Virus record (IMG/VR): IMGVR_UViG_3300042691_035114
Span: 1-40,801 of that record
Reading direction: 5' to 3' (one strand)
Length of the DNA: 40,801 bases
Source: a virus
The translations under genes were made by a program, and so were the position numbers. Below the pieces are notes generated by a model that saw only the letters and a program-made list of their open reading frames with translations, had not been told where the DNA came from and searched no databases. Every line of letters starts with the position of its first letter. Position 1 is the stretch's first letter. Positions 1 to 40,801 of the stretch are shown piece by piece.

Positions 1-3000
1 CTGGTTGCATAGAAAGATCCTTAACTTGAGTTACTTTATTTTGGAAATTTGTATATTTTTGAACTGTTCCCCCAGAAACATAAGTATGAGGTAAAACTGT
101 TTTGCCAGCAACAAATTCAAAGGTATTTGGTCCAACTACAGATTTAACTGGGAATATGTAATTAAATGTTCCATCGGGGAAAGTTGTAGTTGTATAATTT
201 GCGGTTAAAGATCCTCCAGTAATATATAAATGTTCTAATGTTGAAGTTCCAACATCTAATCTAACTTTATTAGATGTGTAAAGTGCAGGATATGAATTTA
301 AATTACCATTAATAACTACACTTGTAAGTGTTCCAATTAAATTGTCAATATTTGTTTGAACATCAGCACAAGAATTTGGGTCAGTATTAAATCCAGTAAT
401 CGGATCTGAGATAATAGTTAAATCTTTAACATTTAATTGATTTGTAATCGCTTTTTTAGCATAATCACGAACAGAATTAAATGCCGTTACACTTTGAGAT
501 TCTTCTCCAATTAATCCATTAGAAATTGGAGATCCATTTTTATTAAAGTATGCACGAATTGCTTCTCTAATATGTTTATTAGTTCCATATCTAATGTCTT
601 TTACTACCGCATCAACAATATATCCAATATCCCTACGACATTTATTTTCTCCAGTTACAAAAATACCTGGATTATTTCTAATCGTATTAATTGATGATAA
701 TGAACCAGATGAGATAACAGTTGTTACGATTGAAGTTAAAGTATTTAATGTATTTTGAACATTTGCACAAGAATTTGGTGCAGTATTAAAACCAGTAACT
801 GGATCTGAAGTAATAGTTAAGTCTTTAATAGTGAGTTGATTTGTTATTGCTTGCTTCATCAAGTCTCTTGCTTGATTGAAAGCATAAACTGATTCAACCT
901 CTTCCCCAACTAATCCATTAGAAATTGGAGATCCATTATTAAAATATTGCTTAACAAATGCTATTGAATAAGTGTTACCTCCAGTAAAAATATCAGTTGA
1001 AATTGCATCAATAAAATAACCAATATCACGCTTACACTTATTGATTGTTGTTGAGATTCCTGGATAAGCAGATGCAGTTGCGCTCCAAGCACTATCAACA
1101 ATTTCTATTTTATTTTGTTGTATTAATCTATAAGAATCTTTAAATCTTGAGAATCTAGTTGTTTGGACATCATTTGGGAAATAAAAATCTGGATGTGCAA
1201 TTGCAATAGATGCGAGAGATTTATCAATAATTTCGATTCTATTTTTTTCTATTAGATTTGCTGCATCAAGATAACGATTTTCTGTTGTTGCAATTACTGT
1301 AAAATCATATCCAAGATTTCCTGAAGGATAATATGCAGTAGAAGGACCTCCTCCACTGTTACATTCCCACACTAAATTTTCTATTCTAACTTTTTTACCA
1401 GGTTGAATATATAAATGTGCTCCAGAAGTCGTACCTAAACCAACAGCAGTAATAGTTGCAATTCCACTTATATTATCATATGTTGCTGCAGAAACACCAA
1501 AAACTGGGGTATAAAGTTTGGAAATTTCACCACCATATTGATAATTATGATCTAAAGTTGATTTTCCTACATTAACAACAAAAGTTTTTGGATCAAGAAT
1601 ATCTTGAACTGTGAATTCATATCCAAGATTTCCTGAAGGATAAATTGCAGTTGATGGTCCTCCACCACTATTACATTCGAATATAAGATTTTGTATTTTT
1701 ACTCTATCCCCAGAAGTGATTGGTAGAGGAGTATCAGTTTCAATCGTAGAAATTCCAGTCACCTTATCATAAGATGCTGTTATAACTCCAACAGGGAATC
1801 CAGCAGATCCTGGTGTACATGAATATGTTAATCCCTGAACTTTAACTGGATCATTTTTAATAAGACCATGATTAATCGCAGTAACTGTAGTAATTCCAGT
1901 TTGGGCATCATAGATTGCGTTAGTAACTATTGTACCTAATCCAACAGGATAACCACCCCATGAGCAATTATTAATAACTGCTCTTGCTATATTAAATGAA
2001 TAGTCTACAGTTGCTATAGTTTGCTTAACTTCTTCTGGATTTTTAAGAATTCCAGTTTTTAAACTCCAATCATTATTATAATATGCTTTACCAGCAGCAA
2101 CAGATCTAGAGTTTCCACCTCTAGTAATATCATGTATAATGCATTTCCATATATCTTTAATATCATCTGCACAATCTTGACTTTCTAATGTAACTCCATA
2201 TCTAACTAATGGTGCATTTGTTGTTGTTCCCGCACCAATCATATTGGTTACAATTCCAACTAATTGTCTAACTGTTGTTCCTACACCAACACACCCACCT
2301 TCAACTTGAATTACCGAAAGATTTTTAACTTGGGATATGCTATTTCCTACTCCTTGATATGAAATTGATGGTGTTAAATTATTAATTACGTGAGTTGCTA
2401 TTCCCGCCGCATAATCAAGTGCAGCAATAGTTGCTTGAGAAATGCCAATTCCTGTGATATGAATTAATCCACCAGAACTATTAAAATATGAATATCCTGC
2501 ACCAATTGATTTACGATTACTATTTGCTCTTAAATCATAAGAAACTGCCTGCATAATACTGACAATATCTTCTTTACAGTTAGTATAACTACTGATTCCA
2601 AGAGTGAAATTATAACCAAAAGGAGAGGTCAAGAATCCAACTGCTTCATTAGCAATATAATCTAGATTAGCATCAATTAAATTTGCGGCATCTTGTTCTC
2701 TATGATTGCCCGCAAATCCACTAAATCCACTTGTTAAGAAACCAACAGATTCTTTAGCAATATAATCAAGATTGAAACGAATCATTCTTGCACCATCAAA
2801 GAATCTATCAGTTGTTACTCCCAATAATGGTTGTAATGCAACTATTGCTGCACCATTTTTTGAATTTTGTCCTATAAAACTTACATCAGTTATATGGCAA
2901 CCGTTATTGACATAAAATAAATCTCTATCTGGATATTTTGGAGTTACTACACAGTTGCGGAGTTCTGTACCTTCAACCGAAACTGTTTTTGCCAGAACTA

Positions 3001-5761
3001 TTGGATTTTCTTCAATATAAGCGCCAGGAAACACCTTTATGGTGTCACCAAAAAGTGCTATAGATGCTGCAGATTTAATGGTTCTCTTTGGATAATTTTC
3101 AGATAAACCAGTATTATTATCATCACCGTTTTGTGAAACATAAATTGTTTTTCCTATTGGGCGATATGCATCAATAGTTACGATGCCTTTTCCTGGTTCT
3201 TGAGAGGATAATAAATCAATACCTATACCAGGAACTAATTGTGTAACAATACCTACTAAATTTACACCATCACCATAAAATTCGGTTGATCTAGTTGATC
3301 CTCTTACAGTTAGATTATCAGTTATAACATTAGTATTAATTCCAACAGATCCTGTACTGGGAATATAAGAAAGTTTTTCGGAAGATGCGAAAACTGTAGA
3401 TAATGGAGTTATAGTTGGATCTTCAATAAAAGAAATATATCTTGTAAAATTAGAAGTATTATCATCTACTACATCAAAAATTGCGGCACCTTGCAATCCT
3501 TGCAATCCTTGGAGTCCTTGAAGTCCTTGAGTACCCTGATCACCTTGAGTTCCCTGAGTACCTTGATCACCTTGGGTACCTTGAGTACCTTGATCACCTT
3601 GGGTACCTTGAGTACCTTGAGTTCCCTGAGTGCCTTGAGTACCTTGATCTCCTTGAGTTCCTTGTATACCTTGTGTGCCTTGAGTTCCCTGAAGTCCCTG
3701 AGTCCCCTGAGTACCTTGAGTTCCCTGAGTTCCTTGTCTACCTTGAAGTCCTTGAGTTCCTTGGGTACCTTGTCTACCTTGAGTTCCCTGAGTACCCTGA
3801 GTACCCTGAGTTCCTTGTCTACCTTGAAGACCTTGAGTTCCCTGAGTGCCTTGAGTACCTTGAGTACCTTGATCACCTTGAGTTCCCTGAGTACCTTGAA
3901 GTCCTTGAGTTCCCTGAGTGCCCTGAGTTCCCTGTAAACCTTGAGCACCCTGAGTACCTTGGTCACCCTGAGTACCTTGGTCACCTTGCAAACCTTGAGT
4001 TCCTTGAGTTCCCTGATCACCTTGAGTACCCTGAGTTCCTTGATCACCCTGAGTACCTTGGTCACCTTGCAAACCTTGAGTTCCTTGAGTTCCCTGAGTT
4101 CCTTGAGTTCCTTGTAATCCTTGAGTGCCTTGTTTTCCTTGAGTACCCTGAGTACCCTGAGTACCTTGGGTTCCCTGATCACCTTGAGTTCCTTGTAATC
4201 CTTGAGTGCCTTGGCTTCCCTGTCTTCCTTGAGTACCCTGAGTTCCCTGAGTACCTTGTGTGCCTTGTGTGCCCTGATCACCTTGAGTACCCTGAGTACC
4301 TTGAGTACCTTGATCACCTTGAGTTCCCTGAGTACCTTGATCACCCTGAGTACCTTGTTCACCCTGAGTACCTTGCGTTCCTTGTGTTCCTTGTGTGCCC
4401 TGCCTACCTTGAGCACCTTGAGTACCCTGAGTACCTTGATCTCCTTGTGTACCTTGTGTACCTTGATCTCCTTGAGTACCTTGTGTGCCCTGAGTACCTT
4501 GACTACCTTGGCTTCCTTGTCTACCTTGCGTACCCTGAGTGCCTTGTGTACCTTGATCTCCTTGAGTACCCTGAGTTCCTTGATATCCTTGAGTACCTTG
4601 CGTACCCTGTGTACCTTGATCACCCTGCGTACCTTGATCTCCTTGAGTACCTTGAATACCTTGAAGTCCTTGAGTACCTTGCGTACCTTGAGTACCTTGC
4701 GTTCCTTGCGTTCCTTGATCACCTTGGGTACCTTGAGTACCCTGATCACCTTGTAAACCTTGTAAACCTTGAGTACCTTGAGTACCTTGATCTCCTTGAG
4801 TACCTTGAATACCTTGAAGTCCTTGAGTACCTTGAGATCCTTGAGATCCTTGATCTCCTTGAGTACCCTGAAGACCTTGAATACCTTGAAGTCCTTGAGT
4901 ACCTTGCGTACCTTGCGTACCTTGATCACCTTGAGTACCTTGAGCACCTTGTGTACCCTGATCACCCTGAGTGCCTTGTGTACCCTGATCACCCTGAGTG
5001 CCTTGTATACCCTGATCACCCTGAAGTCCTTGAGTACCCTGAAGTCCTTGAATACCTTGAGTACCTTGAGTACCCTGAATACCTTGATCACCCTGAAGAC
5101 CTTGAGTACCTTGATATCCTTGCGTGCCTTGAGTACCTTGAGTACCTTGAGTACCTTGAGTTCCTTGTGTTCCTTGACTACCTTGTTGACCTTGTGTACC
5201 TTGATCACCTTGAGTGCCTTGACTACCCTGTTGACCTTGTGTACCTTGATCTCCTTGAGTACCTTGAGTACCTTGATCCCCCTGAGTACCTTGGAAGTTA
5301 CTTAATGCACCCTGATTACCTTGAAGACCTTGAGTACCCTGATCACCTTGTAATCCTTGAGTTCCTTGAAAATTACTAAGTGACCCTTGAGTTCCTTGAA
5401 AATTACTTAATGCTCCTTGGATACCTTGATCTCCTTGGAGACCTTGAAGACCTTGGACACCTTGATTACTAAGACCTTGAAGTCCTTGAATACCAATCGA
5501 ACCTTGTGCAGAAGCATATAATAAATCATTCCAATATGTTTCACCATCTCCAAATTTAAAGCGGCGGGTATCAGATTCTATTCCGATAACACCCTTTTTT
5601 AAAATTGGATTTTCAAATTGCCATTCTTCATACGTTTTAACAATTTGACCTATGCCATCAGAGTCTGTTATTATTTCTCCATAAATGGTAACACCAGCAT
5701 AAAAAGTGGCATGATCATTAAAAAATTGCTGTAAACTAACGTAATTAGAATTATCTGCCAT
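1..5761 (-). CDS. Giant collagen-like / beta-helix virion fibre protein (C-terminus beyond window)
   Basis: One reading frame stays open from an ATG at 5761 to the left edge (over 1,900 codons), so the C-terminus is missing. The first ~85 residues (MADNSNYVSLQQFFND...) include an FKFGDGETYWNDLLYAS segment typical of phage fibre N-termini. Residues ~87-757 are almost pure Gly-X-Gln triplets, mostly GTQ, with a few ALSNFQ breaks, which is a collagen-like triple-helix stalk. Then comes a TIYVSQNGDDNNTG / PKRTIKSA motif like the DUF1565 pectin-lyase-type beta-helix. The rest contains about four copies of a 'C-x2-DI ... D-x-GGN' module and two of a 'CNSGGGPSTAxYPSGNLGY' module, both of a kind seen in cyanophage virion proteins. 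It lies directly downstream of the gp5-like genes. Inference: a long tail or baseplate fibre. Host receptor unknown. Confidence 0.85.
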   Translation of the reverse strand, partial: MADNSNYVSLQQFFNDHATFYAGVTIYGEIITDSDGIGQIVKTYEEWQFENPILKKGVIGIESDTRRFKFGDGETYWNDLLYASAQGSIGIQGLQGLSNQGVQGLQGLQGDQGIQGALSNFQGTQGSLSNFQGTQGLQGDQGTQGLQGNQGALSNFQGTQGDQGTQGTQGDQGTQGQQGSQGTQGDQGTQGQQGSQGTQGTQGTQGTQGTQGTQGYQGTQGLQGDQGIQGTQGTQGIQGLQGTQGLQGDQGIQGTQGDQGTQGTQGDQGTQGAQGTQGDQGTQGTQGTQGLQGIQGLQGTQGDQGSQGSQGTQGLQGIQGTQGDQGTQGTQGLQGLQGDQGTQGTQGDQGTQGTQGTQGTQGTQGLQGIQGTQGDQGTQGDQGTQGTQGTQGYQGTQGTQGDQGTQGTQGTQGRQGSQGSQGTQGTQGTQGDQGTQGTQGDQGTQGTQGAQGRQGTQGTQGTQGTQGEQGTQGDQGTQGTQGDQGTQGTQGTQGDQGTQGTQGTQGTQGTQGRQGSQGTQGLQGTQGDQGTQGTQGTQGTQGKQGTQGLQGTQGTQGTQGTQGLQGDQGTQGDQGTQGTQGDQGTQGTQGLQGDQGTQGDQGTQGAQGLQGTQGTQGTQGLQGTQGTQGDQGTQGTQGTQGTQGLQGRQGTQGTQGTQGTQGRQGTQGTQGLQGRQGTQGTQGTQGTQGLQGTQGTQGIQGTQGDQGTQGTQGTQGTQGTQGDQGTQGTQGDQGTQGTQGDQGTQGLQGLQGLQGLQGAAIFDVVDDNTSNFTRYISFIEDPTITPLSTVFASSEKLSYIPSTGSVGINTNVITDNLTVRGSTRSTEFYGDGVNLVGIVTQLVPGIGIDLLSSQEPGKGIVTIDAYRPIGKTIYVSQNGDDNNTGLSENYPKRTIKSAASIALFGDTIKVFPGAYIEENPIVLAKTVSVEGTELRNCVVTPKYPDRDLFYVNNGCHITDVSFIGQNSKNGAAIVALQPLLGVTTDRFFDGARMIRFNLDYIAKESVGFLTSGFSGFAGNHREQDAANLIDANLDYIANEAVGFLTSPFGYNFTLGISSYTNCKEDIVSIMQAVSYDLRANSNRKSIGAGYSYFNSSGGLIHITGIGISQATIAALDYAAGIATHVINNLTPSISYQGVGNSISQVKNLSVIQVEGGCVGVGTTVRQLVGIVTNMIGAGTTTNAPLVRYGVTLESQDCADDIKDIWKCIIHDITRGGNSRSVAAGKAYYNNDWSLKTGILKNPEEVKQTIATVDYSFNIARAVINNCSWGGYPVGLGTIVTNAIYDAQTGITTVTAINHGLIKNDPVKVQGLTYSCTPGSAGFPVGVITASYDKVTGISTIETDTPLPITSGDRVKIQNLIFECNSGGGPSTAIYPSGNLGYEFTVQDILDPKTFVVNVGKSTLDHNYQYGGEISKLYTPVFGVSAATYDNISGIATITAVGLGTTSGAHLYIQPGKKVRIENLVWECNSGGGPSTAYYPSGNLGYDFTVIATTENRYLDAANLIEKNRIEIIDKSLASIAIAHPDFYFPNDVQTTRFSRFKDSYRLIQQNKIEIVDSAWSATASAYPGISTTINKCKRDIGYFIDAISTDIFTGGNTYSIAFVKQYFNNGSPISNGLVGEEVESVYAFNQARDLMKQAITNQLTIKDLTITSDPVTGFNTAPNSCANVQNTLNTLTSIVTTVISSGSLSSINTIRNNPGIFVTGENKCRRDIGYIVDAVVKDIRYGTNKHIREAIRAYFNKNGSPISNGLIGEESQSVTAFNSVRDYAKKAITNQLNVKDLTIISDPITGFNTDPNSCADVQTNIDNLIGTLTSVVINGNLNSYPALYTSNKVRLDVGTSTLEHLYITGGSLTANYTTTTFPDGTFNYIFPVKSVVGPNTFEFVAGKTVLPHTYVSGGTVQKYTNFQNKVTQVKDLSMQP
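3488..5503 (-). repeat. Collagen-like Gly-X-Gln coding repeat, ~220 triplets
   Basis: About 2 kb of imperfect 9-nt units encode GxQ, with x mostly Thr and also Leu, Asp, Ile, Val, Asn, Ala, Ser, Arg, Tyr and rarely Lys. The plus strand reads as endless 'ccttgagta' variants. The biased composition keeps five of six frames open, producing long false ORFs on both strands. Interruptions of the triplet occur near the N-terminal end (ALSNF, three copies around 5290-5420). Confidence 0.95.
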
Positions 5762-5762
5762 T

Positions 5763-6311
5763 TTAGAAAATGCCCGTAAAAGTACTTGTCAAAACATCAG
5801 TACCAACATAAGTTCCTTCGAAACACATTCCCCCAAAAGTCATCGGTAGTGGAGGAAGATTTCCCAGGAGAGCGTCAACTGAAGCTTCAGTTGCCTTCAA
5901 TAAAATTCTCCCAGCACTTGCTTTTATATTAATATCTTTACCTGCACTCATTTCTATATTTTCATCAGCATCTAATACAATATTTTTTCCTCTAATTCTT
6001 ATTTCACCATTTCTTTCTGCTGTAATCCAAACATCTCCATTTTTTCCAGTAATAACTATATCTACACCAGTAGATTTATTCTTTTGACCTGCAATAATTT
6101 CTAAAGATCCATCAGCATAAATTTTAGATAATCCACCAGCACTCAATCCACTTAGACTAATTTCATTTTTATCAGTAACACCATAAAAATTATAGATATC
6201 AGTTCCATCCAATCCCATTTGTGGATTGGAAATATCATATCTAAAATTAGGCCCAAGAGTACATATGCTTCTTTTTTGCCACTTTTGTTTTTTGAAAGAT
6301 CTTTGAGCCAT
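5763..6311 (-). CDS. gp5 C-terminal-like needle / beta-prism baseplate protein
   Basis: 182 aa. Residues ~65-160 are short beta-strand repeats (GSLEIIAG, GVDIVITGKNGDVWITAERNGEIRIRGKNIVLDADENIEMSAGKDINIKASAGRILLKA) of the kind forming the triple-stranded beta-helix needle at the C-terminus of T4 gp5 and VgrG proteins. It starts 1 nt after the stop of the OB-fold gene, so the T4 gp5 arrangement appears split into two polypeptides here. A 'PPLPMTFGGMCFEGTYVG' tail follows. Inference: central tail spike, or a cap trimer at the hub. It could instead be an independent gp5.4-like tip, but the length of the repeat favours the needle. Confidence 0.65.
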   Translation of the reverse strand: MAQRSFKKQKWQKRSICTLGPNFRYDISNPQMGLDGTDIYNFYGVTDKNEISLSGLSAGGLSKIYADGSLEIIAGQKNKSTGVDIVITGKNGDVWITAERNGEIRIRGKNIVLDADENIEMSAGKDINIKASAGRILLKATEASVDALLGNLPPLPMTFGGMCFEGTYVGTDVLTSTFTGIF

Positions 6312-6312
6312 A

Positions 6313-8418
6313 TTAATTAATACAATCTATCTGCGTAACAGGTGTTATAATAACTCTACCAGATTCATCAGTTTGTTTTGGTATTACTTCTAATCTTGGA
6401 CTTAAAATAGCACCAAATCCAGTTTCACTAATTATAGATATTTCAGGAATATCATCAATTCTAATGAATTTTTGAATAGTTCTGGATGTTCCTATTCCAG
6501 TTTCAGGTAAATTCCTCCCAGGAGGTGTGACATTAGTTATTGGATCAACTACTGTTATAATATTTATTGGTGTTACTTTAACAATTTCTCCATTAACAAT
6601 TTCAAGATCATACTTATTATCAAATTGGTCATTAGCATAATCTCCTGGAGAATAATCTTCTCCAGGTTCAATAATATCAACCGTATCTACATAATAAGGT
6701 TCAGATTCTCCAACTGGATAATTTTCACCCTCCGAAACCATATAAATTGATTCAAGTTCACCATCATCATTAATGATTGCTCTAGCTACTGCACCATATC
6801 CTTGATCACAATCATCAGATATTTCTACAAATGGTGGAAAATCATATTTTTTTCCTTTTTTAGTAACTTTAACGCCAATAACACTTCCAGTTTTATTTTT
6901 ACCAGTTCCAACAATATCTCCTATAATTGGAATAGCTTCTGCACCCTTTCCTTTACTTCCAAATATTTTAACTTTTGGAGGATTGCAAGAAATTGGATTT
7001 CCTGTATAGCATTTGAAAGAGGGTGATTTAGATGAAGTTGCAAATTTATCAAATGCCGATTTAATTTCTTTTGCGGCAGTTTCTGCATCTCTTTTCTTAT
7101 TACCAAATGCTGCAATAAAATCATCAGCATTTACACTTTTTAAAATATCTTTAAAGTTTGGTCCTGGAGCATCTTTCGACCCTCTACCAACCATCCATTC
7201 ATTTACTTTAACCGAAAAATCTCTTACAAGAGGACTGTTATTAACTTTACTTTTATTTGCAACAATACCAGAAATAGATTCAACACTATTGCGAAGAAAA
7301 TTTGCAACATCAAATCCACCAACTAAAGATAAAATTTTCTGTATTCCATCAAGGGATGCACTCATCCCAGTTTCAATTTTTTTAATAATATGATTGATTA
7401 AAGATCCACTAAATTGATTAACTGCACAACCTCTGAATCTTTTAGAATTTTTAGCAGTTGATCTTAATAAACTAGAAATGACATTACCTAAAGAATTGAT
7501 TATATTATTTGCTAAAGATGGTAAAAGTTGTTGAATTTTATTAACTGGTCCGACCATTGCATTTTGTGCAGCAACACCTGCTAAATGAGCAACATTATGT
7601 TGTTTTGTAATTGCAAACACTAAGGAATAAACTAATTGATATAAAGCTTTTAATCCTGCGTTAATTATTGGTGCTAAAACATTATAAACTTTAGAAATCA
7701 TACTTCCAACTAAACCAGTTGTAACTGATTGAATTTTATCAGTTACGATGTTAACTAAAGATGATAACTTGGATAATCCATTACTGACAGAATTTAAAAA
7801 ATTAGTTACTTCTGCACCTATTTTATCAATTGTTTTTGACGTATTTTCTGTTGGGCCAACTATAATATCTCCTATTCCGGTAAAATATGTTCTCTCATCT
7901 TTACCTAATGTTTTTGCTAATTGATTTGAAACATGTCTTGGTGATTTTTGAGAATTTGCATTTTGTTCATTAGTTTGATCTTTTATTACATTTTTTCCAT
8001 CATTTTTAATTTTACTAGTATATCCTGTAAATGGAACAAAAGGATTCCTATAATCCTTAACTGATACCTTTGAAGTTCTTCCAAATGCACCCATAATAAC
8101 TGGTAATTGTGCATTATCCCCATCTAGAAAAAATCCAAATACACTATCTCCAGGAGAAAGTTTTACATCAGATGCATAATTTGCTGCGCCAGTTCCAGCA
8201 GTTGTTGGTAAAAGAACCTGTGCCCAAGGTAAATCTTTATCTGGTAAATCTACAAGATTTGGTGGGTGATATCCCATTATACGAACTTTATATCGATTTC
8301 CCCATCCACCACCGTCAATCTGAGTACTATGCGATTTTTCTGGAGAAATTTGTCCTATCCACCAACGAAATCCATCTCTTCCAACAAAATTACTTTTTAT
8401 TAGGGATTCATCTTGCAT
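6313..8418 (-). CDS. gp5: gp5-like baseplate hub protein with N-terminal OB-fold
   Basis: 701 aa. Residues 12-115 match the OB-fold of T4 gp5: WWIGQI, RYKVRIMGYHPP, LPWAQVLLPTTAGTG, GDSVFGFFLDGDNAQLPVIMGAFG. Residues ~180-380 are helical and rich in hydrophobic heptads. Residues ~480-700 carry beta repeats of the type 'PPxVxI...GxGAxAxxI..DGELxSIxxVSEGENYP', seen in many cyanophage structural proteins. I see no lysozyme-like segment between the OB-fold and the C-terminus, where T4 gp5 has one. The only wall-hydrolase signatures in this block are in the protein at 9744-11705. It stands in a tight tail operon next to a gp27-like hub gene, as gp5 partners gp27 in T4. Confidence 0.78.
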   Translation of the reverse strand: MQDESLIKSNFVGRDGFRWWIGQISPEKSHSTQIDGGGWGNRYKVRIMGYHPPNLVDLPDKDLPWAQVLLPTTAGTGAANYASDVKLSPGDSVFGFFLDGDNAQLPVIMGAFGRTSKVSVKDYRNPFVPFTGYTSKIKNDGKNVIKDQTNEQNANSQKSPRHVSNQLAKTLGKDERTYFTGIGDIIVGPTENTSKTIDKIGAEVTNFLNSVSNGLSKLSSLVNIVTDKIQSVTTGLVGSMISKVYNVLAPIINAGLKALYQLVYSLVFAITKQHNVAHLAGVAAQNAMVGPVNKIQQLLPSLANNIINSLGNVISSLLRSTAKNSKRFRGCAVNQFSGSLINHIIKKIETGMSASLDGIQKILSLVGGFDVANFLRNSVESISGIVANKSKVNNSPLVRDFSVKVNEWMVGRGSKDAPGPNFKDILKSVNADDFIAAFGNKKRDAETAAKEIKSAFDKFATSSKSPSFKCYTGNPISCNPPKVKIFGSKGKGAEAIPIIGDIVGTGKNKTGSVIGVKVTKKGKKYDFPPFVEISDDCDQGYGAVARAIINDDGELESIYMVSEGENYPVGESEPYYVDTVDIIEPGEDYSPGDYANDQFDNKYDLEIVNGEIVKVTPINIITVVDPITNVTPPGRNLPETGIGTSRTIQKFIRIDDIPEISIISETGFGAILSPRLEVIPKQTDESGRVIITPVTQIDCIN

Positions 8419-8421
8419 TTT

Positions 8422-9744
8422 TTACTCTTTATTATTTGTTCCGTGTCGACCAAAAGTATCTCTAACTAATTGCATAGAAGTATATGAACCTTCGGTATCA
8501 AAATGATGGCAAAGTTCTTTTATCATATATAGTCCACTTTGATCATCATCAAATTCTTTTCTATTTGAAGATGATATTTTAGGAAATTCGCAAGTGATAA
8601 TATCACCTGCTCTCAAATTAGTATTTGATGGTATTGTTACACTTAACGTTTGCGTAAATAAAATATTATATCTCATAATAGATTGAGATTGATATTTTAT
8701 TGGGTCCGAATTAATATCCGTAGAAACTTCTTTTTCAATAGTGCCAATATCAAGAACCTGAGTTATGATTCTAGTTGGAATATCTCCCAAATTAATATTA
8801 GAAGAACTTGATATTTTTGGAAGATTCAAATCATCTCCCAAATTCTTAACAGTACTCGAATAATCACTTAATTTGAACACGCCTTTATCTGGACGCGTAA
8901 ATTCAAATGTTAATGGATTATAAAAAATCCTAACACTAGAATATGTACCTAATCTCAGTTTTTCTAAAAGATTCTGATTTCTAATAGTTTTATATTTTAA
9001 TATATTAAAATCATTATTTCTATTAATACTAGATTGATTAACTTCTGTAAATGTATAAGTTGCTTTTGATGGTTCCATAATCAACTTATCAATAGATCTA
9101 AATTGAAATCCATCTGTCGATTGAAAGAATACAAATCCTGCCGTAGAATCTCCAGAAATGTCAGGAACTGCTTTTGAAGCCAACCAAGTTAAAACAGTAA
9201 ACGGTTTTCTAAGATTTCCAAGAAACCCATATTTGTTTGATGTTTTATCTATTTTTCCAATTTTATCGGTTTTTAAATAATCTCTTAAAATAGAATTAAC
9301 GGAGTTATCTATAGATGAATTAGTTGGATATTTTTTAGGAACTCTAGTTGTTTCATTTGTTATTGCTTCTCTAGAAACTAAATTAAGAACAAAACTTTCT
9401 CTTTGAGTTTCACTAATTACATTAGAAATATTAGAAACATACAAATAATCATTAGAATTTGATGCAAAATCAAGACCAGGATTAGTTGAAGAATTTCCTG
9501 CTATTTTTATGGCAACTCTTTCTCCACCTCGTAAAGGTAATCCGTTGTAAATAGATTGTAATTTTTCATCCTTTCCAATTACAGTATTTCCTGTATTAAC
9601 TACAATAACTTTTGCTGTAATTGTTGGTGAAAAAATATCTTCATAATAATCAAACGAAGCAACACCTTGTTTTATATCAACCGTCTTAGATTGGTCATTA
9701 GATTCTATAAGAAATTGTTCGTATATAGATTTTTTTACTGACAT
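8422..9744 (-). CDS. gp27-like baseplate hub protein
   Basis: 440 aa, mostly beta. It opens with 'FLIESNDQSKTVDIKQGVASFDYYEDIFSPTITAKVIVVNTGN', a hub-type tail-tube fold. A 'FTVLTWLASKAVPD...AGFVFFQSTDGFQFRSIDKLI' block follows, like the gp27 / gpD hub middle domain. It ends with 'LRAGDIITCEFPKISS...SGLYMIKELCHHFDTEGSYTSMQLVRDTFG', closely resembling the C-terminal gp27 pattern of a ligand-free beta domain. Its stop lies 3 nt before the gp5 ATG, and its ATG overlaps the upstream stop by 1 nt (TAATG). Family assignment is from fold-like motifs and position, so gene number 27 is inferred. Confidence 0.65.
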   Translation of the reverse strand: MSVKKSIYEQFLIESNDQSKTVDIKQGVASFDYYEDIFSPTITAKVIVVNTGNTVIGKDEKLQSIYNGLPLRGGERVAIKIAGNSSTNPGLDFASNSNDYLYVSNISNVISETQRESFVLNLVSREAITNETTRVPKKYPTNSSIDNSVNSILRDYLKTDKIGKIDKTSNKYGFLGNLRKPFTVLTWLASKAVPDISGDSTAGFVFFQSTDGFQFRSIDKLIMEPSKATYTFTEVNQSSINRNNDFNILKYKTIRNQNLLEKLRLGTYSSVRIFYNPLTFEFTRPDKGVFKLSDYSSTVKNLGDDLNLPKISSSSNINLGDIPTRIITQVLDIGTIEKEVSTDINSDPIKYQSQSIMRYNILFTQTLSVTIPSNTNLRAGDIITCEFPKISSSNRKEFDDDQSGLYMIKELCHHFDTEGSYTSMQLVRDTFGRHGTNNKE

Positions 9745-11705
9745 TAGGTATAAGCCAAATCTAAAAGAATTTTTTTATCGATAAAACTATTTAACGAATT
9801 ATCAATTTCAAAAGTATGAGGTTGTAAGAAAATACTTGGTGAAATTTCTTGCGTACTTTGCTGTTGTGGATATATGAATGGAACTACATATGAGGGTGCT
9901 TCTTGATCTCCGACTATTCTTTCTTGAACTGGTTGTTTGGGGACAGGTTGCATTTGAATTGGTTCTGGTTTAGAACTGGGTCCAACTTTACTCGCAGTAG
10001 ATCCAGGTCCACCATGAGATACAGTAACACCTCCAGATCCAATAATTTCTGCTTCTCTACCATACCCACCTCTCCAATATACAGAACCAACTGCAAATGG
10101 AAATTTTATTTTAGATCCTGGTTGTGATGGAAAAGTTGGTTTAAACTTATTATTATGTTCTTGTATATCAATACCTGGTGTACTTCTTGCACCGTGAAGT
10201 TGTTGATCTCTCAAAATTTGTGATCTTAATACGGTATCGTTTTTACTTGCAGGAGTAATTTGGCTATAATTGGTTAAGTAAACTGTAGATCCTCTTGCTT
10301 GCATCGCTTTTACTGCCTGAAAAGCAACTTCGCGAATTCTCAATAATCCTTCTGCAGTATAATTAGAATTTTTTAAATCTATATGAAAATGGGTTGCATA
10401 TGTAGTTTCTCCAGAAGCACCAGACCCACCCTGAACAAATCCACCATCTCCAGTTTGTGGAATTAAAGGTAAATTACTTACTGGTGGTATTGGAGTTGTC
10501 TTTGATGTTGGTGGTATAGGTGCTGGCAAATTAAATGAAGCTGGACCTTCTGTACGAATAGGGTCTCCCCTACTGGGATCAGTAAGAAATTGATTATCTC
10601 CAGGTCCTCCACGCCAGGCAGTTCCTGGAAGTCTACCACTAGGATGATTTTGTGGAGAAGCTCTAAATTCTAAAGCACCACCCACAAATTGAGAGGCATT
10701 CTTTTGAAGTGTTGGATTTTGAATATCTCGTATAATTTTTAAAAGTGAATCTTTACTTTGTCCAGACCATTTAGATGCATCTTCTAGTGATTGAATTTCT
10801 CTAAATGCTTTTGGACCTCCAGGTCTTTTCCAAACTCCTTGAAATTGAGATCTATTTACACTTTCTCCAGCGGAAAGAATATCTGTATATGTTGCGCCAT
10901 ATCTTCCCGTTGCCTTCCTGTTCACAACTACTTGCATCATATCGACAGTTGATTGTGCCCCACTACCTTCCGTAGATAACGCAGCAGCAATTCGATACAT
11001 TTCGGGACTATTTTGATTTGGAAGAGCAGATCTTTGTGAATAATCTGTACCAAAAGGTGGTGCTCCTGGTCCCTCAATAGGTTCAGTCAATGGAGTTGTA
11101 ATTAACTTTAAAGCTTCTTCAAAAGATACACCCATACCAGAAAAAGAATTTTGTAAGTTTTTCATGGCATTTTCAACTCTATTTTGACTGTCTGTAAAGT
11201 CAAAAGATGAGAAATTTTGAGCATATGCGCTTAAAACATCATTAAAAGCAAACAATACTTTTCCAGTATTTGGTAAAAATTTTCCTAATATTTGAGTTAA
11301 TTTTAAAACTCTTGCTGTCAATTCTTGAGCCATTCCAGTAATAGTGGGTAGATTATAAATCAACCAACCCGCCATAATTGTTCCGGCATAATTTAATATT
11401 CTACTAATAAAACTTTCACCAACATCAGTTAATGCTCTAGATGGTGCTTTAAAAATCGAACCAACTTTAGATAATTCAATAATACCTTCTTGTTTTTTTC
11501 TCCTTACAGATTCTACTTTTCTTTTAAATAAAATAGAATCGGATAAAATAGATTTTCTTTTTATATTAGATCCTTCAGAAATACCTTTACCAATTCTTGC
11601 AGTATAATTATTGGATTTATTTAACCCTTCATTTAGAGAAAAAAATCCTTTAGTAATATTTCTTACATTAATGAAAGATTTATAAAGTAAATTTGTAGTT
11701 GCCAT
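9744..11705 (-). CDS. Tail hub protein with SleB-like wall hydrolase and M23-like segment
   Basis: 653 aa. The N-terminal ~200 residues are basic then helical, with a hydrophobic 'GTIMAGWLIYNLPTITGM' at ~108-125. Residues ~235-385 resemble SleB-type cell-wall hydrolases: 'MYRIAAALSTEGSGAQSTVDMMQVVVNRK' with Glu246 as the candidate catalytic acid, then 'NRSQFQGVW'. After a Pro-rich linker, residues ~437-570 have THFHID, HGARSTPGIDIQ and 'GSVYWRGGYGREAEIIGSGGVTVSHGG', which recalls LytM/M23 peptidases (HxGxD ... GYG ... HG). Inference: this is the peptidoglycan-degrading part of the tail, taking the role of the lysozyme domain missing from gp5. The M23 reading is weaker than the SleB one. Confidence 0.65.
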   Translation of the reverse strand: MATTNLLYKSFINVRNITKGFFSLNEGLNKSNNYTARIGKGISEGSNIKRKSILSDSILFKRKVESVRRKKQEGIIELSKVGSIFKAPSRALTDVGESFISRILNYAGTIMAGWLIYNLPTITGMAQELTARVLKLTQILGKFLPNTGKVLFAFNDVLSAYAQNFSSFDFTDSQNRVENAMKNLQNSFSGMGVSFEEALKLITTPLTEPIEGPGAPPFGTDYSQRSALPNQNSPEMYRIAAALSTEGSGAQSTVDMMQVVVNRKATGRYGATYTDILSAGESVNRSQFQGVWKRPGGPKAFREIQSLEDASKWSGQSKDSLLKIIRDIQNPTLQKNASQFVGGALEFRASPQNHPSGRLPGTAWRGGPGDNQFLTDPSRGDPIRTEGPASFNLPAPIPPTSKTTPIPPVSNLPLIPQTGDGGFVQGGSGASGETTYATHFHIDLKNSNYTAEGLLRIREVAFQAVKAMQARGSTVYLTNYSQITPASKNDTVLRSQILRDQQLHGARSTPGIDIQEHNNKFKPTFPSQPGSKIKFPFAVGSVYWRGGYGREAEIIGSGGVTVSHGGPGSTASKVGPSSKPEPIQMQPVPKQPVQERIVGDQEAPSYVVPFIYPQQQSTQEISPSIFLQPHTFEIDNSLNSFIDKKILLDLAYT

Positions 11706-11706
11706 T

Positions 11707-13368
11707 TTATATTATATTATAATGTACTTTTGAATATAAAATATAAAAATTATCTAAATTAGATGAGGGAATGGCAGGAACATCATTACTACCTGTAGAA
11801 GAAGATGTTTTTGAAGATAATTTTTGTTGAGGTTGAGGAATTGGAGTAATAATAATATTAGGTTGAGATTTTGCTAGTGGTCCAACAGAAACTTCACTTT
11901 TTGGTACATTTTCAATAAAAGATTTTTCTGATTTAGAAAAAATAAATTCATCTTTAGTATTTTCTGTTACAAATTGAGAATAATAATTTTCTATTTTAGG
12001 AGTTTCTCCATTACCCAATACAGAAGACATATTCATGGCAAGTGATTTATCTTCATTATTAGTTTCTGTGAGTATTTTATTAATATTAGTTATTTGATCA
12101 CTAAAACTAATAGAAAGATTTTCTCTAGGGGTTACATTCTCAGCTAATTTTTCAGATTGTTGCTGAACTTTTTTTGGATTGATTAATGGTGTTTGTTGTT
12201 GAATTGGAGGAACTGTGAGATTTTGATCCGATTCTACTTTTGTAGAATTTACTGGACTTGTTAAAAATGGTGATGAATTTAATTCTGATTTTTGACTTAC
12301 TTTTGAAGTTGCTACCTGATCAAAACTTTCTCCAGTATTATTCAGTTTTGGATTAGTATTTGATGCCATTAAAGATGGTATCATTTTATCAAAATCAAAT
12401 ATATTTCTATTTTCTATTTTTTGAATAATAGGTGAAGAATCTAGAAAAGAAGATGTTAACGCCTTATTATCATTTAAATTAAAAGATGGAGTTTGTAAAA
12501 AAGTATTTGTAGGTTCTGGTGCAATTGTAGGAGTAGGTGATTGTAGAAAATTTTCCGAAAAGTTATTACTTTGAATCTGACTATTATTTGGTGGTTGTTG
12601 TTGAGGTTGGGGAAGTTGCTCTTGTTGTTGATTTTGATTCTGATTTTGATCATTACCAAATAACCCAAAAAGTGATTTAAATGGATTTACAATTAATCCT
12701 TCAGCAACAGATTTTGCAATATTTCCAGATAAACCCAAAATAGTGTCAGAGATATTTTTAAACCCACTATTAATTCCTAAAAATACATTTTCTACAGAAT
12801 CAAAGTCTCCAGTTACATTTTGACGAATTTGATTTAATCTATCAAGATTTCCATTAATTTGATTTTGTAAAAAATTTATTCCTTGATATCCCAACCACCC
12901 TAAAAACAATTTCGAAAACACATCCATCATAGAATTTAATCCAGATGTTGTTTTTTCGGCAACATTCGAAACTGTTGGAGTTATAGATGATTCTATTTTT
13001 CTTTCTATTGCAGCCTCAGATTCATCTCTAAGTGCTTGATCTGCTAATCTTTTTTCTTGTTCTATTCTTTGATTTTCTCTAAAATTTTCAAGTACATTAT
13101 TGTTATTAATTATATCAGATAATGAACTTAAAGATGATGTAAGAGAATCTATTCTTTGTCTAAGGGATAAAATTCCAGATGATACAATACTTAATGAATT
13201 TTGATTTTCTTCTAAAATTTTTATAGTTTGTGGATCTGGTCCAGAAACTTGATTTTGTAAGAAAGGATTTTGAGAAAGAATAAGAGATCTATCACCAGTT
13301 AATCCAGATGCTGATCTAGATATTTGGATTCTATTTTCTTTGGAAAGTGGTGATGAAATCTCAACCAT
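11707..13368 (-). CDS. Gln-rich coiled-coil tail/hub protein, possible tape measure
   Basis: 553 aa and not recognised by name. Residues ~60-140 are coiled-coil-like (INNNNVLENFRENQRIEQEKRLADQALRDESEAAIERKIESS). A hydrophobic 'MMDVFSKLFLGWLGYQGINFLQNQ' follows at ~145-170, with the same GWL pattern as the neighbouring hydrolase protein. After that come Asn/Gln/Pro-rich low-complexity stretches (240-290, 380-420 and the C-terminus). It lies immediately downstream of gp26 and a small chaperone-like ORF, overlapping the latter by 8 nt. In tailed phages, a chaperone pair placed just before a long helical protein usually marks the tape measure. Inference: a gp29/gp28 analogue. Direct homology cannot be seen. 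Confidence 0.5.
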   Translation of the reverse strand: MVEISSPLSKENRIQISRSASGLTGDRSLILSQNPFLQNQVSGPDPQTIKILEENQNSLSIVSSGILSLRQRIDSLTSSLSSLSDIINNNNVLENFRENQRIEQEKRLADQALRDESEAAIERKIESSITPTVSNVAEKTTSGLNSMMDVFSKLFLGWLGYQGINFLQNQINGNLDRLNQIRQNVTGDFDSVENVFLGINSGFKNISDTILGLSGNIAKSVAEGLIVNPFKSLFGLFGNDQNQNQNQQQEQLPQPQQQPPNNSQIQSNNFSENFLQSPTPTIAPEPTNTFLQTPSFNLNDNKALTSSFLDSSPIIQKIENRNIFDFDKMIPSLMASNTNPKLNNTGESFDQVATSKVSQKSELNSSPFLTSPVNSTKVESDQNLTVPPIQQQTPLINPKKVQQQSEKLAENVTPRENLSISFSDQITNINKILTETNNEDKSLAMNMSSVLGNGETPKIENYYSQFVTENTKDEFIFSKSEKSFIENVPKSEVSVGPLAKSQPNIIITPIPQPQQKLSSKTSSSTGSNDVPAIPSSNLDNFYILYSKVHYNII

Positions 13369-13534
13369 TTATCTTATTTTTTAAGTTTTCCTCTTCAATA
13401 AATTGCTGAAGAAGAGAAAGATAAACTTCTCTTTCCCAGGGCATCATATTTTCTAGTTCCGTCAAACTATATTTATGATGTTGGACTAAAGCAAAATTAA
13501 CTTTATAATATGACGCAAGATCTTCATGCGCCAT
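13361..13534 (-). CDS. 57-aa tail assembly chaperone-like protein (gp51-like), possibly made as a frameshift extension of gp26
   Basis: Reads MAHEDLASYYKVNFALVQHHKYSLTELENMMPWEREVYLSLL... and ends EEENLKNKING. The 'MxPWERExYxxLLxxxxEEE' pattern is characteristic of small tail assembly chaperones, in which a short helical protein with a W/FERE motif contacts the tape measure. The ATG is 2 nt after the gp26 stop. The frame is open upstream into gp26 across a T-TTT-TTC heptamer in the -1 frame, so it may also be translated as a gp26 fusion. Its 3' end overlaps the next gene by 8 nt (ATGGTTGA). It is too short for common ORF cut-offs. Confidence 0.7.
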   Translation of the reverse strand: MAHEDLASYYKVNFALVQHHKYSLTELENMMPWEREVYLSLLQQFIEEENLKNKING

Positions 13535-13536
13535 CG

Positions 13537-14256
13537 CTATGCGAAAAAATCAGTTAATCCCTCCAAAACTACTTCATTTTCAACTTTAGTTTTTGGATTT
13601 ACAAATTTAATTGTGTGTGAAAGTTTAGGCATAGTCTCAAAAAACTTTTCAATTTGTTTAAATTGATTGGATGATAATTGCTCAAGAAAATCAACCAATT
13701 CTTTTTTACTACAATCGGAAGCAGTCCAAGATTCTTCTTCGGAGAATACTTGTTCTATACAGGAACAAATTAAATCAAAAGTTTCATCAATACTAACATT
13801 ACTCATATTAATAAAATTATTTTTAATAAATTCATTCATAGAAGGATATTTCATCCTTAAAGTTAAATTACTATCAAGTTTAATGTCGCGTGTATGTTCT
13901 TTAGCACTATGAACTTCAATATCATCTAAATTAATTTCGATAGGAATTTTTGTTTCACCATCATCTGGACATGTTACGAGAATTTCAACAGTTTCTCCTA
14001 CAGATTTTCCACGTATATTTAAAAACAAATATTCAATATCGAAAGTAGCTAAATTTTCTACTTTTATACCTTTAGTTAAAATACAATTAGATATTACTGT
14101 TTTAACTGCCGATGCTATTTGCTTTGGATCTTCACTTTCCATAGCAATAATAAGAACCTTTTCTTCTTTTACAAGAAAAGGTCTATATGTAATCTTTTTT
14201 CTTGTCGATGGTATTTCTAACTCATAAGTCGGTGTAGAAATTGTTGGTAAAGGCAT
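13537..14256 (-). CDS. gp26: gp26 baseplate hub subunit
   Basis: 239 aa, close to T4 gp26 (208 aa) plus a little. The sequence 'ELEIPSTRKKITYRPFLVKEEKVLIIAMES' then 'CPDDGETKIPIEINLDDIEV', 'LKYP/MKYPSMNEFIKNNF' and 'CIEQVFSEEESWTASDCSKKELVDFLEQLSSNQFKQIEKFFETMPKLSHTIKFVNPKTK' is the standard T4-type baseplate protein pattern. The last is the acidic, helical end with a 'FFETMPKL' signature. It has the four-residue C-P-D-D loop but no full Cys cluster. It lies between gp54 and the chaperone-like ORF. The 3' end (ACT GAT TTT TTC GCA TAG) holds a slippery heptamer. Confidence 0.85.
   Translation of the reverse strand: MPLPTISTPTYELEIPSTRKKITYRPFLVKEEKVLIIAMESEDPKQIASAVKTVISNCILTKGIKVENLATFDIEYLFLNIRGKSVGETVEILVTCPDDGETKIPIEINLDDIEVHSAKEHTRDIKLDSNLTLRMKYPSMNEFIKNNFINMSNVSIDETFDLICSCIEQVFSEEESWTASDCSKKELVDFLEQLSSNQFKQIEKFFETMPKLSHTIKFVNPKTKVENEVVLEGLTDFFA
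13543..13549 (-). promoter_or_regulatory. Candidate -1 ribosomal frameshift site (T-TTT-TTC)
   Basis: In gp26 frame the minus strand reads GA[T TTT TTC] GCA TAG, an X-XXY-YYZ heptamer two codons before the stop. A -1 slip gives TTT TTT CGC ATA GCG ATG GCG and enters the 57-aa ORF with no stop in between. Such sites commonly make the long form of tail assembly chaperones (lambda G/GT type). No experiment supports use here. Confidence 0.5.
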
Positions 14257-14283
14257 AATAATCTACCAATTCATTAGTAAACT

Positions 14284-14291
14284 TATTTATC
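14284..14291 (-). promoter_or_regulatory. Putative T4-type late promoter (GATAAATA) for gp26
   Basis: The minus strand reads GATAAATA, matching 7 of 8 positions of the T4 late -10 TATAAATA, 27 nt upstream of the gp26 ATG and overlapping the end of gp54. A leader of about 20 nt fits late promoters. In an AT-rich genome this can occur by chance. Confidence 0.4.
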
Positions 14292-15021
14292 TTAAAACTG
14301 TTGGATTAACATTACCAGGTTCAATTAAAACAGGTCTTACTCCACTTTCATTTCCCAGAGATTGTCCAGTTCTGTAAACTGTACCAGGTCTCAAAGAATT
14401 ATTAAAGTTAATATTCCTAAAGAAATCAACATTAAGTATGGGACCACAAACATATCTATCAAAGTTGAATGTAACATTTGCTTTTAATATGTTTGAAGCA
14501 TCATAAGAAACACCAATATTGTTAAGTGAAATTGGAAACAATCCAAAAAATGTATATTCAATTTCCGACTTATAATCTCTATCAAATTTTATAATTTTTG
14601 TGCGATTTGTTTTATACTCTGTTGGATATTTCATTCTAAAGAAATACCCATCCTTTCCGGGATTTACTTGGGATCCACTCGAAATAAACTCCATCCAATG
14701 TTCTAAAAATTTAATAGTACGATACTCGCTATCGACATAAAATTCTAAATCTATTTGAGTAAATTGGCGAGTGTGTGCCATTTTTTCAACAACACCAGTA
14801 AAATTTCCTACAATATCTGCAGTTGCGAAAGAACTTCCTGGTAAAGATGCAGAAGAGCACAACAAACCAACGTTTTCAGTTATAAAAAAAGGATCTACAC
14901 CACGCTCAAGTAAATATTTTCTTACCGGATATGGAACATCCATTATAACTTGATAATGGGAAGTTTGTGCAAGGTTAGTAAGAGTTCTTTTAAAACTTGA
15001 TATTGGTCTTTTTATAGGCAC
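14287..15021 (-). CDS. gp54: gp54 baseplate tail-tube initiator
   Basis: 244 aa with a GTG start (GTG CCT ATA AAA). An AGG lies about 10 nt upstream, and no ATG occurs before residue 27, inside the conserved N-terminus 'RTLTNLAQTSHYQVIMDVPYPVRKYL'. Key blocks are 'RGVDPFFITENVGLLCSSASLPGSSFATADIVGNFTGVVEKMAHTRQFTQIDLEFYVD', 'KFLEHWMEFISSG', 'GYFFRMKYPTEYK' and 'NVTFNFDRYVCGP', which I recognise as T4-like cyanophage gp54. It shares the tail-tube fold of gp19 and gp48. It sits on top of the baseplate and starts tube polymerisation. gp48, its partner, is just across the divergent promoter region. Confidence 0.82.
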   Translation of the reverse strand: MPIKRPISSFKRTLTNLAQTSHYQVIMDVPYPVRKYLLERGVDPFFITENVGLLCSSASLPGSSFATADIVGNFTGVVEKMAHTRQFTQIDLEFYVDSEYRTIKFLEHWMEFISSGSQVNPGKDGYFFRMKYPTEYKTNRTKIIKFDRDYKSEIEYTFFGLFPISLNNIGVSYDASNILKANVTFNFDRYVCGPILNVDFFRNINFNNSLRPGTVYRTGQSLGNESGVRPVLIEPGNVNPTVLR

Positions 15022-15029
15022 TCTAAATA
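15022..15029 (+). promoter_or_regulatory. Late-promoter-like octamer TCTAAATA driving gp4 operon
   Basis: On the plus strand TCTAAATA ends 32 nt before the gp4 ATG. It matches the T4 late -10 (TATAAATA) at 7 of 8 positions and is mirrored by an identical octamer on the other strand of the same 40-bp gap. Confidence 0.45.
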
Positions 15030-15054
15030 CCTTTAATAGGATTTATTATATAAT

Positions 15055-15062
15055 TATTTAGA
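15055..15062 (-). promoter_or_regulatory. Late-promoter-like octamer TCTAAATA driving gp54-to-fibre operon
   Basis: On the minus strand TCTAAATA ends 33 nt before the gp54 GTG. It is the mirror of the plus-strand box at 15022-15029, so the two structural operons diverge from one symmetric element. Confidence 0.45.
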
Positions 15063-15499
15063 TGTCATATAAAGGAAAATATAAAATTAAAAACCCACAA
15101 AAATATAAAGGTGATCCAACTCAAGTTGTTTGGAGATCTTTGTGGGAAAGAAAGTATATGAAACAATTAGATCTAAACGATAATATTATTGAATGGTCAA
15201 GCGAAGAAATTGTTATTTGGTATAAATCACCAATTGATAATCGTCCTCACAGATATTTTCCAGATTTTTATGTTAAAGAACAAATGCCAGATGGTAAAAT
15301 AAAAAAGTATCTTATTGAAATTAAGCCATATAAACAACTCTTTCCACCGAAACAACCAAAAAGAAGAACAAAATCATATATAAGTGAAGCGATGGAATAT
15401 GCAAAAAATCAATCCAAATGGGAATATGCAAGAGAATGGTGTGCTGATCGTGGATATGAATTTAAGATTTTAACGGAAAATGAACTGGGTATTAAGTAA
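15062..15499 (+). CDS. gp4: gp4 head completion protein
   Basis: 145 aa. 'VVWRSLWERKYMKQLDLNDNIIEWSSEEIVIWYKSPIDNRPHRYFPDFYVK' followed by 'YLIEIKPYKQ' is the T4 gp4 (gp50/gp4) signature. The family has a PD-(D/E)xK nuclease-like core, here E29, D88 in 'YFPDFY', and E101/K103 in 'IEIKP' as candidate metal ligands. In T4, gp4 is needed to finish the head before tail joining. First gene of the plus-strand structural operon. Its stop overlaps the next ATG by one base (TAATG). Confidence 0.85.
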   Translation: MSYKGKYKIKNPQKYKGDPTQVVWRSLWERKYMKQLDLNDNIIEWSSEEIVIWYKSPIDNRPHRYFPDFYVKEQMPDGKIKKYLIEIKPYKQLFPPKQPKRRTKSYISEAMEYAKNQSKWEYAREWCADRGYEFKILTENELGIK

Positions 15500-15939
15500 T
15501 GGCGGAAAAAAGAGAAACTCTCCTCCAATCACAAAGAAGAAAACTTGCTGAACAGCAAGCGAAAAAAAGACCGACAGATACAGATTTAAATCAGAATAGA
15601 ATTCGTCCTGTTCTTAATAGTATTACGGGAAAGGAAAGTAGTGATGATTTGATGTTAAAACTTTTAGAAGTTGTTCAAGAAAGTGGAAAAATCCCACAAG
15701 CAGGTAAGTTTTACATCTTTGTTTATAATGCCAAAACACCAAACATTAGATATGACCAAAATCCGTTGGTTGCAGTAGGTGAAGTTTTTAAATGGGGATT
15801 TAGAGGTCTGAATATGCACTGGGGAGAAATTCGCCAATATACTTGGGATGAAGTTGTTGGATCTTTGTATGAAGTCTATCCATCTGAGATTAAAGACTTG
15901 CGAGCAATACCTTTTGCAAATTTTCGGATAAATAATTAA
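15499..15939 (+). CDS. Conserved T4-like phage protein of unknown function
   Basis: 146 aa. The first ~40 residues are charged and likely helical (RETLLQSQRRKLAEQQAKKRPTD). The rest is a compact domain with 'GKFYIFVYNAKTPNIRYDQNPLVAVGEVFKWGFRGLNMHWGEIRQYTWDEVVGSLYEVYPSEIKDLRAIPFANFRI', whose aromatic 'WGFRGLNMHWGEIRQYTW' block looks strongly constrained. The position between gp4 and gp48 in a late structural operon suggests a virion or assembly role. I cannot assign a T4 gene number. Confidence 0.8.
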   Translation: MAEKRETLLQSQRRKLAEQQAKKRPTDTDLNQNRIRPVLNSITGKESSDDLMLKLLEVVQESGKIPQAGKFYIFVYNAKTPNIRYDQNPLVAVGEVFKWGFRGLNMHWGEIRQYTWDEVVGSLYEVYPSEIKDLRAIPFANFRINN

Positions 15940-15951
15940 AAAATACTATAA

Positions 15952-16998
15952 ATGCCACTCAACATCGGTGCCCCAATAGGTAGTACTGAATATTATACCG
16001 CAGCAAATTTACCTGCTTACGGTGATGCATATAGAAATACTAATAACAATCCCCTATCAAATTACACTAACGGAAGTGTTAGTGTAACAAATTCACCGCC
16101 TAATAATTTACCATTAAGATATCCAAATGCTCAATTGGAAGAAACAACCGATTGGCTTGAAATAAAAGTAGTTCAATATAAAGCTCCTGGATTTAAAACC
16201 GAACAAGGTACTTTAAGGTTTGGTACTGGAACTGGATCAATAAGAAATAAAGAATCTGGAACAATTAGAAATCCAATAAGATATATTCATTTACCAATAC
16301 CAAAACAACTTTCTGATGGAAATTCGGTTGATTGGGGTCCAGATAGATTAAATCCTCTTTCTGGATTAGGTGCAGAGGCAGTTGCTGGATTGGTGCAAAA
16401 TCCTGCAAATATAGGAAGTATACTGGGAAATGCTTATAATACTGCAATAAATACAGTTCAAAGTGGAGAGGCACAAAAAGGAACAATAGCAGGAGTAACA
16501 TCAAAAATACTGAATAGTCTTGGAGCAAACGTATCTGCAGCAAGTATATTATCTAGATCTACAGGAACTATAGTAAATCCAAACCTAGAACTATTATTCA
16601 ATAGTGTAAACTTAAGAGAATTTACATTTACCTTTGATTTTTCTCCAAGAGATTCTTATGAAGGTGAAATAGTTAAGCAAATTATAAAAACTTTTAAAAA
16701 ATCTATGTCCGCAAAGACAAATGTTTTTGGTGGTCCTGGGGCAGGATTATTAATTAGTGCTCCTGATGTATTCGAATTAAAGTTTAAAAGTGGAGGAAAA
16801 AATCATCCATTCTTAAATGTATTTAAAACATGTGCTTTACTTGATATTAGACTAGATTATACAGCATCTGGAAATTATTCAACATATTCTGATGGAACCC
16901 CAGTACATATAAGTATGTCACTTACATTTAAAGAACTTAATCCAATTTATAATGAAGACTATGATTCGGAAGATGCTGGAACAGGAGTAGGATACTAA
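15952..16998 (+). CDS. gp48: gp48 baseplate tail-tube cap
   Basis: 348 aa (T4 gp48 is 364). The C-terminal half has the tail-tube fold signature: 'TGTIVNPNLELLFNSVNLREFTFTFDFSPRDSYEGEIVKQIIKTFKKSMSAK', then 'LISAPDVFELKFKSGGKNHPFLNVFKTCALLDIRLDYTASGNYSTYSDGTPVHISMSLTFKELNPI'. The middle (residues ~130-200) is Ala/Gly-rich. In T4 it sits on the gp5-gp27 hub and recruits gp54 before tube growth. gp54 is encoded on the opposite strand, 0.9 kb away. gp53 follows one base after the stop. Confidence 0.88.
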   Translation: MPLNIGAPIGSTEYYTAANLPAYGDAYRNTNNNPLSNYTNGSVSVTNSPPNNLPLRYPNAQLEETTDWLEIKVVQYKAPGFKTEQGTLRFGTGTGSIRNKESGTIRNPIRYIHLPIPKQLSDGNSVDWGPDRLNPLSGLGAEAVAGLVQNPANIGSILGNAYNTAINTVQSGEAQKGTIAGVTSKILNSLGANVSAASILSRSTGTIVNPNLELLFNSVNLREFTFTFDFSPRDSYEGEIVKQIIKTFKKSMSAKTNVFGGPGAGLLISAPDVFELKFKSGGKNHPFLNVFKTCALLDIRLDYTASGNYSTYSDGTPVHISMSLTFKELNPIYNEDYDSEDAGTGVGY

Positions 16999-16999
16999 A

Positions 17000-17650
17000 A
17001 TGAGTTACTTCAGAGAACTACCAGATATTGAATATCAATCACAATTACCTACAAAAAACTCTTCACTTAACTATGTGAGAGTTAAAAACTTATTCAGAAG
17101 AGTAAAACTACGTGATGATTTACAAAATGTATTTACGTTATTTAATAAGTATCAAATTAAAGATGGAGAAAGACCAGACATAATTGCAGAAAACTTATAT
17201 GGATCTTCAGATTTAGATTGGGTAGTTATACTTTCTGCAAATATTATAAATTTAAGAGATTCTTGGCCTTTATCTGACAAAGATGTTTATAAATTTACTG
17301 AAGAAAAATATGGCCTTGAAAAAATGTATAAAGTAAAATATTACCAGACAACTGAAGTAAAAAACTCTAAAGGATTTTTAATTTTACCAGAAGGAAAAAT
17401 AGTAGACCAAAACTTTACAATAACAGACCCTGATAATCCTCGCATTACATTAAATCCAGTTGTTGGCATATCATATTATGATTATGAAATAGAAAAAAAC
17501 AATAAAAAAAGAACAATTTATATATTAAAACCAGAGTATGTTCAACAATATTTAAATGATATTCGTTCTATTATGTACTATGAAAAATCTTCACAGTACA
17601 TTAATACAAAATTAATCAAAACGGAAAATACTAGAAATACATCACCATAA
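17000..17650 (+). CDS. gp53: gp53 baseplate wedge subunit
   Basis: 216 aa (T4 gp53 is 196). The signature is near the N-terminus: 'DIEYQSQL', then 'GERPDIIAENLYGSSDLDWVVILSANIINLRDSWPLSDKDVYKFTEEKYG', corresponding to T4 'PEELANAIYGNPQLYWVLL'. This LysM-like wedge protein joins six wedges round the hub. Last gene of the plus operon, with its end overlapping the convergent Mom-like gene by 9 nt. No plus-strand terminator is evident, so transcripts may read antisense into the next gene. Confidence 0.85.
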   Translation: MSYFRELPDIEYQSQLPTKNSSLNYVRVKNLFRRVKLRDDLQNVFTLFNKYQIKDGERPDIIAENLYGSSDLDWVVILSANIINLRDSWPLSDKDVYKFTEEKYGLEKMYKVKYYQTTEVKNSKGFLILPEGKIVDQNFTITDPDNPRITLNPVVGISYYDYEIEKNNKKRTIYILKPEYVQQYLNDIRSIMYYEKSSQYINTKLIKTENTRNTSP

Positions 17651-18229
17651 GAGTTTTAGATTTTTATCGTATACTAATACATAACGGTGCTTGCGGGAGC
17701 GGTCTTTCCATTCTCCTTCAGCACCTTTAATTTTTCCTCTAGAGTGTTTAGTTCCGTCTGCATAGTAGAAATCTTTTTTTGGGTCTGTGAGTCCGCAATA
17801 TTTAAAATTACAAGCACGATAGATTGTACCATTATGGAAATCACTATCAGCGTAAGAGATGATTGCTTTGACTTCAGTATCCTTTCGTAACTGTTTAATC
17901 GCTCTCGAAACGAACCAAGAAGTGATATTATGCTCTCCTTGTTGGGTGATAGGATGTATACAAAGTCGTGAAAGTTCAAAGAGTCCTTCTTGTTCATTTC
18001 TTGCTAAACCAAATGCTCCTTTTGCGATTTCTGGTACTGGAAGTCCAGTAAAAATACAAACTCCTAGAAGACCACCAACATTCAAAGGACTGAAATGATT
18101 CTTCTTAAAAAGTCCGTAATTATAACCAGACTTGAATCCTTTTGAAATATCTTTAAGATAGTGGTACTCTAGGAGTAGTTCTTCTGCTTGTTTTTTGGAA
18201 ATCTTATCAATATAATAATCAGATTTCAT
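17642..18229 (-). CDS. Mom-like DNA base-modification protein
   Basis: 195 aa. 'LLEYHYLKDISKGFKSGYNYGLFKKN...VGGLLGVCIFTGLPVPE', 'LFELSRLCIHP', 'WFVSRAIKQLRKDTEVKAIISYADSDFHNGTIYRACNFKYCGLT' and 'DRSRKHRYV' follow the phage Mu Mom pattern. The pattern is an early HYLH/HYLK, an ELxRL strand, then SYAD...GTIYxAxNWxYxG. Mom proteins have a GNAT-like fold and convert adenine to an N6-acetamido-type derivative that blocks restriction. Here it would shield phage DNA. Single-gene unit behind an extended -10 promoter, convergent with gp53. The exact base product cannot be told from sequence. Confidence 0.72.
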   Translation of the reverse strand: MKSDYYIDKISKKQAEELLLEYHYLKDISKGFKSGYNYGLFKKNHFSPLNVGGLLGVCIFTGLPVPEIAKGAFGLARNEQEGLFELSRLCIHPITQQGEHNITSWFVSRAIKQLRKDTEVKAIISYADSDFHNGTIYRACNFKYCGLTDPKKDFYYADGTKHSRGKIKGAEGEWKDRSRKHRYVLVYDKNLKLLW

Positions 18230-18258
18230 AAAAAAAGAGGGGAGATCTCGCTCCCCTC
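18230..18258 (-). terminator. Intrinsic terminator after gp32
   Basis: The minus strand forms GAGGGGAG-(6)-CTCCCCTC, an 8-bp G+C-rich stem, followed directly by T7. It lies 13 nt after the gp32 stop and ends at the ATG of the Mom-like gene, so it also forms that gene's leader. Confidence 0.9.
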
Positions 18259-18267
18259 ATTATAGCA
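18259..18267 (-). promoter_or_regulatory. Extended -10 promoter (TGCTATAAT) before Mom-like gene
   Basis: The minus strand has a perfect TGnTATAAT just after the gp32 stop. No good -35 is present. Transcription would begin inside the terminator hairpin, truncating it, so the Mom-like gene could be expressed despite the terminator. Confidence 0.45.
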
Positions 18268-18270
18268 TAA

Positions 18271-19200
18271 TCAATCGTCAGATGCTAATTTTGCAAAATA
18301 CGACAAGGCATCGTTGTCATCATCTTCATCAACTGTAGGAGTAGAAACTCGACGAGTAGGTTGGAGATTGCTGATTTCATCACGAAGATCATTAGTCAAT
18401 TCACGAGTAGAACCACGGGTGTATTCTTCTTCGTCCTCAACTTCTTCATCGATCCGAGTTGACTTGGTTCCCAAAACAGAACTAAGGCGCTTTTTGAGTT
18501 CTTCGTAAGTTTTATACTCGGAAGGATTAAGGAATTCCGCAAGAGAATACTGCTTTTTCCAGATTGCTTCCAGAGCATCATCATCGTTAAGGAGAGCACC
18601 CTGAGAAGCAAACTCACTAGAATCATAGTTACGATAACCAGCAACGTTCTTTGCTTTCAGTTTGAAGTTAGCACCTTGCCAGAAGTCAAATGGATCAATT
18701 GGAGATTCATCCTCAAATTCAGGTTGCATAGATTCAGAGATCTTATCAAAGATCTTTTTACCATATTTGAAGAGGAACACTTTGCCTTCGTTTTCAGGAT
18801 TGGCAGGATCCTTTACAACATAAATGTTAGAAACATAAGTCAGTTTACGCTTTTGCTTGCGAGCAACTTCTTTGCCAGCATCAGTACCGTTATTCCAAAG
18901 ACCAGAGTTGTGCTCACAAACGGGACATTTCTGATTAAGTGTGGTAAGGCAGTTATCAATTAACCAACCACCAGGACCTTGAAATGCATGAGAATAGATT
19001 TTAACAAAAGGAAGATCTTCACCTTCAGGAGCAGGAAGGAAACGGATTACGGCATATCCATTACCGCTTTTATCTACATCCAGTTTCCATACACGCTCAT
19101 CGGAAGAACTGCCACTAGTATTCATTTTTTCGACTTCTTTCACCAATTTAGCGGTGAGAGAACCAAGTTTAGACTGTTTTTTGAGATCGGCAAATGCCAT
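18271..19200 (-). CDS. gp32: gp32 single-stranded DNA-binding protein
   Basis: 309 aa (T4 gp32 is 301). A basic N-terminal 'LKKQSKLGSLTAKLVKEVEK' is the cooperativity region. The core has 'YAVIRFLPAPEGEDLPFVKIYSHAFQGPGGWLIDNCLTTLNQKCPVC' with zinc ligands H71-x12-C84-x7-C92-x2-C95, nearly the T4 H-x12-C-x9-C-x2-C arrangement. The C-terminal third is acidic (DEEVEDEEEY..., DEDDDNDALSYFAKLASDD), the usual protein-recruiting tail. It coats ssDNA in replication and recombination and works with gp59, encoded upstream. It has its own sigma70-type promoter and a leader with four 9-nt repeats, and ends at a strong terminator. Confidence 0.95.
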   Translation of the reverse strand: MAFADLKKQSKLGSLTAKLVKEVEKMNTSGSSSDERVWKLDVDKSGNGYAVIRFLPAPEGEDLPFVKIYSHAFQGPGGWLIDNCLTTLNQKCPVCEHNSGLWNNGTDAGKEVARKQKRKLTYVSNIYVVKDPANPENEGKVFLFKYGKKIFDKISESMQPEFEDESPIDPFDFWQGANFKLKAKNVAGYRNYDSSEFASQGALLNDDDALEAIWKKQYSLAEFLNPSEYKTYEELKKRLSSVLGTKSTRIDEEVEDEEEYTRGSTRELTNDLRDEISNLQPTRRVSTPTVDEDDDNDALSYFAKLASDD

Positions 19201-19212
19201 TTTAGATACCTC

Positions 19213-19248
19213 GGATAATTTGGATTTGTTGGATTACTTGGATAGTAT
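19213..19248 (-). repeat. Four tandem 9-nt repeats in gp32 leader, candidate autogenous operator
   Basis: On the plus strand GGAT recurs at 19213, 19222, 19231 and 19240, exactly 9 nt apart, in A/T-rich units. In the mRNA these are NNNNNATCC units ending just before the GAGG ribosome site. T4 gp32 represses its own translation by binding an unstructured repetitive leader cooperatively, and this arrangement fits that mechanism. Inference only. Confidence 0.55.
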
Positions 19249-19272
19249 AGCAGGGATCCCTCGATCAGTCAA
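19244..19272 (-). promoter_or_regulatory. Sigma70-type promoter of gp32
   Basis: Minus strand: -35 TTGACT (19272-19267), 17-nt spacer, -10 TATACT (19249-19244). The -35 overlaps the stop of the upstream DUF1825 gene. Predicted start is near 19237, giving a leader of about 37 nt that contains most of the 9-nt repeats. Confidence 0.7.
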
Positions 19273-19594
19273 GATACTGCTTGAGGGACTCAATTGTTTT
19301 GTTCATACTATTAAAAAGTAAATTAATATCAGTCTCTGGAGAAAATCCCATTAAAGCAACCGACTTTCGAAGATTTTCTTTCATTTCAACTGCTGTTGGA
19401 TCATCAGAAAGAGACAGTCGTGTATACATTACACGTTGCTTTTCTAACAAAAGAGACAATTTCTCAATATGTTCCAATTTACTTTCACGAGTCATTATAG
19501 CAAAAGTTAAAATACTTCCGTAAATTTCTTCTTGTAATTTATTAATTTCTTGTAATTCTTCACGAATTATATCAGAATCAAAAAAACTACTCAT
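19265..19594 (-). CDS. DUF1825 family protein (cyanobacterial type)
   Basis: 109 aa. 'MSSFFDSDIIREELQEINKLQEEIYGSI...' then 'MTRESKLEHIEKLSLLLEKQRVMYTRLSLSDDP...' matches the all-helical DUF1825 family, which is widespread in cyanobacteria and their myoviruses (compare 'FFDSEIVQQE' and 'ERYRIFMKRFELSED'). Function unknown. It lies between gp59 and gp32, overlapping gp59 by 8 nt, so it is made with the recombination/late-transcription set. In T4 the corresponding slot holds gp33 and dsbA. gp33 is identified elsewhere here, so this is a separate, host-like addition. Confidence 0.75.
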   Translation of the reverse strand: MSSFFDSDIIREELQEINKLQEEIYGSILTFAIMTRESKLEHIEKLSLLLEKQRVMYTRLSLSDDPTAVEMKENLRKSVALMGFSPETDINLLFNSMNKTIESLKQYLD

Positions 19595-20177
19595 CTATAA
19601 TATCTCGCAAAATTTTTTTGTATTGAAACATATTAATATTTATGAAAGGATCATATTTTTTAATCTTTAAACTTACAGTCTCCCATATAGGATCCGTTAG
19701 TTTATTATCAAATTTTTTTGAAAATTGAAAAATTTTCTCATAAATTACAAAAATTTCTAAATGTAATTTTCCACCTAAAAATTTTTTAAGTATTATTGGA
19801 TGTCCATTGCTACAATCAAAAATTTTTTCTAATTTATATTCCGAAAATAAATCTAATGATTGATCTTTAAATAGATATGTTAAACTTTGTTGCTTTTTCA
19901 TCCATTCTGCATAAATTCTTTCTCCAGAATTAATAATTTCTCCGATCCATAAATTCGATGGATTGTCAGTTGCAACAAAATTTGCTAACAAAAAATCTAC
20001 TATCTCTTTATCAGAGTATTTTCTTGAACTTTTTTCAAAAAAATATTTGTCTTTACGTTTATTGAATGATGTGATAGTTGCTTTTGATTTCCCCCCATAC
20101 TTAAAAAAGTCATATTTACTATTCGTAAAATGACTTTTCATCGAAAGATAAGTTTGATATGTCTCAAAAGGACTCAT
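19587..20177 (-). CDS. gp59: gp59 loader of gp41 helicase
   Basis: 196 aa (T4 gp59 is 217). 'YQTYLSMKSHFTNSKYDFFKYGGKS...FNKRKDKYFFEKSSRKYSDKEIVDFLLANFVA...LWIGEI' parallels T4 'LYLMIKQHMNGKYDVIKYNW...KRRDKYFFQKLSEKY...FISNLVANQDAWIGDI'. The second half, with 'DPIWETVSLKIKKYDPFININMFQYKKIL', matches 'LVWNNYSIKLKAYRKILNI'. It is basic and all-helical, binds fork DNA with gp32 and loads the replicative helicase. It overlaps gp33 by 4 nt and DUF1825 by 8 nt. Confidence 0.85.
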   Translation of the reverse strand: MSPFETYQTYLSMKSHFTNSKYDFFKYGGKSKATITSFNKRKDKYFFEKSSRKYSDKEIVDFLLANFVATDNPSNLWIGEIINSGERIYAEWMKKQQSLTYLFKDQSLDLFSEYKLEKIFDCSNGHPIILKKFLGGKLHLEIFVIYEKIFQFSKKFDNKLTDPIWETVSLKIKKYDPFININMFQYKKILRDIIDE

Positions 20178-20506
20178 AACGGAAGTTTAGCACGCGATGT
20201 TTTTTTCATAAAGTTGAGACGAATGGCATCCCATTTAATCCTTTCCTTAAGTGGTTTTGAAATAAGTTTCGTAATTGATTCTATATCAAGATTATTAGTT
20301 TCGCAATAATAACAAATTGCGTCAATATAATTCATCTTTTCAATTGAAACAATATTCTCTATCTCTAAAGAAAATTTAGATGGAGTCAAAAACTTATTTT
20401 CTATTGCCTGTTCTAAAGTTTCTTCATATCTAGGAGAATACTCGTAGAAAGAGTCGTTCCTTACATTAGTCTTTCCGTCTTTTCTTATTTTTTTATTTGG
20501 TTCCAT
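20174..20506 (-). CDS. gp33: gp33 late-transcription co-activator
   Basis: 110 aa from the chosen ATG (T4 gp33 is 112). GGAG lies 4 nt upstream, and this start overlaps the upstream exonuclease by only 14 nt, whereas the longer open frame to 20605 would overlap by over 100. 'TPSKFSLEIENIVSIEKMNYIDAICYYCETNNLDIESITKLISKPLKERIKWDAIRLNFMKK' is the helical pattern of gp33 (FSLEIE...YMEAI...E..LDIE). gp33 bridges the RNA polymerase flap and the gp45 sliding clamp to activate late promoters. It is placed next to gp59, as in T4. Confidence 0.78.
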   Translation of the reverse strand: MEPNKKIRKDGKTNVRNDSFYEYSPRYEETLEQAIENKFLTPSKFSLEIENIVSIEKMNYIDAICYYCETNNLDIESITKLISKPLKERIKWDAIRLNFMKKTSRAKLPL

Positions 20507-21176
20507 AGAGCTCCAGTTTATCCCTAACAAACTCTCTAATGTATTCGGTGAGTAGTTTGATGTATTTTGATTTGTCTCTTTCTTCATAAACGACGCATTC
20601 TCCATTTTCGCAAGCCATAATGATTACAAGTTTTTTAACTGAAATACCAGTTAGTTCGTAAAGCATACATCCATATGCCATACATTGTACAAAATAATGC
20701 TCAATCCATTCAACTGGTTTTGGTTTTTTAGACGTTTTAAAATCGATTATCGCCAATTCGCCATCAAACTCTGCTATGCAATCTACAGTTCCAGCAATAC
20801 CTAAATGTTTGCTATAAAGAGAACCTTCAAGAGCATAGACATTATTTATACGATTAAGATTTTCTTTTGCAATCTTAAATAAAAAATTTGAAAGGGGTTG
20901 AACTTCTGGCAATTCTATAGAATTTTTTAAATACTCCTCAACTAATGTGTGCATGTCTGTGCCACGACTAGTTGCTTGTTTGGTAATTTTATTTGCTTTT
21001 TCTTCCCCAACTTTTTTACGCCAGTTAGCAAAAAACTGGCGATTTTTGTGACTAGTAACAGATGTAATTGAAACTAATTTAAGCAATTCATCCTTATCAG
21101 GAACTTTATAATACCGAATTCCATCTATAGTTTCTCTCTCAAGTTGAGAGAGATTCAAATCAACGTGATTAAACAT
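20493..21176 (-). CDS. PD-(D/E)xK exonuclease (RecB-like)
   Basis: 227 aa. 'SVTSVTS...' then 'RGTDMHTLVEEYL' (His76), 'YALEGSLYSKHLGIAGTVDCIAEFDGELAIIDFKTSKKPKPVEW' give the RecB/Cas4-type core: E117, D132, D145 and K147 in the 'GTVD...IIDFKTSKK' motif. 'QCMAYGCMLYELTG' is the usual following helix. Commonly annotated as an exonuclease in cyanomyoviruses. Likely role in DNA degradation or recombination end processing. No Cys cluster for FeS is visible. It overlaps phoH by one base and gp33 by 14 nt. Confidence 0.8.
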   Translation of the reverse strand: MFNHVDLNLSQLERETIDGIRYYKVPDKDELLKLVSITSVTSHKNRQFFANWRKKVGEEKANKITKQATSRGTDMHTLVEEYLKNSIELPEVQPLSNFLFKIAKENLNRINNVYALEGSLYSKHLGIAGTVDCIAEFDGELAIIDFKTSKKPKPVEWIEHYFVQCMAYGCMLYELTGISVKKLVIIMACENGECVVYEERDKSKYIKLLTEYIREFVRDKLELYGTK

Positions 21177-21931
21177 TAAAGACCAGATTCCATTTTTGCA
21201 ACGATGTATTCTTTAACAAGTCCAGAGCGAACAATATCATCAACACCAAATTCAATTATATCAAAAGAAGGCATTTTACGCAAGATAGTCATAAAATCAA
21301 CAATACCATTTCTATCATTACTCTTTACAAGATCTGACTGTGTAGCATCACCACAGAACATAATTTTAGAATTTTCACCGACACGAGTAATAATAGAATC
21401 TAATTCGTGATAAGTGCAATTTTGAAATTCATCAACAATAATAATTGAATTATCTAATGTTGTGCCTCTAAGAAAAGATGTACTCCAAAATTTTATTGTT
21501 TCTTGACCTTTAAGATTTCCATAAAGCATTTCAAAATCAGAATCCGTAGGCATTTGAAACATATATTTTACCATGTTCTTATATGGAATTTGGTAAATAT
21601 CAGATTTGTCTTCATATGTTCCAGGAAGAAATCCAATTTCTCTGGTAGCTACGAGTGAACGAACGACATAAACTTTTTCATAGGGAGTTTTTTCATTTAA
21701 TACTTCTTTAATAGCATTATATAAAGTTATAAAGGTTTTTCCTGTTCCAGCACATCCATAAGCAACAAGATGTCTTTGGGATGCATAAGAATGAAAAAGT
21801 TTTTTTTGATTTTCTGTAAGAGGTTCTATATCTAACAGATAATCAGAACTAAGTGGTTTTCTGCGCTTTGCTTGGCGAGTTGTTAAACCAACTCCGATTG
21901 GTTGATCGTTTGTTCTTTTCTTTCTTGTCAT
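21176..21931 (-). CDS. phoH: PhoH-like P-loop ATPase
   Basis: 251 aa. Walker A GCAGTGKT at residues 59-66, Walker B IIIVDEFQN at 163-171, and sensor-like 'KIMFCGDATQSD' near 196. This is the PhoH family, a RecD/SF1-like ATPase found in most marine phages. The N-terminus is basic (MTRKKRTND...RRKPLSSDYL). The function in phage is unsettled: phosphate-stress association or RNA/DNA remodelling. It is transcribed with thyX and the exonuclease. Confidence 0.92.
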   Translation of the reverse strand: MTRKKRTNDQPIGVGLTTRQAKRRKPLSSDYLLDIEPLTENQKKLFHSYASQRHLVAYGCAGTGKTFITLYNAIKEVLNEKTPYEKVYVVRSLVATREIGFLPGTYEDKSDIYQIPYKNMVKYMFQMPTDSDFEMLYGNLKGQETIKFWSTSFLRGTTLDNSIIIVDEFQNCTYHELDSIITRVGENSKIMFCGDATQSDLVKSNDRNGIVDFMTILRKMPSFDIIEFGVDDIVRSGLVKEYIVAKMESGL

Positions 21932-21979
21932 ATTAGAGATTTAAGAATTAAATAGTTAAAAAATTAGATCATTAAAAAA

Positions 21980-22222
21980 TCACAAAGGTTTAACATTAGA
22001 TCCTGGCATTTTACCTGCACGATCTAAAATCGTATTCCATGATGGATGTTTTGATGTTAGTTTGTTTTGCCAATCTCCAACTTCACCTGGAGTTGCACAT
22101 CCTTCCGACCAATCCCTCTGCCATTCAGGATTTTCCTTATACCATTGTTGAATATCATGAACACTCATTTCAACAATTCTTTTTTCACCAGTCTCTTTGT
22201 GAATAATTGGATAAATTGCCAT
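21980..22222 (-). CDS. Small conserved phage protein
   Basis: 80 aa: 'MAIYPIIHKETGEKRIVEMSVHDIQQWYKENPEWQRDWSEGCATPGEVGDWQNKLTSKHPSWNTILDRAGKMPGS...'. The opening resembles the first strands and helix of FmdB-type zinc-ribbon proteins (xYPIIHKxTGEKxxxxM), but no Cys pairs are present, so no zinc site. The tail is a short 'W..L..KHPSW..IL..A.K.PGS' motif. Function unknown. Preceded by a TCTAAATA box 24 nt upstream. Confidence 0.75.
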   Translation of the reverse strand: MAIYPIIHKETGEKRIVEMSVHDIQQWYKENPEWQRDWSEGCATPGEVGDWQNKLTSKHPSWNTILDRAGKMPGSNVKPL

Positions 22223-22245
22223 AAAGTTACAATATCAAGATAATT

Positions 22246-22253
22246 TATTTAGA
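22246..22253 (-). promoter_or_regulatory. Late-promoter-like octamer TCTAAATA
   Basis: Minus-strand TCTAAATA overlaps the end of thyX and lies 24 nt before the ATG of the 80-aa gene. Same octamer and spacing class as at the gp4/gp54 divergent region. Confidence 0.35.
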
Positions 22254-22884
22254 CCCACTCAAGGGCTTCTGCAACTGATGGAAATTGTTCGGTAAATACC
22301 TTCTTACATTCCTCTGCAATCACCATATGCTCTTTTTGAGTTCCGTGAGCAGAACGAAGATTGATATAATGGATCCATGACCTGCAAGAGCCACTCATAT
22401 AGATGCGTGTGGGCGTTGCCAAGGGCAGTACGAACCTTGCACACTCCTTTGCCACTCCGTGAGAGAGAAGTTCCTTGTAGAGGCGCATACCCTCCGCAAA
22501 ATGCTCTTGAATTTTACTCTGAAGTGTTAGTTTTTCATAATCACCAATATCATCAATACTATTCTGACGATTCTTAGTATCCTGACGACGAAGATCTGGA
22601 ACAGGAATGTAATCTCCTAACAAAGAACTATCTGCATACCGTTGTGAAAATTCCTGATATGTAAAGCTCCTATGTCGAAGTATTTGTGCTGCTATACCAC
22701 GATTAGTTTCAATCTCAAGCGTCATAAAAGACTGTTCAAAAACAGACCAATGATTATGCTTAATACAATAAGCAAGCAACTTGGCATAGTTTTCGTTGTC
22801 TTGATTCGCTGGATTGCTAACTCTAGCAACATATGCCATTGTCTTTTCTGCATCGGGAGTAACACTGATGAGTTTTACTGTCAT
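22249..22884 (-). CDS. thyX: Flavin-dependent thymidylate synthase ThyX
   Basis: 211 aa. The ThyX motif RHRxxSxQxxSxR is present as RHRSFTYQEFSQR at residues 70-82, with T for the first S, a common variant. Downstream 'LPLATPTRIYMSGSCRSWIHYINLRSAHGTQKEHMVIAEECKKVF' is the conserved dUMP/FAD end. It makes dTMP from dUMP with CH2-THF and NADPH, supplying phage DNA synthesis. Complete length. Its ATG overlaps the upstream 57-aa gene by 4 nt (ATGA). Confidence 0.95.
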   Translation of the reverse strand: MTVKLISVTPDAEKTMAYVARVSNPANQDNENYAKLLAYCIKHNHWSVFEQSFMTLEIETNRGIAAQILRHRSFTYQEFSQRYADSSLLGDYIPVPDLRRQDTKNRQNSIDDIGDYEKLTLQSKIQEHFAEGMRLYKELLSHGVAKECARFVLPLATPTRIYMSGSCRSWIHYINLRSAHGTQKEHMVIAEECKKVFTEQFPSVAEALEWV

Positions 22885-23054
22885 TTCTTTCCAAATCCTT
22901 TTGATGTTTGCGCTTCTAATTCTTTTATTTGTTCTTTTACTACATGAAGTTGTGCCCTCATTTCTTGAATTTTATCATCACTATAGAGATAATCTTGCTT
23001 GATCAATCTTTCAAGAAGTTTTACAAGTTTCTTTGCTCTTGACGTTTCAGTCAT
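22881..23054 (-). CDS. 57-aa helical protein upstream of thyX
   Basis: Starts MTETSRAKKLVKLLERLIKQ and ends KELEAQTSKGFGKK. Highly charged, likely one long helix or coiled coil (LVKLLERLIKQDYLYSDDKIQEMRAQLHVVKEQ). Translationally coupled to thyX by ATGA. The protein-like composition and coupling on both sides support it as real. Function unknown. Confidence 0.75.
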   Translation of the reverse strand: MTETSRAKKLVKLLERLIKQDYLYSDDKIQEMRAQLHVVKEQIKELEAQTSKGFGKK

Positions 23055-23220
23055 CTAAATCAGAATCCTCAAATATTTCGTCGTAATCTAAAAGTGGTCT
23101 TTTTCTAACCTCTGGTTCTATGTGTTTATAAACAGAGACATCAGAATAAACTTCTGCTTTAAGAGAATCAACCAACAGTTCAAGATTACGGACGATGAGT
23201 TTTAGTTTTTCTTTGTCCAT
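23047..23220 (-). CDS. 57-aa acidic protein
   Basis: Starts MDKEKLKLIVRNLELLVDSL and ends DYDEIFEDSDLDD. The N-terminal half is a helix and the C-terminus is acidic (pI low). Overlaps the next gene by 8 nt. It is the first gene of the thyX-phoH-gp32 run, directly after a terminator. Function not recognised. Confidence 0.7.
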   Translation of the reverse strand: MDKEKLKLIVRNLELLVDSLKAEVYSDVSVYKHIEPEVRKRPLLDYDEIFEDSDLDD

Positions 23221-23251
23221 AAGATACCATTCTCTTCCAAGATTTTAGCAT

Positions 23252-23280
23252 AAAAAAAGGAGGGGATCAACCCTCCTTTA
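23252..23280 (-). terminator. Intrinsic terminator after the DUF4278 mini-operon
   Basis: The minus strand reads AAAGGAGGG-(6)-CCCTCCTTT followed by T-rich sequence. It begins 3 nt after the stop of the 33-aa gene, with a strong 9-bp stem. Confidence 0.9.
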
Positions 23281-23282
23281 CT

Positions 23283-23384
23283 TCAAGCAACTTGTGGTTG
23301 CTTTGCCATATTCAGTTGTGCATTATGGAGGAGTTGCTCCTTCTTTGCTTTTTTCTTGAGATATCGAACGAAGTAAGTATTCAT
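23283..23384 (-). CDS. 33-aa basic peptide
   Basis: Starts MNTYFVRYLKKKAKKEQLLH, then NAQLNMAKQPQVA. A strong ribosome site (AGGAGGGG, about 6 nt before the ATG) and ATGA overlap with the upstream gene argue that it is translated. N-terminal part is an amphipathic, strongly basic helix. Unknown function. Confidence 0.7.
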   Translation of the reverse strand: MNTYFVRYLKKKAKKEQLLHNAQLNMAKQPQVA

Positions 23385-23518
23385 TTGTGCCCCTCCTTTA
23401 CAAACTTAACACCACGATAGGTTTCGTTGTATTGTTGGGGTTGCTGCATCATTTGTTGCTGATACTGAATACGCTTTTCAGTATCATACTCGATACCACG
23501 ATATACGACTTTTGACAT
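23381..23518 (-). CDS. DUF4278-like 45-aa protein
   Basis: Starts MSKVVYRGIEYDTEKRIQYQ and ends YNETYRGVKFVKEGHK. Two 'YRG' motifs at either end (VVYRGIEY and ETYRGVKF) are the hallmark of the cyanobacterial/cyanophage DUF4278 family. Good AAGGAG ribosome site. First gene after the NtcA-type promoter and structured leader. Function of the family unknown. The arrangement suggests control by host nitrogen status. Confidence 0.72.
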   Translation of the reverse strand: MSKVVYRGIEYDTEKRIQYQQQMMQQPQQYNETYRGVKFVKEGHK

Positions 23519-23560
23519 TAGGTTTCTCCTTAGTTTTTTAAGTTAAAGAGCGTTCCTTCA

Positions 23561-23618
23561 GTCGGCGTTTGCGTTCGCTATTTGCGAATAGCGAATGAAC
23601 GATCCGTTCCGCGTCGGC
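23561..23618 (-). other. GC-rich structured 5' leader with hairpin and GCCGAC direct repeats
   Basis: About 60 nt with G+C well above the surroundings. On the minus strand, GCCGAC...GGAACG occurs twice (GCCGAC copies 52 nt apart, plus-strand 23561-23566 and 23613-23618). Between them lies a perfect 9-bp hairpin with loop of 4 (TTCGCTATT-TGCG-AATAGCGAA, 23574-23595). A smaller TCTGA...TCAGA hairpin lies upstream (23628-23643). It is part of the leader of the DUF4278 transcript. No poly-T, so not a terminator. Looks like a regulatory leader or an inserted small hairpin element. Confidence 0.5.
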
Positions 23619-23657
23619 TTACTTCCGTCTGATTTTTTTCAGATGAACGATAAAGGT

Positions 23658-23710
23658 ATTATACCTTATTGTAAGAATTTATATAAGTTTTATTGTAACA
23701 TTTGTTACAA
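23658..23710 (-). promoter_or_regulatory. NtcA-type promoter for DUF4278 mini-operon
   Basis: The minus strand has a perfect palindromic TGTA-N8-TACA (23693-23710), 21 nt, then TACAAT (23673-23668), fitting the cyanobacterial NtcA-activated layout GTAN8TAC-N20-24-TAN3T. A second, consensus -10 TATAAT follows at 23663-23658 without a good -35. Transcription would start near 23651-23661, giving a leader of about 135 nt. Confidence 0.65.
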
Positions 23711-23731
23711 TTTTTAAAAATCTTAAGGGAC

Positions 23732-23760
23732 AAAAAAATACCCGGAAATTTTTTCCAGGT
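23732..23760 (-). terminator. Intrinsic terminator after the 117-aa gene
   Basis: Minus strand ACCTGGAAA-(3)-TTTCCGGGT, one mismatch, followed by ATTTTTTTG. It lies about 10 nt after the stop at 23771 and closes the glutaredoxin/small-gene run. Confidence 0.8.
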
Positions 23761-23770
23761 CTAGGGAAAA

Positions 23771-24124
23771 TTACTTTCGTTTTTTCTTTTCGGGTGCTTT
23801 GTAACCCCACGTCTTTGGATTATGTCTACCATATCCAAATTCAATACTCTTTAAATTTTCTCGAAATTTATCCCAATACATATCGAATAAACGAGTTCTT
23901 GTACCTCTAGTAAGATCAAAACAAATTTTATCTTCAACAATATACTTTATAATATAAGCATCATTTGGAGATTCTTTGGTACAAACATCAGAATATGAAC
24001 CATTTTCAATCATGATGTCACAACCATATCGTGTCTTACAAGTTTGTTTTTCTGCAGGTGTCCAATGGTCCATAAGTTTTTTTATATTTTGTGCCTTTTC
24101 AATCACTTCACCACGTTTACTCAT
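23771..24124 (-). CDS. Conserved phage protein, unknown function
   Basis: 117 aa from ATG at 24124 (MSKRGEVIEKAQNIKK...). This start is 2 nt after the upstream stop and preceded by GGAGG, although that lies 13 nt away. An ATG at 24145 would add seven residues, overlap the upstream gene and lack a ribosome site. It has three Cys (CKTRYGC, C in DVC) and a conserved-looking end 'FDMYWDKFRENLKSIEFGYGRHNPKTWGYKAPEKKKRK'. No domain recognised. Last gene before a terminator. Confidence 0.75.
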   Translation of the reverse strand: MSKRGEVIEKAQNIKKLMDHWTPAEKQTCKTRYGCDIMIENGSYSDVCTKESPNDAYIIKYIVEDKICFDLTRGTRTRLFDMYWDKFRENLKSIEFGYGRHNPKTWGYKAPEKKKRK

Positions 24125-24126
24125 AC

Positions 24127-24711
24127 TCAAGAACGCCCTCCCCATTTAATATCTGGATAAGCTTCTGAAACAAGTTCTTTCGTAATTTTATATTTGCTCT
24201 GAAGTTTTTTATCTTTTATTAAAATCAAAAGTTCTGCTTCTAATGGATGAAGTCCCTGTAGAAGATTAATAAACATAGTTTCTCTTTTTAAAGAACTCAA
24301 AGTAGAATTTCCACCTTGTACAAAATTATAGAATATTTTATATTCTTTTCTAATGGTAGTTCTTCCTTGATCATTTGCACCAAGAGAAGCTGATTTCATT
24401 TCATCCATTTTTGAAACTGCATCATTAATCTTATCGCTAACAGTTCCACTAAAAGAATTTTGCTCCCCAACACTTGCATAAGGAACAGGACCTTCTGGAA
24501 GTAAAGTAATTACACTTTCATCAAAGTTCCAAATAAAAAGTGATTTTAAAGAAGGATCTTCGTATTGCTTTAAAATTTCAATTTTTTTGAGATTTGTTTT
24601 TTGCTTAGAAACAAAATTTAAAATCTCAAAAATAAATGGATTGCTAGGCAATTCTTTAATTGTTTGTCTTGAAGATGTAGTTTTACTCTTCGTTTTCGTT
24701 ATCGTCGTCAT
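24127..24711 (-). CDS. Conserved phage protein (DUF6433-like)
   Basis: 194 aa from the ATG at 24711 (MTTITKTKSKTTSSRQTIKELPSNPFIFEIL). The frame could also begin at a TTG at 24732, deeper in the upstream gene. The mid region 'SLFIWNFDESVITLLPEGPVPYA' and the C-terminal 'LQGLHPLEAELLILIKDKKLQSKYKITKELVSEAYPDIKWGGRS' match a family common in T4-like marine phages. No known function. It overlaps the membrane-protein gene by 29 nt. Confidence 0.72.
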   Translation of the reverse strand: MTTITKTKSKTTSSRQTIKELPSNPFIFEILNFVSKQKTNLKKIEILKQYEDPSLKSLFIWNFDESVITLLPEGPVPYASVGEQNSFSGTVSDKINDAVSKMDEMKSASLGANDQGRTTIRKEYKIFYNFVQGGNSTLSSLKRETMFINLLQGLHPLEAELLILIKDKKLQSKYKITKELVSEAYPDIKWGGRS

Positions 24712-24913
24712 AATCGTAATCAGTGTTATCAAATCTAAAGGCTATAACTTCATCAGGAATTAAATTACCTTGTTGATCAAACATTTCTGGATGAGGTCTT
24801 GGTATTTCCCGATAATTCATCATGTATTCTCTGGCAACCCAACCACCTATTATTCCTACTATAAGAAACAATACGGTTAAAAAAGAACCAAATACTAGAC
24901 TAACTGCTAACAT
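24683..24913 (-). CDS. Single-pass membrane protein, conserved in cyanophages
   Basis: 76 aa. Residues 3-27 (AVSLVFGSFLTVLFLIVGIIGGWVA) form one transmembrane helix, followed by 'REYMMNYREIPRPHPEMFDQQGNLIPDEVIAFRF' and an acidic Asp/Glu tail (DYDYDDDNENEE). AAGG 8 nt upstream supports the start. Probably N-out or N-in inner membrane anchor with a cytoplasmic acidic tail. Function unknown. Confidence 0.78.
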   Translation of the reverse strand: MLAVSLVFGSFLTVLFLIVGIIGGWVAREYMMNYREIPRPHPEMFDQQGNLIPDEVIAFRFDNTDYDYDDDNENEE

Positions 24914-25109
24914 TTCTTTTACCTTGGGAAACTACTTTTTTCTTCCTGGATACAAAGGAAAATTCAAAATAGATGGTTGTTTCCCTATTAAGAAAGCAGA
25001 CCATCTTTTCAAAGATGATATGAAAGGGTTTGGTGTGCTTTCGTTTTCCTCCATTAAGAATAAGTTCAACACCACGATTCCTGTGGTTAGTATTATTTAT
25101 AGATGTCAC
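24900..25109 (-). CDS. Possible 69-aa protein, GTG start (competes with overlapping 40-aa frame)
   Basis: Open frame from a GTG that overlaps the glutaredoxin stop (GTGA): TSINNTNHRNRGVELILNGGKRKHTKPFHIIFEKMV..., ending VVSQGKRNVSS. Translational coupling and a plausible N-terminus favour it. A shared segment is also open as a 40-aa ORF in another frame, and third-position base use does not decide between them. Only one is likely to be the main product. Confidence 0.35.
   Translation of the reverse strand: MTSINNTNHRNRGVELILNGGKRKHTKPFHIIFEKMVCFLNRETTIYFEFSFVSRKKKVVSQGKRNVSS
24932..25054 (-). CDS. Possible 40-aa protein in alternative frame
   Basis: Begins MEENESTPNPFISSLKRWSA and ends NFPLYPGRKK. 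It looks protein-like, with W, P and a hydrophobic core, and has an ATG start, but no good ribosome site. A perfect T4-type late octamer TATAAATA lies 39 nt upstream at 25101-25094, a typical promoter distance. Alternative to the GTG-started frame over the same DNA. Confidence 0.45.
   Translation of the reverse strand: MEENESTPNPFISSLKRWSAFLIGKQPSILNFPLYPGRKK
25094..25101 (-). promoter_or_regulatory. Putative T4-type late promoter, perfect TATAAATA
   Basis: Minus-strand TATAAATA just after the glutaredoxin stop and 39 nt before the 40-aa ORF ATG. It would drive the downstream small genes late. Chance occurrence is possible in this AT-rich DNA. Confidence 0.4.
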
Positions 25110-25345
25110 GTAATGATCTGCTTGTCTTTAAGAAAATTAATAGTATCTACGCATCCGCCAATTTTTTGTTCATCACAAATAACTTGAGGAAATGTGGAGT
25201 TTTCACCAAATTCGGAGTAAAATTCTTCCTTAAAAAAGTTTTCACCAAGAGTATACTCAACATATGTCATATTTGTCAAGTCAAGAACTTTTTTTACTTT
25301 ATCACAATAAGGACATCCTGGTTTTGAATAAATTGTAAATCGCAT
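25106..25345 (-). CDS. Glutaredoxin
   Basis: 79 aa, thioredoxin fold: 'MRFTIYSKPGCPYCDKVKKVL' with the dithiol CPYC at 11-14, 'STFPQVICDEQKIGGCVDTINFL' with the cis-Pro (TFPQV) and GG. It matches T4 NrdC / phage glutaredoxins that donate electrons to ribonucleotide reductase, although no nrd gene is in this window. The extra Cys in 'IGGCVD' is common in the family. Confidence 0.93.
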   Translation of the reverse strand: MRFTIYSKPGCPYCDKVKKVLDLTNMTYVEYTLGENFFKEEFYSEFGENSTFPQVICDEQKIGGCVDTINFLKDKQIIT

Positions 25346-25350
25346 GTGTT

Positions 25351-26676
25351 TTAAAATCCTAAATGTTTTTTACGTACAAAATCTAAATTATAAAATGTAT
25401 AAGATAAAGGTAATTGATCATTATTAAATGGGTACTGGTATGGATTAGTATTAACCCAATCAATACCAGTATGCCATCGAGGTCCCCATTTATAGTAAAT
25501 ATACCACATTTCATTTAAAATGCGACTATGGTGCAACTTACTTTCTAAGGAACGATCAACTCTCCAAGTTTGTGATCCGGTTGTTTCATAATCTTTTTCA
25601 CCATGATAATATGGATAATCAACATTAACTCGTTTAATATTAGATAACATTGTTCTAATATAATAGTCAACATCTTCAACATAAGCAGGATAACAATTTT
25701 CATCAAATAATCCACATTCTTGAACAACCCAATCCTTTAATAGAAAAATGTCCCAAGCTCCTTTGTTACCATGGACCATACCAACATCTAAGTCCTTTGC
25801 CTTAGAAAGCATATTTTCTAAAAATCCTGGAGTAAATGCAACATCATGATTAGAAATAATCCAATATGGTGCATTCATACCACACTTAATAGACATATTC
25901 CAAGATCCAGCAACACCAATATTTGCTGGGAGATGGCAAACTTTAATTTCTTTAATAAATTGGTAAGTTTCTTTTGCCAGATTATCCAAATCTTCAGTTA
26001 ATTCTCCCCTTCCGTTATTATCAAATATAAAAACTTGATCCACAGGATAATCGATACTATCAATTAACCTTTTAATCCATTCAAAACCATTAACAATAGG
26101 AATACTAATAATAGGAATTGGAGGTTTTACTGGATTTTTTTCTTTTTTTAATCCCCAAAAATATAAATCATGAGACTCATTATTTACTTCAAATGAAAAG
26201 TGATCAAAATAGTCTTCAAAAGCAATATGTTGACGAAAATCATTTTCATTTAAATTTCTATAATAATCCCAACCAATATCAATAGTTAATGGGGAATCAC
26301 TAGGACTTGTTCTTGAAGTTCCATGTTCCATTCTACCATCACTAGCGCAGGTAAAAAATACCAACCCACCAGGACGGCAAAGTCTAATCATGTTTGTAAA
26401 AGTTTCAACCCAATATGGATTATGTTCAAAACATTCAAGAGAACAAACTACATCATAAGTATTATCTGGAGCATCATATTTTTGTCCTTGACAAACTATG
26501 TCAACTCCATCCCCTGGTCCAACATCAATACCAATATAAGAACAATCTTCAAAAAAATCTCTTACTGTTCCATTAACATTTAGACTACCAACTTCTAAAA
26601 CAGATTGTTCTTTAAAATAATTAGATGCTTTTCTTTTAAGATTTTCTACAAATCTCTTTTGTTCATTATGTGCCAT
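25351..26676 (-). CDS. Fused SAM methyltransferase - GT2 glycosyltransferase
   Basis: 441 aa. Residues ~20-165 are a class I methyltransferase: 'VLEVGSLNVNGTVRDFF' (motif I), 'YIGIDVGPGDGVDIV', 'DVVCSLECFEHNPYWVETFTNMIRLCRPGGLVFFTCAS'. Residues ~172-400 are a GT2-type glycosyltransferase: 'IPIISIPIVNGFEWIKRLIDSIDYPVDQVFIFDNNG', 'HLPANIGVAGSWNMSIK', 'YWIISNHDVAFTPGFLENML' (DV in place of DxD), 'YVEDVDYYIR'. Such two-domain fusions are common in phage and cyanobacterial surface-polysaccharide loci. Substrates unknown. First of the glycan run next to the small-gene block. Confidence 0.82.
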   Translation of the reverse strand: MAHNEQKRFVENLKRKASNYFKEQSVLEVGSLNVNGTVRDFFEDCSYIGIDVGPGDGVDIVCQGQKYDAPDNTYDVVCSLECFEHNPYWVETFTNMIRLCRPGGLVFFTCASDGRMEHGTSRTSPSDSPLTIDIGWDYYRNLNENDFRQHIAFEDYFDHFSFEVNNESHDLYFWGLKKEKNPVKPPIPIISIPIVNGFEWIKRLIDSIDYPVDQVFIFDNNGRGELTEDLDNLAKETYQFIKEIKVCHLPANIGVAGSWNMSIKCGMNAPYWIISNHDVAFTPGFLENMLSKAKDLDVGMVHGNKGAWDIFLLKDWVVQECGLFDENCYPAYVEDVDYYIRTMLSNIKRVNVDYPYYHGEKDYETTGSQTWRVDRSLESKLHHSRILNEMWYIYYKWGPRWHTGIDWVNTNPYQYPFNNDQLPLSYTFYNLDFVRKKHLGF

Positions 26677-26681
26677 AAATT

Positions 26682-29600
26682 TTACTCAACATTAATATTC
26701 ATTTTTTTTAAGTTTTCATCAAGTCTTTCTTTATGCACCTCATGTATCTCATAATTATTTTTAATATCTAATAGTAAAGATTTTGCTTCATCAACTTTAC
26801 CCCACCACCAAGCACCAACAGCCTTTTCAAATAACAGTCCATATTTTCCAGGGTATTCAACATCAGTTCTAAGTGGTTCCAAATTAAAATCACAATAATT
26901 AAGAGCTCTGTCAGCGTGAATATAACAGTCTTGCCACCATTGTCTTTTTTCAGCAAATCTACTTAATAAGAAGTAAGCTTCTGGTCTATTGGGAAGTAAA
27001 CATAAAGCTTGCTCAAGTAAAGATTTTGAACTTCCATCACGAGTACCTTGTTTAGTATAGCAATATGATGCTCTTATTAAAGACTCATATGCCAAGGTAT
27101 TATCAGTTGCTCTTTCTGCACATCTTAAGAAATAAGATACTGCTGGAGCAGTATGACTTTCATTTTCATACCACACTCCAAGATTAAAGTTATGTTCTGG
27201 ATTTTCAGTATCTAAAGAATACTTATTTAAAAGATCACTTAATTGTTGGTTTTTAGTTCTTTTCATATCTAAAATACCTGGAATAAGGTATTGTTCCACA
27301 TTTGGTAAACTAAAAATTATCGAAGGAAGATCAGTAATAGGATACGGTTTTAATACAATATTAACATTACCAGATGGAGAAGTTAAATTATTTTCAAAAT
27401 TATACTTTTCCATATATTCCCACAATTCATTTTGAGAATAATCTTTACCCAAGAAAGAATTTAAATCCTCATCATAATGGCAGAAGGATTTAAATTTATT
27501 AATCCTGTTATTGTTATCACCCATCCAACTAAAATGCCATCCTAAATCTTGGCAAATTTCTCCATTATGAGTTACATATCTAATTTCATATCCTCGTTTC
27601 ATATATTCTGCCCTAATTTCAGTTGGAGTATTAGTTTCCAAATGTTTTTTAAAGCACATAAACATAGATTTATTCCAAGGAGAAAAAGATCCGTCCAATT
27701 TATATGCTCGGAAATCAGCTCTACCTTCAAGATGAACAAGAGGAATCTTGAATATATAATCCCTATTATTCTTTGCAGATCCATGTATAAATGGGATATT
27801 GTTGGGATTAATGATTTCATCACAATCGCTAATTATAAAGAATGTATCATCATCAAATTCGGATAAAATACTGCAGAGATAATCTCTCTGAATTCTTTCT
27901 CTACTTCCTATTTTCTGATCTGGATTAAAGTGCAAATCATAATCTGAAGGATGTCCAGGATTAGAAAGGTCTGCTTCAATAACTTTTATTTTATTTCTCG
28001 GTAATCCAAGATCATCAATAACTTTATTACAACTATATTCTTTAGGAATTCCGCTGTGAGTATAATTACCATCAATAATTACAAACAAATCTACATAATC
28101 TCTAAGAAGTTTTACTCGCAGTTCGAGCAATTCTTTCTCATTAAAATATGTAAAACAATCAACAACTTTCGGGCGAGTAGATTCTGTTATATTCATAGAT
28201 TTTTTTTCAACAAAAAACTTAGGGGGTTCATTACTTTTTGATTTCCACCAGTCAGTAACTTTTTGATGTGAGATGTAATGATTTTTCTTTTGTCCATCAT
28301 TTACGTCATCATCTTTACCAACAAAGGTAGATTGATATTTAACTTCCTCAACAAATAATGGTATTGTATAGGATTTACCAAGACTTGCAAAAAGAATATT
28401 TTCAATCAAAGGCATGGTAGTTTGATTTGGAATTTCCAAACAATATCCATCATCACGAATATAAGTGTCTATTAATTTTTTTGCATAATTTCTAGTGATA
28501 AGATATGCAGTTGCTCCCCAATCATCCCAATACCTTTCTCTAAGTTCATAAGTATCATAATCTTCGCGTATTGTAAATAATTGAATACAATCTGCATCTT
28601 TGGGAATATTAGTTAAAAATTCTTTCCAAGTAAAATTCCAGTATTGTACTGTAATTAAACTTAAATCATCTTCACAAAAGAATCCATAATCCTCATTTGT
28701 AGTTTCATACCAAGTTTTTATTGCTTTCAAATGAGATACTACACAACCCTTTGTTCCCTCATTCAAACTGTCTACATACTTTCCATACACTACGTCATTA
28801 GATTCCGAAAATCTTTTAGAAATAATTGGTTTTGGAATTATACCATACACTTCAAATTCCGATTCTAAATTATCTCTTCTTTCTTGACTTTCTTCAAGAG
28901 AAATATAATAGACTGAAGTCAAATCATTTAATTTATCACTCATAATCTTTTCGGCAAAATAGTTTTGTTCATCTATTTTTTGAATATTCCATTTTGTTTT
29001 TGGTTGTACATAATAATTAATTATTTCTGCACACATGTTTTTATTATTTTTAATGTGTGTTTGAGAAATCCAATATTCCGTTTGCCATTTTTCTTCACCT
29101 TCAGGGAAGGAATCCAATTGTTTTTTTATTCCAGATTCAACAAAACCTTTAAAATTTTCAAATCTCTTTTTATCCGGATGTGGTATATGAATTACATTAT
29201 AATCATAGTTTAACTTTTTATGCTCAAGACCATACAGTTCTAATCTAGTGCAAATTTCATCATCTTCAAATGCATAATACTTTGTAAGATTCTCATTATA
29301 CCCACCAATAGAAAGTAAATTTTCTTTAGATACAAGAAGTAATCCAGTTAGATATTTAAAAAATTGACAATACGAATTAAAATAGGTACTCCATTCATCA
29401 AGTGTTAAACAAGTCAAATCAACCATCGAATTTCCAGTTTCTTTATCAATAAATTCTGGACTCTTAAAATTGTGTTTTCCAGAGACAAAGCTACTTTTAT
29501 CAACCGTATACTTTGAAAAAAAGTTTTCATACGGATTAAGTATATAATCAGTATCCACTTTTAAAATATAATCACCCTTTGCTAAACTAATAGCTAAATT

Positions 29601-29810
29601 TAAGGGTTGTGGCTGATTAAAATATTTTTGATCAGGGACACTAATAATTTTAATTCTTGGATCTAACTTTGTTAGATGATTAATTGGTTCATCAGAACTC
29701 CAATCAACTATAATAATTTCTTTTATACAATCAAAAAGTAACCAAGAACTAAGAGAAACTTTTAATGCATTTAACCGATTTTTACATGCACAAACTAAAG
29801 ATATGTTCAT
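26682..29810 (-). CDS. Multidomain glycosyltransferase: GT2 - GT25 - GT17 - TPR
   Basis: 1042 aa from ATG (a TTG three codons upstream is less likely). Residues 1-255: GT2, 'SLVCACKNRLNALKVSL', 'IIIVDWSSDEP', 'LKVDTDYIL' (DxD), 'EDDEICTRLELYG'. About 297-520: GT25, 'VYYISLEESQERRDNLESEFEVYGI', 'GTKGCVVSHLKAIKTW', 'FFCEDDLSL', as in LgtB/procollagen galactosyltransferases. About 545-840: GT17-like, 'VVDCFTYFNEKELLELRVKLL', 'FVIIDGNYTHSG', 'FFIISDCDEIINP', 'GWHFSWMGD'. About 855-1042: TPR repeats. Three catalytic domains of three CAZy families in one chain is unusual and suggests sequential addition to one acceptor. Acceptor unknown. Confidence 0.8.
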   Translation of the reverse strand: MNISLVCACKNRLNALKVSLSSWLLFDCIKEIIIVDWSSDEPINHLTKLDPRIKIISVPDQKYFNQPQPLNLAISLAKGDYILKVDTDYILNPYENFFSKYTVDKSSFVSGKHNFKSPEFIDKETGNSMVDLTCLTLDEWSTYFNSYCQFFKYLTGLLLVSKENLLSIGGYNENLTKYYAFEDDEICTRLELYGLEHKKLNYDYNVIHIPHPDKKRFENFKGFVESGIKKQLDSFPEGEEKWQTEYWISQTHIKNNKNMCAEIINYYVQPKTKWNIQKIDEQNYFAEKIMSDKLNDLTSVYYISLEESQERRDNLESEFEVYGIIPKPIISKRFSESNDVVYGKYVDSLNEGTKGCVVSHLKAIKTWYETTNEDYGFFCEDDLSLITVQYWNFTWKEFLTNIPKDADCIQLFTIREDYDTYELRERYWDDWGATAYLITRNYAKKLIDTYIRDDGYCLEIPNQTTMPLIENILFASLGKSYTIPLFVEEVKYQSTFVGKDDDVNDGQKKNHYISHQKVTDWWKSKSNEPPKFFVEKKSMNITESTRPKVVDCFTYFNEKELLELRVKLLRDYVDLFVIIDGNYTHSGIPKEYSCNKVIDDLGLPRNKIKVIEADLSNPGHPSDYDLHFNPDQKIGSRERIQRDYLCSILSEFDDDTFFIISDCDEIINPNNIPFIHGSAKNNRDYIFKIPLVHLEGRADFRAYKLDGSFSPWNKSMFMCFKKHLETNTPTEIRAEYMKRGYEIRYVTHNGEICQDLGWHFSWMGDNNNRINKFKSFCHYDEDLNSFLGKDYSQNELWEYMEKYNFENNLTSPSGNVNIVLKPYPITDLPSIIFSLPNVEQYLIPGILDMKRTKNQQLSDLLNKYSLDTENPEHNFNLGVWYENESHTAPAVSYFLRCAERATDNTLAYESLIRASYCYTKQGTRDGSSKSLLEQALCLLPNRPEAYFLLSRFAEKRQWWQDCYIHADRALNYCDFNLEPLRTDVEYPGKYGLLFEKAVGAWWWGKVDEAKSLLLDIKNNYEIHEVHKERLDENLKKMNINVE

Positions 29811-29842
29811 ATACTTCAAGTAATAAATTTACCTATCATACT

Positions 29843-30643
29843 TTATATAGTTACCCAATCTGGGCAGTATAAATCCTTGGTATCCCAGTTTTTCAAATCA
29901 CCAGAAAACCATTTTTTTGGTGCCACAACTTTTTTACTATCTGATAACCATGCACCCCACCAACTATAAGAACTGTTAGCAATAATATGATAATTACACA
30001 TACTCATCAAACACAAATCAATTAAAGTATTGTTAGATTTAGAAATTTTAAACCTATCATTCTTAAAGAAAAATTGTTTTTCACACCATTCTGGATCATC
30101 AGAAAAAACTATTACAGGAATATCTTCAGAAAAAATTTCTAAGGCAGATTGGTAATAATTTAAATCAAGTAAATGAAAATTTGAATCTGTTACATAATCA
30201 GTTCTACGTATATGTAATGAAATTATTTCCGAATCACCAAACATTCCATTAATATAAGTTTCACACATTTTATTGGTAAACTTACTAAAAGAAAAATCAT
30301 CTCTTATTTCACTTTCAATATGTTTAAAATATTTTTCGGTTTGAAAGTATCCAAATAGATTAATATCATCGGGACAATTATAAAATAATTCTTCATCAAA
30401 AGCAAAAGAAGATTCATCTTTTGTTTTATAATTTGTCATTCCAATTTTATTGTTTATAATATTTGGAAAATTGTATAAATTTACATCAGATGCTTGTACC
30501 CTTTCATCATTTGTCCCAAATATACCACACAAAGGAATGCAAAATTCATAATTATTTTGTGATGCAATTCCTTTTAATCCAGCATACTGGAACATTTGAT
30601 TTCCTAATCTACCTTTGTTTCCAAGTTTATTAAAAGATATCAT
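29843..30643 (-). CDS. GT11 alpha-1,2-fucosyltransferase-like protein
   Basis: 266 aa. Conserved GT11 blocks: 'GRLGNQMFQYAGLKGIA' (residues 11-27), 'HIRRTDYVTD' (144-153, HxRRxD loop that contacts GDP-fucose), 'FSDDPEWCEKQFF', and 'DLCLMSMCNYHIIANSSYSWWGAWL' (SxFSWWGAxL type). Full length for the family. Transfers L-fucose from GDP-fucose to a galactose-type acceptor. No GDP-fucose pathway gene is in this window, so the donor must come from host or other phage genes. Overlaps the upstream GH130-like gene by 4 nt. Confidence 0.88.
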   Translation of the reverse strand: MISFNKLGNKGRLGNQMFQYAGLKGIASQNNYEFCIPLCGIFGTNDERVQASDVNLYNFPNIINNKIGMTNYKTKDESSFAFDEELFYNCPDDINLFGYFQTEKYFKHIESEIRDDFSFSKFTNKMCETYINGMFGDSEIISLHIRRTDYVTDSNFHLLDLNYYQSALEIFSEDIPVIVFSDDPEWCEKQFFFKNDRFKISKSNNTLIDLCLMSMCNYHIIANSSYSWWGAWLSDSKKVVAPKKWFSGDLKNWDTKDLYCPDWVTI

Positions 30644-31632
30644 TCTTCAAAGATATATTGTTTTACAAATTTTTGAGAAACTCTAAGAAGATATGCAGCA
30701 TTATCTTGAAAACCAAAGGTCATTAAATAATCATCTCCATATTCACACATACCAACAGCAAATTCAATATTTGCATTTAAGAAAGAAAACTGTCGTGAAA
30801 CTTTAACTATATTCCAATCATTATCCCAAACAACAAACCTATGCCTATAGACACCATCCTTCCTTCCAGCATCACTTCTTGTTAGATAAGTTTCATGATT
30901 AAGACAGAATCTATGATTTTCATTATAAGGAATAATTTGAGAACCTCCACGAAGATCAATACATCCAAGATCTTTCCATTGAGTTAAAACAACTTGATCT
31001 GTGGTATTTTCTTCTAAATTATAACGAACTACTTCAGTACCATTAGTCCATTTGACAAAATGGAATGGCATATCAATAATTGGCATCCAATTTTTTTCAC
31101 AATAAGATCCTTCATCACCTTTATGTCCAGGTGTAGGAATTCGATATTGATTTATTTCTTTTACTGCACCATCTTCAGAAATTTCAATCTCAGAAAGTTC
31201 CATTCTTCCTGTTCCAATTTTATCTAAATCTCTACGTACACCACAAACATAAAGTTTTCCATTCCATCTAACAATTCTACAATCCTCAAGACCTACAAAT
31301 TCCCAAAGTTCTTTATCTGGAAATTTAGAAGTATCAATTCTTTCATACCACTTTAATTGCATATTATCATCTATTTCACCCATAACATTATTTGTTCTCA
31401 ATCTAACATCATTTTCAGGGTGAATATAAACTAATGGTCCCCAATGATGTTCAAATTTTCTTTTTTCAGAATGATATAATGTATAATTAATATTTCTAAG
31501 ATTTACTAAAATCCTTCCATTATCATTATAAATGGAAGGATTTGTAATTGCAGGTCCTTTTAAATATTGTGACGGAAAAAGTAATGGATGAATGCTTCCA
31601 CCGTTTTCTAACGCAAGTTTTACAAAATTCAT
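30640..31632 (-). CDS. GH130-like five-bladed propeller protein
   Basis: 330 aa. 'SIHPLLFPSQYLKGPAITNPSIYNDNGRILVNLRNINYTLYHSE', 'GLEDCRIVRWNGKLYVCGVRRD', 'SYCEKNWMPIIDMPFHFVKWTNGTEVVRYNLEENTT', 'LRGGSQIIPYNENHRFCLNHET' and 'FAVGMCEYGDDYLMTFGFQDNAAYLLRVS' resemble the propeller of beta-mannoside phosphorylase / GH130-type proteins. The E-D pair in 'GLEDCRI' is like the conserved E/D of the family. Possible role: hydrolysing or phosphorolysing a mannoside, or carbohydrate binding. Family-level call only. Confidence 0.6.
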   Translation of the reverse strand: MNFVKLALENGGSIHPLLFPSQYLKGPAITNPSIYNDNGRILVNLRNINYTLYHSEKRKFEHHWGPLVYIHPENDVRLRTNNVMGEIDDNMQLKWYERIDTSKFPDKELWEFVGLEDCRIVRWNGKLYVCGVRRDLDKIGTGRMELSEIEISEDGAVKEINQYRIPTPGHKGDEGSYCEKNWMPIIDMPFHFVKWTNGTEVVRYNLEENTTDQVVLTQWKDLGCIDLRGGSQIIPYNENHRFCLNHETYLTRSDAGRKDGVYRHRFVVWDNDWNIVKVSRQFSFLNANIEFAVGMCEYGDDYLMTFGFQDNAAYLLRVSQKFVKQYIFEE

Positions 31633-31633
31633 A

Positions 31634-31990
31634 TTAATAAATTTTAACCTCTCTATATATTGAGCAATTTTCTTCGTTAATTTTTTTCTTTATTTCTGCT
31701 CTTGTGTCATTATTTTTATAAACACTCCGAGCAAGTTGTATAAACTCTTCATCAAATTTTTGTTCTTTTTCTAGTATCCTCAACTTATTTTCAATTTTCC
31801 AAAGTTTTTTATTTACTTCTCTTAATTGATTCATATAATCTTGAGTATATATTGGTAGAGTATCTTTAATTTGATTAAGTTCATTAAGTTCCTTTTCTAC
31901 GTATTCATTATAACCCAAAAAAGATTTAATTTCAAGTATAGTAATCTTATCTAAAAGTTCTCCGACTGATACGGGAATTAATATTTTCAT
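31634..31990 (-). CDS. DUF6165-like protein
   Basis: 118 aa. 'MKILIPVSVGELLDKITILEIKSFLG' is the typical start of a small helical family (DUF6165) found beside glycosyltransferases in bacteria and phages, followed by 'ELNELNQIKDTLPIYTQDYMNQLREVNKKLWKIENKLRILEKEQKFDEEFIQLARSVYKNNDTRAEIKKKIN', a charged coiled-coil-like run. No enzyme motif. Its ATG overlaps the upstream gene's stop by 4 nt. Possibly an accessory or adaptor to glycosylation. Confidence 0.7.
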   Translation of the reverse strand: MKILIPVSVGELLDKITILEIKSFLGYNEYVEKELNELNQIKDTLPIYTQDYMNQLREVNKKLWKIENKLRILEKEQKFDEEFIQLARSVYKNNDTRAEIKKKINEENCSIYREVKIY

Positions 31991-33522
31991 AGAGGATTAT
32001 TCAAATCAAAGTTATTCCGAATAAACTCAATCAGTTCTTTGTTTTTAGATGCAACTCCAAGACCAAAAGTGTGAGTAAAGGTTACTTTTGGAAGATCCAG
32101 TTCATCAAAGAATTTCTTCACACCATATTGATTTCCATTCAGTTCTTCAATACAGGTATCGTGGAACAGTATCACACCGTTTTCTTTTACGAATGGACTC
32201 CAAGTTTCATAATCATGCTTAACTGACTCATATGCGTGATCTCCATCAATATGAAGAATGTCAATTTGCTTATCCCAAGTCTTTGCAACCTCATCAAAAA
32301 ATCCTTTGATGAAAGTTACATTGTCCTTCATAAACAGTTTCTCTTGCCTATTCAGAACATACTCATAAGATCCGTGATTTCCACCAGTAAATTGATCTCC
32401 TTCAAAGGTATCAACACCATAAACGTGTCCAACACGAGGCATCGCAAAGCAGAAGGTTGAGAATCCCCAATCAACTCCAAGATCAACAGTTACTTCTGGT
32501 TTGACTTGAGTAACTAACCATTCAGCAAACTTACGATGTCCTTTCCAACAAGAAGGAACATCTTCAAGATTAGTCAAGAACAATTTATCAATCGCATCAA
32601 TTCTTTCAGGCGATGAAAGCATATCTGGATTAAAACCAGTCGCAAAGATTGTGAGATTAGGATTATTCAATCTCTTGGAAAGTTCAAACAGATATCCAAA
32701 TGCTTGAGATAAATGGAAACCTCCCATATTCATTCCTTCACTAACTGCGTGGAAGGCATAGTTCATTCCTCGTTGCACATCACCCATACTCAATAGAATT
32801 TGACTGAGACGAATAAAAGCAATAATTCTAAAACTATCAAAGTATGGTTTAGATACATTCAAGAACTCTTGTCCATATTCAAGTGCCTTTTCAAAATTCT
32901 TGACATTATAATAATGGTTGAAAATAAACCAAATCCAATACCAGTTAGTTGGATCTTTCTTATGCTCTCGTTCACAAATATTAAAGTAGAATAATTCCTT
33001 ATCTACAGTCTTATTAATCTTCTTTGTAATTTTAATCGTTGTATCTACACCAACTTCATTAGGATACTCTTCTGTTGGAATAAAATTTGGAACTTCATGA
33101 ACTGCATTTACCCAAGTATAATTCTTAGTTCTATGAAAACGAGCATGAACCTCATTAGATTGAACGGGTTCATCAGTTCCATTATCATCATATCTTAAAT
33201 GACGGAATGTAGTGAATTCATCTGCAATTACACCAAATCCTTCTGGATGAAACTCATCAACATCCTCATTAAAATCAAGTGCAAATGCCCAATCAGTTTC
33301 TACATAAAAAAGTGCCTGATTTCTTGCAACTGAAAAATCAAACTCTTCACGAGTTTGTGGATGCACATAAACTTTAATACCAGAATCCTTCAGTAGTTGA
33401 ACTGTATCATCTGTACTTCCAGTATCAACTACAACTACATCATCAAACTTCTTTGTATTCTTGAGAAATTTTTCAATATTCTTTTCTTCGTTCTTTGCAA
33501 TTGCATATAATGTTACTTTCAT
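31987..33522 (-). CDS. GT2 glycosyltransferase - TPR - SAM methyltransferase fusion
   Basis: 511 aa from ATG at 33522 (ATGA overlap with the upstream stop, GGAG 9 nt before). The five-residue longer frame would begin at TTG. Residues 1-~200: SunS-type GT2, 'VTLYAIAKNEEKNIEKFLKNTKKFDDVVVVDTGSTDDTVQLL', 'FALDFNEDVDEF'. About 200-290: TPR-like helices ('ALEYGQEFLNVSKPYFDSFRIIAFIRLSQILLSMGD'). About 335-511: class I methyltransferase, 'VTVDLGVDWGFSTFCFAMP', 'VYGVDTFEGDQFTGGNHGSY', 'DILHIDGDHAYESVKHDYETWSPFVKENGVILFHDT'. Mirrors the MT-GT fusion at 25351-26676 in opposite domain order. Confidence 0.82.
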   Translation of the reverse strand: MKVTLYAIAKNEEKNIEKFLKNTKKFDDVVVVDTGSTDDTVQLLKDSGIKVYVHPQTREEFDFSVARNQALFYVETDWAFALDFNEDVDEFHPEGFGVIADEFTTFRHLRYDDNGTDEPVQSNEVHARFHRTKNYTWVNAVHEVPNFIPTEEYPNEVGVDTTIKITKKINKTVDKELFYFNICEREHKKDPTNWYWIWFIFNHYYNVKNFEKALEYGQEFLNVSKPYFDSFRIIAFIRLSQILLSMGDVQRGMNYAFHAVSEGMNMGGFHLSQAFGYLFELSKRLNNPNLTIFATGFNPDMLSSPERIDAIDKLFLTNLEDVPSCWKGHRKFAEWLVTQVKPEVTVDLGVDWGFSTFCFAMPRVGHVYGVDTFEGDQFTGGNHGSYEYVLNRQEKLFMKDNVTFIKGFFDEVAKTWDKQIDILHIDGDHAYESVKHDYETWSPFVKENGVILFHDTCIEELNGNQYGVKKFFDELDLPKVTFTHTFGLGVASKNKELIEFIRNNFDLNNPL

Positions 33523-34205
33523 AAGTATGTGCTCCAATCAATACAAGGTGATAAAAATTGCGAATGACAATGTGTAGAATAACCAGGAATGCTTGAGATT
33601 AAATTCCTTCCTTTCTTATGTAGTTCTAAAAATTTACCGTGGTCTGCAGAAGGTTCAAATCCAGTTGAGAAGTGTCTATGAATTTCTTTATCTTCTTTGA
33701 GTGTTTTAAATTTAACAGCAAACGTATTTGTTGTTGAAGGGGTTGGCATCCAGTGTGAATATTTTGTTGTCAGAACTTTAGTCATAAAGTCCTTATACAT
33801 CTCCTGATACTTATCTCCATGGTCGTACAATGTTGCATACTGAACTGGGAGGGTAAATGCATCTATGAGAGCCCTATCCCATTCTGGACGGTGTACATAG
33901 TCATCTTCAAGAAAATAGATGATTGTATCATCATCAAAGTCTTGGGAAAGAATATAGTCTAGTGTCTTACAAAAACTAGAACTTTCTTTACCACAGTTAA
34001 TTGCGATTGAACTTTCATCTTTGAGGAAAGTGTCTTCTTGTTTTCCATAACACTCATCAAAGATGATTGTATAGTTGGTAGTTTCTGGGTTGAGAGTGTT
34101 CTTGAAATTTTGGAATACTTTTTCTTTATCCCACCAATCTGGACGATTTGCTCCAGAAAGATTAACTTTGGATGTATAACAATGTCTTAAAAATACTTCA
34201 ATCAT
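33519..34205 (-). CDS. GT-A-like glycosyltransferase
   Basis: 228 aa. 'MIEVFLRHCYTSKVNLSGANRPDWWDKEKVFQNFKNTL' then 'YTIIFDECYG', 'TIIYFLEDDYVHRPEWDRALIDAF' (EDD acidic motif of GT-A enzymes), 'SHWMPTPSTTNTFAVKFKTLKEDKEIHRHFS'. The fold-level match to family-2-like phage glycosyltransferases is reasonable, but the exact family is unclear. Overlaps the sulfotransferase by 4 nt, in the middle of the glycan operon. Confidence 0.6.
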   Translation of the reverse strand: MIEVFLRHCYTSKVNLSGANRPDWWDKEKVFQNFKNTLNPETTNYTIIFDECYGKQEDTFLKDESSIAINCGKESSSFCKTLDYILSQDFDDDTIIYFLEDDYVHRPEWDRALIDAFTLPVQYATLYDHGDKYQEMYKDFMTKVLTTKYSHWMPTPSTTNTFAVKFKTLKEDKEIHRHFSTGFEPSADHGKFLELHKKGRNLISSIPGYSTHCHSQFLSPCIDWSTYL

Positions 34206-34984
34206 ATATTAAATTTATCATAAAGTTTAGTGTTTTCTTCACCAATCACTTCTTCGGGAGGTGGTGAAGTTCTTTGAAGTTTTGAACGAATTTGATGAAG
34301 ATTATCAATACCCCATTCATGATCTTTCTCTTCGGCACAAGTGTTAAAGATACTGAAAAAATCATGTGAATGTGTTTCTATTCCCAGAAACTCATAGATT
34401 TTATTCAATTCTCTTTCTGGTTTTTGTGTAAGATCGTTATAGTCTACCAAATGAATATTTGAACGATTATACGTTAATCCATAAACCAAGCTTTCATAGG
34501 GATCGCAGACATAATTCTTCCAGAGACATTCAATACGATTATCAGTATTGACTTCTTTTCCTTCTCTTCTCAAATGAGCATCTACAAAATTATCTGCTTC
34601 ATTATTTCTTTGAATGAGTAAAATATAAGAAGCAAGAACTTCACTTATTCTACGATTGGTTGCTATGATTTTTGGAGTTTGATGTAGAAACTTTTCAATA
34701 GAAGGTACATTCTTACACCAACCACGATGTTTGTCAAGAATACAAGGTTTCTCTATGTGATTATAGAAGTTTTCTAGAATAGAATTGTAAGTATTGTATT
34801 GAATTTGTTGCTTATCATAAGTGTATTGAAGATCAAGTTTAGAAAAACCTTCATCAATCCAACAAAGTAAATCTGCAAGTGGTGATGTTGGAGTTGCTTG
34901 TAACTTTGGATGTTGTGAAAGAATTGATCCAAGTAAAGTAGAACCTGATCTTGGAAGACCAGAAAGAAAGAATAATGTTTTCAT
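34202..34984 (-). CDS. Sulfotransferase
   Basis: 260 aa. N-terminal 5'-phosphosulfate loop 'FFLSGLPRSGSTLLGSILSQHP' (GLPRSGST at 9-16), then 'ILDKHRGWCKNVPSIEKFLHQTPKIIATNRRISEVLASYILLIQ' (3'-phosphate-binding R-S type region) and 'HLVDYNDLTQKPERELNKIYEFLGIE', standard for PAPS-dependent sulfotransferases. Transfers sulfate from PAPS to a sugar or peptide. A sulfated glycan in a phage locus would be unusual. PAPS is available in the host sulfur pathway. Confidence 0.8.
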   Translation of the reverse strand: MKTLFFLSGLPRSGSTLLGSILSQHPKLQATPTSPLADLLCWIDEGFSKLDLQYTYDKQQIQYNTYNSILENFYNHIEKPCILDKHRGWCKNVPSIEKFLHQTPKIIATNRRISEVLASYILLIQRNNEADNFVDAHLRREGKEVNTDNRIECLWKNYVCDPYESLVYGLTYNRSNIHLVDYNDLTQKPERELNKIYEFLGIETHSHDFFSIFNTCAEEKDHEWGIDNLHQIRSKLQRTSPPPEEVIGEENTKLYDKFNI

Positions 34985-34998
34985 AATGATAAAATAAT

Positions 34999-36180
34999 TT
35001 AGATGTAATCGTCTATGTATGTGATTGCTGTTGTGCTATTAGTTGAACTAAAAACTTGTTTCCAGTTGGTTCCTCCTAAGAATGTTGTGACTGGAATCAA
35101 TCTTTGAGTTCCTGTATTATCTCCAAGTTGACCTTGATTATTCCATCCACAATTCCATAGAGTTCCATCAGTTTTGATTGCTGCATTTGACACATTTGTC
35201 GTGGAAACTTGTTTCCAGTTGGTTCCCCCTAAGAATGTTGTGACTGGAGTGTTTCTTTGACTTGTATTATTAATTCCCAATTGTCCATTATAATTACGTC
35301 CCCAAACCCATAGAGTTCCATCAGTTTTGATTGCTGATGTAGCACTACCACCAGAAGAGACTTGTTTCCAGTTAGTTCCTCCTGCGAATGTTGTGACTGG
35401 AGTATTTCTTTGGGTTGTTGTATTGTCTCCTAGACCTCCATTAGCATTATTTCCCCAAGTCCATAAGGTTCCATCAGTTTTGATTGCTGCTGTTGATTGG
35501 AAAGCTAAATCTTGCCCGCAAGCAACTTGTTTCCAGTTGTTTCCTCCGGTAAATGTTGTGACTGGAGTGTTTCTTTGGGTTGTTGTATTGTCTCCTAGTT
35601 GTCCAGAACCATTACTTCCCCAAGTCCATAAAGTCCCATCAGTTTTGATTGCTGCTGTATGCCCATATCCACCAGCAACTTGTTTCCAGTTAGTCCCTCC
35701 CGCGAATGTTGTGACTGGAGTGTTTCTTTGGGTTGTTGTATTGTCTCCTAGTTGCCCGGAAATATTACGACCCCAAACCCATAAGGTTCCATCTGTTTTT
35801 ATTGCTGCTGTATGATTATATCCACAACCAACTTGTTTCCAGTTAGTCCCTCCCGCGAATGTTGTGACTGGAGAAAGTTTTAGAAATGTACCAACTTCCC
35901 CCAATTGTCCAAAATCATTACGTCCCCAACACCATAAGGTCCCGTCAGTTTTGATTGCAACTGCATGAGATCTTCCGCAAGAAACTTGTTTCCAGTTTGC
36001 TCCACCAGAAAGTGTAGTGACTGGAGTAGACCTGTTGACTTGTGTATTATCTCCCAGTCTTCCGTAAGAATTAGATCCCCAAGACCACAAGTTCCCTTGT
36101 CTAAAAGCATCAGCAGGTACAAAAACATCATCAAAAGAATATGCTACTCCGTTTTCTGTATAGTTATAAAAAACAGGCAT
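34999..36180 (-). CDS. RCC1-type seven-bladed beta-propeller protein
   Basis: 393 aa. After an N-terminal 'MPVFYNYTENGVAYSFDDVFVPADAFRQG' come seven 51-aa repeats 'LWxWGxNxxGQLGDNTxxxRxTPVTTFxGGTNWKQVxxGxxHTAAIKTDGT', the RCC1 blade. Blade 7 has LWNCG. The N-terminal phrase looks like a fibre attachment segment, so this is likely a virion adhesin, perhaps binding surface glycans. Strongly similar repeats at the DNA level. A paralogue starts at 40461 on the same strand. Confidence 0.85.
   Translation of the reverse strand: MPVFYNYTENGVAYSFDDVFVPADAFRQGNLWSWGSNSYGRLGDNTQVNRSTPVTTLSGGANWKQVSCGRSHAVAIKTDGTLWCWGRNDFGQLGEVGTFLKLSPVTTFAGGTNWKQVGCGYNHTAAIKTDGTLWVWGRNISGQLGDNTTTQRNTPVTTFAGGTNWKQVAGGYGHTAAIKTDGTLWTWGSNGSGQLGDNTTTQRNTPVTTFTGGNNWKQVACGQDLAFQSTAAIKTDGTLWTWGNNANGGLGDNTTTQRNTPVTTFAGGTNWKQVSSGGSATSAIKTDGTLWVWGRNYNGQLGINNTSQRNTPVTTFLGGTNWKQVSTTNVSNAAIKTDGTLWNCGWNNQGQLGDNTGTQRLIPVTTFLGGTNWKQVFSSTNSTTAITYIDDYI
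35020..36090 (-). repeat. Tandem 153-nt RCC1 blade repeats
   Basis: Seven imperfect 153-nt units. Several segments of 40 or more nt are identical between units, for example around 35680-35720 and 35833-35873. Related units recur at 40500-40790 in the second RCC1 gene, giving substrate for homologous recombination within and between the genes. Confidence 0.85.
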
Positions 36181-36181
36181 T

Positions 36182-36550
36182 TTAGAGAACTTCCCAGATA
36201 TGATTATTTAAATACAAAACTGGAGTGTTCATTTTAATGCTCCACTCCTTGAAATATTCTAATATATCTGTATTTATTTCTTCTTCCATTAAAGTCAATC
36301 TCAAATACTGTCCATTCTCATTATTTTCAACAGAGGCAAGAACTTTACATTTATCAGGTCTCATTTCTTCTGGAAGCAACTCTTGAGCCCAAGCACAAAA
36401 GTATCCCTCACAGACCTTTGCTCTTGCTTTATGAACTCCACATCCATTACATTCCAAAAATCTACAAGACTTTCCTCCACCAATTTCCCAACCATAGATA
36501 TTGGCAACTAACCAACTGCAGCAAGCAGTACAATCTCCACAAGGTCTCAT
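36182..36550 (-). CDS. YkgJ-like Cys-rich metal-binding protein
   Basis: 122 aa. N-terminal 'CGDCTACCSW' (CxxCxxCC), then 'CRFLECNGCGVHKARAKVCEGYFCAWAQ', about ten Cys in 60 residues. This matches the YkgJ family, a putative zinc/iron-chelating domain. Sits between the RCC1 gene and glycosyltransferase-like genes (2-nt gap and 4-nt overlap). Possible role: metal or Fe-S-dependent modification, or metal supply to the 2OG oxygenase nearby. Unproven. Confidence 0.72.
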   Translation of the reverse strand: MRPCGDCTACCSWLVANIYGWEIGGGKSCRFLECNGCGVHKARAKVCEGYFCAWAQELLPEEMRPDKCKVLASVENNENGQYLRLTLMEEEINTDILEYFKEWSIKMNTPVLYLNNHIWEVL

Positions 36551-37251
36551 AAGTATTCTACCTCTCTAAAGTAATGTGTATAAGGTTCATAATCACTTAT
36601 ACCTTTCTTTAATGGAATTGGATGATTATCTGCAACATAATCATCTTGCCCATATTCCATAAAGGATTTTGCTTTTGCATTCTTATTGGTTCCTATCCAG
36701 AACTCTCTATCAAAACGATAGTCAGTATTCAAGTAATTATGGTCTAATGTTTGAATATAAGATGCATTTGCCCACCAGAAGTTTCCGCAATAACAACTTA
36801 TACCCTCATTAGAAGTAATAGACCCATCGCCCCATATAGTTGGCCCTAGTGGTTTGAATGTCTGTCCAACACAATCATAATCATTTAGATACTCTACACA
36901 TTCTTTCCATTTATCAATTACAAAATATTCCATCATCAATCTCCAAGAATTGGCAACAAGAGTTTCTTTACTAGTTCCCTTCATATGAAAATATAAAATC
37001 TTATAATCTGGGTTTTCATATGCAAAGTTCTTGAGTGCGATTAGAGTTTCTGTTTCTTCTTTCCAGTTAGTATTATAAACCACTTTTGCTTTTTCTGGAA
37101 CATTAAACATTTCTTGATTTCCATTCACACCAATATGAATATAATCGGCAGCATCAATCAGTCCAGAACAATACAACCTATGAATTTGAGATTGATAAAC
37201 AAAAGCACTCATACCAGATTGAAAGGTATGATAAAAGATTGCGATTTTCAT
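36547..37251 (-). CDS. Glycosyltransferase-like protein
   Basis: 234 aa. 'MKIAIFYHTFQSGMSAFVYQSQIHRLYCSGLIDAADYIHIGVNG', 'DYKILYFHMKGTSKETLVANSWRLMMEYFVIDKWKECVEYLNDYDCVGQTF' and 'CYCGNFWWANASYIQTLD' form a phage/giant-virus-type glycan enzyme pattern (an HxKG loop, then W-x-x-MMEYF). No classical DxD is clear. Overlaps both neighbours by 4 nt. Confidence 0.55.
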   Translation of the reverse strand: MKIAIFYHTFQSGMSAFVYQSQIHRLYCSGLIDAADYIHIGVNGNQEMFNVPEKAKVVYNTNWKEETETLIALKNFAYENPDYKILYFHMKGTSKETLVANSWRLMMEYFVIDKWKECVEYLNDYDCVGQTFKPLGPTIWGDGSITSNEGISCYCGNFWWANASYIQTLDHNYLNTDYRFDREFWIGTNKNAKAKSFMEYGQDDYVADNHPIPLKKGISDYEPYTHYFREVEYL

Positions 37252-37979
37252 ATTGGATACACCTGTCCATTTGGTCCATGATTTCTATTCACCCCAAGAA
37301 AAGGAACCCTGATTATTTTTTTATGATCGATCCATTTATAAATTGAATGTTCAATATCAATACCTCCAGTATAAGACATCATCGTATCCATGTAAGAGAA
37401 GCACTTTTGATACATTTGAATAGTTTCATTTAATAAACTTTTGTCAAAAGACCATAATCCTGTAGTGACTTGCCCTTCTATTCCACAAAGAAGATTAAAC
37501 ATATCATTTTTCATAATATGAACTTGCATCACATAATAATTATTCAATATTCTACTTTCATAATCATCAATATTAAACTCATCATTTAAGGTATATCTAC
37601 CAGAAATCTTAAAGGCTCTTGTGAAATTCAAATCTCCTATCTGAGTAAAAGTATTAAATAAAGATCTCGTTTCTAAAAGTGACTTGCCAAAATCGAACTT
37701 TTCTGGGCAATTATTCAAATTTTCATAAAGTTGCCGAAGAATGTCATCATCATAATGTTCTACATAATAATCACTTTGCTTCATCAATTCCTTAGAATAT
37801 TCTTCTGGAAGTTCTACGGAAGAACTTTCAGTAATCCAGATAATAGAATTGGGAACTCTTTCTCTTATAGATTTAATTGTATCTAGTGTCTGCCCAAATC
37901 TTTCCTCTGGGGAATGAAAACTTCCAACTTTAAAAGGAATAATAGATGATGTAACAATAAACAAAAATTTATAGTTCAT
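37248..37979 (-). CDS. Unknown protein in glycan operon, GT-A-like start
   Basis: 243 aa. 'YKFLFIVTSSIIPFKVGSFHSPEERFGQTLDTIKSIRERVPNSIIWITESSS' resembles a nucleotide-sugar enzyme beta-alpha start. 'RAFKISGRYTLNDEFNIDDYESRI' and 'GGIDIEHSIYKWIDHKKIIRVPFLGVNRNHGPNG' are conserved-looking. WavE/GT-like in flavour, but no confident family. Eleven-nt overlap with the upstream gene. Confidence 0.5.
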   Translation of the reverse strand: MNYKFLFIVTSSIIPFKVGSFHSPEERFGQTLDTIKSIRERVPNSIIWITESSSVELPEEYSKELMKQSDYYVEHYDDDILRQLYENLNNCPEKFDFGKSLLETRSLFNTFTQIGDLNFTRAFKISGRYTLNDEFNIDDYESRILNNYYVMQVHIMKNDMFNLLCGIEGQVTTGLWSFDKSLLNETIQMYQKCFSYMDTMMSYTGGIDIEHSIYKWIDHKKIIRVPFLGVNRNHGPNGQVYPI

Positions 37980-38649
37980 AAAAGCACGATGAATGATGTG
38001 GAATGATTTTTTGGTCTTCTAATATATTATTTACACGAGTTGTCCAAAGATCTGGAATTGAATCTTTGAATTTACTAATTCTAAAATAATGCCAGGTTGC
38101 TGGATATAGAGTTCCTGTTCCATACATTCCATAACCAGAAAGTTTATATTCTTCTGAACCATCATAACCAACTGGGTACATTAACTGATAAGACATTCCA
38201 ATTTGGTCTGCTCTTAAAGTTAAAAGTTGTGCTGTATCTATCTGCACTCCATTCTGCATAAACCAAGAAAAGTCTAGATTGCCTAATGCATTCCAGGCAT
38301 TTTTTGTTACAATTAAACAAGAAGCAGCAGCATAGATATGATTCCTCATTTGTGTATGAGAAATATTTTGAGCATTACCTACAAATGATTCATTTTCTAC
38401 TGCCCAGGAATATGATTTCTCCAGAAGTTCTTTATTGTGAGGAAGACAATCAATATCCAGAAAACAAGCAACCTCTTCCTTTTCCATCACAGAAGTCATA
38501 AACTTTCCGTGAGCAGTATAAACGCCGTCATAATCAGTAAATTCTTCACTATGATATTCAACTTCAATACCTATGTGATTACAAACTTTTTTATGGTCTT
38601 CTATCAGTTGCTTAGGAAGGTTATCTGTATAAAATGTATGAAATTTCAT
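37969..38649 (-). CDS. GT-A-like glycosyltransferase with DxD
   Basis: 226 aa. 'MKFHTFYTDNLPKQLIEDHKKVCNHIGIEVEYHSEEF', 'HGKFMTSVMEKEEVACFLDIDCLPHNKELLE' (DID motif), 'MRNHIYAAASCLIVTKNAWNALG', 'WHYFRISKF'. Compact single-domain GT-A enzyme; donor and acceptor unknown. Overlaps the oxygenase by 4 nt. Confidence 0.62.
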   Translation of the reverse strand: MKFHTFYTDNLPKQLIEDHKKVCNHIGIEVEYHSEEFTDYDGVYTAHGKFMTSVMEKEEVACFLDIDCLPHNKELLEKSYSWAVENESFVGNAQNISHTQMRNHIYAAASCLIVTKNAWNALGNLDFSWFMQNGVQIDTAQLLTLRADQIGMSYQLMYPVGYDGSEEYKLSGYGMYGTGTLYPATWHYFRISKFKDSIPDLWTTRVNNILEDQKIIPHHSSCFYEL

Positions 38650-39104
38650 AGGTAATCTGTATTAAAACTAATAATAATTCGTTCTTCTGTTTCTTCTTCT
38701 GTATAATGAACCAAATCACTTGAGAAGATGACTAATAATCCCGGATAAGGATTGATTGATGTATCTGGAAATATCAAAGGAGTTTTTCCAGAAATATAAA
38801 ATGCTCCACTTACAATACTTTCTTCGTGCTTATGTGCCTTGAGTTTATTTCCTGGTTGTGAAATATTGAACCAACTGTTGATAAACTTGAGTGGTGGAAT
38901 CTCATACTTATTGCAATATAATCTGACATATTGTTTGATGGTATTCTTTAATCCAGTCAGTTCTGGATACATTAGAACAGGCATTCCGTGATTGTAAGTA
39001 GAAGCACCTTTGCTTACAAGACCGTGAGAATTGGTTTCTATCTGTAAAAGTTTACTCTTAATAGTATTGAGATTCAGAAAAGATAAATCATACTCCTCTA
39101 TCAT
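38646..39104 (-). CDS. 2OG-Fe(II) oxygenase-like protein
   Basis: 152 aa. 'SWFNISQPGNKLKAHKHEESIVSGAFYISGKTPLIFPD' then 'PGLLVIFSSDLVHYTEEETEERIIISFN' is a short Fe(II)/2-oxoglutarate dioxygenase pattern (TIGR02466-like). H91/H93 and H133 are metal-ligand candidates, and R142 is the 2OG-binding Arg. Family members hydroxylate prolyl, lysyl or small substrates and are frequent in cyanophages. Context suggests a hydroxyl that could then be glycosylated. Overlaps the next gene by 17 nt. Confidence 0.72.
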   Translation of the reverse strand: MIEEYDLSFLNLNTIKSKLLQIETNSHGLVSKGASTYNHGMPVLMYPELTGLKNTIKQYVRLYCNKYEIPPLKFINSWFNISQPGNKLKAHKHEESIVSGAFYISGKTPLIFPDTSINPYPGLLVIFSSDLVHYTEEETEERIIISFNTDYL

Positions 39105-40437
39105 TCATAAACTCTCCAAACTCTTTAATAGGGGCATCCCAAGTTCTTGGTTTCTTTTGTCTGAATAGATGAACATTATCCCCATACCACATAGATTTTC
39201 CTGTTGAACTTGTCCAAACATAATATTCCATAATAGGAACAAAGACACAGACTTCTTTTCCCATTGATGCTGCAACGTGTGCTACAAAACTACAAGAGGT
39301 TACAACCATATCAAGATTCTTAATAATAGAAAATGTATCAGCAAATTCTCTACCTTGAACTGATAGTGATTGTTTAATTTCTGGATACTCATCAGCATCC
39401 TTATTATCACTATGAGTTTGTAGTGAATAAAGTGAGTATCCTTTATTTCCAAGAACACTCATATAGTCTTTGAGTTCTACACTTCTAAATGAGTTCTGTT
39501 CAAACCCAGAACTAGATGCCCAGAACATTCCAATTTTGTATCCAGTATCTTCCTGCATCCATTTCCACTTTTCATCATACTTTGGAATAGTTTGAAGATA
39601 AGGTTCTCTTCCTAAATCTTCTATTGATAGATTGAGATAATAAGGAAGTGCAAGTCCATAAACCCAGCAGGCATCTTTTGGAAACTCTGGATTATCATAA
39701 ACACAAACAGCATCATAACCATTATGCTGAAAGAGTTCTACAAGTTCTTTTCTGGTTGAACTCCAAATAGGTTTCATTCCAAGTTCTTTGAGATGCTTCA
39801 TAAACCTAATATGAATCACTTCATCACCAGCACCACATTCATTATCTACAATAATTGTTCTTCCAGGTGTAATGATTCCATCCCACTTCTCATACTCAGG
39901 AAGTTTTCTATTCTTATATGCTTCTACTTCTCCTGCTTTAAGGAAATGTTGAAGTCCTGTATGAATATCATTCTTGCGAAAATAATGTCCTGATAAGTTG
40001 TGATATGCTTTTCTTTCAATTTCTTCTGGTAGTTTCTTTTGAAGAAGATTGAATAAAAGTTTTTCTGATTTTTCTTTTTGATTAATTGCAGAATAAGCAA
40101 AAGTTTCCTCAAGAAGAAGTTCAGTATCTTGAGGATTTTGTTTTTTTAGTTTTTCAATCTGTGTGATTGATTTCTCTGGATGGTTTGACTGATTATAAGC
40201 ATTAATCAGGTTTTTTGCTGTTGTATATTTTTCTTCTTTTGTTTGTGCTAATTTGAGTCCTTTTTCTCCATACTCAATTGCTTTGGAGAAGTTTTTGAGT
40301 TCAAAAAAGCACTTTGCAATCTCATCATATTGCTGAAATACTTGGGCTCTTTTTCCAAAAGCATCCAGTAATTCAAAAGTTAATTGGTGTTCTTTAAATG
40401 AATATAGTGTCTTTGCAACCAATTCAAGTGGATTCAT
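39088..40437 (-). CDS. TPR - GT-B-like glycosyltransferase
   Basis: 449 aa. Residues 1-~200 are TPR-like helices ('FFELKNFSKAIEYGEKGLKLAQ', 'YHNLSGHYFRKNDIHTGLQHFLKAGEVEAYK'). The rest resembles GT9/GT41-type GT-B enzymes: 'IIVDNECGAGDEVIHIRFMKHLKELG', 'IGMFWASSSGFEQNSFRSVELKDYMSVL', 'TFSIIKNLDMVVTSCSFVAHVAASMGKEVCVFVPIMEYYVWTSSTGKSMWYGDNVHLFRQ' (donor-binding C-terminal pattern). TPR-OGT-like domain order suits glycosylation of proteins or glycolipids. A TCTAAATA box lies 21 nt upstream. Confidence 0.72.
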   Translation of the reverse strand: MNPLELVAKTLYSFKEHQLTFELLDAFGKRAQVFQQYDEIAKCFFELKNFSKAIEYGEKGLKLAQTKEEKYTTAKNLINAYNQSNHPEKSITQIEKLKKQNPQDTELLLEETFAYSAINQKEKSEKLLFNLLQKKLPEEIERKAYHNLSGHYFRKNDIHTGLQHFLKAGEVEAYKNRKLPEYEKWDGIITPGRTIIVDNECGAGDEVIHIRFMKHLKELGMKPIWSSTRKELVELFQHNGYDAVCVYDNPEFPKDACWVYGLALPYYLNLSIEDLGREPYLQTIPKYDEKWKWMQEDTGYKIGMFWASSSGFEQNSFRSVELKDYMSVLGNKGYSLYSLQTHSDNKDADEYPEIKQSLSVQGREFADTFSIIKNLDMVVTSCSFVAHVAASMGKEVCVFVPIMEYYVWTSSTGKSMWYGDNVHLFRQKKPRTWDAPIKEFGEFMNDRGV

Positions 40438-40457
40438 ATGAAATGATGTATTTGAAG

Positions 40458-40465
40458 TATTTAGA
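40458..40465 (-). promoter_or_regulatory. Late-promoter-like octamer TCTAAATA
   Basis: Minus-strand TCTAAATA overlapping the stop of the edge RCC1 gene, 21 nt before the TPR-GT ATG. Same octamer as at the gp4/gp54 divergent pair. Confidence 0.35.
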
Positions 40466-40801
40466 TACCTTGAAGATCATCAGAAGTTCTTATTGCTGCA
40501 GTATATCTATATCCACAAGCAACTTGTTTCCAGTTGGTTCCTCCAGAAAATGTGGTGACTGGAGTTGATCGATTGGTTGTTCCTCCTACTATATTGGTTC
40601 CTAGTTGTCCAGTATTATTAAATCCCCAAATCCATAATGTCCCATCTGTTTTGATTGTTGCAATATGTCCATATCCACAAAAAACTTGTTTCCAGTTGGT
40701 TCCTCCAGAGAATGTGGTGATGGGAGTGAGTCTTTGTGTTACTGTATTGTCTCCTAGTTGTCCATTACCATTAAATCCCCAAGCCCATAAGGTTCCATCA
40801 G
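40461..40801 (-). CDS. Second RCC1-type propeller protein (5' end beyond window)
   Basis: Only the C-terminal ~113 residues are inside: 'WAWGFNGNGQLGDNTVTQRLTPITTFSGGTNWKQVFCGYGHIATIKTDGTLWIWGFNNTGQLGTNIVGG...' and a divergent end 'YRYTAAIRTSDDLQGI'. Blades are nearly the same as in the 34999-36180 gene, so the two are paralogues flanking the oxygenase/GT genes. TAA at 40461-40463. Total length unknown. Confidence 0.85.
   Translation of the reverse strand, partial: DGTLWAWGFNGNGQLGDNTVTQRLTPITTFSGGTNWKQVFCGYGHIATIKTDGTLWIWGFNNTGQLGTNIVGGTTNRSTPVTTFSGGTNWKQVACGYRYTAAIRTSDDLQGI

Follow-up and report, generated by a model that had tools for sequence, protein, structure and literature searches.

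A cyanophage leader that probably couples an NtcA-type operator to a duplicated glutamine riboswitch

A T4-like cyanophage carries, on one short segment of DNA, an NtcA-type operator followed by a duplicated glutamine riboswitch. On balance we favor reading this leader as nitrogen-responsive, with the operator and a glutamine-ON riboswitch acting as two sensors in series. The virus would then probably sense the nitrogen status of its host ahead of producing a very small protein of host-like type. The segment lies within a 40.8-kb virus record (IMGVR_UViG_3300042691_035114), the whole of which we analysed and call the window. Its gene content is T4-like (gp32, gp59, PhoH and baseplate genes), and its nearest annotated relatives are S-SRM01, S-SKS1 and P-SSM2.

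Several components of this leader are already known. NtcA-type boxes have been reported in cyanophages (PMC3037559), glutamine riboswitches in cyanophages (PMC9964418, PMC9602691) and in other marine phages (PMC9004378), and an NtcA motif together with a glutamine riboswitch and DUF4278 in Prochlorococcus (PMC6316151). In the literature consulted, we found no description of a fixed box-to-riboswitch grammar in phages, of a covarying 5′ hairpin or of a base pair joining aptamer copies.

Read along the minus strand from 23709 to 23283, the unit consists of the box TGTAACAAATGTTACA, TATAAATT, TACAAT, AAGGTA-TAA-TACCTT, a 99-nt element, CUCUUUA..UAAGGAG, and open reading frames (ORFs) of 45 and 33 amino acids. 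The individual features, with the basis of most assignments in brackets, are:

23740..23760, minus strand: intrinsic-terminator-like stem of the upstream gene, which isolates the unit
23694..23709, minus strand: NtcA-type box TGTAACAAATGTTACA, with its GTAN8TAC core at 23695-23708 (sequence and fixed place in relatives)
23676..23683, minus strand: TATAAATT, whose TAAATT (23681-23676) stands where other leaders have the conserved TANATA, 13 nt past the box, and is proposed as the actual -10 of the upstream promoter (leader comparison)
23668..23673, minus strand: TACAAT, the -10 of the original prediction, not conserved (leader comparison)
23658..23663, minus strand: TATAAT inside the hairpin, a possible second, sigma-70 -10 (TANNNT kept there in nearly all type I leaders)
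23653..23667, minus strand: RNA hairpin AAGGTA-TAA-TACCTT directly 5′ of the aptamer, missed by the original prediction (arm covariation)
23551..23649, minus strand: glutamine riboswitch element of 99 nt, with CGUUCAUC..GGAAGUA (copy 1) and GAAGGAACG (copy 2) as outer halves (RF01739)
23612..23619, minus strand: proposed P3 5′ strand AGCCGACG, whose last base is K = G23612 (K-M covariation)
23560..23567, minus strand: proposed P3 3′ strand CGCCGACU, whose first base is M = C23567 (K-M covariation)
23544..23550, minus strand: anti-RBS CUCUUUA (complementary to the ribosome-binding site (RBS), conserved across leaders)
23526..23532, minus strand: RBS UAAGGAG (pairs with the anti-RBS)
23381..23518, minus strand: 45-aa DUF4278-like ORF with two YRG motifs, P0001 (PF14105 and phrog_5049)
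23283..23384, minus strand: 33-aa ORF MNTYFVRYLKKKAKKEQLLHNAQLNMAKQPQVA, starting in an ATGA overlap with the 45-aa ORF (sequence)
23256..23279, minus strand: intrinsic-terminator-like stem closing the unit (sequence)

The original prediction had named a DUF4278 gene and a gene for a 33-aa peptide as the only genes downstream, and these are indeed the sole ORFs between the two terminator-like sites. It had also attributed oxygenase genes to the phage, and the window holds at least one 2OG-Fe(II) oxygenase gene (38646-39104, PF13759). Elsewhere in the window, a Mom-family protein (17642-18229, PF25680, E 7e-26), possibly a DNA-modification (anti-restriction) gene, adjoins gp32; glycosyltransferase, methyltransferase and sulfotransferase domains form a run with an RCC1-repeat protein (34999-36180) within 25351-36180; and a DUF2973-like small protein (24683-24913, PF11189, E 1.6e-4, slightly below the cut-off) lies near a glutaredoxin gene. 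A DUF2973-like protein is annotated in S-SRM01 too.

An NtcA-type box at fixed places before a glutamine riboswitch

The box is, as predicted, a perfect TGTA-N8-TACA palindrome, and it acts on the minus strand. The window contains GTAN8TAC 7 times where 6.1 are expected by chance, and TGTAN8TACA once where 0.86 is expected. Because the palindrome is at chance level in the window alone, relatives are needed to decide. We scanned viral contigs with aptamer-only patterns and removed near-duplicates, which left 103 non-redundant cyanophage leaders; one pattern that did contain the box, TGTAN8TACAN{35,55}CGTTCATC, gave mostly chance matches and added about one counted leader. In 80 of the 103 leaders, GTAN8TAC occupies either of two set positions upstream of the aptamer: -58..-62 in the 61 window-like leaders that we call type I, and -38..-40 in the 19 that we call type II. 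The remainder have a T4-late-type TATAAATA promoter (12) or another arrangement (11). Within type I, the flanks TGTA..TACA are kept in 51/61 leaders and the half-sites GTAAC/GTATC in 54/61, and by this comparison flanks and half-sites are under selection beyond the core.

The search of related phages that the original prediction had called for finds the same box kept in place; far from being missing from all relatives with the same gene order, it survives. Judged by these alignments, the box is a genuine conserved element despite its chance-level count in the window. Three window-type leaders (L028, L045, L194) have a degraded or displaced box with all else kept, and marine late-promoter leaders carry glutamine aptamers without a box, so the box is dispensable for riboswitch use. 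In the S-SRM01-type leaders L003, L110 and L558, a large, terminator-like GTAGC..GCTAC stem with a T-run stands upstream of the aptamer in place of the box.

The original prediction had missed glutamine aptamers at 23651-23547. By sequence criteria the leader is a type 1 glutamine riboswitch (glnA RNA, RF01739) in duplicate, for which glutamine binding is predicted. A short-region search matched copy 2 to RF01739 with 33.1 bits (E 1.6e-5) and copy 1 with 26.1 bits (E 0.0014), each under the gathering score of 35, and an Rfam scan of the whole window at curated gathering thresholds gave no match. Relatives score above that threshold (L060 with 54.8 bits, L086 with 39.6 and 38.6, L005 with 64.9). 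For type 2 (RF01704), the window gave no match at E up to 10, and relatives reached 16.3 (L060) and 15.1 bits (L086) against a gathering score of 33. The element begins with CGTTCATC and finishes with GAAGGAACG; of the two conserved core segments, copy 1 carries GGAAGUA and copy 2 carries GAAGGAACG. It resembles the known type 1 riboswitch in its core, CGUUCA..GACGGAAGUA..GAAGGAACG, in its cyanobacterial setting and in the DUF4278 gene downstream. It differs in that the phage element is duplicated, a base pair joins the copies and a hairpin with variable arms precedes them.

In a DNA search no other part of the unit was as well conserved as the leader, which is 88% identical in S-CREM1 and annotated there as 'riboswitch glnA'. 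The S-CREM1 glnA cis-regulatory RNA (PMC9964418) likewise has a box, at -38, a duplicated aptamer and a YRG peptide; the relevant section of that publication presents it as one Rfam match and describes neither the box nor pairing between the copies. Among T4-like cyanophages, intergenic GTAN8TAC boxes with 2-oxoglutarate as the proposed signal were described by Sullivan in 2010 (PMC3037559). Riboswitches are unmentioned there, whereas here a fixed spacing links the box to a single RNA element. Nine marine cyanophage leaders (L005, L006, L016, L017, L021, L029, L062, L072, L073) have single-copy type 1 aptamers right behind T4-late-like TATAAATA/CTAAATA promoters, and the short ORFs behind them, often MNTI(I/V)(Y/F)QL.., resemble the start of the 33-aa ORF (MNTYFVRYLKK..).

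Promoter spacing and the 5′ hairpin

The original prediction amounts to a canonical class II NtcA promoter, on in nitrogen-starved hosts, with TACAAT (23673-23668) as an ideally spaced -10. In the window the arrangement is literally there (TGTA-N8-TACA, 21 nt, TACAAT), and host type 2 glutamine-riboswitch leaders show a spacing of 22-23 nt. The spacing is not kept in relatives, however. The two closest leaders, L030 and L033, read TGCAAT and TCCAAT at this place, and TACAAT as a -10 is, in our comparison, private to the window. The GTAN8TAC-N20-24-TAN3T rule is not kept among type I leaders, with TAN3T at 20-24 nt in 2/61 when shuffling gives an expectation of 10.8. Type II leaders are unable to fit the rule: they lack the hairpin, and in most of them box and aptamer are only 24-27 nt apart. 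The box centre can then be no more than ~34 nt upstream of a start site that leaves the aptamer intact, and class II activation from -41.5 is geometrically excluded there. In window-like leaders, a class II start would fall inside the conserved hairpin. We consider classical class II NtcA activation unlikely, and the specific model with TACAAT as its -10 very improbable.

The conserved distances from the box are 13 nt to TANATA and 31-33 nt to TANNNT. The box-N13-TANATA arrangement is rigid and common to types I and II, in nearly all leaders. When 3.46 Mb of phage DNA was covered, 24 boxes with this spacing were found outside the seed leaders, and about 22-23 of them, judged by eye, precede further glutamine aptamers that our aptamer pattern had left unmatched. 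As boxes with this spacing nearly all precede glutamine aptamers, the grammar belongs to this riboswitch. In type I leaders, TANATA mostly stands 7-8 nt from the hairpin base; its distance to the aptamer is mostly 5-7 nt in type II, and 7-8 nt in leaders with a late promoter. Such distances are as expected for a -10 just before the first structured nucleotide, and we infer the start site there. The transcript would probably start ~7 nt after TANATA, and the RNA would consist of the short hairpin and then the duplicated, interlocked type 1 aptamer. One subgroup of leaders (L480, L488, L509, L524, L537, L547) has hairpin arms GTGTTA/TAACAC and aptamers that begin with CGTTCAAC, and keeps the box-N13-TANATA grammar.

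The hairpin is present in 58/58 type I leaders. Its native stem score averages 14.36, compared with 9.65 (sd 0.33) for chimeras that pair the left half of one leader with the right half of another, and its arms hold 34 G-T pairs against 9 A-C mismatches. Its universal presence, the excess of G-T over A-C and the loss of score in chimeras all indicate that the hairpin is selected as RNA. A palindromic protein operator around TATAAT is disfavored, with 31 different inner arms observed and complementarity lost in the chimeras. TATAAT-in-hairpin as a general cyanophage promoter was also rejected, its frequency being that of control hexamers.

The conserved TANNNT in the hairpin raises another possibility, namely that window-type leaders are transcribed from a sigma-70 promoter with this -10 and a TTG ~17-18 nt before it as the -35, the RNA beginning with the aptamer and NtcA acting from ~-51. 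TANNNT stays in place though the arms change, and the TTG is found in 54/58 type I leaders against 5/26 type II leaders. Because both elements are kept, many type I phages probably have a sigma-70 promoter as a second one. The window itself lacks the TTG (it reads TTATAT), the covarying hairpin would be left out of the RNA although its G-T bias marks it as RNA-selected, and such a promoter may coexist with the TANATA promoter instead of replacing it. We find it unlikely that the sigma-70 promoter is the working promoter of window-type leaders.

If TANATA is the -10, as we prefer, the box centre lies at ~-32, over the -35 region. NtcA activates from ~-41.5 and represses from sites overlapping the -35, the -10 or the start (PMC3898017, PMC6166021). 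The box at these distances fits no textbook NtcA-activated promoter, and its position over the -35 region of the TANATA promoter suggests repression or some non-canonical role. From motif and context together, we think it probable that host NtcA binds the box. That it represses from there when 2-oxoglutarate is high is a plausible proposal, to which we give slightly less than even weight; activation from the box is a more doubtful one. An activating role in the phage is nonetheless conceivable, as picocyanobacterial hosts have activator-spaced NtcA-type sites before type 2 glutamine riboswitches.

In T4 middle promoters, the activator substitutes for -35 contacts. A box over the -35 region, rigidly 13 nt from the -10 and at a spacing non-canonical for NtcA, recalls that design, and another CRP-family or phage-encoded factor might occupy it with no readout of 2-oxoglutarate. 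Against this, the box agrees with GTAN8TAC, the NtcA consensus in the literature, and it occurs together with a riboswitch for a nitrogen signal and a gene of a family linked to nitrogen. We regard such a factor as rather improbable, and retain host NtcA as the preferred ligand of the box.

Two aptamer copies and the base pair between them

Across 78 distinct long elements, position K of copy 1 and position M of copy 2 form G-C in 56 and T-A in 22, with no exception. Both states occur in type I and type II leaders, and neither K nor M varies together with any further variable column; two more pairs covary perfectly, and these are part of an ordinary hairpin. The helix closed by K-M, AGCCGACK/MGCCGACU with two C-A mismatches, lies where single-aptamer relatives have their P3 (AGC..GCU). 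The consensus core is kept only in the outer halves of the two copies, the inner halves being eroded, and in L060 the inner segment is absent with the helix kept.

The competing description is that of ordinary sequential tandem aptamers, folding and binding independently. Tandem glnA RNAs have been reported (PMC2864571), and there are two separate RF01739 matches in the window. Nearest-neighbour energies place the sequential fold below the nested fold by a mean of 2 kcal/mol, in all 41 elements tested. The P1 strands, being identical in both copies, are uninformative on nested versus sequential folding. Independent aptamers do not account for perfect covariation between copies with no other column linked, for a consensus confined to the outer halves, or for the higher score of L060 without its inner segment, and we consider them an unlikely explanation. 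The duplicated aptamer reads best as one nested element; with the energies favoring sequential folding and P1 silent, this reading stays an inference.

The joined element appears to be phage-made. Its 22-nt signature was absent from overlapping samples of 390 Cyanobacteriia and 201 family-level genomes except for a lone match with two mismatches, a level that a reversed control pattern also gave. More tentatively, we propose that two aptamers were fused head to head via a shared P3, with the outer aptamer intact but the inner permuted and eroded. They would lie behind a phage-specific promoter whose -35 region host NtcA contacts, a fixed spacing of 13 nt separating it from a -10 of phage type.

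Translation control and the host's nitrogen state

The CUCUUUA:UAAGGAG pairing recurs in nearly all leaders inspected, which suggests that the leader controls translation. For both cyanobacterial types of glutamine riboswitch, bound glutamine raises expression (review PMC6316151). It is likely that glutamine binding to the phage element would open the RBS within this pairing and allow the DUF4278 peptide to be made. If NtcA represses, both signals would agree, and the peptide would appear in hosts rich in nitrogen, in line with host gifB.

The 45-aa protein matches phrog_5049 (E 3.1e-11) and, over residues 4-38, PF14105 at 19.6 bits (E 0.0012; cut-off 25.3). The 33-aa ORF matched no PHROG, and in Pfam gave a sub-threshold hit to CHAT (E 0.045). 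Behind box-bearing leaders, the first ORF is a YRG (DUF4278-like) peptide in 70 of 76 assessable cases. Nearly all of the box-bearing leaders carry the aptamer in duplicate; behind late promoters a single copy is usual, followed by a short ORF of another type. In hosts, DUF4278 forms the N-terminal portion of IF17, a factor that inactivates glutamine synthetase, and DUF4278 genes are what usually follows glutamine riboswitches (PMC6316151). By length and content, the phage protein has no IF17-like C-terminal part beyond this domain; at only 45 aa, it should not be called an IF. As to the role of the peptide, tuning of the host's glutamine synthetase or of nitrogen flow is a guess. PirA was dropped as its identity, the literature tying DUF4278 to IF17 (PMC6316151).

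Two host systems offer the closest comparisons. The leader of gifB, the gene for IF17, also combines a GTAN8TAC box, a glutamine riboswitch and a DUF4278 protein, and the box is seen in 8/20 host type 1 leaders with a DUF4278 ORF (gifB-type). The host box, in contrast, covers the -10 and lies at -29..-31 relative to the aptamer, and the phage protein comprises the 45-aa DUF4278 unit alone. Picocyanobacterial type 2 leaders (RF01704) likewise have an NtcA-type site followed by a -10, and then a short hairpin that directly abuts a glutamine aptamer, and DUF4278 genes are often downstream, as in the phage (e.g. PMM1846; review PMC6316151). There the order is GTN10AC-N22/23-[TCA]ANNNT, then hairpin and aptamer, in 13/28 leaders. 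The host hairpin is GTAGCN4GCTAC, while the phage has GTAN8TAC-N13-TANATA, variable arms and a type 1 aptamer. In host type 2 leaders L625-L654, GTAGCN4GCTAC lies just 5′ of the CGTTCAC aptamer and fits both GTAN8TAC and a 5′-end RNA hairpin.

The original prediction also suggested that the phage may sense host nitrogen at this place. A box fixed in relatives and a glutamine riboswitch before a DUF4278 gene, a kind of gene under similar control in hosts, speak strongly for that idea; what is left unsupported is canonical NtcA activation with TACAAT as the -10. Phage sensing of host nutrient state, as opposed to altering it, is a largely untested question. Here one short DNA segment has elements for both cyanobacterial nitrogen signals, with NtcA as the route for 2-oxoglutarate and RNA as the route for glutamine, and dozens of phage lineages have kept it. 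A phage from one of these lineages, S-CREM1, is in culture and its host, Synechococcus CB0101, is known, which makes the nitrogen-sensing question directly testable. The joined aptamer copies, if true, are an unusual riboswitch architecture that is open to a simple compensatory-mutation test. Should the fused-aptamer reading hold, a single short leader would integrate 2-oxoglutarate and glutamine during infection.
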